From an uncultured Subdoligranulum sp. (GTDB lineage Bacteria; Bacillota; Clostridia; Oscillospirales; Ruminococcaceae), in the NCBI GenBank assembly GCA_945830575.1, contig CALZZE010000001.1, forward strand, positions 62,001 through 126,000: a stretch of DNA of 64,000 nt, read 5' to 3'. The notes under the pieces were generated by a model. It did no database searches. It had not been told where the DNA came from and saw only the letters and a list, made by a program, of their open reading frames with translations. The translations under genes were made by a program, and so were the position numbers. Of the stretch, positions 1 through 64,000 are shown piece by piece (the first letter of the stretch is position 1; each line of letters begins with the position of its first letter).

Positions 1-2872
1 AGAAAACGAAGTCAACAAGGGCGAGGCGGACTATTGGAAGGGTCTGCGGGAACTGAAGGACAACCTGCAAAAATTCAATGACGGCATCGCGGCGCTGGGC
101 GACGCGGAAAACCAGCTGAACAGCGCCCGCAGCCAGCTGGAGGAAGGGCAGGCCCAGTATGATGCCGGCGCGGCGGAGCTGGAGGCCGCCCGCGGGCAGC
201 TGGAACAGGGCCGCCAGCAGCTGGCACAGCTGGAACAGCTGGCCGAGGGGTACAGCCGCTACTGGGCGGAACTGGAAACCATGGCCGGGACCATCAACGA
301 CAGGATGGGGCTGACCGAAGAAGATGCCGTGACAGCGGAGAAACTGAACGCCCTCTTGGCGGATATCTCGGCGCATCTGCCGGATCCGCTGCCGGAGGAT
401 GACACGGAGCTTCTCACCGCTTTTTTGCAGGCCATGGGACTGCCCGGCCCGGGGGAGGCACCGACGCTGGAGCAGACCATCCAACTGCAGGCGCTTGCCG
501 GAGCGGTGGCGGACTGGCTGGAGGAACAGAATGACCCTGCCTATGTGTTCATCATTGATCGGCTGCGAGAGTTTGCTGAGATAGAGGATCCGGAGCAGGC
601 GCAGGCGAAGGCCGGGGCGGTTTCCGCGTTCATTTGGGAGCAGATCACGAAACATCCCGAGGTATTGGATGCTATCCTGCAGGCGATGGTCGGCATGAAC
701 AGTGAGGAGCTGAGTCAGACACTGCGCATGCTGCTCACCGCATGGCGGCAGATGGACAAGGGCATTGAGCAGACGGCGCAGGCCATGGGCAAGCCCAGAA
801 GCGAAGTGGAAGCGGGGCTGAAAGACGGTTCGCTGGTCGCCAATGCGGAGCGGGAACTGGCGGACGGCGAGGCCCGGTTTGCCGCGGGCGAGCAGCAGCT
901 GGCGGACGCCAAAGCCCAGCTGGAGGACGGCTGGAAACAATACAATGACGGCTGGGCGCTGCTGGCGGAGAAGAAGGTCCATCTGGCAGACGCCCAGCGT
1001 CAGCTGGAGGAGGGCCGCCAAAAGCTGGCGGATGCCCGTGTGGAGCTGGACGATGCCCGCGTGACCCTTGCCGAGAACCTGCAAAAGCTGCGGGACGGCG
1101 AACTGGACTACGAGGACGCGCTGCGCGAGGTGAATGAGCAGCTGGCGGACGCCAGAGCTGAAATCGAGGACGGCGAGGCCAAACTGGCGGAGCTGGAGCC
1201 CCCCGAATGGTACATATGGGACCGCAGCCATAACGTGAGTTGGGCGTCCTTCAAGACCAACGTGGACAAACTGCAGGCCATCACCACCATTTTCCCGGTG
1301 TTTTTCTTCCTTGTGGCGGCGCTGGTGGTGTCCACCACCATGACCCGCATGATCGAGGAGGAACGCCTGCAAATCGGCACCCTCAAGGCGCTGGGCTACC
1401 GCAGCGGCGAGATCATGGTCAAATATCTGCTGTACGCGCTGGCCGCTGCGCTTCTGGGCACCGCGGTGGGTCTGACGGTGGGCTTTTACGCCTTCCCCAC
1501 GGTGATTTGGTCGGCCTACACCATCATGTACTATGTGCCGGTGCTGTATACGCCGTGGCAGTTGGACAAGGCGCTGTTTGCGGGCGGCACCCTCACCGGG
1601 CTGACGGTGGGCGTCACGGCGCTGGCCTGCCGGGCCTCGCTGGCGGAGGCCCCGGCGGCGCTCATGCTGCCCCGCGCCCCCCGCGCCGGACAGCGCATCC
1701 TGTTGGAACGCATCACCCCGCTGTGGCGGCGTCTGCCCTTCACATGGAAGGTCACCTGCCGCAACCTGTTCCGCTACAAAAAGCGGTTCTGGATGACCGT
1801 CATCGGCGTGTCGGGCTGTACGGCGCTGCTGGTCACCGGCTTTGGCATCTCGGATTCGCTGGACGCCATCTGCACCAACCAGTTCGGCAACATCTACCAT
1901 TATGACCTCACCACCGCCATCGCCCACCCGGAGGACACCGCCTCCGGCCCGGCGTATGACTACCTGTACGGGGCGGATTTTGACCGTTCCCTCGCCGCCT
2001 CCATGGAAAAGACCACCCAGCCCAAGGCGGGCACGGCGGGGCTGGAATGTTATCTGATGGTCCCGCAGGATTTGGACGCCTTTGCGGACTTTGCCGACCT
2101 GCATGAGCGGCTGTCCGGAAGCGCCACCCCGCTGGGGGAGCAGGGCGTGGTGGTCACCGAAAAGTTTGCCAAAGAGATGGGCGTCTCGGCGGGGGACACC
2201 CTCACGCTGGAAAACAGCGAGGGGACTTCGGCGGAGTTCACCGTTTCCGGCGTCTGTGAGCATTATGTATTCAATTATGTGTATCTGAGCGCCGCCGCCT
2301 ATGAGGAGGGCTTTGGCACCCCCGCGTCCTGGAACGTCATCCTCACCCGGTTCCGGGAGGACGGCCCCGCGCAGGGGGACATCTCCCGCACGCTGCTGGC
2401 CATGGAAGAGGTGTCCGCCGTCAATTTCACCACCGACCAGATGACCACGGTGCTCAACATGCTGGATTCCATCGACGCGGTGGTGGTGCTCATCATCGTC
2501 TGCGCGGCGGCGCTGGCCTTTGTGGTGCTGTACAATCTGTCCAACATCAACATTGCCGAGCGCGTCAAGGAGATCGCCACCCTCAAGGTGCTGGGCTTCC
2601 ACGACAAGGAGACCTACCGCTACGTCAGCCGGGAAAGCTCGGCGCTCACCCTCATCGGGGCGCTGGCGGGGCTGGTGCTGGGCATCTGGCTGCATCGGTT
2701 CATCATCACCACGGTGGAGGTGGACGCGGTCATGTTTGGCCGCCAGATCCAGTCGCTGAGCTTTGTCTACGCGCTGGTGCTGACGCTGCTGTTCGGCACG
2801 GTGGTCAACCGGGTCATGGGTCTTCGGCTGAAAAAAATCTCCATGGTGGAGAGCATGAAGGCTCCGGAATAA
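1..2872 (+). CDS. FtsX-family ABC transporter permease with long coiled coil (5' end outside window)
   Basis: The frame is open from base 2, so the start lies left of the window; about 956 residues are visible. Roughly the first 400 form an acidic Ala/Leu/Gln-rich coiled coil of repeats such as QLADAKAQLEDG. A membrane core follows (about 1270-1650), then an extracytoplasmic domain and a second helix set up to the C-terminus, where KEIATLKVLGF is a typical FtsX-domain segment. Permeases of this layout work with a MacB/LolD-type ATPase, presumably encoded upstream. The coil would project outside the membrane. Substrate unknown. FtsX assignment firm, role open. Confidence 0.85.
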   Translation, partial: ENEVNKGEADYWKGLRELKDNLQKFNDGIAALGDAENQLNSARSQLEEGQAQYDAGAAELEAARGQLEQGRQQLAQLEQLAEGYSRYWAELETMAGTINDRMGLTEEDAVTAEKLNALLADISAHLPDPLPEDDTELLTAFLQAMGLPGPGEAPTLEQTIQLQALAGAVADWLEEQNDPAYVFIIDRLREFAEIEDPEQAQAKAGAVSAFIWEQITKHPEVLDAILQAMVGMNSEELSQTLRMLLTAWRQMDKGIEQTAQAMGKPRSEVEAGLKDGSLVANAERELADGEARFAAGEQQLADAKAQLEDGWKQYNDGWALLAEKKVHLADAQRQLEEGRQKLADARVELDDARVTLAENLQKLRDGELDYEDALREVNEQLADARAEIEDGEAKLAELEPPEWYIWDRSHNVSWASFKTNVDKLQAITTIFPVFFFLVAALVVSTTMTRMIEEERLQIGTLKALGYRSGEIMVKYLLYALAAALLGTAVGLTVGFYAFPTVIWSAYTIMYYVPVLYTPWQLDKALFAGGTLTGLTVGVTALACRASLAEAPAALMLPRAPRAGQRILLERITPLWRRLPFTWKVTCRNLFRYKKRFWMTVIGVSGCTALLVTGFGISDSLDAICTNQFGNIYHYDLTTAIAHPEDTASGPAYDYLYGADFDRSLAASMEKTTQPKAGTAGLECYLMVPQDLDAFADFADLHERLSGSATPLGEQGVVVTEKFAKEMGVSAGDTLTLENSEGTSAEFTVSGVCEHYVFNYVYLSAAAYEEGFGTPASWNVILTRFREDGPAQGDISRTLLAMEEVSAVNFTTDQMTTVLNMLDSIDAVVVLIIVCAAALAFVVLYNLSNINIAERVKEIATLKVLGFHDKETYRYVSRESSALTLIGALAGLVLGIWLHRFIITTVEVDAVMFGRQIQSLSFVYALVLTLLFGTVVNRVMGLRLKKISMVESMKAPE

Positions 2873-2900
2873 TTTTTGTCACAAAAATGGGCTTTCCCTC

Positions 2901-2929
2901 TTGACAGGGGAAGGCCCATTTACTATAAT
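2901..2929 (+). promoter_or_regulatory. Sigma-A promoter of the marR-ABC exporter operon
   Basis: TTGACA (2901-2906) and TATAAT (2924-2929) are separated by 17 bases, a perfect consensus. The promoter sits inside an inverted repeat (AAATGGGC at 2886-2893, GCCCATTT at 2914-2921) that may also act as a terminator for the upstream permease gene or as an operator. Confidence 0.85.
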
Positions 2930-2936
2930 AAGATTG

Positions 2937-2990
2937 TTTGAATTGAAACAGTTTGAAATTGAACAGTTAGAATCCAAACGATTGGAAAGG
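2937..2990 (+). repeat. 15-base imperfect tandem repeats in the marR leader
   Basis: Three 15-base units, TTTGAATTGAAACAG, TTTGAAATTGAACAG and TTAGAATCCAAACGA, lie head to tail at 2937-2981, with a partial fourth at 2982-2990 merging into the ribosome-binding site. They lie between the -10 box and the start of the MarR gene, a usual place for MarR-family operators. The 15-base period is not a whole number of helical turns, so their role is uncertain. Confidence 0.6.
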
Positions 2991-3000
2991 AGGCCCCCCT

Positions 3001-3489
3001 ACGAAACAGATTCCCACCCCGGAGGAGCACATTGGCGCCGTGCTGCACCGCACCTCCGTTGCCATCCGCTGTGCGTTGGACGCCGCCATCGCCGCGCAGG
3101 TCAGCCCGGAGCTGACCGGCTTGCGGGGCATGGCGCTGGGCTACATCGCGGCCTGCCAGCAGCGGGGAGAGCCGGTCTACCAGCGGGATCTGGAAAACCG
3201 GTTCCACATCAACCGTTCCAGCGTCACCGCCATGCTGCAGGGGCTGGAGCAGTCCGGCTTTATCACCCGCACGGCGGTGGAGCAGGACGCCCGCCTGAAA
3301 AGCCTGTCTCCCACGCCCAAGGGGCTTGCCTGCAACGAGGCGGTGCACACCTGCGTGCGCGACTTTGAAACCCGGCTGCGCAGCGGCATCCCCCGCGAGC
3401 AGCTGGAAATCACCTGTCAGGTCATCGGTCAGCTGATCCGGAATGTGGACGACATGACCGCGGAACTGAACAACGAAAAGAAAGGATGA
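3001..3489 (+). CDS. MarR-family transcriptional regulator (apparent ACG start)
   Basis: A winged-helix MarR repressor of about 162 residues: a DLENRFHINRSSVTAMLQGL recognition region, a wing ending in DARLKSLSPTPKG, and flanking dimerisation helices. It directly precedes two ABC exporter subunits with an ATGA overlap, so it very probably represses that operon in response to a toxic ligand. The start is odd. An excellent AAAGGAGG (2986-2993) sits seven bases before an in-frame ACG at 3001, from which the protein would read (M)KQIPTPEEHIGAVLHR. The first standard in-frame start is GTG at 3040, without a ribosome-binding site and inside the first helix. Either ACG is used or a T-to-C change has occurred. 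Confidence 0.85.
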   Translation, partial: TKQIPTPEEHIGAVLHRTSVAIRCALDAAIAAQVSPELTGLRGMALGYIAACQQRGEPVYQRDLENRFHINRSSVTAMLQGLEQSGFITRTAVEQDARLKSLSPTPKGLACNEAVHTCVRDFETRLRSGIPREQLEITCQVIGQLIRNVDDMTAELNNEKKG

Positions 3490-5264
3490 ACAAAAACTCC
3501 ATGCTCAAAACCCTGTACAAGGAAACAGAGGGCTTTCGTCTGGTGTCCATTCTGACGCCGGTCATGATGATCGGAGAGGTCATCATGGAGATGATCATTC
3601 CCCGTCTGATGTCCTCCATCATTGACGACGGCGTCACCGCAGGCAACCTCGGCCACATCTACCGCATCGGCAGCATCATGGTGGTGGCGGCGGCGGTGGG
3701 TCTGTTCTTCGGCATCATGGGCGGTGTGCTGGGCGCCAAGGCCTCCACCGGCTTTGCCCGCAACCTGCGCCGGTCCATGTTCCGCAACATCCAGACCTTC
3801 AGCTTTGCCAACATCGACAAGTATTCCACCGCGGGCCTTGTCACCCGCATGACCACCGACGTCACCAACCTGCAGAACGCCTACCAGATGATTCTGCGGA
3901 TGTTCGTGCGCGCCCCGGCCAGCATGATCATCGCCATGACGATGGCCTTCCTCATCAACGCCCGTCTGGCCACTGTCTATCTGGTGGCTGTGATGATTCT
4001 GGCCTGCTGCCTCATCTTCATCATGTCCAAGGCCAGCCGGTATTTCTCGGCGGCCTTCAAAAAGTACGATGACCTGAACGAATCCGTGCAGGAGAACGTC
4101 TCCGCCATCCGGGTGGTCAAGGCGTATGTGCGGGAGGATTTTGAGAGCGAGAAGTTCCGCAAGGCCTCCCTCAACGTGCAGAACCTGCTGCTGCGGGCGG
4201 AAAAAATTCTCTCCTTCAACAACCCCCTCATGCAGGGCACCGTCTATACCTGCATCCTGCTTATTTCCTGGCTGGGCGCGCAGATGATCGTCAGCTCGGG
4301 CAACACCGCCTTCACCACCGGCGAGCTGATGAGCATGCTGGCCTACTGCATGAACATCCTCATGAGCCTGATGATGCTGTCCATGGTGTTCATCATGGTG
4401 ACCATGTCCGCCGCCAGCGCCCGCCGCGTGGCCGAGGTGCTGAGCGAGCAGAGCAGCCTCACCAACGGCGAGAACCCCGTCACCGAGGTGAAGGACGGTT
4501 CCGTCAAATTCGACCATGTGTGCTTTTCCTATAAAAAGGACGGCGAACAGGTGCTTACCGATGTCAATCTGGACATTGCCTCCGGCGAAACGGTGGGCAT
4601 CATCGGCGGCACCGGCAGCGCCAAATCCAGTCTGGTGCAGCTGCTGCCCCGCCTGTATGACGTGACCGCCGGCAGTGTGCAGGTGGGCGGTCTGGACGTG
4701 CGCCGCTACGATCTGGAGAGCCTGCGCAACTCCGTGGCCATGGTGCTGCAAAAGAACGAGCTGTTCAGCGGCACCATTGCGGACAACCTGCGCTGGGGCA
4801 ACGAACACGCCACCGAGGAGGAACTGATGGAAGCCTGCCGTCAGGCCTGCGCCGATGAATTCCTTGTCCGGTTCCCGGACGGCCTCAACACCCACATCGA
4901 GCAGGGCGGCACCAACGTGTCCGGCGGCCAGAAACAGCGGCTCTGCATCGCCCGCGCTTTGCTGAAAAAGCCCAAAATTCTGATTCTGGACGACTCTACC
5001 TCCGCGGTGGACACCGCCACCGACGCCAAGATCCGCGCCGCCTTTGCCGAGAAGATCCCCGGCACCACCGTGTTCATTATTGCCCAGCGCATCTCCAGCG
5101 TGGAACACGCCGACCATGTGCTGGTGCTGGATGACGGCAAGGTGGCCGGCTACGGCACCCCGGCGGAACTGCTGGAGAGCAACAGCATCTATCAGGAGGT
5201 TTACCGCAGCCAGACCAAGGGCAGCGGCGACTTTGACGAGAAGGGAGGGGACAGCAATGGCTGA
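3486..5264 (+). CDS. ABC exporter subunit A (degenerate ATP site)
   Basis: A fused six-helix membrane domain and ATPase of 592 residues. Walker A is GGTGSAKSS (about residue 373), signature VSGGQ (about 477), Walker B ILILDDSTSAVD (about 501). The catalytic glutamate after Walker B is Asp, and the switch histidine is Gln (IIAQRISS, about 532). This is the non-hydrolysing half typical of heterodimeric exporters such as BmrCD, LmrCD and TM287/288. Its start overlaps the MarR stop and its end overlaps the next gene by 8 bases. Likely a drug or peptide exporter at the cytoplasmic membrane; substrate cannot be read from sequence. Confidence 0.93.
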   Translation: MNKNSMLKTLYKETEGFRLVSILTPVMMIGEVIMEMIIPRLMSSIIDDGVTAGNLGHIYRIGSIMVVAAAVGLFFGIMGGVLGAKASTGFARNLRRSMFRNIQTFSFANIDKYSTAGLVTRMTTDVTNLQNAYQMILRMFVRAPASMIIAMTMAFLINARLATVYLVAVMILACCLIFIMSKASRYFSAAFKKYDDLNESVQENVSAIRVVKAYVREDFESEKFRKASLNVQNLLLRAEKILSFNNPLMQGTVYTCILLISWLGAQMIVSSGNTAFTTGELMSMLAYCMNILMSLMMLSMVFIMVTMSAASARRVAEVLSEQSSLTNGENPVTEVKDGSVKFDHVCFSYKKDGEQVLTDVNLDIASGETVGIIGGTGSAKSSLVQLLPRLYDVTAGSVQVGGLDVRRYDLESLRNSVAMVLQKNELFSGTIADNLRWGNEHATEEELMEACRQACADEFLVRFPDGLNTHIEQGGTNVSGGQKQRLCIARALLKKPKILILDDSTSAVDTATDAKIRAAFAEKIPGTTVFIIAQRISSVEHADHVLVLDDGKVAGYGTPAELLESNSIYQEVYRSQTKGSGDFDEKGGDSNG

Positions 5265-7185
5265 GCGCGTGAAGGAATTCAAAGGCGGCCCCGGCGGCGG
5301 TCCCCGCGGCCCCCGTCCCAAGATCAAGAACCCCGGCAAGGTGCTGGGACGCATCCTTGGGTACGTCTTAAAATATTATAAGGTACAAAGCGCCATTGTG
5401 GTCTTCTGCATTTTTGCCAGCGTGCTGTGCAATCTGCAGGGCACATGGTTCATGCAGACCCTCATCGACGGTTACATTCTGCCCATGCTCGGCTCCGGCA
5501 GCACGGACTTTTCCGGTCTGCTGTCGGCCATCCTGCGGGTGGCCTGCTTCTACGCGCTGGGCGTGGCGGCGTCCTTCACGCAGGCCCGGCTGATGGCGTA
5601 CATCACGCAGGGCACCTTGAAAAAACTGCGGGACGAGCTGTTCACCCACATGCAGACGCTGCCCATCCGCTACTTTGACAGCCACGCCCACGGCGATATC
5701 ATGTCGGTGTACACCAACGACACCGACACGCTGCGCCAGATGATCTCCCAGTCCATCCCGCAGCTTATCAACAGCTTCATCACCGTTATCAGCACCGCGG
5801 CGCTGATGATCACCCTGTCCTGGCCGCTGGCGCTGGTCACCTTCTTCATGGTGGGCGTCATGCTGATGGTCACCAAGTACCTCACCACCAACTCCAGCAA
5901 GTACTTTGTGGCCCAGCAGGGTGATCTGGGCGCGGTGAACGGCTACATTGAGGAAATGATGACCGGCCAGAAGGTGGTCAAGGTGTTCTGCCACGAGGAG
6001 AAGGCCATCGCGGAATTCAACGAGCTGAACGACCGCCTGTTTGAGAGCGCCGACCGAGCCAACATGTTCTCCAACCTGAACGGCCCCTGCAACGCCCAGC
6101 TGGGCAACCTGTCCTATGTGCTGTGCGCCATGGTGGGCGGCGTGCTGGCGCTGTCCGGCGCCACCGGTCTGACGCTGGGCAAGCTGGCCAGCTTCCTGAC
6201 CTACAACAAGAGCTTCAGCATGCCCATCAACCAGATCTCCATGCAGATCAACTCCATCATCATGGCACTGGCGGGCGGCCAGCGCATCTTTGCGCTGCTG
6301 GACGAGCAGCCGGAGACCAACGAGGGCACCATCACGCTGGTCCATGCCAAGTACACCGCCGACGACGGCGTGACCGAGGCGAACGAGCCCACCGGCACCT
6401 GGGCGTGGAAACAGATGGACGAAAACGGCCAGCCGGTCTACACCGAGCTGAAAGGGGACATCGAGTTCCATGATGTGGACTTCGGCTATGACCCCGAAAA
6501 GATCGTGCTCCATGACATCAATCTGTATGGCCGTCCCGGCCAGAAGATCGCCTTTGTCGGTTCCACCGGCGCGGGCAAGACCACCATCACCAACCTCATC
6601 AACCGGTTCTACGACATCCAGAAGGGCACCATCACCTACGACGGCCACGACATCAAGACCATCGAGAAGAACGCGCTGCGCTCCTCGCTGGGCATCGTTT
6701 TGCAGGACACCCACCTGTTCACCGGCACCGTGATGGAAAACATCCGCTACGGACGCCTGACCGCCACCGATGAGGAGTGCAAAGCCGCGGCACAGCTGGC
6801 CAACGCGGACGGATTCATCCGCCACCTGCCGGACGGCTACAACACCATGCTCACCGGCGACGGCACCAACCTGTCCCAGGGCCAGCGCCAGCTGCTGGCC
6901 ATCGCCCGGGCGGCGGTGGCGGACCCGCCGGTGCTGATTCTGGACGAGGCCACCTCCTCCATCGACACCCGCACAGAAAGCCTTGTGCAGCAGGGCATGG
7001 ACGGCCTGATGTACGGCCGCACCACCTTTGTCATTGCCCACCGCCTGTCCACGGTGCGCAACTCGGACTGCATCATGGTGCTGGAGCAGGGCCGTATTGT
7101 GGAGCGCGGCACCCATGACGAACTGATCGCCCAGAAAGGCCGCTATTATCGCCTGTATACCGGCAATTTTGCGGAAAACAGCTAA
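5257..7185 (+). CDS. ABC exporter subunit B (catalytic ATP site)
   Basis: Partner of the preceding subunit, 642 residues. It begins with a Gly/Pro/Arg-rich tail, then six membrane helices and an ATPase domain with Walker A GSTGAGKTT (about 434), signature LSQGQ (about 538), Walker B LILDEATSS (about 561) and switch histidine IAHRLST (about 592). Unlike subunit A it keeps both the catalytic Glu and His, while its signature is slightly altered (LSQGQ). That is the expected asymmetry of one active and one degenerate composite site. An insertion of about 45 residues before the ATPase strand (LVHAKYTADDGVTEAN...) is longer than usual. The ATGGCTGA overlap with the previous gene indicates translational coupling. 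Confidence 0.93.
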   Translation: MAERVKEFKGGPGGGPRGPRPKIKNPGKVLGRILGYVLKYYKVQSAIVVFCIFASVLCNLQGTWFMQTLIDGYILPMLGSGSTDFSGLLSAILRVACFYALGVAASFTQARLMAYITQGTLKKLRDELFTHMQTLPIRYFDSHAHGDIMSVYTNDTDTLRQMISQSIPQLINSFITVISTAALMITLSWPLALVTFFMVGVMLMVTKYLTTNSSKYFVAQQGDLGAVNGYIEEMMTGQKVVKVFCHEEKAIAEFNELNDRLFESADRANMFSNLNGPCNAQLGNLSYVLCAMVGGVLALSGATGLTLGKLASFLTYNKSFSMPINQISMQINSIIMALAGGQRIFALLDEQPETNEGTITLVHAKYTADDGVTEANEPTGTWAWKQMDENGQPVYTELKGDIEFHDVDFGYDPEKIVLHDINLYGRPGQKIAFVGSTGAGKTTITNLINRFYDIQKGTITYDGHDIKTIEKNALRSSLGIVLQDTHLFTGTVMENIRYGRLTATDEECKAAAQLANADGFIRHLPDGYNTMLTGDGTNLSQGQRQLLAIARAAVADPPVLILDEATSSIDTRTESLVQQGMDGLMYGRTTFVIAHRLSTVRNSDCIMVLEQGRIVERGTHDELIAQKGRYYRLYTGNFAENS

Positions 7186-7242
7186 GGCAACAAAAGTACA
7201 GACACTGGTCAAAATTACCAAAAGAACCATCTAAAAATTATG

Positions 7243-7281
7243 CAAAAAGCCAGTGCGGCCCCCGGCTGCACCGGCTTTTTT
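7243..7281 (+). terminator. Rho-independent terminator of the exporter operon
   Basis: AAAAGCC-A-GTGC-GGCC pairs with GGCT-GCAC-C-GGCTTTT and is followed by further Ts, 60 bases after the exporter stop codon. Confidence 0.85.
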
Positions 7282-7310
7282 GTTCAAAGTGCCGTTCTAT
7301 CGCAGAAAAC

Positions 7311-7339
7311 TTGACGAAATGCCAGAAATTGGCTATAAT
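7311..7339 (+). promoter_or_regulatory. Promoter of the ricin-domain gene
   Basis: TTGACG (7311-7316), 17-base spacer, TATAAT (7334-7339), followed by a leader of about 90 bases. Confidence 0.8.
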
Positions 7340-7436
7340 ATACCTCGTTGCTTACATATATCTTGTGGCACAGGGAGAAAAAGAACGCAATTTCATAGTC
7401 AATATGATGAAACATGAATCAGGAGGAAAACATACA

Positions 7437-8207
7437 ATGGCTACCAAGAAAATCGCTCAGACCGTGATTGCGGAGGATAAGTTCTATACCATCAGCGCCG
7501 CCAACGGCAAGGTCGTGGAGGTCGCTGACTACAACATGGACAACGGCGCCAAGATCCAGCTGTGGGACAACGCCGACAAGGAGTGGCAGCAGTGGGGCTT
7601 TGTCCGCGCCGGTGAGGGCGTCTACCGCATCAAGAACCGTTTCACCGGCAAGATGCTGGACCTGGACCGCGGCGGCGTCAATGACGGCACCCATGTCCAT
7701 CAGTGGGAGGGCGCCAACGCCTCCAGCCAGCTGTGGGTCGTGGAGAACATGAACGACGGCCGCGTCAAGATCAAGAGCAACCTGGCCGGCAAGTGCCTGG
7801 ACACCATCGGCGGCTACACCGAGAACGGCGCCGCCCTGCAGATCTGGGCGGACGTGAGCGGCGAGAACCAGTTCTGGACCATCGCTGAGGTCACCCGCAA
7901 GCCCAAGACCACCGCCAAGGCTGCCAAGGCCAAGGCTGAGACCGAGGAGAAGGTCGTGGAGGCCGCTCCCGTTGTGGAGGCCAAGCCCGAGGTGAAGGTG
8001 GAGGCCAAGGCGGAAGTGAAGGACGAGAAGCCCGCCGCCAAGAAGGTCGAGAAGGCCGTTGAGGTGAAGGCTGAGGAGAAGAAGGTCGAGGAGAAGAAGC
8101 CTGAGGTCAAGGCTGAGAAGCCCGCTGCCATGGCTTCTGCCGCCAAGAAGGCTCTTGCCAAAAAGACCGCTGCCAAGAAGGCTCCCGCCAAGAAGGCCGC
8201 GAAATAA
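7437..8207 (+). CDS. Ricin-type beta-trefoil protein with histone H1-like Lys/Ala-rich tail
   Basis: The start is chosen at ATG 7437 because AGGAGG lies ten bases upstream (7421-7426); an in-frame ATG at 7311 falls in the promoter. The product has 256 residues and no signal peptide. Residues about 15-150 form a ricin fold with QxW-type signatures (IQLWD, WQQWG, SQLWV, NQFWT). Residues 155-256 are low complexity: first alternating Glu/Lys/Val/Ala, then an AKKAAAKKAPAKKAAK-type end resembling histone H1 and bacterial H1-like proteins. Ricin folds usually bind sugars on secreted proteins; such tails usually bind nucleic acid. The combination in a leaderless protein is unusual and its role is unknown. 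It has its own promoter and terminator, and codon use suggests strong expression. Confidence 0.85.
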   Translation: MATKKIAQTVIAEDKFYTISAANGKVVEVADYNMDNGAKIQLWDNADKEWQQWGFVRAGEGVYRIKNRFTGKMLDLDRGGVNDGTHVHQWEGANASSQLWVVENMNDGRVKIKSNLAGKCLDTIGGYTENGAALQIWADVSGENQFWTIAEVTRKPKTTAKAAKAKAETEEKVVEAAPVVEAKPEVKVEAKAEVKDEKPAAKKVEKAVEVKAEEKKVEEKKPEVKAEKPAAMASAAKKALAKKTAAKKAPAKKAAK

Positions 8208-8227
8208 TTGAACCAATAAATCATTGA

Positions 8228-8262
8228 CCCCTGCTGTGGAATCCTCCACGGCAGGGATTTTT
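8228..8262 (+). terminator. Terminator of the ricin-domain gene
   Basis: CCCTGC-T-GTGGA, loop ATCC, TCCAC-G-GCAGGG, then ATTTTTG, 20 bases after the stop codon. Confidence 0.85.
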
Positions 8263-8280
8263 GCTGGCTTTTTATCAAAA

Positions 8281-8392
8281 TATTACGATACAAAAATAAA
8301 TAACTATTTGTATTTTCGAACGAATTGTATTAAATACGGGAAATACAAATCGTAATAACAAACGCTCTGTATATTCTGCCGAAATATACAGA
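8281..8392. repeat. AT-rich island of nested inverted repeats
   Basis: TATTACGAT (8281-8289) mirrors ATCGTAATA (8349-8357), ATTTGTATTT (8306-8315) mirrors AAATACAAAT (8341-8350), and TCTGTATATT (8366-8375) mirrors AATATACAGA (8383-8392). All are perfect. The outer pair is flanked by TA on both sides, as in a small mariner-type MITE. The last hairpin could serve as a weak mntP terminator on the minus strand. Confidence 0.5.
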
Positions 8393-8422
8393 ACGTAAAT
8401 TATACAAAAAGGAAAATCTGCT

Positions 8423-8980
8423 TTACAGGATGCCCAGACCGGACAGCAGCGTTTTCAGACCCATCAGCACCAGCACCACGCCGCCGGCCCGCTCGGCAGG
8501 GGCGCGGTACTTGCTCCCGAACAGCGCACCCACCTTGACGCCCGCCGCGGACAGCACGCAGGTGATAATGCCGATGAGGCTCACCGCGGGTACGATGTTC
8601 ACATTCACCGCCGCAAATCCCACGCCCGCCGCAAATGCGTCGATGCTGTCCGCCACCGTCAGCGGCAGCATGGCTTTCACGCTGAAATCGTCATCCAGTT
8701 CTTCTTCCTCGCCAAAGCTCTCCCGCACCATGTTGCCGCCGATGATGGCCAGCAGCACGAAGGCCACCCACGGCCCGATGGTGCTCATCAGCTGACCGAA
8801 CCGGCTGCCCAGAAAGTATCCGGCCAGCGGAAACAGCGCCTGCCCCGCGCCAAACCACACGCCGCAGGTGAGGGCGTGCTTCAGCGTGACCCTGCGGACC
8901 GAAAGCCCCTTGCAGATGGACACCGCGAACGCATCCATGGACAGACTCACCGCAATGACGACCAGATCCCAAAAACCCAT
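8423..8980 (-). CDS. mntP: Manganese efflux pump MntP
   Basis: A six-helix membrane protein of 185 residues with the two repeated MntP signatures SMDAFAVS (about 14-21) and ADSIDAFAAG (about 112-121), whose acidic residues are essential for Mn2+ export in the family. An acidic cytoplasmic loop (GEEEELDDD) joins the halves. The gene stands alone, and its 5' leader carries a Mn2+-sensing yybP-ykoY riboswitch with promoter and terminator. High intracellular Mn2+ should therefore switch it on to protect the cytoplasm. Confidence 0.95.
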   Translation of the reverse strand: MGFWDLVVIAVSLSMDAFAVSICKGLSVRRVTLKHALTCGVWFGAGQALFPLAGYFLGSRFGQLMSTIGPWVAFVLLAIIGGNMVRESFGEEEELDDDFSVKAMLPLTVADSIDAFAAGVGFAAVNVNIVPAVSLIGIITCVLSAAGVKVGALFGSKYRAPAERAGGVVLVLMGLKTLLSGLGIL

Positions 8981-9002
8981 GCTGAACTCCTTTCAAACAA
9001 CA

Positions 9003-9027
9003 AAAAAAGACGCGACCACCCGCGCCG
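9003..9027 (-). terminator. Expression-platform terminator of the Mn riboswitch
   Basis: On the minus strand CGCG-GGTGGT-CGCG is followed by TC and seven Ts, ending about 20 bases before the mntP start. It lies directly after the aptamer and is short, as expected for a hairpin competing with the Mn-bound fold. Confidence 0.55.
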
Positions 9028-9140
9028 CCCCACACCGGGCAGCAAAGCGGATAAGTCTCGTCAATTAAAACTAAGCCAAGGCCATGCGGGCCTATTATGT
9101 TGGCAGAGCTACATCCCACAGGATGCCGACTACTCCCTTA
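9028..9140 (-). ncRNA. yybP-ykoY manganese riboswitch upstream of mntP
   Basis: Read on the minus strand, the leader contains GGGAGTAG near its 5' end, CCAACATAAT in the middle and GACGAGACTTATC before the closing 3' strand. These are the conserved elements of the yybP-ykoY aptamer, including the CGAGA loop segment that helps bind Mn2+. It sits between a strong promoter and mntP, the most common target of this riboswitch class. Confidence 0.85.
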
Positions 9141-9150
9141 AACAACAAGT

Positions 9151-9180
9151 AGTGTATCATGGAAAGGGGAAACCTGTCAA
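9151..9180 (-). promoter_or_regulatory. Promoter of the riboswitch-mntP transcript
   Basis: On the minus strand TTGACA (9175-9180) and TACACT (9151-9156) are 18 bases apart, and transcription would start just before the aptamer. Confidence 0.7.
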
Positions 9181-9211
9181 TAGGTTGCGCTTTGCTAACT
9201 GCAAATTCTCC

Positions 9212-9240
9212 TTGCGCAGCAAAGCACTTTGCGGTACAAT
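9212..9240 (+). promoter_or_regulatory. Promoter of the HAD phosphatase-exonuclease pair
   Basis: TTGCGC (9212-9217), 17-base spacer, TACAAT (9235-9240), 33 bases before the ATG. Confidence 0.6.
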
Positions 9241-9272
9241 AGAGAAAAAGAAAAGAAAAAGGACGTGACACC

Positions 9273-10097
9273 ATGCCCTATCGAGTATTGGCGTTGGATC
9301 TGGACGGAACCCTGACCAACAGTGACAAAGTGATCACCCCGCGCACCAGACAGGCGCTTCTGGATGCCGCCGATGCAGGCACCACCATCGTGCTGGCCAG
9401 CGGCCGCCCCACGGTGGGCATCCAGCCGCTGGCGGAGGAACTGGAACTGGCCAGCCGCGGCGGCTGCATTCTGAGCTACAACGGCGGCAAGATCATTGAC
9501 TGCAAAACCGGCGAAACGCTGGTGCAGTATGCCTTCCCGGCGGACCTCATCCCCAAGGTCTGCCTGTTTGCCAAGTATTGGAACGTGGTGCCGCTGACCT
9601 ACGACCAGAACGGCATCGTCACCGAGGAGCCGGACAATCCCTACGTGCTGGAGGAGGCCCGCATCAACCGCATCCCGGTGAACCGGGTGGAGGATCTGGC
9701 CGCCCACGTGACCTATCCCATCAACAAGCTGCTGCTGGTGGGCGACCCGGTGGATATGCCCCACGTGGAGGAATTGATGCAGCAGGAGTTTGCGGGACGG
9801 CTGTCCATTTACCGTTCGGCGCCGTTTTTCATCGAGACCATGCCGCTGGGCGTGGAGAAATCCGCCTCGCTGGCGCTGCTGCTCCAGCGCCTTGGCCTTC
9901 GCCCCGCCGACCTGATGGCCTGCGGCGACGGCTGGAACGATGAACCTATGATTCGGTTTGCGGGCATGGGCGTGGCGATGGCCAACGCGGTCCCGGCGGT
10001 GAAGGCCGTGGCGGATTTTGTCACCGCCGACAATGACCATGACGGCGTGGGCATCGCGGTGGAGAAGTTCATTCTGGGCAGGGAGGTGACGCTGTGA
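9273..10097 (+). CDS. Cof-type HAD-IIB family phosphatase
   Basis: A cytosolic HAD-superfamily hydrolase of 274 residues. Motif I is DLDGTLT (nucleophile Asp9), motif II LASGRP, the conserved Lys of motif III lies in the GVEKSASLALL segment, and motif IV is GDGWNDEPM. The C2B cap between motifs II and III places it with Cof/YidA-like phosphatases acting on small sugar phosphates or cofactors. The exact substrate is not predictable. It overlaps the following exonuclease gene by 4 bases. Confidence 0.9.
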   Translation: MPYRVLALDLDGTLTNSDKVITPRTRQALLDAADAGTTIVLASGRPTVGIQPLAEELELASRGGCILSYNGGKIIDCKTGETLVQYAFPADLIPKVCLFAKYWNVVPLTYDQNGIVTEEPDNPYVLEEARINRIPVNRVEDLAAHVTYPINKLLLVGDPVDMPHVEELMQQEFAGRLSIYRSAPFFIETMPLGVEKSASLALLLQRLGLRPADLMACGDGWNDEPMIRFAGMGVAMANAVPAVKAVADFVTADNDHDGVGIAVEKFILGREVTL

Positions 10098-11050
10098 ATC
10101 TCATCGTGTTTGACCTGGAATGGAACATCGGCTGGCAGCCCTGGACCTTCCGTTATCAAGGCGCCGAACTGACGCTGCGCGGCGAGATCATCCAGATCGG
10201 CGCCGCCCGCATCAACGAGCGGGGCGATGTGCTGGATACCTTTGAGGTCAACCTGAAACCCCGCATTTTCCGCAAGCTGCAAAAGCACATTGCGCAGGTC
10301 ACGGGGCTGTCGCAGGGAGATTTGGACGCTGGCCTGCCCATGAGGGAGGGACTGCGCCGCTTTGTGGAGTGGGCCGGTCCCGACGCCGAGCTGGCCGAGT
10401 GGGGCATGGACGATGTGCCGGTGCTGAAGCAAAACCTGTTTCTGGTGGGGCTGGACGAGCAGTGGCCGGCACGCTGGTATGATTTGCAGCGCATTTTCCT
10501 GCAAAGCTATCCCCGGCAGGAAGGGGAGGGCATGACGCTGAAAAGCGTGGTGGAACGCCTTGGCATCCCGCAGGACGAACCCTTCCACAACGCGCTGGAT
10601 GACGCGCTGTACACGGTGAAGATTTGCCGCCAGCTGCCGCTGTGGGACGGGCTGGCCGCCTATCCCACCGATGACGAGCTGCTGGTAGAGGCGCTGAACC
10701 CCAGCTCCGGTGCGGTGGATATCCAAATTTTTAACGGCCTGATGGACCATGACGCCTACAAAAACGACCCGACGCTGAGCCGGGTGGCCTGCCCGGTCTG
10801 CGGCAAACCGCTGGCCCACGATGAAGTGTGGCTCAAGCGGGGCAATACCGGGTATTACACCATGAGCCGCTGCGCCGTCTGCGGGCCGTGGTTCACCCGA
10901 TTCAAGCTCAGCCGCCGGGACGGCCTTTGCTGGAACTTTGCCCGCTGCACCGAGCCTGTCACCCCGGAGACGGAAGCCCGCTGGAACAAGCAGCGCAGCG
11001 CCGCCATTGAACGGATGAAACGCAAGGCGGAGAAGGCCGCACAGGAATAA
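10094..11050 (+). CDS. DEDDh 3'-5' exonuclease with C-terminal zinc ribbon
   Basis: 318 residues. The N-terminal 190 residues are an RNase T/KapD/ERI1-like exonuclease: VFDLEWN (Asp-x-Glu of Exo I), a WGMDD segment (Exo II) and FHNALDDALYT (Exo III with catalytic His and Asp). The C-terminal part has two Cys pairs (CPVCGKP and CAVCGPW) forming a probable zinc ribbon, an addition not found in plain KapD proteins. Likely trims RNA or short DNA. Cotranscribed with the HAD phosphatase through an ATGA-type overlap. Confidence 0.85.
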   Translation: MNLIVFDLEWNIGWQPWTFRYQGAELTLRGEIIQIGAARINERGDVLDTFEVNLKPRIFRKLQKHIAQVTGLSQGDLDAGLPMREGLRRFVEWAGPDAELAEWGMDDVPVLKQNLFLVGLDEQWPARWYDLQRIFLQSYPRQEGEGMTLKSVVERLGIPQDEPFHNALDDALYTVKICRQLPLWDGLAAYPTDDELLVEALNPSSGAVDIQIFNGLMDHDAYKNDPTLSRVACPVCGKPLAHDEVWLKRGNTGYYTMSRCAVCGPWFTRFKLSRRDGLCWNFARCTEPVTPETEARWNKQRSAAIERMKRKAEKAAQE

Positions 11051-11060
11051 ATGGGAAAAA

Positions 11061-11135
11061 GTTGCAACTGGTTACAATTTATTTACAAATCCCTATTGAC
11101 AACGGATGACAAAAGAGTTACAATTTAGTTGCAAG
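11061..11135 (+). promoter_or_regulatory. Strong promoter with repeated flanking motifs
   Basis: TTGACA (11096-11101), 17-base spacer, TACAAT (11119-11124). The sequence GTTACAATTTA occurs twice (11071-11081 and 11117-11127), the palindrome GTTGCAAC lies at 11061-11068 and GTTGCAAG at 11128-11135. Motifs thus bracket the promoter as operator pairs do. Confidence 0.65.
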
Positions 11136-11216
11136 CAAAAAAGACATTCCCTCTTTTTCATGTGTTCTTCTCCTCCTTTTTGAAAACCCTCGCCCATCCC
11201 TCGGGCGAGGGCTTTT
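11131..11216 (+). ncRNA. Candidate small RNA with anti-Shine-Dalgarno segment
   Basis: A consensus promoter is followed after about 60 bases by a strong terminator, giving a transcript of about 86 bases with no convincing coding region (only a 7-codon ATG frame). It contains a pyrimidine stretch, TTCTTCTCCTCCTTTTT, complementary to ribosome-binding sites. C/U-rich unpaired segments of this kind are the seed of Gram-positive sRNAs such as RsaE/RoxS. A leader of the downstream padR gene is less likely, because padR has its own promoter region. Confidence 0.5.
11183..11216 (+). terminator. Terminator of the sRNA-like unit
   Basis: CCCTCGCCC (11187-11195), 7-base loop, GGGCGAGGG (11203-11211), then CTTTTCGTT. 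Confidence 0.9.
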
Positions 11217-11250
11217 CGTTGTGTTTCCGGAAAAAATCTGCGAATACCTA

Positions 11251-11283
11251 TTGCAAAATACAATATTATATGATATATAATAT
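11251..11283 (+). promoter_or_regulatory. padR promoter and candidate PadR operator
   Basis: A perfect palindrome, ATATTATAT-GAT-ATATAATAT (11263-11283), overlaps a TATAAT box (11276-11281) with a TTGCAA box (11251-11256) 19 bases upstream. PadR-type regulators commonly repress their own promoter through AT-rich palindromes. Confidence 0.55.
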
Positions 11284-11319
11284 ATAGAACCCTACACCAT
11301 ATCCGGAAAGGAGGCCCAC

Positions 11320-11640
11320 ATGAGCTTTACCACAGGCGCGGCGCTGCTGGACGCCATCGTGCTGGCGGTGGTGGCCCGCGAGGAACAGGGAACCTATGGC
11401 TACCGCATCACGCAGGAGGTCAAGCAGGTGCTGGATATTTCTGAGTCCACCCTCTACCCGGTGCTGCGCCGCCTGCAAAAGGATGGCCTGCTCACCACTT
11501 ACGACGCCCCCTGCAACGGCCGCAACCGCCGGTATTACCGGGCCACCGGGGCGGGCTGCACGCAGCTGGCACAGTACCGGGCGGAATGGGCGGCCTATAC
11601 CGACAAAATCAACCAATTCTTAAAGGGGGAGCAACCATGA
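11320..11640 (+). CDS. PadR-family transcriptional regulator
   Basis: A compact winged-helix PadR protein of 106 residues: YGYRITQEVKQVLDISESTLYPVLRRLQKDGLL helix-turn-helix region and wing GRNRRYYRAT. The ATG has an AAAGGAGG site eight bases upstream. Its stop overlaps the start of the next gene (ATGA), a pairing of PadR with a HAAS/DUF1700-type membrane protein that recurs in Firmicutes, where the two control each other in envelope-stress-like responses. A palindrome in its promoter suggests autoregulation. Confidence 0.9.
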   Translation: MSFTTGAALLDAIVLAVVAREEQGTYGYRITQEVKQVLDISESTLYPVLRRLQKDGLLTTYDAPCNGRNRRYYRATGAGCTQLAQYRAEWAAYTDKINQFLKGEQP

Positions 11641-12803
11641 AAAAATACGCCTATCTGGCAAGGCTGGAGGAACTGTTGGAGGCGCTGCCCGCCGAGGAAC
11701 GGCAGGATGCGCTGAACTATTACGAGGAATTTTTTGACGCGGCGGGTGCGGACGATTCTGCCGCCGCCGGGCTGGAATCCCCGGAGGAGGCCGCCCGCAA
11801 AATTCTGGAAGGGGAGGGGGTGGCCCCGTCCCAGCCAGTCCCGCCGACTCCGCCCGCAGCCCCCGAACCGCCGCCGCTGGAGGAACCGCGAAATTATCCC
11901 ACCGGCGGCACAACGCCCCGACAGCCGCCCAGACCCTTCTCCCGCAAGGGCTGGCTGCTGTTCCTTGTGGTGCTTGCCGCCGCCTTTCTGGTGCAGCTGG
12001 CAGTTCTGGTACTGTTCTTCGCCCCCATCGGCGGCAGCGCCGACATGGCAACCGCTTCTTCGGTCACAACGGAGGCCATCACCGAGTACGTCACCGGGGA
12101 CGCCGCCAACCTTGCCCAGTCCACAGCCGTCACCCCGGAGTCTACGGAGCTGCCCGCCACCGGAACCGGCTACGCCCAGAACATGGTCTGCTCCATGAAG
12201 CGGGGCGATTCTCTGGGAATCAAGCTGCGTTCCGGCAAGGTGTTTCTGGAGGTCAACGAGGACATCAATGACCGCAGCACCTATATCGGTGTCCGCAATG
12301 CCGATGAGAGCTTCGCGGTGCAGCAAACCGATGATGGCGACTGGCTCGTTGGCAGCACCGATCGCAGCGGTGCGCTGATTCTGACGGTGAAAATTCCCCG
12401 CGGGGTGCTGTCGGAGGTGCAGGTGTCGCTGGAGAAGGGCGATATTTCGGTGATGGACAACCTTTCGCTGGAGGAACTGGAGCTGGAGACCGGCAGCGGC
12501 CGCATCACGACGCAGAACATCTCCGCTGAGGATGTGGAGCTGAAAACCAGCGACGGCCATGTGACCACCGGCGTGGTCACGCCGCAGGAAAAGCTGAAAG
12601 TAGTCGCCGCGGGCGGCGCCGCGCAGCTGATTCTGGCCGGAAACAAAAGCGATTACAGCCTGTATGTCGTCAGCAAAAACGGCGTTCTGCGCGATGGCGG
12701 AGAGCAGACCCCTGGCAGGAGCCTGAAAACCGGCCAGATTGACCGCCCCACCGTCACCGTGCAGGCCGACGGGGACATTACTCTGGAGTACAGCGGCAGC
12801 TGA
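11637..12803 (+). CDS. HAAS (DUF1700)-TM-DUF4097 membrane protein
   Basis: 388 residues. Residues 1-55 match the HAAS helical domain (YLARLEELLEALPAEERQDALNYYEEFF), followed by a Pro-rich linker, one transmembrane helix (about 102-128) and an extracellular Ser/Thr-rich stalk leading to a beta-helix-like DUF4097 domain with repeated short strands (GDISVMDNLSLEELELETGSG). HAAS domains pair with PadR regulators; DUF4097 domains are found in envelope proteins such as LiaX. Likely the sensor or effector partner of the upstream PadR. Start ATG 11637 lies behind GGGGGAG. Confidence 0.85.
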   Translation: MKKYAYLARLEELLEALPAEERQDALNYYEEFFDAAGADDSAAAGLESPEEAARKILEGEGVAPSQPVPPTPPAAPEPPPLEEPRNYPTGGTTPRQPPRPFSRKGWLLFLVVLAAAFLVQLAVLVLFFAPIGGSADMATASSVTTEAITEYVTGDAANLAQSTAVTPESTELPATGTGYAQNMVCSMKRGDSLGIKLRSGKVFLEVNEDINDRSTYIGVRNADESFAVQQTDDGDWLVGSTDRSGALILTVKIPRGVLSEVQVSLEKGDISVMDNLSLEELELETGSGRITTQNISAEDVELKTSDGHVTTGVVTPQEKLKVVAAGGAAQLILAGNKSDYSLYVVSKNGVLRDGGEQTPGRSLKTGQIDRPTVTVQADGDITLEYSGS

Positions 12804-12905
12804 AACAGCAGAATACTGCCCATAGTCATACTTTGACCGGGGGCTTTGGTGCAACTTTCACAGTTTTCTTTCACTGAACAAAAATAAGATTCTACGCGAA
12901 AAATT

Positions 12906-12934
12906 TTGCCATTTGCCGCCAAATGTGGTACAAT
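12906..12934 (+). promoter_or_regulatory. Promoter of guaB
   Basis: TTGCCA (12906-12911), 17-base spacer, TACAAT (12929-12934). Confidence 0.6.
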
Positions 12935-12986
12935 CTCTCCAATAGCAAAAACTTATGACAGATGAAGGAAAAAGGAGAAACGAAAC

Positions 12987-14489
12987 ATGGCGTACTACTT
13001 TTCGGAACCGTCCCGCACCTTTGGCGAATATCTGCTGGTCCCCGGGTACTCCTCCTCGGAGTGCGTGCCCACTGCCGTCAGCCTCAAGACCCCGCTGGTG
13101 AAATACCGCAAGGGTCAGGAGGAATGCCCTCTGGAGATGAACATCCCCATGGTGTCCGCCATCATGCAATCCGTCTCCGGTGAGAAGCTGGCCATCGCGC
13201 TGGCCAAACAGGGCGGCATCTCCTTTATTTACGGCTCCCAGTCCGTCCAGAGCGAGGCGGACATGGTGCGCCGCGTCAAGGCCTACAAGAAGGGCTTTGT
13301 CACCTCGGACTCCAACCTTGGCCCCGACGCCACGCTGGCGGACGTGCTGGACCTCAAGACCCGCACCGGCCATTCCACCGTGGCCATCACCGATGACGGC
13401 ACCGCCCACGGCAAGCTGCTGGGCATCGTGGCCTCCCGTGACTACCGTCTTTCCCGCATGTCCACCGACCTGAAGGTCACCGAGTTCATGACCCCGCTGG
13501 ACAAGCTGGTCACCGCTCCCGCCTCCACCAGCCTGCATGACTGCAACGACATCATCTGGGACAACAAGATCAACTCCCTGCCGCTGGTGGACGATGAGGG
13601 CCGCCTGCAGTACGTGGTGTTCCGCAAGGACTACGACTCCCACAAGGAGAACGTGAACGAGCTGCTGGACGAAAACAAGAGCTACGTGGTGGGCGCGGGC
13701 ATCAACACCCGCGACTACGCCGAGCGCGTGCCCGCGCTGGTGGACGCCGGTGTGGACGTGCTGTGCATCGACTCCTCCGAGGGCTACTCCGAGTGGCAGA
13801 GCCGCACCATCGGCTGGATCCGTGAGCACTACGGCGACAAGGTGAAGGTGGGCGCCGGCAACGTGGTGGACCGCGACGGCTTCCTGTTCCTCGCCAAGGC
13901 CGGCGCGGATTTCGTGAAGATCGGCATCGGCGGCGGTTCCATCTGCATCACCCGCGAGACCAAGGGCATCGGCCGCGGTCAGGCCACGGCGGTCATCGAG
14001 GTGGCCAAGGCCCGCGATGAATACTACGAGCAGACCGGCATCTATATCCCCATCTGCTCCGACGGCGGCATCGTCCACGACTACCACATCACGCTGGCGC
14101 TGGCCATGGGCGCGGACTTCGTCATGCTGGGGCGCTACTTTGCTCGCTTTGACGAGTCTCCCACCAACAAGCTGCGCGTGGGAGGCAACTACGTGAAGGA
14201 ATACTGGGGCGAAGGCTCCAACCGCGCCCGCAACTGGCAGCGGTACGATCTGGGCGGCGCCCAGAAGCTCAGCTTTGAGGAGGGCGTCGACAGCTACGTG
14301 CCCTACGCCGGACCTCTGGCGGACGGCGTGCAGACCACGCTGTACAAGGTGCGCTCCACCATGTGCAACTGCGGTGCGCTGTCCATCCCCGAGCTGCAGC
14401 AGAAGGCCCGCCTGACGGTGGTGTCCTCCACCTCCATTGTGGAGGGCGGCAGCCACGACGTCATCCTGAAAAACACCCCCAATAATTGA
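12987..14489 (+). CDS. guaB: Inosine-5'-monophosphate dehydrogenase
   Basis: 500 residues. Converts IMP to XMP with NAD+, the committed step of GTP synthesis. The (beta/alpha)8 barrel is split by a CBS pair (about residues 95-230: [31 protein letters not shown]). The catalytic loop is [12 protein letters not shown] with the nucleophilic Cys near residue 319, a variant of the usual GPGSICTTR, and is followed by [12 protein letters not shown]. The flap contains the EGSNRARNW region. Monocistronic, between its own promoter and terminator; start ATG 12987 behind AAAGGAG. Confidence 0.95.
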
Positions 14490-14496
14490 TTTGTGG

Positions 14497-14526
14497 ATTC
14501 CCGCAGCCCCGGCTGCGGGAATTTTT
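14497..14526 (+). terminator. Terminator of guaB
   Basis: ATTCCCGCAGCC, loop CCG-type, GGCTGCGGGAAT followed by TTTTG. Confidence 0.9.
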
Positions 14527-14529
14527 GAA

Positions 14530-14558
14530 TTGACACCAGCCACAAGATATGGTATAAT
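14530..14558 (+). promoter_or_regulatory. Promoter of the peptide ABC transporter operon
   Basis: TTGACA (14530-14535), 17-base spacer, TATAAT (14553-14558): perfect consensus directly behind the guaB terminator. Confidence 0.9.
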
Positions 14559-14564
14559 GCTATT

Positions 14565-14742
14565 ATCCATCCGCCGACAACGATGCCGGCGAAGGACCTG
14601 CGTTTATCATAAGTCAGCAACAACAAGGGCAAACAGGGCACACAACGCTGTGGGCTTTTGTTTGCTTTTTGTGTTTTTGGCTGCCGGTAAGCGCCGGATC
14701 GAGGGAACGAACTGAAATAAAGGAGAGAAAGGAACCAACACC
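14565..14742 (+). promoter_or_regulatory. Structured leader of the peptide transporter operon, class unrecognised
   Basis: A leader of about 178 bases between promoter and first gene. It has a small hairpin CGCCG-N10-CGGCG (14571-14590) and then a complete intrinsic terminator. A terminator inside a leader points to attenuation by a riboswitch, protein or peptide. The sequence matches no aptamer class known to me. Confidence 0.5.
14629..14677 (+). terminator. Attenuator-type terminator in the peptide transporter leader
   Basis: GCAAACA (14629-14635) pairs with TGTTTGC (14659-14665), the inner part adds GGC-CACA/TGTG-GC pairs, and TTTTTGTGTTTTT follows. Confidence 0.75.
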
Positions 14743-16689
14743 ATGATGAACAGCAAGAAAATCCTTGCGCTGGGTCTGGCCGGGGCGATGGCTCTGAGCA
14801 TGGCGGCCTGCGGCGGCAGCGCCTCCTCTGGCACCTCTGCCGGCGGTGATGCCGCGGCGGAGACCAAGGCCTACCGCACGCTGTATTCCAGCGAAGTCAC
14901 CACCCTGAACTACCTGACCACCTCCTCCACCAACGAGTACGCCATCGGCGCCAACGTGGTGGACTGCCTTGTGGAATATGACTGCTACGGCAACATCATT
15001 CCTTCTCTGGCCGAGAGCTGGGAGAGCAACGAGGACATGACCGAGTGGACCTTCCACATCCGCAAGGGCGTGAAGTGGGTGGACAAGAACGGCGAGGAAG
15101 TGGCGGACGTCACCGCCAACGACTGGGTCGCCACCGCCCATTACGTCAATGACGCCGTCAACGATTCCGGCAGCCAGTACATGTACGACACCGGCTCTGT
15201 GGTACACAACGCCCAGGCCTACTATGACTACACCGCCTACCTGCTGGAGAGCGAGAACGGCACCAAGACCACCGATGCGGACGGCGATCCCATCGAGGTC
15301 GTGGAGGAAGTCAAGCCCGAGGACATCGGCGTCAAGGCCGTGGATGACTACACGCTGGTCTACACGCTGGATCAGCCCTGCCCGTTCTTCCTGAGCGTGC
15401 TGTCCTACACCTCCTACATGCCGGTGTACGGCCCCTTCCTGGAGGAGATGGGCGACCAGTTCGGTCTGGATGCCGACAGCCTGCTGTACAACGGCGCCTA
15501 CATCCTGTCCAGCTTTGAGCCGCAGTACGAGCGCGTGCTCACCAAGAACCCCACCTACTGGGACAAGGACAACGTCCTGATCGACGAGATCCGCGAGACC
15601 TACAATGCCGAGGCCAACAGCGTGGCCGCCAGCATGTATCAGGCCGGCGAGGTGGACTACCTGTCCGTTTCCTCCGACCTGCTGGATTCCATGCTCAAGG
15701 ACGAGAGCACCAAGGACAAGATCCATGCCTCCCGCGTGGACAACTCCTTCAGCTACTTCTACTGCTTCAACTTTGACCCGCAGTTTGACGCCGTCTACGA
15801 GCCGGACAACTGGAAGATCGCCGTCAACAACGAGAACTTCCGCAAGGCCATCATGGCCGGTCTGGATCGTGTCAAGGCGCTCACCGTCTCCGACCCCTAC
15901 AACCCCGAAAAGCTGTTGAACAACACCGTCACCCCCGCCAACTTCGCGGTGGGCGCCGGCAAGGATTTCACCCAGTATGACGCCGTCAAGCCCTACACCG
16001 ACGGCGACAGCTTTGACGCCGCCAAGGCTGTGGAGTACCGCGACGCCGCCAAGGCGGAGCTGACCGCCGCCGGCGCCACCTTCCCCATCAAGGTTCTCAT
16101 GCCCTACAACCCCTCCATCAGCAACTGGGACAAGGAGTGCCAGGTTATGGAGCAGCAGCTGGAGGGCCTGCTGGGCGCTGACTTCATTGACATCATCGTG
16201 GAGGCCGGCCCCGAGACCGGATTCCTGTCCAGCGTGCGCCGCAGCGGCAAGTATGCCCTGCTGAAGTGCAACTGGGGCGCCGACTACGCTGACCCCCAGA
16301 CCTGGAGCGAACCCTTCGGTGAGGGCAACAACTACAACTTCTGGGATATCAGCGGCAACGCCGACACCGAGGCCCTGTTTGCCGCGTACAGCGAACAGGT
16401 CGCCCGCGCTGCCTCCATCTATGACGACGACGAGGCCCGCTACGCCGCCTTTGCCGAGGCCGAGGCCATGCTGCTGGACCATGCCATCATCATTCCCTAC
16501 AGCGTTTCTGCCGGTGACGGCTATGTCATCTCCAACCTGAACCCGCTGGAGGGCGAGTTTGCCTCCTACGGTGTGGCCCGCGAGCGTTACAAGTACCAGA
16601 AGCTGTACGACACCTCCATGAGTATGGAGGAGTTCAACGCCGCCTTTGACGCCTGGGAAGCAGAGCGCGCCAAGGCCATCGCTCAGTAA
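14743..16689 (+). CDS. Peptide ABC transporter substrate-binding lipoprotein (SBP family 5)
   Basis: 648 residues. A lipoprotein signal (KKILALGLAGAMALSMAAC, acylated Cys23) is followed by a Gly/Ser linker and a family 5 solute-binding fold (OppA/DppA type: TLNYLTTSSTNEYAIGANVVD, AESWESNEDMTEWTFHIRKGVKW). At about 100 residues above the typical length it has extra loops (SENGTKTTDADGDP). It binds peptides outside the membrane and hands them to the permeases encoded next. The NlpC/P60 peptidase ending the operon suggests muropeptides as ligands. Large hairpins follow the gene and may keep its mRNA level above that of the permease genes. Confidence 0.92.
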   Translation: MMNSKKILALGLAGAMALSMAACGGSASSGTSAGGDAAAETKAYRTLYSSEVTTLNYLTTSSTNEYAIGANVVDCLVEYDCYGNIIPSLAESWESNEDMTEWTFHIRKGVKWVDKNGEEVADVTANDWVATAHYVNDAVNDSGSQYMYDTGSVVHNAQAYYDYTAYLLESENGTKTTDADGDPIEVVEEVKPEDIGVKAVDDYTLVYTLDQPCPFFLSVLSYTSYMPVYGPFLEEMGDQFGLDADSLLYNGAYILSSFEPQYERVLTKNPTYWDKDNVLIDEIRETYNAEANSVAASMYQAGEVDYLSVSSDLLDSMLKDESTKDKIHASRVDNSFSYFYCFNFDPQFDAVYEPDNWKIAVNNENFRKAIMAGLDRVKALTVSDPYNPEKLLNNTVTPANFAVGAGKDFTQYDAVKPYTDGDSFDAAKAVEYRDAAKAELTAAGATFPIKVLMPYNPSISNWDKECQVMEQQLEGLLGADFIDIIVEAGPETGFLSSVRRSGKYALLKCNWGADYADPQTWSEPFGEGNNYNFWDISGNADTEALFAAYSEQVARAASIYDDDEARYAAFAEAEAMLLDHAIIIPYSVSAGDGYVISNLNPLEGEFASYGVARERYKYQKLYDTSMSMEEFNAAFDAWEAERAKAIAQ

Positions 16690-16710
16690 TTCTGCTTCGT
16701 ACTCCAAAAC

Positions 16711-16799
16711 CAAACCGCTGCCGCGCCGGTGACTGTGCAGTTGCCGGCGCGGCCATGCGGTTTTGGCGGATGCCCTGTGCCGGACACAGAGCACCCGCC
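16711..16799 (+). promoter_or_regulatory. Two consecutive intercistronic hairpins
   Basis: Hairpin 1: AAACCGC and CCGCGCCGG pair with CCGGCGCGG and GCGGTTT (16711-16764). Hairpin 2: GGCGG-A-TGC-C-CTGTG pairs with CACAG-A-GCA-C-CCGCC (16764-16799). Neither has a proper U-tract, so they more likely stabilise the binding-protein mRNA or cause partial termination. Confidence 0.65.
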
Positions 16800-16833
16800 A
16801 AGGCCGCATGGAAGGAGAAAAGAGAGGAACCCC

Positions 16834-17784
16834 ATGGCAAAGTACATGCTCAAGCGCATCCTGCATGCGGCCATCACGCTCTGCGTGGTCATCTGCATCG
16901 TGTTTGCGCTGCTCCGCCAGATGCCCATTGAGGGGTATTTCAACAACTTTGACAAAATGACCGAGGCCTCCATTCAGGTCTCGCTGAACAAGATGGGCCT
17001 CAACGACCCGCTGCCGGTGCAGATTCTGCACTATTTCGGCCAGCTGCTCAAGGGGGATCTGGGTGTCTCCAACCGGTACCGGCAGGGCTATCCCATTGTC
17101 AAAATCATCGCCCAGAAGGCGCCCATCTCCATCAAGCTGGGACTCATCAGTCTGGCGGTCTCGCTGGCGGTGGGCCTGCCGCTGGGCATCCTGATGGCCC
17201 GCTCCACCCGCACCCGCTGGAAGCTGTGGGACAAATTCGGCACCGTGTTCATCGTCATCGTGCAGGCGGTGCCCTCGGCGGTGTACCATCTGCTCATCCA
17301 GCTCTACGGCTCGGAAATTCTCGGCGTGTCGATGCTTTTCAATGACCGCAACCCCATGACCTGGGTGCTGCCGGTGTTTTCACTGTCCATCGGAAACATT
17401 GCCTACTACGCCATGTGGCTGCGCCGCTATATGGTGGATGAATCCAACAAGGACTACATCCGTCTGGCCCGGGCCAAGGGCGTGCCCGCGGGTAAGATCA
17501 GCCGCAGCCACGTGTTCCGCAATGCCATCGTGCCGCTGGTGCAGTACATCCCGCAGTCCATCCTGTTCACACTGATGGGCTCGCTGTATGTGGAAAGCCT
17601 GTACTCCATCCCCGGCATGGGCGGCCTGCTGATCCAGGTCATCAAGCTGCAGGACAACACCATGGTGCAGGCGCTGGTGCTCATCTATGCAGCGGTGTCG
17701 GTGCTGGGGCTTTTGTTCGGTGATTTGATGATGGCGCTGGTGGACCCGCGCATCAGCTTTACCGGGAAGGAGGGTGCGCGCTGA
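16834..17784 (+). CDS. Peptide ABC transporter permease (OppB-like)
   Basis: 316 residues, six membrane helices beginning MLKRILHAAITLCVVICIVFALL. The EAA loop that contacts the ATPase is DYIRLARAKGVPAGKI, and the tail SLYSIPGMGGLLIQ is typical of OppB/DppB. Start ATG 16834 has GAGAGGAAC just upstream; in-frame codons further left lie in the hairpin region. Its stop overlaps the next start by one base. Confidence 0.92.
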   Translation: MAKYMLKRILHAAITLCVVICIVFALLRQMPIEGYFNNFDKMTEASIQVSLNKMGLNDPLPVQILHYFGQLLKGDLGVSNRYRQGYPIVKIIAQKAPISIKLGLISLAVSLAVGLPLGILMARSTRTRWKLWDKFGTVFIVIVQAVPSAVYHLLIQLYGSEILGVSMLFNDRNPMTWVLPVFSLSIGNIAYYAMWLRRYMVDESNKDYIRLARAKGVPAGKISRSHVFRNAIVPLVQYIPQSILFTLMGSLYVESLYSIPGMGGLLIQVIKLQDNTMVQALVLIYAAVSVLGLLFGDLMMALVDPRISFTGKEGAR

Positions 17785-18815
17785 TGATGAATTTTCGAGA
17801 TGCCAAGGCCGCGCCGCTGGAAAAATCCCTGAACAGCCAGCTGAAAGCGCAGCTGGATCCGGCCGCCGCCTACGAAAACCTCTCCGAGGAGGAGCTGTTC
17901 ACCCCCGCGGAGTTTGACCATTCCAATGCCGAGCGGGCGGGCTACTCCAACTATTCCTACTGGGGAGCCACGCTGCGGGCCTTCTTCAAAAACAAGGCGG
18001 CGGTGTTCTTTCTGGGCATCATCGTGGTGGTGCTGGCCTTCACCTTCATCCAGCCGCTGCTGCCCGGCCAGCGGGACCCCAAGACCATCAACAACGACCC
18101 TCTCACCGGCGTGCAGATCATCAACCGTGCCCCGGATGACGAATACTGGTTCGGCACCAACTCCATCGGTCAGGACCTTTGGGCGCGCACCTGGGCGGGC
18201 ACACGCACAAGTCTGGGCATCGGCTTTGCCGTGGCATGCTTTGAGGCGCTGTTCGGCACCTTCATCGGGGTGCTGTGGGGCTACGTGCGCAAGCTGGATA
18301 CCTTCTTCACCGAGCTTTACAACATTTTTGATAACATTCCCCAAACGCTGGTGCTGATTCTGGTCTCCTACATCATGCGGCCCAGCGTGGGCACCATCAT
18401 TTTCGCGCTGTGCCTTACCGGCTGGCTGGGCATGGCCCGGTTCATCCGCAACCAGATTGTCATTATCCGCGACCGGGACTACAATCTGGCCTCCCGCTGC
18501 CTTGGCACCACCACGGGGCGCATCGTCTCCAAAAACCTGCTGCCCTATCTGGTGTCGGTCATTGCGCTGCGCATGTCGCTGGCCATCCCGTCTGCCATCG
18601 GCAACGAGGTGTTCGTCACCTACATCGGCATCGGCCTGCCCACCGACATTCCCTCGCTGGGCAATCTGGTGCAGGCGGGCCGCGTGCTCATGAGCCAGCC
18701 CAGCCTGCGGTATCAGCTGCTGTTCCCCACGGCGGTGCTGGCCATCATCACCATCTCGCTGTATGTGGTGGGCAACGCCTTCGCGGACGCCGCCGACCCC
18801 AAGAACCATGTGTAA
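17784..18815 (+). CDS. Peptide ABC transporter permease (OppC-like)
   Basis: 343 residues. An N-terminal cytoplasmic stretch (about 70 residues) carries an acidic ENLSEEELFTPAEFD segment, followed by a first helix, an extracellular section with the WFGTNSIGQDLWARTWAG signature of OppC/DppC, and five more helices. The EAA motif lies in YNLASRCLGTTTGRIVSKNLL. It forms the heterodimeric channel with the preceding permease. Start overlaps the previous stop (TGATGA), so translation is coupled. Confidence 0.92.
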   Translation: MMNFRDAKAAPLEKSLNSQLKAQLDPAAAYENLSEEELFTPAEFDHSNAERAGYSNYSYWGATLRAFFKNKAAVFFLGIIVVVLAFTFIQPLLPGQRDPKTINNDPLTGVQIINRAPDDEYWFGTNSIGQDLWARTWAGTRTSLGIGFAVACFEALFGTFIGVLWGYVRKLDTFFTELYNIFDNIPQTLVLILVSYIMRPSVGTIIFALCLTGWLGMARFIRNQIVIIRDRDYNLASRCLGTTTGRIVSKNLLPYLVSVIALRMSLAIPSAIGNEVFVTYIGIGLPTDIPSLGNLVQAGRVLMSQPSLRYQLLFPTAVLAIITISLYVVGNAFADAADPKNHV

Positions 18816-18828
18816 GGAGGACGTAAAA

Positions 18829-19902
18829 ATGGATCAACAGCAAGTCCTCCTGTCGGTGCAGGATCTGAACTTCAAATTTACGCTGCGGGGACAGGTGCTC
18901 CACGCGCTGCGCGGCATCTCTCTGGATGTGTATAAAGGGGAAAGCCTTGCCATCGTGGGGGAGTCCGGTTCCGGCAAAAGCGTCTTTGTCAAATGCCTGA
19001 TGGGCCTCAACGATGCCAACGGCTGCGTGGAGAGCGGCAAAATCCTCTATGACGGCAAAGACCTTGCCCAGTTTAAGTCGGACGCGGAATGGCGTGCTTT
19101 GCGCGGCCACCGCATTGCCATGGTGCTGCAGGACCCCATGACCAGCCTGAACCCGCTGAAAACCATCGGCTGGCAGATCCGGGAGGCGGTGGAGCTGCAC
19201 CAGAACCTCCATGGGGATGCCGCCAAAAAGGCGGTGTATGAGATTCTGGCCGAGGTGGGCATCAGCGATCCCCAGCGCCGGTACAACCAGTACCCCCACG
19301 AATTTTCCGGCGGTATGCGTCAGCGGGTGGTCATTGCCATCGCCATGGCCTGCAAGCCGGAGATCCTCATCTGTGATGAACCCACCACCGCGCTGGATGT
19401 GACCATTCAGGCGCAGATTTTGGGCCTCATCAAGGAAATGCAGAAAAAATACGATTTGACGACCATTTATATCACCCACGATCTGGGCGTGGTGGCCAAT
19501 GTGGCGGACCGCATTGCCGTTATGTATGCGGGCGATATCGTGGAGGTGGGCCGCTGCGAGGAAGTGTTCTACGACCCCCGCCACCCCTACACCTGGGCGC
19601 TGCTGTCCAGCCTGCCCCAACTGGGCGTCAAGGGCGAGCCGCTGTATTCCATCGAGGGCACGCCGCCCAACCTGTTCCATGAGGTGCGGGGCGATGCCTT
19701 TGCGCCGCGCAATCCCCACGCACTGAAAATGGACTTTGTCAAACGCCCGCCGATGTTTACGGTGACGGCCACCCACGCGGCGCGCACATGGCTGCTGGAC
19801 CCCCGCGCACCCAAAATCGACCCGCCGGAGCATATCCGCGCGCTGCGGGAAAAGGGCCGCCAGCTGGGGCTGACGAAAGGGGAGGAGTGCGCCAATGGCT
19901 GA
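18829..19902 (+). CDS. Peptide ABC transporter ATPase (OppD-like)
   Basis: 357 residues. Walker A GESGSGKS (about 45-52), Q-loop [11 protein letters not shown], signature FSGGMRQR, Walker [13 protein letters not shown], switch His in IYITHDLG. The C-terminal oligopeptide domain carries [13 protein letters not shown]. The usual Cys-rich [4Fe-4S] region of many OppD proteins is absent. Start ATG 18829 follows AAGGAGGACGT. It ends in an ATGGCTGA overlap with the second ATPase gene. Confidence 0.92.
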
Positions 19903-20830
19903 ACGTGAAAAAATGCTGGAAGTGGATCACATCCGGGTGGAATTCGGCAAAAAACGGCATCCCTTTGTGGCAGTGGACGATGTATCCTTTGCCATTTATA
20001 AAGGAGAGACCTTTGGCCTGGTGGGGGAATCCGGCTCTGGCAAGACCACTATCGGCCGGGCCATCATCCGGGCCAACCCGCTGGCGGCAGGCGAGATTCG
20101 CCTGGACGGCCAGCGCATCTCCGGCAGGTTGACCCCCGCCGAGGACCGTCAGGTCACCCGCGATGTTCAGATGATTTTTCAGGACCCCATGGATTCCCTC
20201 AACGAGCGGGCCAAGGTGGGCTACATTGTGGCGGAAGGCCTCTACGCGCCGGGGCGGCACTACACCGAGGAACAGCGCCGTGAGATGGTGAACAAGGCGC
20301 TGTCCGATGTGGGTCTTTTGCCGGAATTTGCCAGCCGGTTTCCCCATGAGTTTTCCGGCGGTCAGCGCCAGCGCATCGGCATCGCCCGTGCGCTGATTCT
20401 GGACCCCAAATTCATCGTGGCGGACGAGCCCATCTCGGCGCTGGATGTTTCCATCCGTGCGCAGGTGCTCAACCTGCTGGCCCGCCTGCAAAAGGAACGG
20501 GGCCTGACCTACCTGTTCATTGCCCACGACTTGTCGGTGGTGCGTTTTATTTGTGACCGCATCGCCGTCATCCACAAGGGCCGTATCGTGGAGCTGGCCG
20601 AGAGCGAACAGCTGTTCGCCCATCCGCTGCACCCCTATACCAAGGCGTTGCTGTCGGCCATTCCCCAGCCGGACCCCATCGCGGAGCGCAACAAAAAGCT
20701 GCTGGTCTATGACCCGGCCTGCCACCATTATGAGGTGGACAAGCCCCAGTGGACCGAGGTGGAGCCGGGACATTTCATTCTCGCCAACGCCCCAGAGCTG
20801 GACGTTTACCGCCGGGAACTGCAGCGCTGA
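19895..20830 (+). CDS. Peptide ABC transporter ATPase (OppF-like)
   Basis: 311 residues. Walker [11 protein letters not shown]-loop [15 protein letters not shown], signature [10 protein letters not shown], Walker [15 protein letters not shown], switch His FIAHDLSVV, then the oligopeptide C-domain [19 protein letters not shown]. Partner of the preceding ATPase at the cytoplasmic face of the importer. Followed after 19 bases by the peptidase gene. Confidence 0.92.
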
Positions 20831-20849
20831 ACCAGAAGAAGGAGCTTTC

Positions 20850-21665
20850 ATGCAAGCCATCATCAACATTCCCATCTGCCCGCTTAAATCCAGTCCCGCT
20901 GCCGCCAGTCTGGAGGATGAAGTCCTGTTCGGCATGGAGGTGGAGTTGACCGGCCCCGCGCAGGACGGCTGGCAGCCGGTGCGCACCCACTACCGCTACG
21001 AGGGCCTTGTGCCGGAATCGGCGCTGGTCACTGACCCGGCGCTGGTGGAACGCTGGCAGGCCGCCGATAAGCGGGTGGTGCTGCACAAGCACTGCGCCGA
21101 TGTGCTGGCGGAACCGAAGGTACAGGGCGCCTTTGTGGAGCAAGCCTTGCCCATGGGCGCACGGCTGGAAATCGCAGGTCCTGCCGCCGACGGCTGGCAG
21201 CCGGTGCGCCTGCCGGACGGCTGCACCGGGTACGTCTGTGCCAGCTTTCTGGATACCCTGTGGGAGTCCCCCTGCGCACAGGGCTACGCCCTGCGGCAGG
21301 CTCTCACCGACACCGCCCGCCTGTACGCGGGCACTCAGTACCGCTGGGGCGGCAAAAGCCCCGCGGGCATTGATTGCAGCGGCCTGTGCAGTATGGCATA
21401 TATGCTGTGCGGCATCAATATTTACCGGGACGCTGCCATCCAGCCGGGCTTTCCCATCCATGAGATCCCGCTTTCCGAAATGCGGGAGGGCGATTTGATT
21501 TATTTCCCAGGTCATATCGCCATGTATCTGGGGGACGGTCTGTACATCCATTCCACCGGCCGGGCGGGGGACAACGGCGTCACCATCAACAGCTTTTTCG
21601 CGGAGCATCCGCTGTACCGCGCCGACCTTCCCAGCCAGATCACTGCCGTGGGCAGTTTCTTCTAA
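20850..21665 (+). CDS. Cytoplasmic NlpC/P60 endopeptidase with SH3b domains (YkfC-like)
   Basis: 271 residues, no signal peptide. Two bacterial SH3 domains (about 1-60 and 70-135) precede an NlpC/P60 domain with the catalytic Cys in GIDCSGLCS and the His in PGHIAMYLGDG. This layout matches YkfC, which cuts gamma-D-Glu-L-diamino-acid bonds in cell-wall peptides inside the cell. In Bacillus the ykf genes adjoin a dipeptide importer, as here. Start ATG 20850 is preceded by AAGGAG. Inference: the operon imports and degrades murein peptides. Confidence 0.88.
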   Translation: MQAIINIPICPLKSSPAAASLEDEVLFGMEVELTGPAQDGWQPVRTHYRYEGLVPESALVTDPALVERWQAADKRVVLHKHCADVLAEPKVQGAFVEQALPMGARLEIAGPAADGWQPVRLPDGCTGYVCASFLDTLWESPCAQGYALRQALTDTARLYAGTQYRWGGKSPAGIDCSGLCSMAYMLCGINIYRDAAIQPGFPIHEIPLSEMREGDLIYFPGHIAMYLGDGLYIHSTGRAGDNGVTINSFFAEHPLYRADLPSQITAVGSFF

Positions 21666-21672
21666 CACAAAT

Positions 21673-21702
21673 CGCGCCTCCCGCAAGGGAGGCGCGTCGT
21701 TG
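21673..21702. terminator. Bidirectional terminator between convergent genes
   Basis: CGCGCCTCCC (21673-21682), loop GCAA, GGGAGGCGCG (21687-21696), then TCGTTGTTT on the plus strand. The minus-strand GNAT gene ends a few bases beyond. Confidence 0.8.
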
Positions 21703-21703
21703 T

Positions 21704-22705
21704 TTATTCGCAGGGCAGATTGGCCCGGTCCTGGTCACCGTCCGCCTTGAACAGCACAAACTGTTCTGGGTCACTGGTGAAATAGTAGTATTCGGTGTTG
21801 TTCCGCAGGGGAGGGGTCAGGTAATTGGGAATGATGGTCCCGTCCCCCTCGCGCCGCTCGCAGAATCCGGCGGCCTGCCATAGTTCAGAAGGGATGCCCG
21901 CGTTGTAGCAGTCCATGTATTCCGCGCCGGTCTCCCGCAGCAGGTCGTCCAGCGCGCCGCCCAGCCGGGGCAGTACCTCGTCAGGGCCGATAAAGTCCAC
22001 CAGCCGCACCACCGGTACGCAGCCGGTGTCCGTGGCAGTGACGGTCCGCGTCACCACATAGGCCAGCAGCCGCCCGTGCTCCATGGCCGCCCACACATCG
22101 TAGGTCAGATGGGGATAGGCGAAATATCGCCGCCGCAGATACCACAGGTCCTTGCGTGGGGTGTGGGGCGTGTCAGGCATTCCGAGGCTGTCCAGCACCA
22201 AAGTGTCGGGCACTTTTTCCAAACGGAGGTTCCGCGCCGCCGGCAGACGTACCGGAACAGCAGGAGCGGCCAGTGTAAAGTTCTCCAGCCTGCCAAGCCG
22301 ATAGTAGTGCCCCATCCGCTCAGCGGTCCAGCCCAGAAACTGATACAGCACACAGGTGTTCGCGCGGATGTTGTTGCAGGCCACCACACGGGCACCGAGC
22401 AGCTCCGGCAGGGCGCTCATCAGCTCCAGCCCCACGCCGTTGCGGCCTTTGGCGGCCACCCAGATGCTCACCCACACATCGGGGTAGGGGGCGTCACTGG
22501 CAAAAATGAAGCCCGCGGCGCTCAGATACCGACCGTCCTGCTCCGCCACCGCAAACTGCGGCGCATCGCCCCGGCTCTCATAGTAATAGTGATACAACTC
22601 CGGACGGTTGAGCAGCGGCAGCCGCATGTCAAAATGGCTGTTGATGAACGCCGTAATGGCAGGCCCCTCTCCGGGGCGTGCCAGACGAAATACCGGCTCA
22701 GACAA
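21704..22705 (-). CDS. GNAT-fold acyltransferase of the ACP cassette
   Basis: 333 residues, longer than a single GNAT domain. The N-terminal half has a GNAT-like core (FAVAEQDGRYLSAAGFIF, VSIWVAAKGRNGVGLELMSAL as the acyl-donor loop region, ACNNIRANTCVLYQFLGW). The C-terminal half repeats a weaker GNAT-like pattern (LVDFIGPDEVLPRLGGALDDLL). It is the last gene of a four-gene minus-strand operon, overlapping the SDR gene by 8 bases. It plausibly moves an acyl group from the ACP to a sugar or amine; acceptor unknown. Confidence 0.7.
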   Translation of the reverse strand: MSEPVFRLARPGEGPAITAFINSHFDMRLPLLNRPELYHYYYESRGDAPQFAVAEQDGRYLSAAGFIFASDAPYPDVWVSIWVAAKGRNGVGLELMSALPELLGARVVACNNIRANTCVLYQFLGWTAERMGHYYRLGRLENFTLAAPAVPVRLPAARNLRLEKVPDTLVLDSLGMPDTPHTPRKDLWYLRRRYFAYPHLTYDVWAAMEHGRLLAYVVTRTVTATDTGCVPVVRLVDFIGPDEVLPRLGGALDDLLRETGAEYMDCYNAGIPSELWQAAGFCERREGDGTIIPNYLTPPLRNNTEYYYFTSDPEQFVLFKADGDQDRANLPCE

Positions 22706-23441
22706 TGGCGGACCCTCCCGTGACGGGCAGCGTCACACCGGTGATGTAGCCCGCCTCATCGGACAACAGGAACGCCATGGCGGGCACCACATCGGCGGGG
22801 GTGGCGTTGCGGCCCATGGGGTTGGCCTCTGCCGCCGCCTTCACCACCAGTTCGGGGGTGTCTTTCAGGAAATTGGTCTCCATCATGCTGGGGGCCACGC
22901 AGTTGACGGTCACGCCAAAGCGGGCGTACTCCACCGCCAGACTTTTCACAAGGCCGCCCAGCGCGCTTTTCGCCATCACATAGGCGGCGGTGAACTTGGG
23001 CGGGCAACCGATGGTGTAGCTGGTCTGGATAAACAGCACCCGGCCGAATTTCGCCTTGGCCATGGCGGGCAGTACCGCCTTGCACAGCTTGACGGCGCTG
23101 TGGACCTGCACCTCCATATCCTTGTCAAACCGCGTTTCATCGAAGTTTTTGAACTTGGTATTCACCACCGGCAGCGCGGGCAGATGAATGAAATGGGTGG
23201 GTGCGGGGCAGCTGGTGGCCAGCACCTGTGTAAAGGTATCCACCTTGTAAGGGTCGCTCAGATCCACATCGAAGGGGCGGATCTTTCCCGGAAACTCCGC
23301 GCACAGGCCCGCCAGCTTTTCCACATCACCGCAGCCCTGCGCCAGAATCACGGTGTCCTCCGGCGCATTTGTCAGCAGGCGGCGCATCAGCGCGGTGCCA
23401 ACGTCGCTGGTGGCGCCGGTCATCAAATAGGTATATCCCAT
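22698..23441 (-). CDS. Short-chain dehydrogenase/reductase of the ACP cassette
   Basis: 247 residues. Rossmann signature TGATSDVG near the N-terminus, NAD(P) region ending ILAQGCGDVEK, catalytic YVMAK, and SALGGLVKSLAVEYARFGVTVNCVAPSMMET as in FabG-like ketoreductases; the C-terminus GYITGVTLPVTGG fits the family. With the MaoC and ACP genes upstream it may reduce a 3-oxoacyl-ACP or oxidise a 3-hydroxyacyl-ACP. Confidence 0.85.
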   Translation of the reverse strand: MGYTYLMTGATSDVGTALMRRLLTNAPEDTVILAQGCGDVEKLAGLCAEFPGKIRPFDVDLSDPYKVDTFTQVLATSCPAPTHFIHLPALPVVNTKFKNFDETRFDKDMEVQVHSAVKLCKAVLPAMAKAKFGRVLFIQTSYTIGCPPKFTAAYVMAKSALGGLVKSLAVEYARFGVTVNCVAPSMMETNFLKDTPELVVKAAAEANPMGRNATPADVVPAMAFLLSDEAGYITGVTLPVTGGSAIV

Positions 23442-23453
23442 ACAAAACTCCTT

Positions 23454-23870
23454 TTACCGGGCAAGCCCCGCTTTGATTACGCCACGGGTCACCCGTTTTC
23501 CGTCCTGATTGGTGATGACGGCCTTGATCTCCGCCTCGCTGCCAATCTCGCTCACGCCCACCACCGTGCCGGACACCGTCAGCGTGTCCCCGATGAAGAT
23601 GGGCTTGGCGAATTTACACTCCACGCCATGGAGCAGGCAGTGCTCCCCCGGCAGGTAGACCCCTGCCAGCGTGGAGAAAAAGCTGGCGCCCAGCATACCG
23701 TACACCACCCGGCCGGGATAGCCGCGGCCTTTGGCGTAGTCCTCGTCCATGTGGATGGGGGAGACGTCGCCGGTGAGCTTGCAGAAAGCGTCCATCATCT
23801 CCGGCGTCACCGTCACGGTGAACTGCTCGGTCAGGCCGGGGGTCATTTCGGCCAATGTGTAGTGATTCAT
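23454..23870 (-). CDS. MaoC-like hot-dog dehydratase/hydratase
   Basis: 138 residues with a single hot-dog fold. The hydratase-2 motif is present in DVSPIHMDEDYAKGRGYPGRVVYGM, supplying the catalytic Asp and His. Family members hydrate enoyl thioesters or dehydrate 3-hydroxyacyl thioesters. Sits between ACP and SDR genes, which supports an acyl-ACP substrate. Confidence 0.85.
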   Translation of the reverse strand: MNHYTLAEMTPGLTEQFTVTVTPEMMDAFCKLTGDVSPIHMDEDYAKGRGYPGRVVYGMLGASFFSTLAGVYLPGEHCLLHGVECKFAKPIFIGDTLTVSGTVVGVSEIGSEAEIKAVITNQDGKRVTRGVIKAGLAR

Positions 23871-23912
23871 AGAAAAACTCCCAAAAAGGCGGGGACAAGC
23901 CCCGCCGCCATG

Positions 23913-24152
23913 TTATACCATCCGGGCTACCAGATCCAGAAGATCGCCCACATCCTTCAAGCCGCGCACATCGGCCAGCTTGAACTTGATGCTAAACTTT
24001 TTCTCGATGGCGGTCAGCAGATTGATCTGCTCCAGGCTGTCCCAGTCCTCAATGTCATCGGCGCAGGTGTCGCGGGTGATGACAAGGCTGTCATCGTCAA
24101 AGTTGTCGCGGAAAATATCCTGCACGGCGGCCAAAATATCCTGTTCACTCAT
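23913..24152 (-). CDS. Acyl carrier protein (cassette-specific)
   Basis: 79 residues, acidic, with the phosphopantetheine attachment serine in DDIEDWDSLEQINLL. The ATG at 24152 is preferred because AAAGGATG lies just upstream; an in-frame ATG further left falls inside the promoter. It is the first gene of the ACP-MaoC-SDR-GNAT operon and therefore probably a dedicated carrier rather than the fatty-acid synthase ACP. Confidence 0.88.
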   Translation of the reverse strand: MSEQDILAAVQDIFRDNFDDDSLVITRDTCADDIEDWDSLEQINLLTAIEKKFSIKFKLADVRGLKDVGDLLDLVARMV

Positions 24153-24195
24153 GGTGGTACATCCTTTCGTTTCGATAGAGAAATACTCTGTCACC

Positions 24196-24224
24196 ATTCT
24201 ACCATAAAAACAAACCACGTGCAA
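24196..24224 (-). promoter_or_regulatory. Promoter of the ACP cassette
   Basis: On the minus strand TTGCAC (24219-24224), 17-base spacer, TAGAAT (24196-24201). The -35 box starts directly after the stop codon of the next gene upstream. Confidence 0.7.
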
Positions 24225-24227
24225 GCC

Positions 24228-24524
24228 TCAATATCCATAATCCTCCAGCCGCCGCTGCAATTCTGCCGCATCTGCCACCGGCACGCCCTGCTGTAACGCC
24301 AGCACATCCTGCTCCGGCAGCAGGCGGGTGTAAATGTCGTATTCCTCCAGCGGCCCTCCGCCGTCCGCCGCGTACAGCGCCAGCTTGCCGCCGTTGTCCT
24401 TCAAAAGATAGGCGGGTGCGGCGGGAGCAGGGGAGGGGGCCAGCATCAGCGCGGCACTGACGCCGATCCCCAGTGCGGCCAGCGCCCCCAGCACCGCCAG
24501 CCAGACACGACGATGATTTTTCAT
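24228..24524 (-). CDS. Small membrane-anchored protein resembling BofC C-terminal domain
   Basis: 98 residues: MKNHRRVWLAVLGALAALGIGV gives one N-terminal membrane helix or uncleaved signal, then an extracytoplasmic domain of about 60 residues with YLLKDNGGKLALYAADG and a C-terminal LLPEQDVLALQQGVPV...LEDYGY. This pattern resembles the small BofC_C-like proteins of clostridia, where a short beta domain contacts a membrane-associated partner. GGAGGTG precedes the ATG. It is divergent from a class A PBP gene. Confidence 0.65.
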   Translation of the reverse strand: MKNHRRVWLAVLGALAALGIGVSAALMLAPSPAPAAPAYLLKDNGGKLALYAADGGGPLEEYDIYTRLLPEQDVLALQQGVPVADAAELQRRLEDYGY

Positions 24525-24635
24525 GCGGACAACACCTCCTTCCATCTCTACAGACATTTTTGACCGTTCTGCCGACAAAAAAACAAAAGCTGTGAATTTT
24601 TTGGAAAAGGCTGTACTTTTGCCCCTGTTTTGTGG

Positions 24636-24641
24636 TATAAT
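24636..24641 (+). promoter_or_regulatory. -10 box of the PBP gene
   Basis: TATAAT at 24636-24641 with a poor -35 region. Transcription from here would exclude in-frame start codons upstream of about 24648. Confidence 0.5.
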
Positions 24642-24737
24642 CCATTTTATAACAGAATGCGAAATTATGTGCCGGCGCGGAGGCTGTCCGTCTGCGTGCC
24701 CGCTCTTCGTGATAAAATCCCAAAGGAGGCGGTCCCC

Positions 24738-27245
24738 ATAGACCCCAAACAGCAACGGCATATCTCCACCGACGGCGTGAAGACTCCCCAGAATGCCGCC
24801 GGAACCCCCAAGCCGAAAAAGAAACGGTTCAGCATCGTTAAATTCCTTTTGCAGCTGATCGGATGCCTGCTCTGCGTGGGCGTGATGGCCTGCAGTGTGG
24901 GCGCGGTGCTGCTGTCCATGTATGTGGTGCAGGTCACGGCGGACGACGGCGAGACGCTGGATCTTGACAATATGAAATCCAAACAGACCTCCATCATTCT
25001 GGACACCAACGGCGAGGAATACGACTCGCTGACCCGGGATGAAAACCGCATCTGGTGCGCACTGGGCGACATGCCGGAGAACCTTCAGCATGCCGTGGTG
25101 GCGGTGGAGGACAAGGACTTCTACACCAACAAGCTGGGATTCAACTTCAAGCGTACCGTGGCGGCGGCCCTCAACGAGTTCACCGGCCAGAAGCTGCTCG
25201 GCTCCAAGCAGGGCGCGTCCACCATTGAACAGCAGCTCATCAAGAACCTCACCAAGGACGATGAGCAGGACGCCATGCGGAAAATCCGCGAGATTTTCCG
25301 TGCCATCGGCATCTGCAACAAATACAGCAAGGAAACCATTCTGGAGGGTTACCTCAACACCATGCCCCTGACAGGCACCATCTGCGGCATGCAGGCGGGC
25401 GCGAAGGAGTATTTCGGCAAGGACGTGAGCGAGCTGACGCTGGCGGAATGTGCCACGCTGGCCTCCATCACCAAGAACCCCACCCGCTACAACCCCTACA
25501 CCAACCCGCAGATCCTCATTGCCCGCCGCAACCACGTGCTGGCGCTGATGCGCAATCAGGGCTACATTACCGCGGAGGAGTGCGAGGCCGCCCAGAATGA
25601 GACGGTCAGACTGGTGGAGAGCAAGGCCGCCGTGGAGAACTCCACCCGCACCTCCAACAACTCCTGGTACACCGACGCGGTGTACGCGCAGCTCAAGAAG
25701 GACTTCATGGAGAAGAAGGGCTTGAGCGAATCCGAGGCCATGGACATGATCTTCAACGGCGGCCTGCGCGTCTACAGCAATGTGGACCCCAAGGTCCAGA
25801 CCGCGGTGGAACAGATGATGTACAACGAGGATGACGAAAACTTCCCCGCGCTGTGGATCGATGAGGAAGTGGAGAGCTGGATCCCGCTGGGCACCGAGAT
25901 CACCTACGACGAGGAGGGGATGCCGGTCAATCCCCCGGGGGACCACGAGAACGAGGCCATCTTTGGCAAGGACGATGTGCCGGTCTATTCCGACGAGGCC
26001 AACAACGTCTTCAAGACCGGCAAGGACGATACCGGCGAGTATATCTGCTTCTACCGCAAGACCCGGACGCAGGGCTCCTGCGCCGTGCTGGACTACAACG
26101 GCAACATTGTGGCCGTGGGCGGCGGTGTGGGCGAAAAGACGGTGGACCTTGGCACCAACCGCGCCACGCTGCCCCACCAGACCGGTTCTACCATGAAGCC
26201 GGTGGCGTCCTACTGTCTGGCGCTGGACAACAAGATCATCAACTATTCCATGCCGCTGCAGGATTCCCCCATCTATTCCAAGGAATCCAAGCAGGTGCTG
26301 GACACCGACCGTGTCAGGGCGCTGGGTCTGCCCAACGACCGGTTCGCGGCGGTGAACCTGGCCCGTGACGATGTGTGGCGTGAATGGCCCACCAACTACA
26401 CCGGCCCCGGCACCGGCAAGACCATGCTCATCTATGACGCGCTGCGCCAATCCTACAACACCATCGCGGTGCTGGTGGGCAGCATGGTGGGCGAGGAATA
26501 TATGTACAACTTTGCCCACGACACGCTTGGTTTCAGCTACCTGAACACCGAGGGCGATATGTCTCTGGCGCCGCTGGTGCTGGGCTCCCAGAGCTACGGC
26601 GTCACCGCCGTGGAGCTGGCGGGCGCTTACGCCATCTTCAACGACGGCACCTTCACCACGCCCCATTACTATGAGATCGTGGAGGACTATCAGGGCAACA
26701 TTGTGCTGGACAACACCCAGTTCATCTCCAAGACGCAGGCCATCAAGCCGGAGACCGCCCGCATTATGAACCGGATGCTCACCAACGTGCTCAAGCCCAC
26801 CGGCACTGCCAACGGCATGGCTCCGGACGGCGAGATGGAGGCCGCGGCCAAGACCGGTACAACCAGCGACTTCAAGGACTACACCTTTGCCGGCATGACG
26901 CCCTATTACGTCACCGCCATCTGGTGGGGCTACGACAAGCCGCACAACATGTACGAGCATCCCAGCGGACTGGGCAAAAGCGGCAAGCCCATCCAGCGCG
27001 CATGGAAGGCGCTGATGGAGGAGGTGCAGGCCGACCTGCCCTACAAGGAATTCTATAACACCGAAAACGTGGTGGAAAAGAACTTTGACCCTGCCACCGG
27101 CGCGCTGGTCACCAGCGGCGGCGCGGTGGGCTACTACACCGAGGACAACCTGCCCTCCAACGACTACGCGTATTCCGAGGAGGATCAGTACGCCCAGGCG
27201 GCGGCAGACGCCGCACAGGCTGCGCTGGCCGCGGCTGGCGGCTGA
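24738..27245 (+). CDS. Class A penicillin-binding protein, PBP1A type (apparent ATA start)
   Basis: About 835 residues. A Lys-rich cytoplasmic tail and one membrane helix (about 32-58) are followed by a GT51 glycosyltransferase (catalytic Glu in AVEDKDFY near residue 124, GASTIEQQLIKN) and a transpeptidase with SxxK HQTGSTMKP (about 482), SxN RQSYNT and KTG AAKTGTTSD (about 703). It polymerises and crosslinks peptidoglycan. The start is odd. AAAGGAGG (24722-24729) sits eight bases before an in-frame ATA at 24738 and there is no ATG nearby. GTG at 24777 lacks a ribosome-binding site, and GTG at 24669 lies upstream of it. Confidence 0.92.
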   Translation: MDPKQQRHISTDGVKTPQNAAGTPKPKKKRFSIVKFLLQLIGCLLCVGVMACSVGAVLLSMYVVQVTADDGETLDLDNMKSKQTSIILDTNGEEYDSLTRDENRIWCALGDMPENLQHAVVAVEDKDFYTNKLGFNFKRTVAAALNEFTGQKLLGSKQGASTIEQQLIKNLTKDDEQDAMRKIREIFRAIGICNKYSKETILEGYLNTMPLTGTICGMQAGAKEYFGKDVSELTLAECATLASITKNPTRYNPYTNPQILIARRNHVLALMRNQGYITAEECEAAQNETVRLVESKAAVENSTRTSNNSWYTDAVYAQLKKDFMEKKGLSESEAMDMIFNGGLRVYSNVDPKVQTAVEQMMYNEDDENFPALWIDEEVESWIPLGTEITYDEEGMPVNPPGDHENEAIFGKDDVPVYSDEANNVFKTGKDDTGEYICFYRKTRTQGSCAVLDYNGNIVAVGGGVGEKTVDLGTNRATLPHQTGSTMKPVASYCLALDNKIINYSMPLQDSPIYSKESKQVLDTDRVRALGLPNDRFAAVNLARDDVWREWPTNYTGPGTGKTMLIYDALRQSYNTIAVLVGSMVGEEYMYNFAHDTLGFSYLNTEGDMSLAPLVLGSQSYGVTAVELAGAYAIFNDGTFTTPHYYEIVEDYQGNIVLDNTQFISKTQAIKPETARIMNRMLTNVLKPTGTANGMAPDGEMEAAAKTGTTSDFKDYTFAGMTPYYVTAIWWGYDKPHNMYEHPSGLGKSGKPIQRAWKALMEEVQADLPYKEFYNTENVVEKNFDPATGALVTSGGAVGYYTEDNLPSNDYAYSEEDQYAQAAADAAQAALAAAGG

Positions 27246-27267
27246 GCAGGCCATATCAGACCCCGAA

Positions 27268-27298
27268 ACACCCTTGCCGGATGGCAGGGGTGTTTTTG
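27268..27298 (+). terminator. Terminator of the PBP gene
   Basis: ACACCC-T-TGCC, loop GGAT, GGCA-G-GGGTGT, TTTTTG. Confidence 0.85.
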
Positions 27299-27394
27299 TG
27301 CAAAAGACAGCTGTACCGTGACCAAAAACAAACTGCGTTTTCCCGTGGAGAACTGTGCAATCCGCCAAAAAGCGTCCCGGCGGGGGCAAATCCC

Positions 27395-27423
27395 TTGCAA
27401 CGGTCGGTGGGATGTGCTATGAT
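27395..27423 (+). promoter_or_regulatory. Promoter of the ACT-hom-thrB-lysC cluster
   Basis: TTGCAA (27395-27400), 17-base spacer, TATGAT (27418-27423). Confidence 0.65.
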
Positions 27424-27466
27424 GTACTTCGTCAGGAAAACAACTGTACGCAAGGGAGGTACATCT

Positions 27467-27895
27467 ATGGCACAGAGACGGTTCCTGTTGGTGGATTCCG
27501 AAGTCCTGCCCACAGTATTCGTCAAGGTGCTGGAGGCGAAGGAGCTTTTGGCGTCCGGAGCGGTCGCCAGCATTTCCGCCGCTGCAAAACAGTCGGGAAT
27601 TTCCCGCAGCGCCTTCTATAAATATAAGGATTGCGTGTTTGACGCGGAAAACGGCCGGGAAAGCATCACGGTCATCGCCACGCTCCGGGATCGCACCGGC
27701 GCCTTGCAGGAGCTTCTGTCCGGCATTTCGGCGGCAGGGGCCTCGGTGCTCACCATCACCCAGTCCCGCCCGGAGGACGGCACCGCGCAGGTGGAGGTCA
27801 CCATGCGCACCGACACCATGCAGCTCACCGTGGAGGAGCTGCTGGCCCGGCTGTCCCGCCAGCCGCAGGTGGTGGAAGTCCGCCGCGGCGCATAA
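27467..27895 (+). CDS. ACT domain-containing protein (PheB/YszB-like)
   Basis: 142 residues. An N-terminal helix-turn-helix-like part (ISAAAKQSGISRSAFYKYKD) precedes an ACT domain (SITVIATLRDRTGALQELLSGISAAGASVLTI). ATG 27467 follows GGGAGGTAC. Such proteins regularly precede homoserine dehydrogenase in Firmicutes and are thought to sense an amino acid of the aspartate family. Whether it acts on DNA or on an enzyme is not known. Confidence 0.88.
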   Translation: MAQRRFLLVDSEVLPTVFVKVLEAKELLASGAVASISAAAKQSGISRSAFYKYKDCVFDAENGRESITVIATLRDRTGALQELLSGISAAGASVLTITQSRPEDGTAQVEVTMRTDTMQLTVEELLARLSRQPQVVEVRRGA

Positions 27896-27942
27896 AATAG
27901 AATCCCCCGACACTGCACCGGGGGAACAGGAGGAAAACCATC

Positions 27943-29172
27943 ATGGCTAAAATTGCGATCATGGGATTCGGCACGGTGGGCAGCGGCGTTCTGGAAGTCT
28001 GCCGCCGCAATGCCGCATCCATTGCCCGCCGCGCCGGCGAGCCGGTGGAAGTCAAATACATTCTGGATGTGCGGGATTTTTCCAATCATCCCGACGCCGC
28101 ACTGTTCGTCAAATCCATCGACACCATCCTTGCGGACCCGGAGGTCAAAGTGGTGGTGGAGACCATCGGCGGCACCAAATTTGCCTATCCCTTTGTGAAG
28201 GCCTGTCTCGAGAGCGGGCGCAGCGTCTGCACCTCCAACAAGGAGATGGTGGCCACCTACGGCGCCGAGCTGCTGGCACTGGCCCGCGCCAACAACGCGG
28301 CCTTCCTGTTTGAGGCCAGCGTGGGCGGCGGCACCCCCATCATCACGCCGATGCACCAGTGCCTTGCCGCCAACCACATCAGTGCCATTCAGGGCATCGT
28401 CAACGGCACCACCAACTTCATGCTCACCAAGATGAAGCGGGAGAACATGGGCTTTGACGCCGCGCTGAAAATCGCGCAGGACTTGGGCTACGCCGAGACC
28501 AAAGACCCCGGTGACGATGTGGACGGCCGGGACGCCTGCCGCAAGATCGCCATTCTGGCCAGTCTGGCCTGCGGGCATCATGTGTACCCGGCGGCCATCC
28601 CCACCCGGGGCATCCGGGATATTACGGTGGCGGACATCGCCGCCGCCGAGGGTCTGCACTGCGCCATCAAGCTGATCGCCTGGTATCACGAAGGAGAGAA
28701 CGGCGCGCCCATGGCCGCGGGCGTGGAACCCATGCTGGTTCCCGCCGAAAACCAGCTGGCCGGTGTGGACGATGTGTTCAACGCCGTGCTGATGCAGGGC
28801 GATATGCTGGGCGATGTGGTGTTCTACGGCAAGGGCGCGGGCAAGCTGCCCACCGCCAGCGCCGTGGTGGCGGACGTGGTGGATGCCCTCAAGGAGGGCT
28901 CCGCCGTCCATGACAGCCTGTTCTGGCAGCCCGCGCCGCCCCCGGAGGGGCAGCTGACCGACGCGGCCGCCCATGCGTGGTATCTGCGGGTGCGGGGCGT
29001 TCCCGCCGCCGTGCTGCCTGCTGCGGCAGGGCAGGGCCGTCTGGTGTTCGACAAGGACGGCGAGTGCGCCTACCTCATCGAAAAGGCCACCGCCGCCGAG
29101 GTGGACGCGGCGGAGCAGAAGCTTCAGGTTCTGGGCGGTCAGGTCGCGCTCCGGCTCAAAATGCTGGCTTGA
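27943..29172 (+). CDS. hom: Homoserine dehydrogenase
   Basis: 409 residues. NAD(P)-binding GFGTVGSGV at the N-terminus, and the catalytic domain contains GIVNGTTNFMLTKM and GYAETKDPGDDVDGRDACRKIAIL. Reduces aspartate-4-semialdehyde to homoserine, the branch point to threonine and methionine. It lacks the C-terminal ACT domain of longer forms; a separate ACT protein is encoded just upstream. AGGAGG precedes the ATG. Confidence 0.95.
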   Translation: MAKIAIMGFGTVGSGVLEVCRRNAASIARRAGEPVEVKYILDVRDFSNHPDAALFVKSIDTILADPEVKVVVETIGGTKFAYPFVKACLESGRSVCTSNKEMVATYGAELLALARANNAAFLFEASVGGGTPIITPMHQCLAANHISAIQGIVNGTTNFMLTKMKRENMGFDAALKIAQDLGYAETKDPGDDVDGRDACRKIAILASLACGHHVYPAAIPTRGIRDITVADIAAAEGLHCAIKLIAWYHEGENGAPMAAGVEPMLVPAENQLAGVDDVFNAVLMQGDMLGDVVFYGKGAGKLPTASAVVADVVDALKEGSAVHDSLFWQPAPPPEGQLTDAAAHAWYLRVRGVPAAVLPAAAGQGRLVFDKDGECAYLIEKATAAEVDAAEQKLQVLGGQVALRLKMLA

Positions 29173-29205
29173 ATTTTACTATTCTGATACAAAGGGTGTC
29201 CTTTC

Positions 29206-30102
29206 ATGATAAAAGTTACCGTTCCCGCCACCAGCGCCAATGTGGGCGCGGGGTTTGACTCGCTGGGACTGGCCGTATCCATGCACAACGTGTTCACCTT
29301 CGAGGAATCCGACCGCATCCAGATCGCCTCCTCGGACGGCACGCACATTCCCACCGGCTCCAACAATCTGGTGTTCCGCAGCGCCCGTGCGGTCTATGAC
29401 CAGCTGGGCATCCCCCTCAAGGGGCTGCGCATCACCCAGCGCAACGACATTCCCATGGCCCGGGGCCTTGGCTCCTCCTCTGCCTGCATTGTAGCGGGTA
29501 TTCTGGGCGCCAACGCGCTGCTGGGCGACAAGCTCACCAGCCGTCAGATGCTCACCCTTGCCACCGCCATCGAGGGTCACCCGGACAACGTGGCTCCTGC
29601 CATGCTGGGCGGCTTTGTCACCAGCGTCTACGACGAAGGGCAGGTTTACAGCGTTAAAAAATGCATCGATACTGAGCTTGCCTTCGCGGCGTTCATCCCG
29701 GATTTCCGGCTGCTCACCTCCAAGGCCCGTGCGGCGCTGCCCGCCATGGTGAGCCACAAGGACGCGGTGTACAATCTGTCCCGCGCCGCGCTGGCCACCG
29801 CCGCCTTCTGTGACGGCGATTACAGCCTGCTGGGCGTTGCCACCAAGGATTCGCTGCACCAGCAGTACCGTCTGCCCCTCATCGAGGGCGGCTACGAGGT
29901 CTTTGAGCTGGCGCAGGACATGGGGGCGCTGGCGGTGTATATCTCGGGCGCCGGCCCCACCATCATGGCGGTGATCCACCGGGACGACACCGAATTCTTT
30001 GACCGGGTGGCGGCGGCGCTGCCCCAGAACGAAAAGCTGCGGCACTTCACCGTCCACCGCCTGCTGGCTGACAATGTGGGCGCTGCGGTGGAGGTTCAGT
30101 AA
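29206..30102 (+). CDS. thrB: Homoserine kinase
   Basis: 298 residues, GHMP kinase fold: PATSANVGAGFDSLG at the N-terminus, the ATP loop PMARGLGSSSACIV and a C-terminal GAGPTIMAV-type motif (ISGAGPTIMA). Phosphorylates homoserine for threonine synthesis. Its ribosome-binding site is weak. Lies 33 bases after hom. Confidence 0.95.
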   Translation: MIKVTVPATSANVGAGFDSLGLAVSMHNVFTFEESDRIQIASSDGTHIPTGSNNLVFRSARAVYDQLGIPLKGLRITQRNDIPMARGLGSSSACIVAGILGANALLGDKLTSRQMLTLATAIEGHPDNVAPAMLGGFVTSVYDEGQVYSVKKCIDTELAFAAFIPDFRLLTSKARAALPAMVSHKDAVYNLSRAALATAAFCDGDYSLLGVATKDSLHQQYRLPLIEGGYEVFELAQDMGALAVYISGAGPTIMAVIHRDDTEFFDRVAAALPQNEKLRHFTVHRLLADNVGAAVEVQ

Positions 30103-30135
30103 TAGAAGGAAAACAGGGGAGGAAAGGTTTCCAAT

Positions 30136-31341
30136 ATGGGTTTGATCGTACAGAAATTCGGCGGCACTTCTGTGAAGGACCGCAGCCGCATTTTCAATGT
30201 GGCACGTATTGTCATGAACACCCGCAACGAAGGCAACGATGTGGTGGTGGTGGTTTCCGCGCAGGGCGATACCACCGATGACCTCATCAAGAAGGCCGCG
30301 GAAATTACCAGCGACCCGTCCCACCGGGAGATGGATATGCTGCTGGCCACCGGCGAGCAGATCTCCATTTCGCTGCTGGCCATGGCGCTGCAGGAACTTG
30401 GCGTGCCCTCCATCAGCCTGACGGGCTGGCAGGCGGGCTTCAACACCGACCGGGCCTACACCCGCGCCCGCATCAAGCGTCTGGACACCGAGCGCGTGGA
30501 GAGCGAGCTTGCCCGCAACCGCGTGGTGGTGGTAGCAGGGTTCCAGGGGCTGAACCGCTCCGAGGACATCACCACGCTGGGCCGCGGCGGCTCCGATACC
30601 TCCGCTGTGGCGCTGGCCGCGGCGCTGCACGCCGACCGCTGCCAGATCTTTACCGATGTGGAGGGCGTGTATACCGCCGACCCGCGCAAGATCCCCAAGG
30701 CCACCAAGCTGAAGGAAATCTCCTTCGATGAAATGCTGGAACTGGCCTCTCTGGGCGCACAGGTGCTCAACAACCGCAGCGTGGAACTTGCCAAAAAGTA
30801 CAATGTGGAGCTGGAGGTCATTTCCAGCATCAACCCGGTGCCCGGCACCATTGTGAAGGAGGAATCTCAAGTGGAAGGTATGCTGATCAAGGGCGTTGCC
30901 AAGGACAACGATGTGGCCGTTATTTCCGTGTTGGGTGTGCCGGATGTGCCCGGTATGTCCTTTAAGGTGTTCAGCCTGCTGGCGCAGAAGAACATCAACG
31001 TGGACATCATTCTGCAAAGCTCCGGCCGCGACGGCAACAAGGACGTGGTGTTCACCGTGCCGCTGGGCGATGCCGAGACCGCCCTCGCCACGCTGGAAAA
31101 CAACAAAAAGCGCTTCGGCGGCGGCGAGATCAGCGTGGATAAGACCTGCGCCAAGGTGTCCATCGTGGGTGCCGGCATGCAGAGCCATTCCGGCGTGGCC
31201 TCCACCATGTTCGAGGCGCTGTCCAATGCCAACATCAACATCAAGATGATCTCCACCAGTGAGATCAAGATCAGCGTCATCATCGACGAAAATGACGCCG
31301 ACCGCGCCGTGGCCGCCATCCACGACGCCTTCATTCACTAA
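30136..31341 (+). CDS. lysC: Aspartate kinase
   Basis: 401 residues. The N-terminal kinase has VQKFGGTSVKD and GRGGSDTSAVALAA. Two C-terminal ACT domains (DVAVISVLGVPDVPGMSFKVFSLL and AKVSIVGAGMQSHSGVASTMFEAL) provide feedback inhibition by lysine and/or threonine. First step of the aspartate pathway. It closes the ACT-hom-thrB-lysC cluster and is followed by a strong terminator. Confidence 0.95.
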   Translation: MGLIVQKFGGTSVKDRSRIFNVARIVMNTRNEGNDVVVVVSAQGDTTDDLIKKAAEITSDPSHREMDMLLATGEQISISLLAMALQELGVPSISLTGWQAGFNTDRAYTRARIKRLDTERVESELARNRVVVVAGFQGLNRSEDITTLGRGGSDTSAVALAAALHADRCQIFTDVEGVYTADPRKIPKATKLKEISFDEMLELASLGAQVLNNRSVELAKKYNVELEVISSINPVPGTIVKEESQVEGMLIKGVAKDNDVAVISVLGVPDVPGMSFKVFSLLAQKNINVDIILQSSGRDGNKDVVFTVPLGDAETALATLENNKKRFGGGEISVDKTCAKVSIVGAGMQSHSGVASTMFEALSNANINIKMISTSEIKISVIIDENDADRAVAAIHDAFIH

Positions 31342-31364
31342 GCTTTATAGAGGGTAAGTGGGTA

Positions 31365-31403
31365 GCCCCCGCGCCGCGTGTCTGCGGTGCGGGGGCATTT
31401 GTT
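31365..31403 (+). terminator. Terminator of the lysC cluster
   Basis: GCCCCCGCGCCGC (31365-31377), loop GTGTCT, GCGGTGCGGGGGC (31384-31396), then ATTTGTT. Confidence 0.85.
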
Positions 31404-31421
31404 AAAATGCCTTTCCCGCTC

Positions 31422-31450
31422 TTTACAATTTGCACAAAAAGCGGTATAAT
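31422..31450 (+). promoter_or_regulatory. Promoter of the M16-lgt cluster
   Basis: TTTACA (31422-31427), 17-base spacer, TATAAT (31445-31450); the CCGGGC-AATTTC-GCCCGG hairpin (31472-31489) lies just before the ribosome-binding site. Confidence 0.75.
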
Positions 31451-31506
31451 ATTTGTATCTATAGACTAAATCCGGGCAATTTCGCCCGGTGGGAAGGAAT
31501 ACAGAT

Positions 31507-32778
31507 TTGGAACGCAAACAACTGGCTCCCGGCGTGTACCTCACCGCGCTGGATGCACAAAAATTCAACCGCTGCCGCATCACGGTGCATCTGCGGTTCC
31601 CGGCCAAACGGGAGTACGCCACCAACACGGCGCTGCTGCCGCTGGTGCTGGAGCGCGGATACGCCGCCTGCCCGGACATGACCGCCTTGTCCCGCCGTCT
31701 GGCGGCGCTGTACGGGGCCGACCTGGGGGTGGACCTGGGCACTGCGGGCATCGACCGGGTGCTGACCGCCGACATCTGCGGCATTAAAGACGAGTTTGCC
31801 CTGAACGGCGAAAACCTCACCGCCGAATACTGCGGCATCGTGCTGGGCACCATCTTTGACCCCTATCTGGTGGACGGCGCCTTTGACCCGGAAGCGGTGC
31901 GCATCGAAAAAGAAACGATGACACGCCGTTTGCAGGCGGAATACAACAACAAGCGGCTGTACTGTGTGCGGCAGGCCCGCCGTAAATTCTTCGGCGATTC
32001 CCCGGCAGGCACCGAGCTGGGCGGCTATCTGGCCGACCTGCCCGCCGTCACGCCGCAGACCCTCAAAGCGGAATATGACCGCATTCTGCAAAGCGCCGTC
32101 ATTGACGTGATGGTGCAGGGCGCGGACGCGGACAGCGTGGCCGCGCTGGTGCAGGAGCGTCTGGCAGGCATCCGCCGCACCCCCTGTGCCTACGCCGCGC
32201 CGGTGGCAATGCCCCGGGCGGAGATACAGCGTTACATCGAGGAAATTCCCGGCCTGACCCAGGCCAAGCTGTGCATGCTGTTCACCACCGGCGATGCATC
32301 GGTACAGCCCACCATCCACCAGCTGCGCATGGCGATGGGCCTGTTTGGCGGCACCTCCACCAGCCGTCTGTTCCGCAACGTGCGGGAAAAGCAGTCTCTT
32401 TGCTATTACTGCGCCTCCACGGCGGTGCGCTCCACCGGCGTGATGATGGTGGATTCCGGTGTGGAGCCGGGCGGCGAGGAACGTGCCGAGCAGGCCATCC
32501 TGAAGGAATGGGAGGCACTGAAAAACGGCCCCATCACCCCCGGGGAACTGGAGGATACCCGCCGTGCGCTGCTCTCCGGCATGGAGAGCCTTGGGGATTC
32601 GCTGGCCGCGCTGGAAAGCTGGTACTACGGCCAGATCGCCCGGGGTGAGCCGCTCACCGACCCTGAAACGGCCCGCGCTGCGGTGCGTGCCGTCACGGCG
32701 GAGGAGGTCCGTGCCATTTTGCAGGGATATTCCTACTCCGTCCGCTACATCGTCACCGCACAGGAGGACGCCCAATGA
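31507..32778 (+). CDS. M16 peptidase-like protein lacking the zinc motif (YmfF-like)
   Basis: 423 residues from a TTG start at 31507, supported by GGAAGGA eight bases upstream. It has the M16 two-domain fold, including GLFGGTSTSRLFRNVREKQSLCYY, but where active members have HxxEH it reads LPLVLERGYA, so it cannot bind zinc. Such proteins pair with an active M16 subunit, encoded next with a 4-base overlap, as in B. subtilis YmfF/YmfH. Substrate unknown. Confidence 0.85.
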   Translation: MERKQLAPGVYLTALDAQKFNRCRITVHLRFPAKREYATNTALLPLVLERGYAACPDMTALSRRLAALYGADLGVDLGTAGIDRVLTADICGIKDEFALNGENLTAEYCGIVLGTIFDPYLVDGAFDPEAVRIEKETMTRRLQAEYNNKRLYCVRQARRKFFGDSPAGTELGGYLADLPAVTPQTLKAEYDRILQSAVIDVMVQGADADSVAALVQERLAGIRRTPCAYAAPVAMPRAEIQRYIEEIPGLTQAKLCMLFTTGDASVQPTIHQLRMAMGLFGGTSTSRLFRNVREKQSLCYYCASTAVRSTGVMMVDSGVEPGGEERAEQAILKEWEALKNGPITPGELEDTRRALLSGMESLGDSLAALESWYYGQIARGEPLTDPETARAAVRAVTAEEVRAILQGYSYSVRYIVTAQEDAQ

Positions 32779-34046
32779 ACCACACCCAAAGCAAGGCCGC
32801 CGCGGCGCTGAGCTGCCAGAAAACCGTGCTGCCCAGCGGGCTGACGGTTCTGTGCCGCCCTATGCCGGGCTACAGCTCCACCCACGCCATGTACGCCACA
32901 AAATTCGGCTCGGTGATGCTGGATTTCACGCTGGACGGCAACCCGGTGCATCTGCCCGCGGGCACCGCCCACTTTCTGGAACACAAAATGTTCGAGACCC
33001 CCGAGGGGGACGCTTTCGACCTTTACGCCGAGACCGGCGCGGCGGCCAACGCCTTCACCAGCTATGACCGCACCTGCTACATTTTCACCGCCACCCGGGA
33101 CATCGACCGCAATCTGGACATTCTGCTGGGGGCGGTGGGCAAGCCATGGTTCACCAGGGAGACCATCGCCAAGGAGCAGGGCATCATCGGACAGGAAATT
33201 AAAATGTACGATGACAGCCCCGACTGGCGGCTGCTCACCGGGCTGTTCCGCTGTCTGTACGCCCGCCATCCCATCCGGGAGGACATTGCCGGCAGCGTGG
33301 AGAGCATCGCTCAGCTCACGCCGGAGCTGCTCTACGCCTGCACCGACGCTTTTTACGCCCCCGCCAACATGGTGCTTTCGGTGGCGGGCAGTGTGACGCT
33401 GGAACAGGCGGTGGACGCCTGCAAACGCTGCGGTCTGTATGAGGCCCGCCCGCCCCGCGCCGTGGCGCTGTCCCTGCCGGAGGAAACCGGCCCGGTGCCC
33501 CAAAAGGAACTGGTGTTCTCCATGCCGGTGACCAAGCCCTGCTTTGCGGTGGGCTACCGGGAGGAGCCCATCGCCCCCGGCGACACCAAACGGGAGGTGC
33601 TGCTGGACATGCTGTCCGACCTTGTGTGCGGCGGCCTGACCGGTCTTTACCGAAAATTTTACGATGAAGCGCTGACCAACCCGGAATTTTCGGGAGATTT
33701 TGTTTCGGCCAGCGGCATGTGTGCCATCGCCTTCACCGGCGAGAGCAGCCAGCCCCGCCGCGTGGTGGAGCTGCTGCAGGCGGAAATTGACCGTCTGCGC
33801 CGGGAGGGCATCGACCCGGAGCTGTTTGAGCTGGTAAAGCACCAGATGTACGGCGAGCTGCTGGGCGATGTGGAGAGCGTGGACGATGCCGCCGAGGAGC
33901 AGGCCGCGGCCTTTTTGAAGGGCCGCACGCTGGCGGATGAGATCGACACGCTGGCGGCGCTGACCGTGGAGGACGCCAACGCGCTGCTGCAAACCGCGCT
34001 GCTGGAAGAAAACCGTGCCTACGTGGAAATTCAGCCGCGGGAGTGA
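32775..34046 (+). CDS. M16 family zinc peptidase (YmfH-like)
   Basis: 423 residues. The zinc motif HFLEH is intact in GTAHFLEHKMFE, and the downstream glutamate region lies in IGQEIKMYDD. The C-terminal domain has LSDLVCGGLTGLYRKFYDEAL. It likely forms a heterodimer with the preceding inactive homologue. The pair lies directly upstream of lgt. Confidence 0.88.
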   Translation: MNHTQSKAAAALSCQKTVLPSGLTVLCRPMPGYSSTHAMYATKFGSVMLDFTLDGNPVHLPAGTAHFLEHKMFETPEGDAFDLYAETGAAANAFTSYDRTCYIFTATRDIDRNLDILLGAVGKPWFTRETIAKEQGIIGQEIKMYDDSPDWRLLTGLFRCLYARHPIREDIAGSVESIAQLTPELLYACTDAFYAPANMVLSVAGSVTLEQAVDACKRCGLYEARPPRAVALSLPEETGPVPQKELVFSMPVTKPCFAVGYREEPIAPGDTKREVLLDMLSDLVCGGLTGLYRKFYDEALTNPEFSGDFVSASGMCAIAFTGESSQPRRVVELLQAEIDRLRREGIDPELFELVKHQMYGELLGDVESVDDAAEEQAAAFLKGRTLADEIDTLAALTVEDANALLQTALLEENRAYVEIQPRE

Positions 34047-34055
34047 GGAAGTACC

Positions 34056-35072
34056 ATGTTTCATGTTCAGTTTCCCGGCCTTGGGCTGGAATTTACCATT
34101 GACCGGGTGGCGCTGTCCATCGGCGGGTTCAACATCTATTGGTATGGCGTGGTCATTGCGGCGGGCATGCTGCTGGCCATGGCCTTCGCCTTCCATTATG
34201 CCGCCGATTTCGGCATCGACAGCGACCGCCTCGTGGATGTGGTCTGCATCGGCACCGTTATGGCCATCGTCTGCGCCCGCATCTATTATGTGGCCTTTGC
34301 GCCGTTCAAGTATGAGAGCTTCTGGGATATGATCGACATCCGGCAGGGGGGCATCGCTATCTACGGGGCCATCATCGGCGCATTCGTGTTTGGCGGCCTT
34401 GCGGCCAAATGGCGCAAAATCCCGCTGCTACCGCTGTTCGATCTGGTGGGCATGGGCTTTCTCATCGGACAGGGCATCGGCCGCTGGGGCAACTTCTTCA
34501 ATCAGGAGGTGTTCGGCGTCAACACCACGCTGCCGTGGGGCATGGTCAGCGAGGCCACGCAGGCGTATCTTGTCTCGGTGCAGGCCGAGCTGGCCGCCCG
34601 CGGCGTCATTGTGGATCCCACCCAGCCGGTACACCCCACCTTTTTCTATGAATTTGTCTGGTGCATGGCGGGATTTCTCGTCCTGTGGGCACTGATGAAA
34701 AAACGCCGCTTCGACGGCCAGATTTTTCTGGAATACCTTGTCTGGTACGGCGCGGGCCGTTTCTGGATCGAGGGCATCCGCAGCGATACCCTGATGGGCG
34801 CCGGTTCCATGCCGGTGAGCCAGCAGGTGGCGCTGGTCTGCGTGGCGGCAGGTCTGGTGCTGCTGGCGCTGGGATTCCGCCGCGCCAAAGGCACGACGCT
34901 GACGGTGCCGCTGGCGGTCAGCTCCGCCAACCTGAAACGGATGAAAACCGCCGACGGGCCAACGGCGGTGATTCCCGCCACACTGCCAGCTTCCGCGCCC
35001 CACAGCGAGTTTGCGGAACAGACAAAGCAGATGAATGAGAGACTGGCCCAGACCCTTGGGGAAGGGGACTGA
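34056..35072 (+). CDS. lgt: Phosphatidylglycerol-prolipoprotein diacylglyceryl transferase
   Basis: 338 residues with about seven membrane helices. Conserved Lgt segments: [38 protein letters not shown] (the Lgt signature) and [12 protein letters not shown]. It attaches diacylglycerol to the lipobox Cys of prolipoproteins such as the peptide-binding protein and the prophage lipoprotein seen in this window. The C-terminal 60 residues are a hydrophilic extension beyond the usual family length. Confidence 0.95.
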
Positions 35073-35115
35073 CCTGTTTTATCATAGAGGAAAGTATATT
35101 AAGGGAGGGTTCTTT

Positions 35116-35976
35116 ATGTCCGCACAACTGATTGATGGAAAGGCGCTGGCCGCCGAGGTGAAAGCCGAAGCCGCCGCCGAAACCGAACACCTGAAAGCGC
35201 AGGGAGTCCACCCCTGTCTGGCGGTGATTTTGGTGGGGGAGGACCCGGCCAGTCAGGTTTATGTCCGCGGCAAGGTCAACGACTGCAAGGCCTGCGGCAT
35301 CGAGAGCCGGGAATACCGCCTGCCCGCTGACACCACCCAATCCGACCTGCTGGCGCTGGTGGGAGAGCTGGCCGCTGACAGGGCGGTACACGGCATCCTT
35401 GTTCAGCTGCCGCTGCCCGCGCAGATCGATGAAAAGGCCGTCATCAACGCCATCCCGCCGGAGAAGGATGTGGACGGCTTTTCCCCCGTCAACGTGGGAC
35501 TCATGCAGATCGGTGAGGAATGTTATCTGCCCTGCACCCCGGCGGGCTGCATCCGCATGATCCAGTCCACCGGCACCGACATCAGCGGCAAGCACGCGGT
35601 AGTCATCGGCCGTTCCAACATTGTGGGCAAGCCGGCGGCACTGCTGCTGCTGGCGGAGAACGCCACCGTCACCGTCTGCCATTCCCGTACCAAAAACCTG
35701 AAGCACCTGTGCGCCAACGCGGACATTCTGGTGGCTGCCGTGGGCCGGGAAGGCTTTGTCACCGGCGATATGGTCAAGCCCGGCGCGGTGGTCATCGATG
35801 TGGGCATCAACCGGGGGGCGGACGGCAAGCTCCATGGCGACGTGAACTTTGCGGAGGCCGCCGAAAAGGCTGCCTTTATTACGCCGGTGCCCGGCGGCGT
35901 CGGCCCCATGACCCGCGCCATGCTGATGAAAAACACCACCTGTGCCGCCGCACGGCAGAATGGCATCACGCTGTAA
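35116..35976 (+). CDS. folD: Methylenetetrahydrofolate dehydrogenase/cyclohydrolase
   Basis: 286 residues from ATG 35116, which follows AGGGAGG. Family segments: [14 protein letters not shown] with the active-site Tyr/Lys region, [35 protein letters not shown] (NADP site) and [11 protein letters not shown]. Interconverts methylene-, methenyl- and formyl-tetrahydrofolate for purine and one-carbon metabolism. Confidence 0.95.
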
Positions 35977-35999
35977 GGAAATTTTTTCGGGATTTCCTA

Positions 36000-36028
36000 T
36001 TGACATTCCCGTCTGCAAATGCTATGAT
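36000..36028 (+). promoter_or_regulatory. Promoter of rplU-rpmA
   Basis: TTGACA (36000-36005), 17-base spacer, TATGAT (36023-36028). A leader of about 85 bases follows, with GGCTCCCGAAGTGTGCC and GGGCGCCGCCCC segments; it resembles a ribosomal-protein L21 leader in position, but I could not confirm the consensus. Confidence 0.8.
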
Positions 36029-36119
36029 AATAGAGCCGCATGGCAAAGGCTCCCGAAGTGTGCCCATTTGAGGGCGCCGCCCCACAGGCCAGCGAGACTT
36101 TTTAAGAGAGGTTATCACT

Positions 36120-36431
36120 ATGTACGCAGTTATCAAGACTGGTGGCAAGCAGTACAGCGTCAAGGTCGGCGACGTGGTTTTCGTCGAGAAGCTGGGCGTT
36201 GAAGCTGACGCTGAGGTCACCTTCGATCAGGTTCTGGCTGTCGGCGAGGAGGGCGCTGTCAAGGTCGGCACTCCCGTTGTCGAGGGCGCTACCGTTGTTG
36301 GCAAGGTCGTCAAGAACGGCAAGGGCAAGAAGCTCAACATCCTGACCTATCGTCCCAAGAAGGGCAGCATGGTCCGCAAGGGTCATCGTCAGCCCTACAC
36401 CAAGGTGGAAATCACCGCGATCAACGGCTAA
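36120..36431 (+). CDS. rplU: 50S ribosomal protein L21
   Basis: 103 residues, [20 protein letters not shown] at the N-terminus and [22 protein letters not shown] at the C-terminus. Highly biased codon use. Only 14 bases separate it from rpmA, and the prp protease gene found between them in many Firmicutes is absent. Confidence 0.97.
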
Positions 36432-36445
36432 GGAGGTAACGAACA

Positions 36446-36697
36446 ATGGCACATAAAAAAGGCGTAGGCTCTACCAAGAACGGCCGTGATTCCGAGTCCA
36501 AGCGTCTCGGCGTCAAGCGCGGCGATGGTCAGTTCGTGCTGGCCGGCAACATTCTGGTCCGTCAGCGCGGCACCCACATTCATCCGGGTGAGGGCGTGGG
36601 CATCGGCAGCGATGACACCCTGTTTGCTCTGGTGGATGGCCGCGTTCATTTCGAGCGCATGGGCCGTGACCGCAAGCGCTGCACGGTCAAGCAGTAA
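36446..36697 (+). CDS. rpmA: 50S ribosomal protein L27 (no N-terminal extension)
   Basis: 83 residues starting [20 protein letters not shown]. Many Firmicute L27 proteins carry a cleavable extension (ending around FFAS) processed by Prp. Here the protein starts directly at the mature form, consistent with the missing prp gene. AAGGAGG precedes the start. Confidence 0.97.
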
Positions 36698-36710
36698 GAA
36701 TTTCCAAAGG

Positions 36711-36735
36711 GCGGGCCGCACAGCGGCCCGCTTTT
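36711..36735 (+). terminator. Terminator after rpmA
   Basis: GCGGGCCGC (36711-36719), loop ACA, GCGGCCCGC (36723-36731), then TTTT. Some read-through into obgE is likely. Confidence 0.8.
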
Positions 36736-36753
36736 ACGTTACAGGAGGAAACC

Positions 36754-38034
36754 ATGTCCGGCAACTTTATTGACGTAGCCACCATCTGGCTGCATGCAGG
36801 CAAGGGCGGCGATGGCGCCGTGACCTTCCACCGCGAAAAATTCGTGGCGGCCGGCGGCCCGGACGGCGGCGACGGCGGCCGCGGCGGTGACATCATCTTT
36901 GTGGCCGATGATAACCTGTCCACTCTGATGGATTTCCGCTACAAGCGCAAATACACCGCCAAGGACGGCGAGAACGGCCGCGCCAAGCGCCAGAGTGGTG
37001 CGGATGCGGAAGACCTGGTCATCCGTGTGCCCCGCGGCACTGTTCTGAAGGAGGCCGAGACCGGCCTTGTGGTGGCGGACCTCTCCGGCGACGAGCCGGT
37101 GGTGGTGGCCAAGGGCGGCCGCGGCGGCTGGGGCAACAGCCATTTTGCCACGCCCACCCGCCAGATCCCCAAGTTCGCCAAGCCCGGCCTGCCGGGGGAG
37201 GATCTGCATCTGAAACTGGAACTCAAGGTCATCGCGGATGTGGGGCTGATCGGCTTCCCCAACGTTGGCAAATCCACCCTCATCAGCATGATCTCCGCCG
37301 CCAAGCCCAAAATTGCCAACTATCATTTCACCACGCTGACCCCGGTGCTGGGTGTGGTGCGCGTTGGCCCGGAGCAGAGCTTTGTCTGTGCCGACATCCC
37401 CGGCCTCATCGAAGGCGCGGCAGAGGGCGTGGGCCTTGGCCATGACTTTTTGCGCCACGTGGAGCGCTGCCGTCTGCTGCTGCATGTGGTGGACGTGTCC
37501 GGCTGCGAGGGCCGCGACCCTAAGCAGGATTTCGAGCAGATCAACCGGGAACTGGCAGGGTTCAGCGCCGAACTGTCCCAACGGCCGCAGATTGTGCTGG
37601 GCAACAAGTGCGACATTGCCGCTGAGGAACAAATCGAGGATTTCAAGCGCTATATCGAAGAACAGGGGCTGACCTTCCTGCCCATCTCCGCCGCCACCCG
37701 GCAGGGCATCGACGGCCTGCCCGCGCTGGTGTACAACCGGCTGAAGGAGCTGCCCCCCGTGCGGGTGTTTGAGCCGGAGTACGTGCGCCCCGACAAGAGC
37801 GCCCAGCCCACCCGGCCCTTCACCGTCCAGCGCACCGGCGACCACGAATTCACCGTGGACGCGCCTTGGCTGGAACGCATTCTCGCCGGCACCAACGTGG
37901 AGGACTACGAGAGCCTGCAATATTTTCAGACTCAGCTGGGCGACTCCGGTATTCTGGACGAGCTGGTGCGCCTCGGCGTGGAGGAGGACGATACCATCAA
38001 AATCGGGGAATACGAGTTCGACTACGTGTACTAA
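36754..38034 (+). CDS. obgE: GTPase Obg/CgtA
   Basis: 426 residues. The Gly-rich Obg domain (VTFHREKFVAAGGPDGGDGG), the G-domain (GFPNVGKSTLI Walker A, DIPGLIEGA, NKCD) and the C-terminal OCT domain (from about 350) are all present. Essential GTPase for 50S assembly and stringent control. An AGGAGG site precedes the ATG, and the neighbourhood rplU-rpmA-obgE is standard. Confidence 0.96.
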   Translation: MSGNFIDVATIWLHAGKGGDGAVTFHREKFVAAGGPDGGDGGRGGDIIFVADDNLSTLMDFRYKRKYTAKDGENGRAKRQSGADAEDLVIRVPRGTVLKEAETGLVVADLSGDEPVVVAKGGRGGWGNSHFATPTRQIPKFAKPGLPGEDLHLKLELKVIADVGLIGFPNVGKSTLISMISAAKPKIANYHFTTLTPVLGVVRVGPEQSFVCADIPGLIEGAAEGVGLGHDFLRHVERCRLLLHVVDVSGCEGRDPKQDFEQINRELAGFSAELSQRPQIVLGNKCDIAAEEQIEDFKRYIEEQGLTFLPISAATRQGIDGLPALVYNRLKELPPVRVFEPEYVRPDKSAQPTRPFTVQRTGDHEFTVDAPWLERILAGTNVEDYESLQYFQTQLGDSGILDELVRLGVEEDDTIKIGEYEFDYVY

Positions 38035-38049
38035 AAAGGGGGGCCATGG

Positions 38050-38454
38050 ATGCTGCCGCAGCCGCAGGAACAAACCGTTGATATTCATGAGCAAAGCCCC
38101 ATCTCGCTGGCTTTTGTGGGGGATGCGGTGCTGGAACTGCTGGTGCGCGCCCGCCTTGTGGGCACCACCCGGCTGCAGCCGGGCAAGCTGCACACCGCCG
38201 CCACCCGGTACGTGAGTGCCGCCGCCCAGTTTCGGGAACTCTCGGTCATTGAGCCGCTGCTCACCGAGCGGGAGGCTGCCGTGCTGCGCCGGGGCAAAAA
38301 CGCCAGCAAGGCCAGCGTGGCCAAGCACGCCAGCGCCGAGGAATACCGCGCCTCCACGGGCTTTGAGTGCCTGCTGGGCTGGCTGTATCTGCAGGGCCAG
38401 CTGGACCGTATTCAGGAATTGTTTGACGCCCTCTGGCAGGGCTATCAGCCGTAA
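38050..38454 (+). CDS. mrnC: Mini-ribonuclease 3
   Basis: 134 residues, an RNase III catalytic domain without a double-stranded-RNA-binding domain. Signature AFVGDAVLELLVRARL supplies one metal-binding acidic patch, and GFECLLGWLYLQG the second. Matures 23S rRNA ends in Firmicutes. ATG 38050 is chosen; an ATG at 38046 is in another frame. Confidence 0.9.
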   Translation: MLPQPQEQTVDIHEQSPISLAFVGDAVLELLVRARLVGTTRLQPGKLHTAATRYVSAAAQFRELSVIEPLLTEREAAVLRRGKNASKASVAKHASAEEYRASTGFECLLGWLYLQGQLDRIQELFDALWQGYQP

Positions 38455-38463
38455 ATGTAACAA

Positions 38464-38492
38464 AAAGCAGCGGCGCACAGCGCCGCTGCTTT
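38464..38492. terminator. Bidirectional terminator between mrnC and the small minus-strand gene
   Basis: AAAGCAGCGGCGC (38464-38476), loop ACA, GCGCCGCTGCTTT (38480-38492); perfect 13 bp, with an A/T flank on both sides. Confidence 0.85.
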
Positions 38493-38501
38493 CACCGCCT
38501 C

Positions 38502-38612
38502 TCAGCGGCAGTTTTTGCTGCTGTTGGTGGTTTTCTGGGTGTTGTTGGAATTCTTCTGCTGGGAATTGTTGGTGGTCTTCTGGGTCGTTTCGGTATTCTG
38601 GTTGCGTGCCAT
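38502..38612 (-). CDS. 36-residue Asn/Gln/Thr/Ser-rich microprotein
   Basis: The peptide begins MARNQNTETTQKTTNNSQQ and ends SSKNCR. About two thirds of it is Asn, Gln, Thr or Ser, with no membrane segment. GAAAGGAG precedes the ATG at 38612 and a perfect terminator hairpin follows the stop, so it looks like a complete small gene. Short N/Q-rich proteins ending in Cys-Arg occur in clostridia. They recall small acid-soluble spore proteins in composition, but I cannot assign a family. Confidence 0.65.
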   Translation of the reverse strand: MARNQNTETTQKTTNNSQQKNSNNTQKTTNSSKNCR

Positions 38613-38696
38613 ACAGATTCTCCTTTCGCGCCGGGATGCCGGCTGCACGCTTAGCTTACCCGCCCGCGATGGGGAATATACATGATGGAGGAAAAA

Positions 38697-40049
38697 ATGC
38701 AGTTGCCCACAGAATTTGAAGCCCGCGAGCGCGCCCTGCTGGGGCCGCGCTTTGAGGAACTGTACGCTTTTGCCACGGCGGAACCTGCCCGGGGCGTCAC
38801 GGTCAACACGCTGCGCTGTACGCCGCAGACGCTGGCGGAGCGGGCGGATTTTCCCCTCACGCCCTCGCCGTTCTGCCCGGCGGCCTTCGCGGTGCCCGCG
38901 GCGTTCCGTCCTGGCCGCCATGCCTATCATCACGCGGGGGTGCTGTATTCGCAGGAGCCAAGCGCCGCCGCCCCGGCAGCGCTGCTGGAGGTGCAGCCCG
39001 GCATGCGGGTGGCGGATCTGTGCGCCGCGCCCGGCGGCAAAACCAGTCAGCTGGCCGCCGCGCTGCAGGGACAGGGCGTGCTGCTGGCCAATGAGTACGT
39101 GAGCGCCCGGGCGGAAATACTGCGCCAGAATCTGGAGCGGATGGGCGTTGCCAACGCTGTGATAACCAACGAGGATACGTCCAAAATCGCCGCCGCGCTG
39201 CCCGGCTGGTTTGACCGGGTGCTGGTGGATGCGCCCTGCTCCGGCGAGGGAATGTTCCGCAAGGAGCCTGCCGCGCTTGCCCAGCACAGCCCGGCGCTGG
39301 TGGCCCAGTGCGCCGCGCTGGGACGGGAAATTCTGGAAAATGCCGCCGCGCTGCTGGCTCCCGGCGGCGTGCTGGTCTATTCCACCTGCACCTTTGCGCC
39401 GGAGGAGGATGAGGCACAGGTGGCCGCTTTTCTGGCGCGCCACCCGGAATTCACGCTCTGCGATCTGTCGGGGTGCGGCTTTGGCCGTCCCGGAGAGGCG
39501 AACCGCGCCCCGGACGGATTTCCCGCGTCTTTCTGCCGCCGCATCTGGCCGGCGGATGGGGGAGAGGGGCATTTCATGGCCAAGCTGCGCAAAAGCGCCG
39601 ATGTGCCGTCCGTTCCGTCCCGCCTGAAACCGGCAAAACCTGTCAGGCCGCCCAAGGAGTGGCTGGATTTTGCCAAAACGTTCTTTCCCGCGTTGGCGGA
39701 CGTGCCTCTGACGCAGGCGGGGGAGTGGCTGCTGCTGGCTCCGGATTTCCCGCAGACAAGGCTCAAAACCCTGCGCAGCGGCGTACTTGCGGGCAGCGTG
39801 CTGAAAAAACGGTTCCAGCCAACCCACGCCCTGTTCATGGCCTGCGGTTCAGTCTGTACCAATCAGGAGCGGCTCACACTGCGGGATCCCCGCACAGCTG
39901 CCTGGTTGCGGGGGGAGGAAATTGATGCCGTCACCGCCCAAAACGGCTGGTGCGCCGTTCTGGTGGACGGGTTCCCGCTGGGTGGCGGCAAGGTCAGCAG
40001 CGGACGCGTCAAGAACCACTATCCGAAGGCCTTGCGCAATCTGAAATAG
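38697..40049 (+). CDS. RsmF/NSUN-type rRNA cytosine-C5 methyltransferase
   Basis: 450 residues from ATG 38697, preferred over 38682 because GGAGG (38686-38690) lies between them. SAM-binding VADLCAAPGGKTSQLA, motif IV VLVDAPCSGEGMFRKEP and the catalytic-Cys motif VI STCTFAPEEDE mark it as an m5C RNA methyltransferase of the YebU/RsmF branch. The C-terminal domain (from about 290) resembles the RsmF pre-PUA/PUA region. Probable target: 16S rRNA. Confidence 0.88.
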   Translation: MQLPTEFEARERALLGPRFEELYAFATAEPARGVTVNTLRCTPQTLAERADFPLTPSPFCPAAFAVPAAFRPGRHAYHHAGVLYSQEPSAAAPAALLEVQPGMRVADLCAAPGGKTSQLAAALQGQGVLLANEYVSARAEILRQNLERMGVANAVITNEDTSKIAAALPGWFDRVLVDAPCSGEGMFRKEPAALAQHSPALVAQCAALGREILENAAALLAPGGVLVYSTCTFAPEEDEAQVAAFLARHPEFTLCDLSGCGFGRPGEANRAPDGFPASFCRRIWPADGGEGHFMAKLRKSADVPSVPSRLKPAKPVRPPKEWLDFAKTFFPALADVPLTQAGEWLLLAPDFPQTRLKTLRSGVLAGSVLKKRFQPTHALFMACGSVCTNQERLTLRDPRTAAWLRGEEIDAVTAQNGWCAVLVDGFPLGGGKVSSGRVKNHYPKALRNLK

Positions 40050-40060
40050 TGTGCTATAAT
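40032..40060 (+). promoter_or_regulatory. Promoter of yebC
   Basis: TTGCGC (40032-40037), 17-base spacer, TATAAT (40055-40060); the -35 box overlaps the end of the methyltransferase gene. Confidence 0.7.
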
Positions 40061-40094
40061 ATAGTGTAATTGTAAAATTCAGGGAGGAATACCC

Positions 40095-40832
40095 ATGTCA
40101 GGACATAGCAAATGGAATAACATCAAACGCAAGAAGGAAAAGACCGACGGCGCCCGCGCCAAGGTGTTCACCAAGATCGGCCGCGAGATCGCCGTGGCCG
40201 TCAAGGAGGGCGGCGCCAACCCCGCCTCCAACTCCAAGCTGGCGGCGCTCATCGCCAAGGCCAAGGCCAACAGCGTGCCCAACGACAACATCCAGCGCAT
40301 CATCAAGCGCGCCGAGGGCGGCGACAAGACCGAGTATGAAGCCATGACCTACGAGGGCTACGGCCCCGGCGGCGTGGCCGTCATGGTGGAGACCCTCACC
40401 GACAACCGCAACCGCACCGCGGCCAACATGCGCCACTACTTTGACAAGTTCGGCGGCAATCTGGGCCAGATGGGCTGCGTGGGATTCATGTTCTCCCAGA
40501 AGGGCGTCATCGTGGTGGATCTGGAGGATAAGGACCCCGACGAGCTGATGATGGACGCGCTGGATGCCGGTGCGGACGACTTCGACGCCGGCGAGGACGC
40601 CGCCGAGATCACCACCGCCCCCGAGAACTTCACCGCTGTCTGCACCGCGCTGGAACAGAAGGGCTACACCTTCGTGTCCGCCGATGTGGCGCAGGTGCCC
40701 TCCACCACCACCACGCTCACCGACCCGGACCAGCTGGTCCAGATGGGCAAGCTGCTGGATGCGCTGGATGATGACGACGATGTGCAGAACGCATGGCACA
40801 CACTGGAAAATGAAGAGGATCTGGATCGCTGA
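40095..40832 (+). CDS. yebC: YebC/PmpR family protein
   Basis: 245 residues beginning MSGHSKWNNIKRKK, with ARAKVFTKIGREIAVAVKEGG and the three-domain YebC layout. Family members bind DNA as regulators or, as shown for YebC2-type proteins, help ribosomes through proline stretches. Monocistronic with its own promoter and terminator. Confidence 0.95.
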   Translation: MSGHSKWNNIKRKKEKTDGARAKVFTKIGREIAVAVKEGGANPASNSKLAALIAKAKANSVPNDNIQRIIKRAEGGDKTEYEAMTYEGYGPGGVAVMVETLTDNRNRTAANMRHYFDKFGGNLGQMGCVGFMFSQKGVIVVDLEDKDPDELMMDALDAGADDFDAGEDAAEITTAPENFTAVCTALEQKGYTFVSADVAQVPSTTTTLTDPDQLVQMGKLLDALDDDDDVQNAWHTLENEEDLDR

Positions 40833-40842
40833 GATCTGATGG

Positions 40843-40877
40843 AAAAGCAACTCCTTGTCAAAGCGGGTTGCTTTTTT
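40843..40877 (+). terminator. Terminator of yebC
   Basis: AAAAGCAAC (40843-40851) pairs with GTTGCTTTT (40867-40875), followed by TT. Confidence 0.8.
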
Positions 40878-40901
40878 GTTACGGAGTAAGGAGTTTCACC
40901 T

Positions 40902-42533
40902 ATGTCTTTCACCTCCCTTTGCCCCCACTGCCTGCAGGCGCTGCCCGGCGGCTATGACGGCGACTGCCCTCACTGCGGGCGCAGCCTGCAAAACCAGAAC
41001 CCGGAGGGGGCGCTGCCGCTGGGAACCCAGCTGGCCGGGCGGTATACCGTCGGCAGCTATCTCAGCGCCGATGGGGACGGCCTGTGCTACCGGGGCGTTC
41101 TCAATGAGGAAAAGCGGTTTGTGCTCATCAAGGAGTATTTTCCCGTCACCCTCTGCAACGGCCGCAATCTGGACGGAACCCTGATGCCCAAGGAGGGCAG
41201 GGAAGTGCTGTTCAAGACCAGCCGTATGGATTTCAAGGACCTGTACGATGACCTGCGGAACATCACCCCCGCCACCGGCCTGTCCCAGATTCTGGATGTG
41301 CTGGAGGAAAACAACACCGTATATGCGGTGGAAGAAACCGAAAAGGGCATGACGCTGACCCATTATCTCGGCCTGCGCAGCCGCACGCTGACCCCTGCCG
41401 AGGCCCGCACCATTCTGCAGCCCATCATGGAGGGGGTCACCCAGCTGCACAAGGCGGGACTGATCCACCGCGGCATCTGCCCGGAAAACATCGTGCTGCC
41501 CATTGACGGCACGGCGCGTCTCACCGGCTACGGTACGCTGGCGCTGCGCACCGGCGGCAGCGAGCTGAAAAGCCAGCTGTATCCCGGCTACGCCGCACCG
41601 GAGCAGTATTCTGCAGCGGAGTTCTCCGGCCGCTACACCGACGTGTACGCGCTGGCGGCGGTGGCGTATCGGATGGTCACCGGTCAGACGCCGGTAGACG
41701 CGCCCCAGCGCAAGGTGCGGGACAGTCTGGAATCCGCCCACAGTCTGGAGGCGGGCGTACCCACCTGGTTTTCCCAGGTGCTTGCCTGCGCGCTGCGCCT
41801 TGACCCGGCCAAACGGATGCAGACGGTGCCGGAACTGATGAGCGCCCTCACAGACCCCGGCGTGGCCAACGCCATGTTCGAGCGGTCGGACACCCAGATC
41901 AGCACCCGGAAGATCATGGGGGCTTCTCTGGTGGTCATCTTTGTGCTGATGGCGCTGCTGCTGTGGAGCCTGCTGCGGGATGGCAGCGGGCAGGACCGCA
42001 CCTCCGCAAAGGCCACTCCGGAACCCACCGCCGCCGTGGCTGTGGAGGACCCGGAGCTGGTGCCTAATCTTGTGGGCCTGCGGTACGCATCTGAGATCAA
42101 GGAGAGCAGCCTGTACCTGCGGTTCCGCATCGTTATGACGGAGGAATATTCCTCCGATGTGGCGCAGGGCTGTGTCATCCGGCAGGAGCCGGCTCCCGGC
42201 ACGCTGCCCGAAGAAAACCAGATCATTGAAATTGTGGTGAGCAAAGGCCCCCATCTGGTGGAAATGCCCAATATCATTGGCTACACCCAGTCCAACGCCA
42301 GCCGCCTGCTGGACGAGAAGGGCATCGAATATCGCATGACCATCGTGGACAATGACGGCAGCAATGCCGCAGGCTGCGTGGCCAAGACGGATGTGACAGC
42401 CGGAACAAAATTTGACGCAGGCAAGACCATTGTCAGCGTCTTTATCGCCGGGGAGCGGGACGACACGCTGGTGGCACAGTCCACCGACACCTCCTCGCAG
42501 GAGGAGCCGGCCTCCGGAGATACGGAAGAATAA
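40902..42533 (+). CDS. PASTA-domain protein kinase homologue, predicted pseudokinase
   Basis: 543 residues. An N-terminal zinc ribbon (CPHC at 7-10, CPHC at 22-25), a kinase-like domain (about 40-320), one membrane helix (about 340-358) and two extracellular PASTA domains (about 385-448 and 452-517). The ATP-anchoring Lys is kept (VLIKEYF, Lys77), but the catalytic HRD is HRG (189-191) and the DFG region reads LTGYG (207-211), so both catalytic aspartates are missing. PASTA kinases sense muropeptides or lipid II; this one probably signals by binding rather than phosphorylation. It stands alone between terminators. Confidence 0.85.
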   Translation: MSFTSLCPHCLQALPGGYDGDCPHCGRSLQNQNPEGALPLGTQLAGRYTVGSYLSADGDGLCYRGVLNEEKRFVLIKEYFPVTLCNGRNLDGTLMPKEGREVLFKTSRMDFKDLYDDLRNITPATGLSQILDVLEENNTVYAVEETEKGMTLTHYLGLRSRTLTPAEARTILQPIMEGVTQLHKAGLIHRGICPENIVLPIDGTARLTGYGTLALRTGGSELKSQLYPGYAAPEQYSAAEFSGRYTDVYALAAVAYRMVTGQTPVDAPQRKVRDSLESAHSLEAGVPTWFSQVLACALRLDPAKRMQTVPELMSALTDPGVANAMFERSDTQISTRKIMGASLVVIFVLMALLLWSLLRDGSGQDRTSAKATPEPTAAVAVEDPELVPNLVGLRYASEIKESSLYLRFRIVMTEEYSSDVAQGCVIRQEPAPGTLPEENQIIEIVVSKGPHLVEMPNIIGYTQSNASRLLDEKGIEYRMTIVDNDGSNAAGCVAKTDVTAGTKFDAGKTIVSVFIAGERDDTLVAQSTDTSSQEEPASGDTEE

Positions 42534-42538
42534 AAGAG

Positions 42539-42566
42539 CCGGGAGCCATCATGGCTCCCGGTCATT
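42539..42566. terminator. Bidirectional terminator between the pseudokinase gene and serA
   Basis: CCGGGAGCC (42539-42547), loop ATCAT, GGCTCCCGG (42553-42561), then TCATTTTA. It also serves the convergent serC-serA operon. Confidence 0.75.
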
Positions 42567-42579
42567 TTATTGGAAGAAT

Positions 42580-43740
42580 TTACAGCACGCGCACACGGAT
42601 GGCGGCGGGCAGCGCGGCCAGCTGGGCCGCCAGATCGGCGGGCAGGCTGCCGGTCACGTCCAGCAGGGTGTAGGCCACGTCCTTTTTGCCCTTGTTCACC
42701 ATGTTTTCGATGTTCAGGTGGGAGGCGGTCAGCACACTGGTGATGTCCGCAATGGCGCCGGGGGCGTTCTTGTGGATGATGCAGATGCGCTTGCCGCCCA
42801 TGCGGGGCTGGCTCACATCGGGCAGATTGACGCTGTGGGTGATGTTGCCGTTTTTCAGGTAATCCGCCAGCTCATTGGCGGCCATCACGGCGCAGTTGGT
42901 CTCGCTCTCCGGCGTGGACGCGCCCAGATGCGGCGTGCAGACCACACCGCGCACGCCCAGCAGCTCCTCGGCGGGGAAGTCGCAGCAGTATTGCGCCACC
43001 TTGCCGTTGTTCAGCGCCTCCAGCAGCGCGGCGTTGTCCACCAGCTCGCCGCGGGCAAAGTTAAGCACCCGGACGCCGTCCTTGCACATGTTCAGCGTCT
43101 GTGCGTTGATGGTGTAGCGCGTGGAGGGCAGGTAGGGAACATGGATGGTCAGATAATCGCACTGGGGCAGCATGTCGCCCAGGCTGACGCAGTGTTTGAC
43201 GCTGCGGGACAGGCTCCACGCGGCATCGATGGAGATATACGGGTCGTAGCCCAGCACCTCCATGCCCAGAGCCACAGCGGCGTTGGCCACCCGGGCACCG
43301 ATGGCGCCCAGACCGATGACGCCCAGCGTTTTGCCGCGCAGTTCGGGGCCGACAAACTGCTTCTTGCCCTTTTCCACATCCTTGGCGATGGAGGCGCTGC
43401 CCTTGAGACTCTGCGCCCAGTTGACGGCGTCCACCATGTTGCGGCTGCCGGATACCAGCGCACCCACCACCAGTTCGGCCACCGCGTTGGCGTTGGCGCC
43501 CGGCGTGTTAAAGACCACGATGCCCTTCTCGGTGCATTCGTCGATGGGAATGTTGTTGGTGCCCGCACCCGCACGGGCGATGGCCAGCAGGGTGTCAGGC
43601 AGCGGCATGTCGTGCATGTCGGCGCTGCGCACCAGAATGCCGTGGGGATCGTCCACGTTATTGTGGATCTCGAACTGGCTGGCGGGCAGCTTGGCAAGCC
43701 CCACCGGCGAAATAGCGTTGAGCGTTTTGATGGTATACAT
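42580..43740 (-). CDS. serA: D-3-phosphoglycerate dehydrogenase
   Basis: 386 residues. The nucleotide-binding motif GVIGLGAIGARVANAA and the catalytic Arg/Glu/His set (LNFARGELVDNAALL, CTPHLGASTPESE) define the family. A C-terminal ACT domain (ICIIHKNAPGAIADITSVL) probably gives serine feedback. First step of serine synthesis. Second gene of the serC-serA operon, 11 bases after serC. Confidence 0.95.
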   Translation of the reverse strand: MYTIKTLNAISPVGLAKLPASQFEIHNNVDDPHGILVRSADMHDMPLPDTLLAIARAGAGTNNIPIDECTEKGIVVFNTPGANANAVAELVVGALVSGSRNMVDAVNWAQSLKGSASIAKDVEKGKKQFVGPELRGKTLGVIGLGAIGARVANAAVALGMEVLGYDPYISIDAAWSLSRSVKHCVSLGDMLPQCDYLTIHVPYLPSTRYTINAQTLNMCKDGVRVLNFARGELVDNAALLEALNNGKVAQYCCDFPAEELLGVRGVVCTPHLGASTPESETNCAVMAANELADYLKNGNITHSVNLPDVSQPRMGGKRICIIHKNAPGAIADITSVLTASHLNIENMVNKGKKDVAYTLLDVTGSLPADLAAQLAALPAAIRVRVL

Positions 43741-43751
43741 ACAGGCTCTCC

Positions 43752-44849
43752 TTACTGATTTTCTTTGCGGAATTTCTCCATGAACTGCACCAGTTCATCG
43801 ATGGCCTTGGGAGGCATGGCGTTGTAGATGGAGGCGCGCATGCCGCCCACCAGACGGTGGCCCTTGAGGTTGACGAACCCGGCCTCGGCGGCCGCGGCGC
43901 AGAAAGCCTTGTCCAGCTCGGCGCTGGGGCTGGTGAAGGTGACGTTCATCATGCTGCGGTACGCATGCTGGACGGGATTGGTGTAGAAGTCCTGGCTGTC
44001 CAGATAATCGTACAGAACCTTGGCCTTGGCCTCGTTGATCTTCTTCATCTCGGCCAGACCGCCGATGTCATGCTCCAGATAATCCATCACCAGACCGGTC
44101 ATGTAGATGCACCAGCAGGGGGGCGTGTTGTACATGCTGTCGGCATTCAGCAGAGTGGTGTAGTTCATCATGGTGGGGATCTGCTCGGGGGTCATGCCCT
44201 TGGCGCTTTGGCCCAGCAGATCCTCCCGCACGATGGCAATGGCCATGCCGGCGGGAGCGATATTCTTCTGCACACCGAAATAAATGCAGCCGTATTTGCT
44301 CACGTCCACCGGCTCGGAGCAGATCATGGAGCTCATGTCCGCCACCAGAGGCACACCATCCACCTGCGGAACTTCCTTGAACTTGGTGCCAAAGATGGTG
44401 TTGTTCTGGCAGATGTGGATGTAGCTGGCGTCCTTGTCGTAGTTGATGGCGTTCACATCGGGGATGTAGGTGAAGTTTTTGTCCTTGCTGCTGGCCACGA
44501 TGTTGGCGGTGCCGAACTTGGCGGCCTCCTCGGCGGCCTTCTTGGAGAAGTTGCCGGTGACAAGATAATCCGCCTTGCCGGTGGTCATGAAGTTCAGCGG
44601 CACCATGGCGAACTGCTGGGTAGCGCCGCCCTGGAAAAATCCGATTTTATAATTGTCCGGCACGTTCAGCACACGGCGGATGGCAGCCTCGGTGTTGACG
44701 GCGATGGCGTCAAACCATTTGCTGCGATGGCTCATCTCCATCACGCTCTGGCCGCTGCCCTGATAATCCAGCATCTCGGCCTGTGCACGGCGCAGGACGG
44801 CCTCGGGCAGCATGGACGGACCCGCACTGAAATTGTAAACTCTTGCCAT
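43752..44849 (-). CDS. serC: Phosphoserine aminotransferase
   Basis: 365 residues, class V PLP enzyme. N-terminal VYNFSAGPSMLPEAVL, substrate region FFQGGATQQFAMVP, and the PLP lysine in YFGVQKNIAPAG. Converts 3-phosphohydroxypyruvate to phosphoserine. GGAGAG precedes the ATG. Confidence 0.95.
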   Translation of the reverse strand: MARVYNFSAGPSMLPEAVLRRAQAEMLDYQGSGQSVMEMSHRSKWFDAIAVNTEAAIRRVLNVPDNYKIGFFQGGATQQFAMVPLNFMTTGKADYLVTGNFSKKAAEEAAKFGTANIVASSKDKNFTYIPDVNAINYDKDASYIHICQNNTIFGTKFKEVPQVDGVPLVADMSSMICSEPVDVSKYGCIYFGVQKNIAPAGMAIAIVREDLLGQSAKGMTPEQIPTMMNYTTLLNADSMYNTPPCWCIYMTGLVMDYLEHDIGGLAEMKKINEAKAKVLYDYLDSQDFYTNPVQHAYRSMMNVTFTSPSAELDKAFCAAAAEAGFVNLKGHRLVGGMRASIYNAMPPKAIDELVQFMEKFRKENQ

Positions 44850-44923
44850 GGTATTCTCTCTCCTTTAATAAAAACGGCAGATGCCGCGGCGGCTCTGCCA
44901 ACGCGTCATTGCGGTATGTGCCT

Positions 44924-44952
44924 ATTATAGGCGGCGGCGGGCGTTGGTGCAA
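44924..44952 (-). promoter_or_regulatory. Promoter of serC-serA
   Basis: On the minus strand TTGCAC (44947-44952), 17-base spacer, TATAAT (44924-44929). Confidence 0.8.
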
Positions 44953-45035
44953 TTTGGCAAAACACCGAAAAACCCGGTGCAAAACCGGCTATTTGAGGCC
45001 AATTACAACAACTGTATCTGACGGAACTACAATTA

Positions 45036-45165
45036 TTTTTACAAACGTAAAAATAGAACTGGAAGAACAGACAAAAACAGACGACAAATTTTGTGCGAAT
45101 TTCCGTCTTGAAAAATAAACAACCACAAATGTAAAATAAAATATAGAGAAACAACCACAAATGTA
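45036..45165 (+). promoter_or_regulatory. Promoter and BlaI/CopY-like operators of the repressor gene
   Basis: TTGAAA (45108-45113), 18-base spacer, TAAAAT (45132-45137). The direct repeat AAACAACCACAAATGTA occurs at 45117-45133, overlapping the promoter, and at 45149-45165, 32 bases apart. Each contains cACAAATGTA, close to the TACAnnTGTA box of the BlaI/CopY family. A further palindrome, TTTTTAC-AAAC-GTAAAAA, is at 45036-45053. Confidence 0.65.
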
Positions 45166-45176
45166 GGAGAATAAAG

Positions 45177-45569
45177 ATGGAACGTTTATCCCACAGCGAG
45201 GAACAGGTCATGACGGCACTCTGGGCCTGCGGACGGCCCGCCACCCGGCGGGAACTGGCGTCGCATCTGCCGGAGGGGGTGCACTGGGCGGACTCCACGG
45301 TGCTGAATTTTCTGCTTCGTCTGGAAAAGAAGGGCTTTGTGCGCCCTGAAAAGCAGGGCAACAAAAATGTGTATACGCCGCTGGTACGCCGCACGACCTA
45401 CTGCGGTGCCGCCAGCGCGGCGCATTTGCAGACTCTTTACGGCGGCGACGCCCGGGGCATGCTGGCGGCCCTCACAGACACCGGCCGCCTGAGCAACCCG
45501 GAATTGGAGCGCCTGCTCCGCTGGCTGGACCGCTATCTGGCCGAGCATCCGGAGTATGATTACGACTGA
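45177..45569 (+). CDS. BlaI/MecI/CopY-family transcriptional repressor
   Basis: 130 residues with the winged-helix signature LSHSEEQVMTALWACGRPATRREL, DSTVLNFLLRLEKKGFVRPEKQGNKNVYTPLV and a C-terminal dimerisation helix. BlaI repressors are normally inactivated by a membrane antirepressor (BlaR/MecR) encoded beside them. None is present; the gene is followed by a terminator and the prophage junction. It probably represses itself through the repeats upstream. Inducer and targets unknown. Confidence 0.9.
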   Translation: MERLSHSEEQVMTALWACGRPATRRELASHLPEGVHWADSTVLNFLLRLEKKGFVRPEKQGNKNVYTPLVRRTTYCGAASAAHLQTLYGGDARGMLAALTDTGRLSNPELERLLRWLDRYLAEHPEYDYD

Positions 45570-45590
45570 AATAGAGTTAATGGAGAAAAG

Positions 45591-45631
45591 AAAGCACCCA
45601 AAACCGATGTTCCACGGTTTTGGGTGCTTTT
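45591..45631. terminator. Perfect bidirectional terminator of the BlaI-type gene
   Basis: AAAGCACCCAAAACCG (45591-45606), 8-base loop, CGGTTTTGGGTGCTTT (45615-45630). A- and T-rich ends let it work in both directions, ending the repressor transcript and the original tRNA transcript. Confidence 0.9.
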
Positions 45632-45695
45632 GGCGGAGTAAGAGAGATTTGAACTCTCGCGGCCCTTTCGGACCCTACGCCCTTAGCAGGGGCGC
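45631..45695 (-). pseudogene. 3' remnant of tRNA-Ser(GCU), prophage attachment site attL
   Basis: Read on the minus strand this is the anticodon arm (CGCCC-CTGCTAA-GGGCG, anticodon GCU), the long variable arm typical of tRNA-Ser, the T-arm with TTCAAATC, the acceptor 3' strand TTACTCC, G and CCA. The 5' acceptor strand and D-arm are missing: upstream of the anticodon arm the sequence is AT-rich phage DNA. The phage evidently integrated into the tRNA gene and rebuilt a full copy at its other end. This block is therefore the attL core, and the intact tRNA should lie at attR. Confidence 0.85.
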
Positions 45696-45728
45696 AGAAA
45701 TTGCAAAAATTAAACGATGTATCAAATT

Positions 45729-45780
45729 ATTGCGCTGAATGGATGGCACCACGTTGGCACCCGTAGCGCAATGTTTTTTT
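45729..45780 (+). terminator. Prophage-end terminator with internal TGGCACC direct repeats
   Basis: ATTGCGCT (45729-45736) pairs with AGCGCAAT (45765-45772), followed by GTTTTTTTG. In the circular phage genome this would stop rightward late transcription after attP. The loop holds two TGGCACC copies (45744-45750 and 45755-45761), possible integrase arm sites and similar to the late-promoter repeats near 63341. Confidence 0.65.
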
Positions 45781-45787
45781 GCCGGAA

Positions 45788-46909
45788 TCAGTACACGGGC
45801 AAGCGGTTGACGGCGGCCAGCTTTGTTTCGAGGGCGATGTGGGTGTAGGTATCGTCAATTTTTCCGTTGCTGTGGCCCAATATGGAATTGATGACCGGGC
45901 GGCTGACGGCGGGCACCAACTCTTGCAAGCGGGTGGCGCAGGTGTGGCGCTGGCAATAGCTGCCCAGCGGGCGCACGCCGGTGCGCTGGATCAGCTGTGC
46001 CCATTGGGTGTAATATTCGTTTTCGTCGTAGGCCACCAGCCCATAGCGGGCCAGCGGCAACAGATACTCAAAAACAGGGGCGATGCAATCCGCAATGGGA
46101 ATTTGCCGGTCAATGCCTGCCGCTGTCTTGATGCCGCCCACCGCCACCCGGCGGGGCAAATCAATCTTTTGCAGGTCAAGGGCAAACAATTCCCCGGTGC
46201 GCATCCCGGTATAAGCCATCACCAGCGCGTAGCCTGCAATGGGCGTCGGGGCCTTGCGCCAGTCATTCCAAAACGCGGTCATTTCATCCGGGGTGCGGGC
46301 GTCCTGTGTTGTGAGGGGCTTGCTGGGCAATTCCAGCATTTTGATGATGGCAGGCTTTTCCATGGGGATCAACTCTTGAATTGCGGCCAGATCATAAATC
46401 TTTTGCAGCACTGTTTTTGCGTCCCGCTTTGGATAAAAAGCGCCGTCAATGCCGTCAATCAGGTTTTGCAATTCAAAGTATTTCAAGCTGGCGACATCGC
46501 GTTGGTGGATGGAGGCCAGTTTTTTATACGCCGTCAAATAATGGCTGCGCTTGTCCGGGCTGATTTTCAGCCATTTTTGCGTGGCCTGCACGCGGGTAAA
46601 CATTTGGTCAATGGTGTACGCCTTTGCCGCGTCCGGGCTATTTTTCAGCTGCGGCAGGTATTCCAGCGCCGCCGCCTTTGTGGGAAAACCGCCCTTTGCC
46701 CGGCGGGCAATCACCTGACCGCCCCGGATCACGCGCACATAGGCATACCATGAATTGCCCCGTTTGTACACGGTCCCGGAACCGTTGGGGCCGTGGGGCT
46801 TGCGCCGTTTTTCGCCAGAGGTAGAAACCTGTTTTTTGCCACAAAAGCGGCAGTATATGGAATCATCCTCAATGGCGGAGCGGCATTTAATACACGTCAC
46901 CAACAGCAC
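45788..46909 (-). CDS. Tyrosine-recombinase integrase with N-terminal zinc ribbon
   Basis: 373 residues. Residues 1-25 form a zinc ribbon (CIKC and CRFC), then an AP2-like arm-binding part (GSGTVYKRGNSWYAYVRV), a core-binding domain, and a catalytic domain with Arg in YTGMRTGEL, HTCATR (His-x-x-Arg), LGHSNGKIDDTYTH with the final His/Tyr. Mediates integration into and excision from tRNA-Ser(GCU). A zinc ribbon in front of a phage integrase is uncommon. Confidence 0.93.
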   Translation of the reverse strand: MLLVTCIKCRSAIEDDSIYCRFCGKKQVSTSGEKRRKPHGPNGSGTVYKRGNSWYAYVRVIRGGQVIARRAKGGFPTKAAALEYLPQLKNSPDAAKAYTIDQMFTRVQATQKWLKISPDKRSHYLTAYKKLASIHQRDVASLKYFELQNLIDGIDGAFYPKRDAKTVLQKIYDLAAIQELIPMEKPAIIKMLELPSKPLTTQDARTPDEMTAFWNDWRKAPTPIAGYALVMAYTGMRTGELFALDLQKIDLPRRVAVGGIKTAAGIDRQIPIADCIAPVFEYLLPLARYGLVAYDENEYYTQWAQLIQRTGVRPLGSYCQRHTCATRLQELVPAVSRPVINSILGHSNGKIDDTYTHIALETKLAAVNRLPVY

Positions 46910-46936
46910 CTCCTCCGCACTGGCCCCGGCGGGGCA

Positions 46937-47683
46937 TCACTGTGCGCTATAAATCCAGCCGTCTTTTGTGATTTCCATATAGCCCACAGCGTCTTGCACT
47001 GTTCCGTTTTCCTCAAGCGGCCCATACGCATCATAAAGGCCGCTGGAAATCCAAATCCCGGTGCCGTCCAAAAAATCAATCGTGAGCCAATTTAAGCGAT
47101 GATCCTTAAACCTCAATTCCAGAAATTCTTTATAATCGTCCGATGTTATGTGCGCCTCCATCATTTCTTTGTCAAACTGAACGACGCCGCGATAGGCCAC
47201 AACCTTTGTATTGTTTCCATTCCATAACGGGTACACAATTACACGGGGACGCAACAACCAGTTGTCACTATCAGGGTATTCTTCATATACGGGGGCAGCG
47301 CTGGCGGCATCATCGGTTGGGGCCTGTGTGGGCGTAGGCTCCGGCGTGGCGGTGGGCGCGGGATCATCAACGACATAATAAGTTATTCTGATTGTATCAT
47401 CTTCCGGGAAAGTGCTGTCATCTTCCCAACCGGTGCATACAATGGTTTGCCCAATTTCCACGGATTTGACAGCGCCATCTTCGTGATACTTTGCGAACCC
47501 GTCAACCGGCACCAAAACGATGTTGGCAAATCCGCTGTCGTTGAATGCCTGTTGAACATCGGCATAATTCATCCCTACACAGGTATCTGACGCCATGGGC
47601 ACGGCAATACGTTTGCCGCCACAACCAACCAATGCCACGGCCAGAGCCGCGCCGAAAATGAAAGTTGCATGTACTTTTTTCAT
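46937..47683 (-). CDS. Prophage lipoprotein with PASTA-like domain, possible superinfection exclusion
   Basis: 248 residues. Signal and lipobox FGAALAVALVGCGG (Cys21), a PASTA-like segment (GMNYADVQQAFNDSGFANIVL... to IRITYYV, about 37-110), a Pro/Thr linker (PTATPEPTPTQAPT) and a C-terminal domain of about 100 residues (VAYRGVVQFDKEMMEAHI) of no family I recognise. It lies between integrase and repressor, where many temperate phages of Gram-positives keep lipoproteins that block related phages, and would be expressed in the lysogen. Confidence 0.7.
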   Translation of the reverse strand: MKKVHATFIFGAALAVALVGCGGKRIAVPMASDTCVGMNYADVQQAFNDSGFANIVLVPVDGFAKYHEDGAVKSVEIGQTIVCTGWEDDSTFPEDDTIRITYYVVDDPAPTATPEPTPTQAPTDDAASAAPVYEEYPDSDNWLLRPRVIVYPLWNGNNTKVVAYRGVVQFDKEMMEAHITSDDYKEFLELRFKDHRLNWLTIDFLDGTGIWISSGLYDAYGPLEENGTVQDAVGYMEITKDGWIYSAQ

Positions 47684-47689
47684 TTTGTA

Positions 47690-48079
47690 TCACCTAACCC
47701 TTTTTACAGTTGCGCGGCACAGGGGCCGAGCCGGTTTCTTTTCACGCCAGCAAGGCGAGGGAACGGGTTTGTTTTTCCAATCGCAGCGAGAACAACGCTT
47801 TAAGCCCCGCCGGACGGCCTCACATTCTGGCAATGCAACCCATTCAGGGTGAACCGTGCCACAGCAACAATCAGAATGGTGGTAAACTTTAGCGCGTTTG
47901 CCTGCCCATACTGTGCCCTCTGGGTAAATATAGTGTTCCGAATCTTCAATGCACCCATTTTTTAGCAAATCAATTTGACGGTCGCTATATTCAACGCTGT
48001 ACTGTTCGCAGGAAACAGAAAAGGTAATGCCCGGCTTTGAATCCTGACCGCCACCAAACAAGGAAGAAAAGAAACCCAT
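47690..48079 (-). CDS. Prophage protein with C-terminal Cys/His motif
   Basis: 129 residues from ATG 48079 (MGFFSSLFGGGQDSKPG); an upstream in-frame start would enter the repressor intergenic region. The second half has VYHHSDCCCGTVHPEWVALPE followed by RRGLKRCSRCDW. This Tyr-His...Cys...GL-x-x-Cys-x-x-Cys pattern is found at the ends of many nuclease-associated and phage proteins and probably binds zinc. Function unknown; lysogeny-arm location. Confidence 0.6.
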   Translation of the reverse strand: MGFFSSLFGGGQDSKPGITFSVSCEQYSVEYSDRQIDLLKNGCIEDSEHYIYPEGTVWAGKRAKVYHHSDCCCGTVHPEWVALPECEAVRRGLKRCSRCDWKNKPVPSPCWREKKPARPLCRATVKRVR

Positions 48080-48140
48080 TTTATACTCCAATCCCCCGCC
48101 GGTATGCCCGGCGGGATTTTTTTGCATCGAGAGTTATTTT

Positions 48141-48545
48141 TTATACTGCATTTGTAGTTGAATTACGTTTCTCCCCGCCGGAAGTCTGGTACATGGTGTC
48201 CAGAGTGGAGAGAACAACAGCGCGGTCACGGGGAGTGAGCGCACGCAGCTTTTGAATAATCATCAATTCGTCATCCGTGGGCGGTGCAGAATCGCCTAAT
48301 AACTGCTTAAAATTACAGCAATTTGACGGCGTACTCTCTGAGGAATAACCAAAAGCGCGGTCAACACTAACTCCGTACAGATCACACAAAAGGAAAAGTG
48401 TATTTGCATCTGGTTGGCTTTTCCCGGTTTCCCATGAGGCTAAAGTTTGTTGCGGGCGACCAATTTTAGTAGCGGCCTCGCTTTGAGTAAATCCGGCGGT
48501 TATACGGCAGTTTTTAAGAATTGCCGCGATCTCTGCTTTTGTCAT
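48141..48545 (-). CDS. CI-like XRE-family phage repressor
   Basis: 134 residues. The N-terminal HTH_3 domain (ILKNCRITAGFTQSEAATKIGRPQQTLASWETGKSQPD) is followed by a helical tail with LRALTPRDRAVVLSTLDTMY. It lacks a LexA-type peptidase domain, so induction does not use self-cleavage. ATG 48545 is preferred, with AGG eight bases upstream. Keeps the prophage silent by binding the operators between itself and cro. Confidence 0.85.
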   Translation of the reverse strand: MTKAEIAAILKNCRITAGFTQSEAATKIGRPQQTLASWETGKSQPDANTLFLLCDLYGVSVDRAFGYSSESTPSNCCNFKQLLGDSAPPTDDELMIIQKLRALTPRDRAVVLSTLDTMYQTSGGEKRNSTTNAV

Positions 48546-48562
48546 AAACATCACCTACATAT

Positions 48563-48590
48563 ATTATATAGCTAAAATTCAGAAAATCAA
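48563..48590 (-). promoter_or_regulatory. Repressor promoter (PRM-like)
   Basis: On the minus strand TTGATT (48585-48590), 16-base spacer, TATAAT (48563-48568). Confidence 0.6.
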
Positions 48591-48597
48591 TAGAAAA

Positions 48598-48673
48598 ACT
48601 GAAAAAATCAGTAAAAAACTATTGACAACTGAAATTTTCGGTAGTATTATATAGGCGTACCGAAAATTTCAGT
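48598..48673. promoter_or_regulatory. Three CI/Cro operators
   Basis: ACTGAAAAAATCAGT (48598-48612), ACTGAAATTTTCGGT (48628-48642) and ACCGAAAATTTCAGT (48659-48673). The second and third are exact reverse complements, and each is nearly palindromic (ACyGAAA...TTTCrGT). Centres are 30 and 31 bases apart, three helical turns, suited to cooperative binding. The last two flank the -10 box of the early promoter. Confidence 0.8.
48622..48650 (+). promoter_or_regulatory. Early rightward promoter (PR-like)
   Basis: TTGACA (48622-48627), 17-base spacer, TATTAT (48645-48650); the spacer is operator 2, so repressor binding would block it. Confidence 0.85.
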
Positions 48674-48687
48674 AAAGGAGGGCGCGT

Positions 48688-48912
48688 ATGGATATTCGGG
48701 AAAATCTTAACAACTATATTTCCGATAAAGCGGTCAAGCAATGCGAAATAGCAACAAGGGCCGGAATGACGCCAGCCAAATTGTGTGCCGTGCTGAAAAA
48801 ACGCCGTATGCTGGAGGCAAATGAACTATTCGACTTGTGTGATGCTTTGGGAACCACGCCGGACGAATTGCGAAGCTATGGAGCAACACAGAAACAGGGC
48901 CCGGCGGCGTGA
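48688..48912 (+). CDS. Cro-like XRE-family regulator
   Basis: 74 residues, almost entirely a HTH_3 domain (VKQCEIATRAGMTPAKLCAVLKKRRMLEANELFDLCDALGTTPDEL). First gene of the rightward arm, divergent from the repressor with shared operators, hence Cro by position. AAAGGAGG precedes the ATG. Confidence 0.85.
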   Translation: MDIRENLNNYISDKAVKQCEIATRAGMTPAKLCAVLKKRRMLEANELFDLCDALGTTPDELRSYGATQKQGPAA

Positions 48913-48920
48913 GGTGAAAA

Positions 48921-49715
48921 ATGCCAAGAAAAAACAGACAGAAAACCTACAACCCCGTTGGCCCCGTCCAGCTGATAGAAATCCGTGTGGACGGTGACGA
49001 TGTGGCGGCGGCCCTTGCACAGATGCAGGACAAAACGCCGCAAGCCTGCCGGAATGCCATCAACGCCACGGCCAGAAAGGCCCGCACCGTGATGGCAAAC
49101 AAAGCAAGGAAAAAATATCACATTAAGTCAAAGGTCATGCGCAGCGAAAATGATATGCACTTTGAAAAGGCCACCCTCGACAGAATGGAGGCCATGCTGC
49201 GAATCAAACGGGCCATGAATGAACTGATTGACTTTAAGACAAACCCCAACAAATATGTGCACACCGGCCCCGGTGAACGGCATGACGTTTCCGCCGCCGT
49301 AGAAAAGACCGGCATGAAGTCCATGCATAGTGGGCGTTATGGTGCGTTTGTCACAAGATTCAAAAGCGGCCATGTGACCGTTGTACAGCGCAAAGAAAAT
49401 AAGCAATATTCCAACAAAAAGCTGCGCGAATACCAGCGCAAAAGCAAATGGACGGTCAAGGGCGGCGGCGTGCGCGAAAGAAAAAAGGACAGCTGGACAG
49501 ACAGCAGGGGCCGTACCTATCACGGCGACGGCGAGGGTCATTACGATACCCACGCCATTGTCACTTACAAATCACCCAGCGCCGCCGCCATGCTGGGCAA
49601 AAGCTATGGCGAGGTAGAACCAGAGATTGCCCGCCTGCTGCATGACAACATTGCAAAGGCTATTGCCCGCGACATTGCCCGCAACGGCGGCACCAAAAAC
49701 GTGACGGGCAAATAA
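48921..49715 (+). CDS. Minor tail protein Z-like protein in the early region
   Basis: 264 residues, basic. The N-terminal part (AINATARKARTVMANKARKKYHIK) and GAFVTRFKSGHVTVVQRK resemble the lambda gpZ/minor_tail_Z family (compare AFIQQLKNGRWHVMQR in gpZ). The C-terminus (ARLLHDNIAKAIARDIA) also fits the family ending. Tail-completion proteins belong to late operons, yet this one starts 8 bases after cro under the early promoter. It may be a displaced structural gene or a relative recruited for another task. Confidence 0.6.
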   Translation: MPRKNRQKTYNPVGPVQLIEIRVDGDDVAAALAQMQDKTPQACRNAINATARKARTVMANKARKKYHIKSKVMRSENDMHFEKATLDRMEAMLRIKRAMNELIDFKTNPNKYVHTGPGERHDVSAAVEKTGMKSMHSGRYGAFVTRFKSGHVTVVQRKENKQYSNKKLREYQRKSKWTVKGGGVRERKKDSWTDSRGRTYHGDGEGHYDTHAIVTYKSPSAAAMLGKSYGEVEPEIARLLHDNIAKAIARDIARNGGTKNVTGK

Positions 49716-49791
49716 GGGGGCCAGTGCAGGGCAGTAAAGGTTTGGCAATAGCCATTAAGCACTGAAATTGCACCGAAAGGACAGAACAAGA

Positions 49792-50868
49792 ATGTACGGG
49801 CAGGAATTTACAAGGGAAAACCTGCGGCTTTTGCAGGCAATGCCGTTGGAGGAAAAGGTGCGGCACGCCTTGACCATGATTGAAAACTTTTACATCAAGG
49901 AACAAGGCAAATGCTATATTTCGTTTTCCGGCGGCAAAGACAGCACGGTGCTGGCATGGCTGATCCAGAACGAATACAACGGGAAACTGATCAAGGATGT
50001 TCCGTTGGTATTCTCGGATACCGGGTTAGAATATCCAGAAATCCGAAAATTTGCCCTAAATACCATGGGGGCCGTCCGCGTGGCCCCGGAGTTAAATTAC
50101 ATCGAGGTTATTCAAAAATACGGATACCCGCTGATCAGCAAGCAGGTTTCAAACGCCATTGAAAACGCAAGGATTACGCCCGGCGGAACGCGCTGGAAAC
50201 GGATGCACGGCGAATACAAGAAAACCAACGGCCAGCGCAGCCAGTTTGACACAAGCAGATATTTGCCATTGATGGACCTGCCCATCAAGATTTCAGACAA
50301 ATGCTGCAAGGCCATGAAGAAAAGCCCCATGCACAAATATGAGCGCCAGACGGGCCGCCACCCCATCACGGGAACCACCGCCGCCGAGGGCTTGTTGCGG
50401 GAGCAAAGCTGGATCGGGCGCGGATGCAATACATACAGCATATCAGGACGCGGGGCACCAAAAAGCAACCCGCTGTCGCCTTGGTTGGAACAGGATATTT
50501 TGCTATACATCAAAACCCGCAATGTGCCAATTTGCTCCGTATATGGCGAGATTGTGTACTCCGACGGTGACGGCCTGCCAATGGAAACCAGCCTTGACGC
50601 CAACGCGCCGTTGCATTGCACAGGATGCCAGCGGACAGGCTGCATCTTTTGCCCTTTTGGAATGCACAGAGAAAAGGGCCTGACGCGATACCAAAGGTTA
50701 AAACAAACTCACCCGCGCCAATATGAATTTGCATTGGGCGGCGGCGAATGGACAAAGGACGAAAACGGCAAGCCCCTGTGGACGGCAAGCAAGGGGGGGC
50801 TGGGATATGCAAAAGTATTCGATTGGGTGAACGAAATTTATGGGAAAGATTTTTACCGCTACGAATGA
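49792..50868 (+). CDS. PP-loop PAPS reductase/DndC-like protein
   Basis: 358 residues from ATG 49792. The PP-loop CYISFSGGKDSTVLAWLIQNEY and VFSDTGLEYPEI are the nucleotide-binding signatures of PAPS reductases, ATP sulfurylase subunits and DndC. Cys clusters near the C-terminus (CTGCQRTGCIFCPFGMH) could hold an iron-sulfur cluster. A role in sulfur assimilation is unlikely for a phage; proteins of this kind in phage early regions are suspected of modifying nucleic acid. No dndB/D/E homologue is visible. Confidence 0.75.
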   Translation: MYGQEFTRENLRLLQAMPLEEKVRHALTMIENFYIKEQGKCYISFSGGKDSTVLAWLIQNEYNGKLIKDVPLVFSDTGLEYPEIRKFALNTMGAVRVAPELNYIEVIQKYGYPLISKQVSNAIENARITPGGTRWKRMHGEYKKTNGQRSQFDTSRYLPLMDLPIKISDKCCKAMKKSPMHKYERQTGRHPITGTTAAEGLLREQSWIGRGCNTYSISGRGAPKSNPLSPWLEQDILLYIKTRNVPICSVYGEIVYSDGDGLPMETSLDANAPLHCTGCQRTGCIFCPFGMHREKGLTRYQRLKQTHPRQYEFALGGGEWTKDENGKPLWTASKGGLGYAKVFDWVNEIYGKDFYRYE

Positions 50869-50880
50869 AAGGGGCTGCGC

Positions 50881-51192
50881 ATGAACATTCCAAGAAAATG
50901 CCGGGGCTGTGGGGCGGCCATCGTGTTTGTCAAAACGCCCGGCGGAAAGGCCATGCCGTGCGACGATGCGCCGCTGACCTACCGCACCGCGCCGGATGGC
51001 GAGATCATCATCACGCCAAACGGCGATGCGGTACATGGCGTAGCGGTGGCACCGGGAACGGCAGGCGCCACCGGCTGGGGCTACCGCCCGCATTGGGCTA
51101 CCTGCCCTGATGCCGTCAAATTCCGAAAGGCAATTACCGGCCCGGCGGAACAAATGACCATGGAACAGTTGGCGAAAGCCAAGCAGAGATGA
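50881..51192 (+). CDS. Small phage protein with CxxC zinc motif
   Basis: 103 residues. RKCRGCGAAIVFVKTPGGKAM begins with a CxxC; a later Cys (YRPHWATCPDA) with a His completes a possible zinc site. Such proteins are frequent in Firmicute phage early regions; function unknown. 12 bases after the PP-loop gene. Confidence 0.6.
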   Translation: MNIPRKCRGCGAAIVFVKTPGGKAMPCDDAPLTYRTAPDGEIIITPNGDAVHGVAVAPGTAGATGWGYRPHWATCPDAVKFRKAITGPAEQMTMEQLAKAKQR

Positions 51193-51216
51193 TTAAACAG
51201 ATCGAGGAGGCTTACG

Positions 51217-51435
51217 ATGCTTGAATTTATCGGATTTATGGCTTTTATCATCCTTTCCGCGGCGGTGTTTTTTAGTGTTGGCTATCAGGCGGGGCGCGGT
51301 GATGGCAATATCAAGGCCCGCTGGGAAATGCTGGATCGGTATGAAGATGAACTCAACGGCTATTATGCCAGCCTGCAAAAATATGAGCGCACACTAAAGG
51401 ATTTGCAACGCAGATTGGAAAGCGAGGCGCGCTGA
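51217..51435 (+). CDS. Small membrane protein with coiled-coil tail
   Basis: 72 residues: one membrane helix (FIGFMAFIILSAAVFFSVGY) followed by a cytoplasmic coiled coil (LNGYYASLQKYERTLKDLQRRL). First of three consecutive tiny membrane proteins with overlapping stop and start codons. Function unknown; disruption of host division or superinfection control are possibilities. Confidence 0.6.
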   Translation: MLEFIGFMAFIILSAAVFFSVGYQAGRGDGNIKARWEMLDRYEDELNGYYASLQKYERTLKDLQRRLESEAR

Positions 51436-51671
51436 TGGAGGCGGCAATCATTGCGGTTATTCTGGCCGCGCTGGATGCGGCAGGATTTTTTGCGATTGGC
51501 TATTATTACGGATACCATGCGAGAAGTCTAACAATTAAGCGGATTATGCTGGCGTGGATGCAGGAAGATATTGTGCGGGAATACAGAAATCTGATGATCC
51601 GGCAAATGGCAACAAGACGATACAACAATACCGGAACGAAAACAGAGCAACAGGAAAACGGGGTGCGCTGA
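51435..51671 (+). CDS. Small membrane protein
   Basis: 78 residues with an N-terminal membrane helix (AAIIAVILAALDAAGFFAIGYYYGY) and a charged tail (MQEDIVREYRNLMIRQMATRRY). Overlaps the previous stop codon by one base. Family not recognised. Confidence 0.55.
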   Translation: MEAAIIAVILAALDAAGFFAIGYYYGYHARSLTIKRIMLAWMQEDIVREYRNLMIRQMATRRYNNTGTKTEQQENGVR

Positions 51672-51850
51672 TGGAAACCGTGTTGATCTGGTTTGCGGTG
51701 GCGGGCCTGCAGATTCTGGAGGTTATTGCAGGGGTTGCCGTTCCGCTTTTGCTGGGGCTGCTGGTGGGCGGAATTGCCCGCCAGCACAGAAAACGGGACA
51801 AACGCACAAAAACAAGTTACCACCCCCGGAACACCACCGGGGAGAAATAA
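51671..51850 (+). CDS. Small membrane protein
   Basis: 59 residues, a hydrophobic helix or hairpin (VLIWFAVAGLQILEVIAGVAVPLLLGLLVGGI written in parts: residues 4-34) and a basic tail (RQHRKRDKRTK). Start ATG 51671 overlaps the previous TGA. Holin-like in size, but holins normally lie in late regions. Confidence 0.5.
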   Translation: METVLIWFAVAGLQILEVIAGVAVPLLLGLLVGGIARQHRKRDKRTKTSYHPRNTTGEK

Positions 51851-51871
51851 AACAGAAAGCGAGAAAGAAAA

Positions 51872-52270
51872 ATGAAGTATGCAAAGATCACCATTGTGAA
51901 GAACGAAATCGAAACCAAGATGAATATGCGCGGCGACAGCGAATCTATCGTGACCGCGCTGACGCAGTGCCTGGTGGAAATCGTGACGAATATTTTGCGG
52001 GATGATGTACCCGTGGAACGTGCCGCGCACCGGTTCGCCCAGGCTATCGAGGCCGACTTCTTGAAGATAGCAAGGGAAAAGGCCAACAAGGCCGCCGGAG
52101 ATCGGGCCGCCGAGCCTAACAACGGGGCCGATGACAATGCAGAACAGGATGAGGCCGTTGAGGAGGCGGTGGAATTTCTGGGCCACCACATGAAAGGCGA
52201 CGATGCGGATGATTTTGCCGCATTCCTTGAAAGCATTGCCAAGCGCATCAAGGAGGGCGGCAATGGCTGA
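51872..52270 (+). CDS. Acidic phage protein, unknown function
   Basis: 132 residues. The N-terminal part (VTALTQCLVEIVTNIL) looks helical, the middle is strongly acidic (NNGADDNAEQDEAVEEAVEF) and the end is helical (DDFAAFLESIAKRIKEGG). GAAAGAAAA precedes the ATG. It overlaps the next gene by 8 bases (ATGGCTGA). Confidence 0.55.
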   Translation: MKYAKITIVKNEIETKMNMRGDSESIVTALTQCLVEIVTNILRDDVPVERAAHRFAQAIEADFLKIAREKANKAAGDRAAEPNNGADDNAEQDEAVEEAVEFLGHHMKGDDADDFAAFLESIAKRIKEGGNG

Positions 52271-52490
52271 AAGTAAGCGGAGGGCGGAACTGCACGCCGT
52301 GCTTGACGGCAGCGGCGTGCAGGTTGATGCAACCGGGACGCCCGTTGACCTGTATACCACCGCAACCGTCGCTGTTGCATATATGCTTTGCCACTTTCCC
52401 GGCGAACCGACAAAGCAGGAAACCGAAAAATTTGCGGGCGCTGTTTACGCCCAAATCAAAAGACTGAAAAAAAGACTGAAAAAGGAGTGA
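52263..52490 (+). CDS. Small phage protein, unknown function
   Basis: 75 residues from ATG 52263: AESKRRAELHAVLDGSGVQVDATG, then a helical VAVAYMLCHFPGEPTKQETEKFAGAV and a Lys-rich end (KRLKKRLKKE). Translationally coupled to the preceding gene. No family recognised. Confidence 0.5.
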   Translation: MAESKRRAELHAVLDGSGVQVDATGTPVDLYTTATVAVAYMLCHFPGEPTKQETEKFAGAVYAQIKRLKKRLKKE

Positions 52491-52496
52491 CCAAAG

Positions 52497-52736
52497 ATGC
52501 CCGCCACAAATGAACGTTGGACGCCGCCGGAAATGGGCGTGCGCAAGGCTGCGGAACGTCTGCGGGAGGCAGGCTTTGCCATGAGCGAGGCCAAGTTAAA
52601 GCGCGGCATTGTGGCGGGAGTCTATCCCTTTGGGGACTACATACCCCGCGATGGCAAGCTGCTGAAAAACGATTGCTACACCATTTACACGGTGCAGCTG
52701 GAGGCATGGATTTGCGAAAGGAGCGTACACCAATGA
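52497..52736 (+). CDS. Small HTH-like phage protein, possible excisionase
   Basis: 79 residues. PEMGVRKAAERLREAGFAMSEAKLK resembles a MerR/excisionase-type helix-turn-helix and is followed by GVYPFGDYI as a possible wing. Could be excisionase or an early regulator; similarity is weak. AAAGGAG precedes the ATG and the stop overlaps the next start. Confidence 0.5.
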   Translation: MPATNERWTPPEMGVRKAAERLREAGFAMSEAKLKRGIVAGVYPFGDYIPRDGKLLKNDCYTIYTVQLEAWICERSVHQ

Positions 52737-53110
52737 ACCTAAAACACAGAGAACTTGCCCTTCACGCGCTGGCCGCCGCCATGGGCATCGCGTCGCTGGC
52801 GCTGGGGTGCTATACCGTGTTGGCGATTTTGTACGCGGTGAATGCACGCGACGCCAAAGACGCCATCACGGCCCTGCTGCTGGCGCTGGGCTGCATTGCC
52901 AGCGCCATGACGGCGGACGATGCCGAAAAAGAGATTGAAAACAGCCGCCGAGAGGCCAACCTGCAAAAGCACGCCAGAATCCGCGCCGCCGCCAACGCGA
53001 TGCGGCACAATGCCAGCGTTGCGGCCACAGCCCGGCGGCACTGCCAAATCATCCGCGAGGCAACCGCCTACGCTGACGAATTGAAAGGATGCAACAATGG
53101 AAAAGATTGA
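52733..53110 (+). CDS. Phage membrane protein, unknown function
   Basis: 125 residues: two probable membrane helices (about 10-35 and 43-58) and a long charged helical C-terminus with many Arg, Ala and His (IENSRREANLQKHARIRAAAN). ATG 52733 overlaps the previous TGA. No family recognised. Confidence 0.5.
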   Translation: MNLKHRELALHALAAAMGIASLALGCYTVLAILYAVNARDAKDAITALLLALGCIASAMTADDAEKEIENSRREANLQKHARIRAAANAMRHNASVAATARRHCQIIREATAYADELKGCNNGKD

Positions 53111-53756
53111 CACAGCCCAGCGCGTTGACGTTGACGTGCAGAAAATCCACACTGACGCACCGGCGGGCAATGCGGCGGTTGCCGAATATCTGAAACTGTA
53201 CAACGCCTATTGGGGCGGATACGATGGCGCCAAAGAACTGCTGGATTTTATGAAGATTCACGGATTTTTTACCGCACCGGCCAGCACGAAATACCACGGC
53301 GCCCGCCCCGGCGGGCTTGTGGCCCACACAAACGCGGTTGCAAGGAACGTGCTGGCGCTGGCGGGCGGCGACTTTCCACAGTTTGCCGATGGGCGCATGG
53401 ATGTGGTTGATGCCGTCCGCGCCGCGTTGATCCACGACATTTGCAAGCTGGATTTGTACCAGACCGGCAGCAAAAACGTGAAAAACCCAGAAACCGGCAA
53501 ATGGGAAACTGTTCCATGCTACATACACAGCGATGGCCGCCTGCTGGGCCACGGCGAGGAAAGCGTGATCATGGCAATGCGGTTTATCCCCAATATGCCG
53601 CCCCGCGTTGCGCTTGCGATCCGATGGCACATGGGCGCATACAAGGACCCGGACAAGATCAGCCAAATGTCAAAGGCGTTTGACAACTGCCCGGAGGCGC
53701 TGGCGGTGCATCTGGCGGACATGATGGCCGCCCACGATACCGAGGCGGACACATGA
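53097..53756 (+). CDS. HD-domain phosphohydrolase
   Basis: 219 residues. The HD motif set is present: GGLVAHTNAV (first His), AALIHDICK (His-Asp) and later conserved residues (GHGEESVIMA, AIRWHMGAY, HLADMMAAHD). HD hydrolases cleave phosphate from nucleotides or cyclic nucleotides. In phages they can shift nucleotide pools or remove signalling nucleotides. Overlaps both neighbours slightly. Confidence 0.8.
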   Translation: MEKIDTAQRVDVDVQKIHTDAPAGNAAVAEYLKLYNAYWGGYDGAKELLDFMKIHGFFTAPASTKYHGARPGGLVAHTNAVARNVLALAGGDFPQFADGRMDVVDAVRAALIHDICKLDLYQTGSKNVKNPETGKWETVPCYIHSDGRLLGHGEESVIMAMRFIPNMPPRVALAIRWHMGAYKDPDKISQMSKAFDNCPEALAVHLADMMAAHDTEADT

Positions 53757-53956
53757 AAGCCCGCCGCCCACAGCCTGCGCCGGGCGCCGCCATAAGCGAC
53801 ACCCCGCCCGGATGCAGGGATTGCCGGTGCATCACCTGCCCGGAAAACTACGCCGGATGCCCGAAACAACCGGCCTGCTATGCAGGGGCCGACAACTGCC
53901 AGCAGAAAGAGGCCGCCAAAAGCTGCCCCATGCGCTGGCCGGATTTTCCAAGATGA
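53753..53956 (+). CDS. Cys-rich small phage protein
   Basis: 67 residues with eight Cys, including CRDCRCITCPENYAGCPKQPAC and a later CQQ...CPMRW. Probably binds zinc. Overlaps the HD hydrolase stop. Last gene before a 457-base structured gap. Confidence 0.55.
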   Translation: MKARRPQPAPGAAISDTPPGCRDCRCITCPENYAGCPKQPACYAGADNCQQKEAAKSCPMRWPDFPR

Positions 53957-54413
53957 TCCCACACCCCGCCACCACGGCGGGGAAATATGAGGCGGTAGGA
54001 ATTGAGCGGTTTTCTGTCCGCCGCTGGCGGTTTGATTCCGCCCCGCCTCACCAACGGCCCGCCCGTGTCATCCCTGCGCGTGGGGGCCACCAGCAAGCCC
54101 ATAATGGCGGTGAGCATCGAGCCGCCATACGGTGCCCCATAGGCGGGAGGAGTGCTGCAACGCTCCGCGGGCCGTGATGCTGCAAAGCGCACCACATGAT
54201 CCTCCGTCAAAAGGCTGCGGCAGGCGCGGTCTGGCCCGCACCGAAAAATCGCCCGGTGTTTTTAGGCTTTTTGCGCCGGGCCTCCTTTGCCCCGCCCGTT
54301 CCGATCCACAGGCGGGCGGGGCAAACATGCAGCGCCACGGTTGGCGCCGGGGAACCCATCGCCCCGGCGGAGGGGCCAGCACCCGCACGCTGCACCAGAG
54401 AAAGGAGCGGCAA
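53957..54413 (+). ncRNA. 457-base non-coding block with dense RNA-like structure
   Basis: No plausible gene on either strand, although neighbouring phage genes overlap. Perfect inverted repeats follow one another: CCCCGCC/GGCGGGG (53964-53982); a tRNA-like element (53989-54053); a 9-bp helix ACGGCCCGC/GCGGGCCGT (54054-54062 with 54167-54175) enclosing nested helices 54081-54085/54135-54139, 54088-54091/54131-54134, 54104-54110/54122-54128 and hairpin 54149-54166; TGCGG/CCGCA (54216-54240); GCCCGG/CCGGGC (54251-54281); a 13-bp hairpin (54286-54325); CGCCGGGG/CCCCGGCG (54345-54369). It ends at a ribosome-binding site. Best read as a large structured phage RNA; class not identified. GC-richness raises the chance of accidental pairing. 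Confidence 0.5.
53989..54053 (+). ncRNA. D-armless tRNA-like element ending in ACCA
   Basis: A perfect 7-bp acceptor stem GAGGCGG/CCGCCTC with 3' ACCA, a perfect 5-bp T-stem GGCGG/CCGCC with 7-base loop TTTGATT, and directly stacked acceptor and T-stem as in tRNA. The anticodon-position stem is GCGG/CCGC with an 8-base loop TTTTCTGT. Only ten bases lie where the D-arm belongs, so the total is 65 bases. Not a normal tRNA: could be a tRNA mimic within the larger RNA or a decayed phage tRNA. Coding identity cannot be set. Confidence 0.5.
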
Positions 54414-54596
54414 ATGGAACAATGGCAGATTGTATGTTATTGCCGCATGAACGGCAAAATTACAAAATCAAAGCCGGACCGGCGGGACGCCCTGCTGCAA
54501 AGGCTGAAACGCGGCGATTTCAAAGAAGTGGAGCCGGGGATTTATGAAAACCCATACTATTTTTGCAAATTAAGGAGGATGCCCAAAGATGTGTAA
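54414..54596 (+). CDS. Small phage protein, unknown function
   Basis: 60 residues, basic, beginning MEQWQIVCYCRMNGKITKSK and ending FCKLRRMPKDV, with Tyr/Asn-rich YENPYYFCK. AAAGGAG lies 9 bases before ATG 54414. Translationally coupled to the next gene (8-base overlap). No family recognised. Confidence 0.55.
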   Translation: MEQWQIVCYCRMNGKITKSKPDRRDALLQRLKRGDFKEVEPGIYENPYYFCKLRRMPKDV

Positions 54597-54807
54597 AAAA
54601 GACTGGCGGGAACTGAACGAATATAGAAGTTTGGGAAAACCCGGGGAGTTGGTAAAGCCGGTATACTGCCGGGAATGCAAGAACCTTGAATTCCACCTGC
54701 CGCACGTGGACATGACCGGTTATGTGACGCGAGTGGAGTACAGATGTTCTATTTCCCGGATGTGGATGCAGCTGAACGATTATTGCAGCCGTGGGTGCCG
54801 GGAATGA
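54589..54807 (+). CDS. Small Cys-rich phage protein
   Basis: 72 residues with CRECKNLEF (CxxC), then Cys in VEYRCSISR, DYCSRGCRE; a likely zinc-binding fold. AAGGAGG precedes the ATG. Overlaps the methyltransferase start (ATGA). Confidence 0.55.
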   Translation: MCKKDWRELNEYRSLGKPGELVKPVYCRECKNLEFHLPHVDMTGYVTRVEYRCSISRMWMQLNDYCSRGCRE

Positions 54808-55523
54808 TGATGTTTGATTGGCACAGTCAGGACAGCCGGGCGGATGGTCCGCTGGATGTGGCACGCACGGTGGTTGCACAGTACGGAACGGGAGGAGGCA
54901 ATACGCCAATGGTGGTACATAATCTGACGCCGGGAGAAACACAGGCGCAAAGAATCTGTGATGAAAACGGGGTGCACCCATGCATTGCTGCCAGAGAAAA
55001 CGGCGGAGGCGTGAGCATGGGAATCCTGACGAAAGCAACGGGGATTAACGGCGATGTTGCCGGAACACTGGATGCCAACTATTACAGAGGAACGGGAGAA
55101 CGTGGATATACGGAACGCGAGGTTGTATTTCAAGCGGCGACGTGCGCCGACCTTGAAAACCTGCCGGATCAAATAGTCCGGCGGCTGATCCCGTTGGAAT
55201 GCGGGCGGTTGCAAGGATTCCCGGACGGTTGGGGCGAAATCGCCCCGTTTGGCACAAGGCCGGATGACGTGGAGTTTTGGAAACAGGCATACACCACGGC
55301 GCAGCAGATCGCGGGCAAAAAGACAGATGCAAAAACTGTGGGCAGCACTGAAAAGCTGGCGGCATGGTACGGAAAACTCCACAGCCGACAGGCAGAATAC
55401 AAAATGTGGGGCAATGGGATGGCCCTGCCAAACGCCCTATTTTTTTGTACAGAGGGCGGTAGAAATTGCCGCCAAGGAAAGACACACTGCCAAAGAAAAT
55501 ATAAAGCTGGGGAGTTTGTTTGA
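54804..55523 (+). CDS. Permuted C5-cytosine DNA methyltransferase, first part (TRD and motifs IX-X), frame broken at T7
   Basis: About 239 residues from ATG 54804. It holds what is normally the end of an m5C methyltransferase: target-recognition-like repeats (DVAGTLDANYYRGTGERG) and motif IX/X segments RRLIPLECGRLQGFPDGW and MWGNGMALPNALF. After ALPNALFF this frame goes on with a nonsense tail to the stop. Reading 7 Ts at 55440-55446 as 6 gives ALPNALFFVQRAVEIAAKER and fuses it to the catalytic part encoded next. The order IX-X before I-VIII is a circular permutation, as described for M.BssHII. Confidence 0.75.
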   Translation: MMMFDWHSQDSRADGPLDVARTVVAQYGTGGGNTPMVVHNLTPGETQAQRICDENGVHPCIAARENGGGVSMGILTKATGINGDVAGTLDANYYRGTGERGYTEREVVFQAATCADLENLPDQIVRRLIPLECGRLQGFPDGWGEIAPFGTRPDDVEFWKQAYTTAQQIAGKKTDAKTVGSTEKLAAWYGKLHSRQAEYKMWGNGMALPNALFFCTEGGRNCRQGKTHCQRKYKAGEFV

Positions 55524-56814
55524 CGGCAGCGGCACAATGCCGCTGGCCGCTGAACTGTGCGGGGCACGGGCTGTCTGGGCAAGTGAGGTAGAGCCGTACC
55601 CCATAGCGGTGACGCGCACCCACCTGCCGGACCTGGTCCATCTGGGAAGTGTGACGGAAATTGACGGTGGGAAAATTCCGCCGGTTGACATCATCACATT
55701 TGGCAGCCCGTGTCAGGATTTGTCCACCGCAGGAAAGCGGGCCGGAATGAAAAACACAAGCCGCGGCGACGATGAAACCACGCGAAGCGGATTGTTTTTT
55801 GAGGCGATCCGCATTGCGCGGGAAATGCTGGCCGCGACCGGCGGGAAGTATCCGCGTTTCATGATTTGGGAAAATGTGCCGGGAGCCTTGTCATCCAACA
55901 ACGGCGCGGATTTTGAGGTGGTATTGAATGAGTTGTTACAACTGTCCGGGACAAATGACGTTATTCGACAACATGACAGATGGGGGGGCTACGCAGACTA
56001 CGGAGCGGTTGCCTACCGAGTTGTCAACGCGCAATACTGGGGAATCCCCCAGCGCCGGCGTAGAATCTACGCTGTCGCAGATACTGGTGGAGAATCCGCC
56101 GGTCTGGTCGCTTTTGAGCGAAAAGGCGCTGCGTGGAATTTTGAACCGGGCGGAGAAACGCAAAAAGCGATTGAACAAGGCCGGGTTGCCGGACTGCCTT
56201 ACAACTGCTATCAATGGCATGATCGTATGGTGGCAAAATCAGGCACCGAGGGATTTTGCAAAACCCTTAAAGAACGTGCAGGCAAGCCCGGCGGAGGAAA
56301 AGGCCCGCTTGTGACGGATAATTTAAGCGCAACGCTTGCCACCCATCAGGATCAAGCGGTCATCACAAGTGCGTTTTGCGGAAATGTGAGTGCAGAAACG
56401 AGAAGCATTGGGTTTGGCCATGAGATAAGCCCAACGCTTAACACGTGCCCAGATAACGCTACGGTGATGACAAACAAACACAGAGCATTTTGCGATGACG
56501 GGCGGGACCATTCAAGGGCGCTGATCGCCAGAATGGACGGCAGCCCCATGATCGACAAGGGGCCAAGCATTGCCATACAGGGAACATTAGCAAACGAAAA
56601 TGGCCATCAGAACGGAAGCGGCATAAAGGATGACGGAACGATGTTTACCCTGACGGCGCGGGACCGTCACATGGTACTTACAGGAGCGTTTACAGCCGGA
56701 CAGGGCGCAAAAGCGGGAACGTGCGGTTTTTCCGATACCACCGCGCCAACGCTGAAAGCTGACGGCGGACTGAGTATGATGCCAAGCGTAGTTATGGAAA
56801 GGCGGAACCAATAA
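55414..56814 (+). CDS. Permuted C5-cytosine DNA methyltransferase, second part (motifs I-VIII and TRD repeats)
   Basis: The catalytic half: motif I GSLFDGSGTMPLAAELCG, motif IV GSPCQDLSTAGKRAG with the nucleophilic Cys, motif VI WENVPGALSS and motif VIII QRRRRIYAVAD. It ends in about 250 residues of target-recognition repeats (DNLSATLATHQDQAVI, HEISPTLNTCPDN, DTTAPTLKADGG), typical of multispecific phage enzymes, without motifs IX-X. No good ribosome-binding site or start precedes this frame; the sequence from 55447 on reads as a continuation of the previous part. Together they would make a protein of about 670 residues. Likely protects phage DNA from host restriction if the frame is restored. 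Confidence 0.75.
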   Translation: MGWPCQTPYFFVQRAVEIAAKERHTAKENIKLGSLFDGSGTMPLAAELCGARAVWASEVEPYPIAVTRTHLPDLVHLGSVTEIDGGKIPPVDIITFGSPCQDLSTAGKRAGMKNTSRGDDETTRSGLFFEAIRIAREMLAATGGKYPRFMIWENVPGALSSNNGADFEVVLNELLQLSGTNDVIRQHDRWGGYADYGAVAYRVVNAQYWGIPQRRRRIYAVADTGGESAGLVAFERKGAAWNFEPGGETQKAIEQGRVAGLPYNCYQWHDRMVAKSGTEGFCKTLKERAGKPGGGKGPLVTDNLSATLATHQDQAVITSAFCGNVSAETRSIGFGHEISPTLNTCPDNATVMTNKHRAFCDDGRDHSRALIARMDGSPMIDKGPSIAIQGTLANENGHQNGSGIKDDGTMFTLTARDRHMVLTGAFTAGQGAKAGTCGFSDTTAPTLKADGGLSMMPSVVMERRNQ

Positions 56815-56815
56815 A

Positions 56816-57046
56816 ATGCTGGAGTTAAACATGGCATACAACATGGATTGCATGGCGGGTATGGCAGAATTTCCAGACGAATATTTTGACATTGCCGTGG
56901 TTGATCCACCGTATGGCGGGGCCGGGTTTGCCTTTAGCGGAAAGGGCGGCACACGGTTTGGCGGGCGGTTTGACCGATATGCCAAAACCGACACCGACCC
57001 GGCGGATGCCATAACCACAACGCAAACCATTGCGGGGGGGGTATAG
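56816..57046 (+). CDS. Beta-class DNA methyltransferase, first part (DPPY), frame broken at G8
   Basis: 76 residues. MAYNMDCMAGMAEFPDEYFDIAVVDPPYGG is the start of an amino-methyltransferase (N6A or N4C) with motif IV DPPY. The frame stops just after a run of eight Gs (57034-57041). Reading seven Gs continues it without a gap as TIAGGYSVYRTGGGW into the following frame. Start may be ATG 56816 or 56831. Confidence 0.7.
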   Translation: MLELNMAYNMDCMAGMAEFPDEYFDIAVVDPPYGGAGFAFSGKGGTRFGGRFDRYAKTDTDPADAITTTQTIAGGV

Positions 57047-57605
57047 CGTTTACAGAACCGGCGGCGGCTGGGCGCAGAAATACGGCAAAAAAATTATAGG
57101 CTGGGATCACGCCCCGGCCGAGGAATATTTCAAAGAGTTGCGCAGGGTAAGCAAAAATCAAATCATTTGGGGCTGGAATTATTTCAATCTGCCACCCTGC
57201 CGCTGCTTTTTGGTATGGAACAAACCAAACATCCCGGCGGACTTCACAATGGCACAATGTGAGGTTGCGTGGACGTCGTACAACACCAACGCAAAAATAT
57301 TTCACCATTCAAGCGCCCGCACCAAAGGCGAGGCGCATTTCCACCCCACGGAAAAGCCTGTGGCGCTGTATGCGTGGCAGTACAGACTATTTGCCGCGCC
57401 GGGTATGAAAATACTGGATACGCACCTCGGCAGCGGCAGCAGCCGGATCGCCGCATACGATGCGGGGCTTGATTTTGTAGGGTTTGAGATCGACCCGGAA
57501 TATTTTGAAAAGGGCCAGCAGCGATTTGATGCACACGCTGCACAGCAATCTTTGTTTCACCAGCCGCCGCCGGACGAACGCCCGGAACAGCTGAGTTTAT
57601 TTTAA
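57030..57605 (+). CDS. Beta-class DNA methyltransferase, second part (motif I)
   Basis: About 191 residues: WDHAPAEEYFKELRRVSKNQIIWGWNYF, HPTEKPVALYAWQ and the SAM-binding motif I DTHLGSGSSRIAAYDAGLDFVGFEIDPEYF. The order DPPY before motif I makes it beta class. This part has no start codon or ribosome-binding site of its own other than near the G run, so it is the remainder of the gene begun at 56816 (about 262 residues if intact). A small adenine or N4-cytosine methylase, common in phages. Confidence 0.7.
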   Translation: MRGGYSVYRTGGGWAQKYGKKIIGWDHAPAEEYFKELRRVSKNQIIWGWNYFNLPPCRCFLVWNKPNIPADFTMAQCEVAWTSYNTNAKIFHHSSARTKGEAHFHPTEKPVALYAWQYRLFAAPGMKILDTHLGSGSSRIAAYDAGLDFVGFEIDPEYFEKGQQRFDAHAAQQSLFHQPPPDERPEQLSLF

Positions 57606-57618
57606 CGGAGGTTTTGAC

Positions 57619-57888
57619 ATGCCTGATTATTGGTTTTATAGGGAGGTTTATTTGGGGGAAGAAATCCCGGAGGCTGATTTTGACGATGCGATCCAACGCG
57701 CAAAAGAAAAAATCCAAGAATGGGAGCGCCTTTATGGCACCATCAAGCTGCGGCCCGGAATTGACAATGCGTTAAAATGTGCCATCTGCGCGGTGGCGGA
57801 GGCCATGTATGAATTTATGCAGGAAGATAAAAACTGGGCAGGCGAACCGAATATGCCGATGATGTGGAGCTTGAGGATGACGGCTTAA
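57619..57888 (+). CDS. Small protein resembling a gp6-type head-tail connector, C-terminus possibly frameshifted
   Basis: 89 residues: YWFYREVYLGEEIPEADFDDAIQRAKEKIQEW and ALKCAICAVAEAMYEF resemble the short gp6-like connectors of Firmicute phages, though this is an early-region position. The C-terminus after EFMQEDKN reads poorly. The sequence beyond, in another frame, gives an acidic protein-like stretch EYADDVELEDDGLMVYRHKP ending at 57920, which one more A in the AAAAA run at about 57829-57833 would join. Possibly another slipped gene or a chimera. Confidence 0.45.
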   Translation: MPDYWFYREVYLGEEIPEADFDDAIQRAKEKIQEWERLYGTIKLRPGIDNALKCAICAVAEAMYEFMQEDKNWAGEPNMPMMWSLRMTA

Positions 57889-57922
57889 TGGTCTACCGCC
57901 ATAAGCCGAAAGGAGAATGATC

Positions 57923-58225
57923 ATGAAGTGCATAGAATGCCAGGACTATGAAAAATGTTGGAAAGAAGGAAATCTTACCATCAAAAGGAAGAGTTGTCAA
58001 AGGGCAAAAACAAAATATGTGATGACCCGCGCAGATCGCATCCGGTCTATGGGCGATGAGGAGTTGGCGGTGAAAATCAGCCACCAAACCATCAGTTCCG
58101 TGTGTGATATTGTTTGTGGGAGAGATTGCAAGGCGTTTGCAACACTTAACAAGACGTCGCGGCAACGATGCGTGGAGATCGTTTTGGACTGGCTCCAGCA
58201 GCCAGCGGAGGAGGTAACACCGTGA
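57923..58225 (+). CDS. Small Cys-containing phage protein
   Basis: 100 residues from ATG 57923, behind AAAGGAG. KCIECQDYEKCWKEG at the N-terminus and CDIVCGRDCKAF later suggest a metal-bound fold; TRADRIRSMGDEELAVKI is a segment recurrent in small phage proteins of clostridia. Function unknown. Stop overlaps the next start. Confidence 0.55.
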   Translation: MKCIECQDYEKCWKEGNLTIKRKSCQRAKTKYVMTRADRIRSMGDEELAVKISHQTISSVCDIVCGRDCKAFATLNKTSRQRCVEIVLDWLQQPAEEVTP

Positions 58226-58842
58226 GTAAAGCCGTACTTATCAGCATCCGCCCGAAGTGGTGCAAAAAGATCATATCTGGAGAAAAGACTGTTGAGATCA
58301 GAAAGACGGCTCCAAGGCTAAAAACACCATTCAAGTGCTATATTTACTGCACGAATGGAACTGGCGCGAATACCTTGAATATCCCAATAAATGTAGAACG
58401 TCTTTTGGCTGATTGTTCTATAAACGGAATGAGAAGCATGAACTGCCAGATTGGAAACAGCAAAGTCATAGGCGAGTTTGTTTGTAATGAAATTCAATAT
58501 GCAGACGCCTCCTGTTTTGTCGTAAAAGAGGATGGCGAGAAAGCACTGGAAGGGAGCTGCATAGATAAAGCAGATCTGTTTGAATATCTACGATGGAATA
58601 TCGGAACTCCGAGAGCTGAATGTGCTCCATTTTATAGATGGCAAATATCAGATCTGAAAATCTACGGCATCCCGCTCGAACTGGATTTTTTCCGCAAGGA
58701 GTGCGTGAACGATATAAATTGCGAGAGCTGCGCGATGTATCGGAACGAAAACGGAACATGTGGCAACGATGCATTGAAATTACGCCGCCCTCCGCAAAGC
58801 TGGTGCTATGTTATTCAAAAAGGAGGAATCTGCCATGCGTAA
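58222..58842 (+). CDS. ASCH-domain protein
   Basis: 206 residues from GTG 58222 (GGAGGAGG just upstream, GTGA overlap with the previous stop). VLISIRPKWCKKIISGEKTVEIRKTAPRL is the ASCH RNA-binding signature; GEFVCNEI and WYRWQISDL-like strands complete the fold. A Cys-rich C-terminus (CESCAMYRNENGTC) is added. ASCH proteins bind or process RNA or modified nucleosides; phages often carry one. Confidence 0.8.
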   Translation: MSKAVLISIRPKWCKKIISGEKTVEIRKTAPRLKTPFKCYIYCTNGTGANTLNIPINVERLLADCSINGMRSMNCQIGNSKVIGEFVCNEIQYADASCFVVKEDGEKALEGSCIDKADLFEYLRWNIGTPRAECAPFYRWQISDLKIYGIPLELDFFRKECVNDINCESCAMYRNENGTCGNDALKLRRPPQSWCYVIQKGGICHA

Positions 58843-59026
58843 GATTGACAAAACTATGCAGGCCGTAAAGGCGGCGGCCATTCTGGCGCGGTTTTGCGAT
58901 GATCGGGACACCTGCAAGGGCTGCCCGTTCCTCGACCGGCAAACAGGACAGTGCATTTACCGGGACGGCGTGGACCCCAACGAATGGCCGCAATACGATA
59001 CGCCGATCCAGTATGCAATGGAATAA
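58835..59026 (+). CDS. Small Cys-rich phage protein
   Basis: 63 residues from ATG 58835 (AAGGAGG eight bases upstream). CDDRDTCKGCPFLDRQTGQCIY is a four-Cys cluster, probably zinc. Overlaps the ASCH gene stop by 8 bases. Function unknown. Confidence 0.55.
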   Translation: MRKIDKTMQAVKAAAILARFCDDRDTCKGCPFLDRQTGQCIYRDGVDPNEWPQYDTPIQYAME

Positions 59027-59037
59027 GGAGGACACAC

Positions 59038-59655
59038 ATGATCATCAAGAAGTTTGCAAGCCTTTTGAAGAATACGGGAGAATGCACCTTTTACGGGCTG
59101 GGCGCGAACCGGGCCGCCCTGTCATGTGGGCACGCCATTTACCTGTTGCCGGACGTGGCACAGCCCCAGACAGATGAACAGCTGCGGGTTATGCTGGACG
59201 TACCGACAGACAAATGGTTCGGCGTCCATTCCGAGATCAAAGCAAACGTACAGATTGATGCCGTCGGGTCCGCCAACCTGCTGCCGATCACGGAGGGTGA
59301 CGAAACGCTGGAGCCGCTGCCGTTTGCCGTTTACGAACCGTTCTGCCCGTTCAACCGGGTTTTGATTTCACAATCCGGCAGGCTGGTGTTTTTCAATGAG
59401 GCGTATTTAGCACCCATAGCGGACGCCATGAAGAACAACGATTTTATTAGCTATTATGCCCGCAAAATGGGCAGCGGAGGGGCCTATATCATTGTGCAGG
59501 ATGGCATGGATGACGTGCTGGCCGCAATTATGCCGGTGCAGGTGGAAATGCAGTCATTTTGTGAGAAAATCGCAAGGTTTGAAAGCCTGTGCGCGGAGGA
59601 ACTGGCACGCCGGAAAATCACGGCGGCAAGGGATGTGGATTTAGAAGAAAAATAA
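59038..59655 (+). CDS. Phage protein of unknown function
   Basis: 205 residues from ATG 59038 behind AAGGAGG. Mixed alpha/beta pattern: IYLLPDVAQPQTDEQLRVML, HSEIKANVQIDAVGSANLLP, PFAVYEPFCPFNRVLISQSG and a helical C-terminus. No family recognised. It is one of the larger unknown genes of the early region. Confidence 0.55.
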   Translation: MIIKKFASLLKNTGECTFYGLGANRAALSCGHAIYLLPDVAQPQTDEQLRVMLDVPTDKWFGVHSEIKANVQIDAVGSANLLPITEGDETLEPLPFAVYEPFCPFNRVLISQSGRLVFFNEAYLAPIADAMKNNDFISYYARKMGSGGAYIIVQDGMDDVLAAIMPVQVEMQSFCEKIARFESLCAEELARRKITAARDVDLEEK

Positions 59656-59672
59656 AAGCGTGGAGAAAAACC

Positions 59673-59894
59673 ATGAACAGAACAAAGCAAACCAAAAAGG
59701 ACCCGCCGCCCGGCGGACCGAAAGACAGCCCGTGCCGGGGATGCCCGGACGCGGCAACGTGCGACAAGACGCCATGCGATTCGTTTACATACTGGTTTTC
59801 AATTCGCTGGACGGATGCCCGCATTGTGGGTTGGTACATGGCCTGCAAGAATGCGGTGCGCCAAGGCAGGCCGCTGCCGCCGTCGCCGTTTTAA
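59673..59894 (+). CDS. Small Cys-rich phage protein
   Basis: 73 residues: a Pro/Lys-rich N-terminus, then SPCRGCPDAATCDKTPC with four Cys, and an aromatic SFTYWFSIRWTD stretch. Probably zinc-binding. Function unknown. Confidence 0.5.
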   Translation: MNRTKQTKKDPPPGGPKDSPCRGCPDAATCDKTPCDSFTYWFSIRWTDARIVGWYMACKNAVRQGRPLPPSPF

Positions 59895-60129
59895 CTACCT
59901 ATATATAAATATGCCCCCAGCAAAATGCCGCCTATTGGGCGGCGGTGGGGCTTGTATATGGTCTTAATTCAAGGGACATTCCCCCGTTGGGGAAAGGGGT
60001 GCAGGGGAAAACGAAAGCGGGCCACCGCGAGAGAAAAACAGGATGCCGCACACCGGCCCGCTGGCGTTGTCCCCTGCGCTTGCCCTATTTCCCCATACCA
60101 ACAGGAAAAGAAAATTTTTGGAGGGAGCC
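59895..60129. promoter_or_regulatory. Candidate replication origin upstream of the HUH Rep gene
   Basis: 235 bases without a gene but with strong hairpins: GCCCC...GCCGCC-TATTG-GGCGGC...GGGGC (59913-59951), CCCC-GTT-GGGG (near 59982-59992), and a long nested hairpin with outer stem GCAGGGG/CCCCTGC (60001-60007 with 60071-60077) and inner stem AGCGGGCC/GGCCCGCT (60016-60023 with 60055-60062). Rolling-circle origins sit next to the initiator gene and are hairpin-rich. GGAGG for the Rep gene is at 60120-60125. Confidence 0.5.
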
Positions 60130-60972
60130 ATGAAATGCCGATACGTCCGGGAACAGCGGACCATTTGCGGTAGGGACATGAAAACGGCGCCGTTTTTGGA
60201 GGTTGATCTGTTTGAGATCAGCAGCCGGGAACACAGGGCAAGCCGACGGGCAAAACAGAAAATGGCAACCAAACTGGCCCAGAAAAAGTATAATGAAAAA
60301 ATATCGATCCGGCATTTTGTCCAGATCGTAAAAACCAACTTTACCCGCGATGCGTGGGTGCTGACCTACACATACAACAGCGAACATCTGCCAGCGCCGG
60401 GCGATGAAAAGCGGGTGGACGCGGATTGGACAAACTGCATCAAGCGCCTGCGCCGCCGGGTGCAAAGCCCCATCAAGTGGGTGGCCGTGCCGGAATACAG
60501 CGTGATCGATCCTGACACGGGCGAAGTGACGGGCCGACACCATCACCACGTCATACTTGAGGGCGCGGTCACTTACGAGGATTTGATGGCAGCATGGTGC
60601 GACAGGGACGGAGAAAAAATAGGCTTTGTGTATGTGGAAAAAATGGACCTGAAACACAGCAGCGCCGAGGCGCTGGCCCGCTACATGGTCAAGCGGCGCC
60701 GCCACGCACGGAAATGGCGGCAAAGCCGGGGCCTGCAAAAACCAAAGACGCCCCAACCGAATGACACCCGATACAGCCGCCGGGAACTGGACCGGGCCGC
60801 GACGCTGTATGTGGATGACCGGGACTATTGGGAAAAGAAATACCCGGGCTTTACCCCGACAAGCATTGAACCGATGATGACCGGGGCGGGATCGTGGCAC
60901 ATTGTTGCAAAGCTGGAACGGGTGCCGGCGGCACAAAAACGGAGGCGCACCAATGCAAAGAATCAACCTTGA
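60130..60972 (+). CDS. HUH-type rolling-circle replication initiator (inovirus Gp2-like)
   Basis: 280 residues from ATG 60130. Strand-rich N-terminal part with VLTYTYNSEHLP, the metal-binding motif GRHHHHVILEG (HUH, about 138-148) and the probable catalytic-Tyr helix EALARYMVKRRRHARKW, followed by SRGLQKPKTPQ, as in Gp2/RepA-type initiators. It would nick one strand at an origin, presumably in the hairpin-rich region just upstream. Such initiators are typical of plasmids, ICEs and filamentous phages but also occur in some Firmicute tailed phages. Confidence 0.8.
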   Translation: MKCRYVREQRTICGRDMKTAPFLEVDLFEISSREHRASRRAKQKMATKLAQKKYNEKISIRHFVQIVKTNFTRDAWVLTYTYNSEHLPAPGDEKRVDADWTNCIKRLRRRVQSPIKWVAVPEYSVIDPDTGEVTGRHHHHVILEGAVTYEDLMAAWCDRDGEKIGFVYVEKMDLKHSSAEALARYMVKRRRHARKWRQSRGLQKPKTPQPNDTRYSRRELDRAATLYVDDRDYWEKKYPGFTPTSIEPMMTGAGSWHIVAKLERVPAAQKRRRTNAKNQP

Positions 60973-61405
60973 GGATTTGCCGGAACGATACCAGAAACAG
61001 GTGCTTGAACAGCTGGCACGCCAGCAGAAACGAACCACACCGCCAGCGCCAGAATCGCCAACCAAAGCCAAAAAGGGGCCGCCGCAAAGCGAGGTGGATT
61101 ATTACAACCGCTTTGTGCTGCCGGGGCTGATGTGCGGTGAAATCGTCAAGGTGCTGAACAGGCGGCGATTTGAACTGATGCCCGCAGCAGAGTTTTGCGG
61201 GATCAAGCTGCCCGCCGCACACTATACGCCGGATTTTATTTTACAGCACAAGGATGGCACGGTGGAAATCGTGGAGGTAAAAAGCCGCTTTACAAGAAAG
61301 CAACAACGGGATTATATCTACCGGCGCAGGCTGTTTATTGAAAAATACGCCCGGCCCAATGGCTGGAAATTCACAGAGTACATACAGGAGGAAAACCATG
61401 ATTAG
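60953..61405 (+). CDS. DUF1064-like PD-(D/E)XK nuclease
   Basis: 150 residues from ATG 60953, overlapping the Rep gene by 20 bases. LPAAHYTPDFILQHKDGTVEIVEVKSRFTRKQQRDYIYRRRLFI contains the PD...(V)EVKS core of a PD-(D/E)XK nuclease, as in DUF1064 phage proteins. Probably resolves or trims replication intermediates. Confidence 0.75.
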   Translation: MQRINLEDLPERYQKQVLEQLARQQKRTTPPAPESPTKAKKGPPQSEVDYYNRFVLPGLMCGEIVKVLNRRRFELMPAAEFCGIKLPAAHYTPDFILQHKDGTVEIVEVKSRFTRKQQRDYIYRRRLFIEKYARPNGWKFTEYIQEENHD

Positions 61406-62210
61406 TTTGGAAAAGATATACACAAGTGGGCAAACGTTTTTGTGGGATAAAGTGGTGGACAAGCGCGGCAATGTTTGCTATCTTGTGCGCAACGCGGGCG
61501 GTTGGGCGCTGGTGCAGCAGGACGGCGAAAATTACAGTATCAGCATGGCCAGTTTCTGCGAGGAAAGCTGGCAGGAATATTTTGATGATTACACCGACTA
61601 TGAAACCATCGTGGGCGCGTTCAGACAGAAAGGCATTGTTGACGATGCCGTGAAAGCCGGGGCCGGGCTGCGAATTTTGCGGCAAACGCCGTGGGAGGCC
61701 GCCGTGCAGTTTATCATAAGTCAGAACAACAACATTCCACGCATCAAAAAATGCGTGGATGCGTTGGCGCGGCGTTTTAACGGGGAAATCGAGGTTTTTG
61801 GTGAAAGGTACGTCGCTTGCCTGCCCAAACCGTGGCAGATTGTTGAGGCAGGCCCCGGCGCGTTGGAGGGGCTGGGGCTGGGGTACCGGGCAAAATATCT
61901 TTTCAATCTGGCCGTAAATTGGGAAAAAATCATCGCCCAGATTTGGGCCGAGGATAGCTATGAAAACCATTTCAAGACGCTTTGCGGCGTTTATGGAATT
62001 GGGGCAAAAGTAGCGAATTGTGTATGCCTGTTTGGCCTGCATGATGTTGACGCTGTGCCCATTGACGTATGGATGGCGCGGATCATCGAGCGGGCCATGG
62101 GCGGGGTATTTCCCAGCGCCACGCCGGGGGCCGGGATTTTGCAACAGTATCTTTTCTGGGCGGTGAAGAACTGCCCGGAAATCAAAGAAAAATATTTGGG
62201 GAGCGATTAA
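61398..62210 (+). CDS. OGG1/AlkA-type HhH-GPD DNA glycosylase
   Basis: 270 residues from ATG 61398. The N-terminal OGG1-like strand region has SGQTFLWDKV. The HhH-GPD domain has QFIISQNNNIPRIKKCVDAL, LGLGYRAKYL and the hairpin GVYGIGAKVANCVCLFGLHDVDAVPIDVWM, with the catalytic Lys in the hairpin and the Asp in VPID as in OGG1. Removes 8-oxoguanine or another damaged or modified base. Very unusual cargo for a prophage. Overlaps the nuclease gene. Confidence 0.85.
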   Translation: MISLEKIYTSGQTFLWDKVVDKRGNVCYLVRNAGGWALVQQDGENYSISMASFCEESWQEYFDDYTDYETIVGAFRQKGIVDDAVKAGAGLRILRQTPWEAAVQFIISQNNNIPRIKKCVDALARRFNGEIEVFGERYVACLPKPWQIVEAGPGALEGLGLGYRAKYLFNLAVNWEKIIAQIWAEDSYENHFKTLCGVYGIGAKVANCVCLFGLHDVDAVPIDVWMARIIERAMGGVFPSATPGAGILQQYLFWAVKNCPEIKEKYLGSD

Positions 62211-62212
62211 GC

Positions 62213-62836
62213 ATGAACAGAAAAGACCGCAGAAAGCAGAAACAAAAGAACGTTGGCGAGTTGCCCAGCGGAACACAGGAAGAAGCCTACATCACCGAAA
62301 ACCGGGCGCAAGCCGGGCAAATTATCACGCTGTGCGCCATGATTGCGGCGTATGACCTGTTTGATACCCCGGCAGATGCGTGGGAACAGATGGGCGATGC
62401 CCTGCAAAAAGTTGGTGCAGAATACAAAGCGGTTGCATTGAGGCACGGCATCCGCGCCGCCGATCAATGGCTTGCACAGCAGACAGCCGACAGCATGGGA
62501 AAATACATCCGGGATCAATGGCCTATCCCACGCGCCGCCAAAAATGACCGGGAACGCCTTGCATTTGACGCCCAGCGTGACGGAATCAATTATTCCCTGC
62601 GCCTGTTTGTGCTGTGCGCAAGACAGTTTTTTGATTGGGCACGGGATACCGGCAAGATGCAGCAGCTTTTGGAAGAAACCCGCGGGAACTATCAACAGTT
62701 TTTGGACGAGGCGGCATTGGGTGACTCATACGGGCACGCGCTGCTGGATCGAAAAGTGCGCGAAATGACTGGCGGCGAGGAACACATTGGAACTGACTAC
62801 AACAAACAACCGATTTTTGGCAAAACGCTGTACTAA
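62213..62836 (+). CDS. Phage protein of unknown function
   Basis: 207 residues, mostly helical: a basic N-terminus (MNRKDRRKQKQKN), AGQIITLCAMIAAYDLF, DQWLAQQTADSMGKYI and LRLFVLCARQFFDW. Two bases after the glycosylase stop. Not recognised. Confidence 0.55.
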   Translation: MNRKDRRKQKQKNVGELPSGTQEEAYITENRAQAGQIITLCAMIAAYDLFDTPADAWEQMGDALQKVGAEYKAVALRHGIRAADQWLAQQTADSMGKYIRDQWPIPRAAKNDRERLAFDAQRDGINYSLRLFVLCARQFFDWARDTGKMQQLLEETRGNYQQFLDEAALGDSYGHALLDRKVREMTGGEEHIGTDYNKQPIFGKTLY

Positions 62837-62850
62837 CGGGAGGGAAAACC

Positions 62851-63333
62851 ATGGAACGCGGCCAGACCATTGAAGTGCTGAACTATTATGCAGATATTCC
62901 ACGCCACATCAAAGCGCTGCGGGCGGAAAGCGCGGTGCTGGAGCAGGAATACGATACATACACCGGCAGCGCATTGAATGGGATGCCGCACAGCGGGCAG
63001 GTCACAAGCCCGGTGGAAAATGCCGTGGAACGTCTGGAGGACAAAGAAATAAAAGCCAAGCTGGACGAAATAGCGGTGCGCATCACAGTTTTGCAGGCAG
63101 ACCGGCAAAACATTGCCGGGCAGATCAACCGGCTGTACAGCGTATACAAAGCGCTGATTTTAGAGCGCTTTTTGTACGGCCACACATGGGAGGCCACCGC
63201 TGCAAAGCTGTCATACAGCCGGAGGCAGGCAATGCGGGTGCAGGAAAAGGCGCTGGAACGGTTGGGCCAGCTGCTGGATGATATGCCGATGGCCGGAGAA
63301 ATCCTCACGCGGGCGCGTGACGCACGCATTTAA
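62851..63333 (+). CDS. ArpU-like late transcription regulator
   Basis: 160 residues. A coiled-coil-like first half and a sigma-factor-like HTH at the end (ALILERFLYGHTWEATAAKLSYSRRQAMRVQEKALERL) match the ArpU/DUF1492 family that switches on late genes in Firmicute phages. It is the last early gene, and a promoter with direct repeats follows directly. Confidence 0.8.
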   Translation: MERGQTIEVLNYYADIPRHIKALRAESAVLEQEYDTYTGSALNGMPHSGQVTSPVENAVERLEDKEIKAKLDEIAVRITVLQADRQNIAGQINRLYSVYKALILERFLYGHTWEATAAKLSYSRRQAMRVQEKALERLGQLLDDMPMAGEILTRARDARI

Positions 63334-63340
63334 TAAAACA

Positions 63341-63373
63341 TGGCACTCCATGGCACGCTTTTTGTGGTAAAAT
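63341..63373 (+). promoter_or_regulatory. Candidate late promoter with TGGCAC direct repeats
   Basis: TGGCAC occurs at 63341-63346 and 63351-63356 (10-base period, within cATGGCACtcCATGGCACgc), with a TAAAAT -10 box at 63368-63373 and no good -35. An activator bound to the repeats would replace the -35 box. Fits control by the ArpU-like protein encoded just upstream. Confidence 0.65.
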
Positions 63374-63400
63374 GGTTACAATGGAAAAATAAGACAAAGG

Positions 63401-63439
63401 CGCCCGCCAAGGTGAAACCACACCCCGGCGGGCGTTTGG
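63401..63439 (+). terminator. Hairpin in the late leader
   Basis: CGCCCGCC (63401-63408) pairs with GGCGGGCG (63427-63434), followed by TTTGGATTT. A second hairpin GGGGTT-TCCG-AACCCC lies at 63480-63495. Between late promoter and terminase gene; may terminate partially or be an RNA element. Confidence 0.45.
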
Positions 63440-63540
63440 ATTTAGGGAAAAATCCACAGCCGAAATTGCAGAGGTGCGCGGGGTTTCCGAACCCCGGAAA
63501 GGCGGCGCGGCAAAACAAACTTGCAAACAGGAGGGGCCAA

Positions 63541-64000
63541 ATGGCAGCGCGGAATCCGAAACGGGATGAAGTAAAAGCCACATACATCGAGAGAAAAGCC
63601 AAAGGCAAAACCATAGTTTTGAAAGACCTTGCGGCAGAGTTTGGGGTGGCCTACGATCTGTTGCGGCGCTGGAAACAAAAAGACGAATGGGAAAAATCAA
63701 TCCCCAGAAAACGCGGTGCCCAACCCGGAAACACCAACAGCAAAGGGCATAAAAATGCTAAAGGCAACAAGGGCGGCGGCGCCCCCAAGAGGAACAGCAA
63801 CGCCGTCACCCATGGCGGATATAGTACGCTGTTTTTTGATAACCTGACGGACAGGCAGAAACAGCTGATTGACAGCACACCCACCGAGGCGGTGCCTGCC
63901 CTGCGCCACGAATTGCAGGTGCTAAAGCTACGGGAGGACAGACTGCTGCACATGATTGCAGAGGCCGAGAACGCGCCACAGGATAGCTTGCAGACGGCGC
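63541..64000 (+). CDS. Phage terminase small subunit (3' end outside window)
   Basis: 153 codons visible, open to the window edge. ARNPKRDEVKATYIERKAKGKTI and LKDLAAEFGVAYDLLRRWKQKDEW form a HTH of the TerS N-terminal type, followed by the basic linker KRGAQPGNTNSKGHKNAKGNKGG written across residues 59-82 and HGGYSTLFFDNLTD, characteristic of PBSX-type small terminases. Recognises the packaging site on phage DNA. AGGAGG precedes the ATG. The large terminase should follow. Confidence 0.88.
   Translation, partial: MAARNPKRDEVKATYIERKAKGKTIVLKDLAAEFGVAYDLLRRWKQKDEWEKSIPRKRGAQPGNTNSKGHKNAKGNKGGGAPKRNSNAVTHGGYSTLFFDNLTDRQKQLIDSTPTEAVPALRHELQVLKLREDRLLHMIAEAENAPQDSLQTA

Follow-up and report, generated by a model that had tools for sequence, protein, structure and literature searches.

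A gap of 457 bases without genes separates two same-strand early genes of a prophage (53957..54413, forward strand), and it very probably encodes a structured RNA carrying a tRNA-like module. We put a probability of about one half on a fuller reading, in which the phage encodes a structured RNA of some 450 nt whose tRNA-like modules would be processed by host enzymes and which would act by tRNA mimicry. The RNA is probably a fast-evolving relative of a structured RNA found in Faecalibacterium phages and other gut phages. Throughout, the window denotes the whole 64-kb stretch of DNA that was analysed.

The gap, its fold and its two modules

The original prediction had the limits of the gap right: the stop codon of a 67-aa gene ends at 53956 and the next ATG stands at 54414. 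Its description of the neighbouring genes as overlapping also holds, in that the two upstream genes share four bases (53753-53756). The locus comprises the following features.

45788-46909, prophage, tyrosine-type integrase
48141-48554, prophage, phage-repressor-like gene, after which the early genes come next
53097..53756, forward strand, upstream gene of a 219-aa HD-domain protein (Pfam HD, 7.5e-06)
53753..53956, forward strand, upstream gene of a Cys-rich 67-aa protein that matches no database family
53957..54413, forward strand, predicted noncoding structured RNA region
53964..53982, forward strand, leader hairpin of module 1, 7 bp (CCCCGCC/GGCGGGG)
53983..53989, forward strand, AAATATG linker, its G being the first base of the acceptor-like stem
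53989..54049, forward strand, tRNA-like module 1, 61 nt
53989-53995/54043-54049, forward strand, acceptor-like stem of module 1, 7 bp (GAGGCGG/CCGCCTC), perfect
54005-54009/54021-54025, forward strand, middle arm of module 1, 5 bp (AGCGG/CCGCT)
54026-54030/54038-54042, forward strand, T-arm of module 1, 5 bp, perfect, loop TTTGATT
54050..54053, forward strand, encoded ACCA (A + CCA) 3′ of module 1
54054..54175, forward strand, central domain with its closing 9-bp helix ACGGCCCGC/GCGGGCCGT
54104-54110/54122-54128 and 54149-54154/54161-54166 (one G-U pair), forward strand, nested stems of the central domain
54286..54325, forward strand, leader hairpin of module 2, 13 bp
54323..54329, forward strand, AAACATG linker of module 2, its AAA shared with the hairpin
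54329..54393, forward strand, closed domain of module 2, 65 nt, 6 bp (GCAGCG/CGCTGC), multi-arm fold predicted
54394..54397, forward strand, encoded ACCA 3′ of module 2
54401..54407, forward strand, ribosome-binding site AAAGGAG of the 60-aa gene, from the sequence
54414..54596, forward strand, downstream gene of 60 aa, start codon after AAAGGAG

Beyond the window, the same prophage encodes a GpA terminase, a lambda-type portal and tail genes, and the closest terminases in the phage collection, 57.8% identical, are those of the Faecalibacterium phages Toutatis and Lelie. Seven proteins from other reading frames across the gap gave no PHROG match below E 0.01 (best 0.018), and a promoter and terminator scan of the region gave no signal exceeding shuffles. 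The downstream 60-aa protein found itself alone in 199 genomes and no relative in the viral contigs. A prophage minor tail protein Z domain occurs in two genes, one at 48921-49715 of the window, oddly sited in the early region near the repressor, and one among the tail genes of locus L036 (7719-8483).

The GC content of the gap is 67%, versus 59% for the window. Folding against shuffled sequence, a check that the original prediction had proposed, favours structure on the forward strand: its minimum energy of -230.5 kcal/mol (z -3.9) is better than that of 100 of 100 shuffles, versus z -1.5 on the reverse strand, where 6 of 100 shuffles do as well. In a local scan of 799 windows of 120 nt, the only unusual one within the region was 54241-54360 (z -4.4). 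Lower local z-scores are found elsewhere in the 64 kb, and folding energy by itself is therefore weak evidence. The strongest local folds in the window lie at 48561-48680, between the repressor and the first early gene, and at 16721-16840; they occur on both strands, with z of about -7 and -8.6.

Two of the helices named originally are exact, namely the 13-bp hairpin (54286-54298/54313-54325) and the 9-bp long-range helix (54054-54062/54167-54175), which has nested stems inside. The accompanying count of at least eight perfect helices was loose; six perfect helices of at least 8 bp were listed, some of them mutually exclusive. Within the RNA body, a hairpin CACCG/CGGTG followed by five T (54239-54263) has a terminator-like shape and was not flagged by the terminator scan.

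The tRNA-like element that had been placed at 53989-54053 is present exactly there. In this module 1, a single middle arm replaces the D-arm and the anticodon arm. A search of both strands of the window for a shape made of a 7-bp acceptor and a 5-bp T-arm, all Watson-Crick, plus a T-loop returned one match, which is module 1. The same shape did not occur in 60 simulated windows for each of two compositions, with or without CCA. After relaxation (G-U pairs allowed, no CCA), the window held 2 matches versus simulated averages of 0.35 and 0.52. Element 1 thus exceeds chance. The combination of a 7-bp acceptor, a 5-bp T-arm with T-loop and a discriminator plus CCA, as in a tRNA, was found in module 1 only. 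A full cloverleaf with D-arm and anticodon arm is not formed by its 61 nt, and the module is called neither by ARAGORN at default settings nor by Rfam at gathering score.

With lowered thresholds, ARAGORN reports six candidates in 900 bases, and its mitochondrial mode draws exactly module 1 as a "TV-loop mtRNA-Ser"; the Rfam tRNA-Sec model matches weakly (26.3 bits versus a gathering score of 47, E 0.0085 in 901 bases). Phages often carry tRNAs. Module 1 could on these grounds be a degraded phage tRNA gene that has lost its D-arm and anticodon-arm region and kept acceptor, T-arm and ACCA, set in otherwise meaningless GC-rich DNA. We consider this unlikely: its 12 stem pairs are all perfect, with no decay, a second module with ACCA stands at the opposite end of the gap, and short tRNA-like elements recur in genome G017 (65 nt) and, with covariation, in the RNA of Faecalibacterium phages.

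The second module lacks a canonical T-loop, and one plan recurs at both ends of the region: a GC hairpin, AAAYATG, a closed domain of 61 or 65 nt and ACCA, the G of AYATG being the first base of the closing stem in both modules. This plan was turned into a search pattern (a hairpin of 7 bp or longer, then AYATG, a 6-bp closing stem over 50-100 nt, ACCA) that was defined only after both modules had been seen. The only matches on either strand of the 64 kb are those at 53989 and 54329; 60 single strands of 64 kb, simulated at the composition of the region, contain none. In 514 partly overlapping loci (3.47 Mb), the strict pattern gave 10 matches, all of them copies of the window; it requires ACCA, and RNA of the Toutatis type, described below, is thereby excluded by design. 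Allowing the stem start to shift by up to 2 bases added the window element once more in a shifted reading, the element of G017 (in three overlapping loci) and one match in L465.

The minimum-energy fold does not adopt the tRNA-like fold, whether the whole region or the element alone is folded. In single-sequence energies that leave out tertiary contacts, enforcing both modules gives -220.4 versus -230.5 kcal/mol, a cost of 10 kcal/mol, and module 1 alone has a competing fold at -30.9 versus -29.9 for the best tRNA-like fold. Together with the GC content and the lower local z-scores of several other stretches of the 64 kb, this fits a gap whose folding follows from its GC richness, or a DNA element, for instance an origin of replication. 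Such an account is very improbable, being at odds with the excess of folding on the transcribed strand over the other, with the failure of simulations to produce the shape and two-module patterns, the strict one of which hits only window copies in 3.47 Mb, and with the covarying RNA that relatives carry at the corresponding place.

A covarying RNA in Faecalibacterium phages and relatives

A structured RNA of 466-499 nt stands at the corresponding place in the Faecalibacterium phages Toutatis and Lelie and in related loci. Toutatis has an HD gene (5011-5577), a Cys-rich gene (5586-5759), a gap of 506 nt, a small gene and a methyltransferase, and the order in Lelie is alike, its Cys-rich gene being unannotated. 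The phage records hold no annotated feature at the position of the RNA in either phage. Searched over three phage loci, a single-sequence model built from the window element (R1) matched best in the Toutatis and Lelie gaps (19.5 bits, E 0.034 over 107 kb) and found no match in the third locus, Epona. The Toutatis gap folds with z -3.25.

The structured RNA with its tRNA-like 3′ end occurs in Toutatis, Lelie, L231, L339, L340, L396 and G282, the last being a genome of another genus in which the RNA apparently lies in a prophage. In each of these seven, an HD and/or a Cys-rich gene stands 5′ of the RNA: the HD gene in Toutatis, Lelie, L231, L396, L339 and L340, with HD and Cys-rich motifs together upstream in L339 and L340 too. 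A Cys-rich mini-protein is likewise encoded directly 5′ of the RNA in relatives, the likeness of the window protein to these mini-proteins being judged by eye only. The RNA is also present in L341 (partial) and L406 (a shortened copy), and its 3′ module in G523, a genome of the same genus as G282. Shortened copies that apparently hold the 5′ part of the RNA only, with another gene directly after, lie at about 1800-1890 of L495 (identified by eye) and 2060-2250 of L406 (identified by profile and sequence).

A profile of the Cys-rich protein (A7) matched 3 viral contigs, 3 of 150 relatives at E<=0.01 (two close to that limit) and 7 of the 31 genomes in the genus of G282; it found no match in the window's own genome. 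The mini-proteins are encoded at 5586-5759 of L095, 6951-7124 of L231, 4768-4947 of L396 and 4756-4980 of L487 (reverse strand). No Pfam match was found for the window's Cys-rich protein, and no PHROG match for those of L487 and L095.

Covariation, which the original prediction had named as a test, is seen in the Faecalibacterium-phage RNA; the window's own sequence had no close homologue in the collections searched. For six aligned sequences, RNAalifold predicts 105 pairs in 20 helices that span the whole RNA. The sample is small, these six sequences are related and the shuffles ignore relatedness; so read, 35 of the 105 pairs are doubly changed (compensatory), versus 18.6 +/- 2.3 in shuffles, and the covariation score is 0.402 versus 0.214 +/- 0.013. 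Paired cells make up 98.4% of the total and fall to 37-48% once the partner is slid by 1-3 columns. None of 500 shuffles reaches the pairing, double-change or covariation values. One further measure on the same alignment, that of further pair types, does not rise above shuffles.

In the 3′ tRNA-like domain, all cells of the acceptor and T-arm pair (100%) across seven distinct rows, and double changes affect 7 of the 12 pairs; the domain is preceded by a covarying GC hairpin and then GATAT. The RNA ends in GCAAGAA, without CCA. Up to the start of the tRNA-like domain, Toutatis and L231 agree at 380 of 396 positions; the middle of the domain agrees at only 16 of 45, and L231 is 13 nt longer there. 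The contrast between a kept body and a variable middle hints at selection on, or swapping of, whatever the domain binds.

In the middle of the domain, the letters ATCCCCCAT are shared by 5 of the 7 distinct rows of alignment A5. This motif, and the fact that the region runs up to the ribosome-binding site of the 3′ neighbour, could be taken to indicate a leader (riboregulator) through which the downstream gene responds to tRNA or another ligand. A leader is nonetheless improbable: the downstream gene varies between phages, no Rfam leader or T-box matches, and ATCCCCCAT is absent from the window region.

Probable kinship of the window RNA

The window region occupies the place of the Toutatis-type RNA, between HD/Cys-rich genes and the methyltransferase region. 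The two RNAs are probably related, at odds somewhat better than even; common descent is likely because of the position, the shared plan and the link through G017 described below, and it is unproven because the body cannot be aligned by profile or covariance model. A profile HMM of the Toutatis-type RNA, run against 300 shuffles, gave its 25 best scores to shuffles, the window being absent from them. The core covariance model (R3) found no match in the window, and the conserved body core was not found there. The body models gave no support to a permuted or swapped order of the modules in the window. In alignments that take in the stop codon or the gene-start region, and so overstate the RNA part, window versus Toutatis was equalled by 4 of 200 shuffles globally and by 137 of 200 locally.

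A model of the 3′ module (R2) matches 53962-54055 with 21.9 bits (E 0.0015), its sole strong match in the 64 kb. Host tRNAs score 20-42 bits with the same model, and at genome scale the window element fails E 0.1. The match may thus reflect tRNA likeness only. In host genomes, 45 of 50 loci matched by R2 contain an ARAGORN tRNA, and two of the five tRNA-free loci, in G282 and G523, are the true RNA. In some rows of A5, the alignment of the leader hairpin is shifted by a single base (with 74% of its cells paired; A4 and A6 are correct), so that R2 models this hairpin poorly.

Genome G017, which belongs to the window's own genus, holds a gap of 352 nt (242-593 of L495) that begins directly after a stop codon. 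Its 5′ start has a GC hairpin and CATATGAG, as in the window, and at its 3′ end another GC hairpin precedes ACACATGA and a tRNA-like element of 65 nt that carries ACCA. Over six loci, the best match of R1 is this element (23.5 bits, E 0.0013 in 34.5 kb). Aligned globally, the G017 gap and the window score 146.5 versus 103.4 for shuffles (sd 11.8; 0 of 200 as good), and locally 47 versus 34.2 (4 of 200). Against Toutatis, G017 is equalled by 3 of 200 shuffles globally and 14 of 200 locally.

A further type of locus is represented by G346. Shuffles equal its alignment with G017 in 17 of 200 cases globally and 2 of 200 locally, and its alignment with the window in 75 and 104 of 200, respectively. 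In the four G346-type loci L487, L494, L501 and L502, a GC-rich gap lies 3′ of a Cys-rich gene. Near its start is a 44-nt tRNA-like element with a 6-bp acceptor, placed 13 nt after the Cys-rich frame in L494 and L501, farther away in L502 and inside the end of the frame in L487, whose 5′ T-loop carries one change. A tRNA-like element of 100-102 nt stands directly before the ribosome-binding site. The locus L493 has no 3′ tRNA-like element. Columns 281-429 of alignment A8, about 149 nt with a repeated hairpin GTGGGCCGAAAGGCCC, are present in two of the four (L487 and L501) and absent from L494 and L502, as if by tandem duplication.

A possible source of the tRNA-like domain is host tRNA-Pro(GGG), suggested by R2 scores that reach 42 bits at most on host tRNA-Pro genes led by a hairpin and GATAT. 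When the domain was aligned plainly with 46 tRNAs, tRNA-Thr came out best (39 for Toutatis, 43 for L339); tRNA-Pro scored 27 and 30, and 42 once the L339 leader was counted in. Within the genus of G282, host tRNA-Pro(GGG) genes (L444-L452, L454-L459 and others) are frequent R2 matches; in L444-L449, GATATC stands before each tRNA-Pro gene and a GC hairpin before most, an arrangement that resembles the leader of the phage module.

Known RNAs, and proposed processing and mimicry

The tRNA-like structures of plant RNA viruses are viral RNA domains that mimic the acceptor/T half of a tRNA. They form the 3′ terminus of the RNA genome of a virus, whereas here the setting is a noncoding RNA in an operon of a DNA phage, and the window RNA, unlike them, has a module at each end. 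In tmRNA, an acceptor and a T-arm without an anticodon arm stand at the end of a structured RNA. This is shared here, with the difference that the acceptor strands pair locally, over 61-102 nt, and not across the RNA; no tmRNA was found by ARAGORN or by Rfam at gathering score. Also close is the system of Toutatis and Lelie, with the same series of HD gene, Cys-rich gene, structured RNA, small gene and methyltransferase and a hairpin-AUAU-tRNA-like module that may correspond to the window's. It differs in that the module with the T-loop is the 3′ one, in the ending GCAAGAA without CCA, and in a body that cannot be aligned to the window's.

The original prediction had looked instead to the large phage RNAs GOLLD and ROOL, often found beside tRNA genes. 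What stood of it is the large structured phage RNA, with a covarying noncoding RNA at the corresponding place in gut phages and two end modules in the window; kinship with GOLLD or ROOL found no support. At gathering score, neither the window nor any of ten loci around relatives had an Rfam match, and neither GOLLD nor ROOL was among the weaker matches in the window region (E<=10) or the Toutatis region (E<=2). ARAGORN calls no tRNA in the window and, in the following 38 kb, two tRNA-Ser about 39 kb away from the region. According to the parts consulted of one study, the structures of GOLLD and ROOL have been solved and their function is unknown, both often lie near tRNA islands, and the GOLLD linker sometimes holds tRNAs (PMC12286853). 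Like the window RNA, both are large structured RNAs of phages and prophages, but a conserved 3′ region is typical of GOLLD, many members of which are longer than 800 nt (PMC12286853). The tRNA-like parts of the window RNA are short end modules and not whole tRNAs. ROOL differs by its other architecture, and no tRNA island was seen here.

A literature search, outside of which lay subscription journals and most preprints, found no description of such an RNA among the papers listed. A term search of the papers describing Toutatis (PMC5883640) and Lelie (PMC11792537) gave no occurrence of tRNA, non-coding or ncRNA in their main text; Lelie is an inducible Faecalibacterium phage that strain L2-61 releases even when untreated (PMC11792537). 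A covarying and visibly tRNA-mimicking RNA family in an inducible phage would have a biochemistry that can be guessed at and tested.

We propose the following course of events. The RNA would be made as part of the early-operon transcript, presumably transcribed as one unit. Host tRNA enzymes such as RNase P would recognise the modules and cut the operon transcript there, freeing the RNA and leaving it with defined, protected ends, while the downstream gene would keep a clean ribosome-binding site. Processing by RNase P has, on the arrangement of the sequence, a chance slightly below even. Encoded ACCA is common to both window modules and the G017 element, and the modules are sited where cuts would separate the RNA from the preceding gene and the following message: module 1 comes after the stop codon, 16 nt separate the end of module 2 from the following start codon, and in relatives the tRNA-like domain is just 5′ of the ribosome-binding site. 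These positions would also suit modules that serve as punctuation only, RNase P and RNase Z cut sites separating messages with a functionless RNA between them. We regard that as quite unlikely; in relatives, conservation of structure extends through the 400 nt that precede the tRNA-like domain, beyond the need of a cut site.

In the favoured course of processing and mimicry, the freed RNA would act as a tRNA mimic, for example by binding a tRNA-handling host protein. We infer mimicry because the acceptor/T-arm half is kept while the middle is changeable. That the RNA serves as a decoy of tRNA-directed host factors is doubtful. Equally speculative is a broader view, in which a new class of RNA, shared by gut phages of this host group, carries tRNA-like modules at one or both ends, with the acceptor and T-arm kept and the middle swapped or hypervariable; the modules would serve host factors that handle tRNA as decoys or handles, anti-phage defences that cut tRNA among them, and the Cys-rich mini-protein would be the partner of the RNA.

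Homologues were sought by several routes. The DNA of the region matched no phage record, and among 199 relatives it matched three genomes, the window's own and two with matches of 27 and 43 bases. The HD protein as query matched in 122 of 199 genomes, one viral contig and 38 phage records, with no match in genome contigs; the matches in the 122 genomes, individually unchecked, are taken to be mostly a chromosomal relative. The HD alignment found 572 viral-contig stretches, and among the best 80 of the 572 the RNA was present in L396 and L406 only. A 17-mer of the T-arm found 14 loci in viral contigs, with tRNA arrays in 4 and no called tRNA in the other 10. In 297 family genomes, R1 matched 21 at E<=0.1, the window's own included; ten of the R1 loci were examined and proved to be five ordinary tRNAs and five other weak matches. 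A 14-base pattern was too loose, returning at least 119 and at least 120 stretches, and among the new ones listed L231 alone proved to be a relative.

Short tRNA-like elements escape standard tRNA calling. Two elements of 106 nt, at 7315-7420 of L349 and 7077-7182 of L350, have a normal-looking D-arm and T-arm, an enlarged middle and no CCA; both lie 2.5-2.8 kb 3′ of the HD gene and are uncalled by ARAGORN. Also uncalled and without CCA are tRNA-like elements at 7659-7767 of L357 (109 nt) and 6372-6459 of L373 (88 nt), each lying a short way 3′ of a gene in its phage contig, the two contigs being related.
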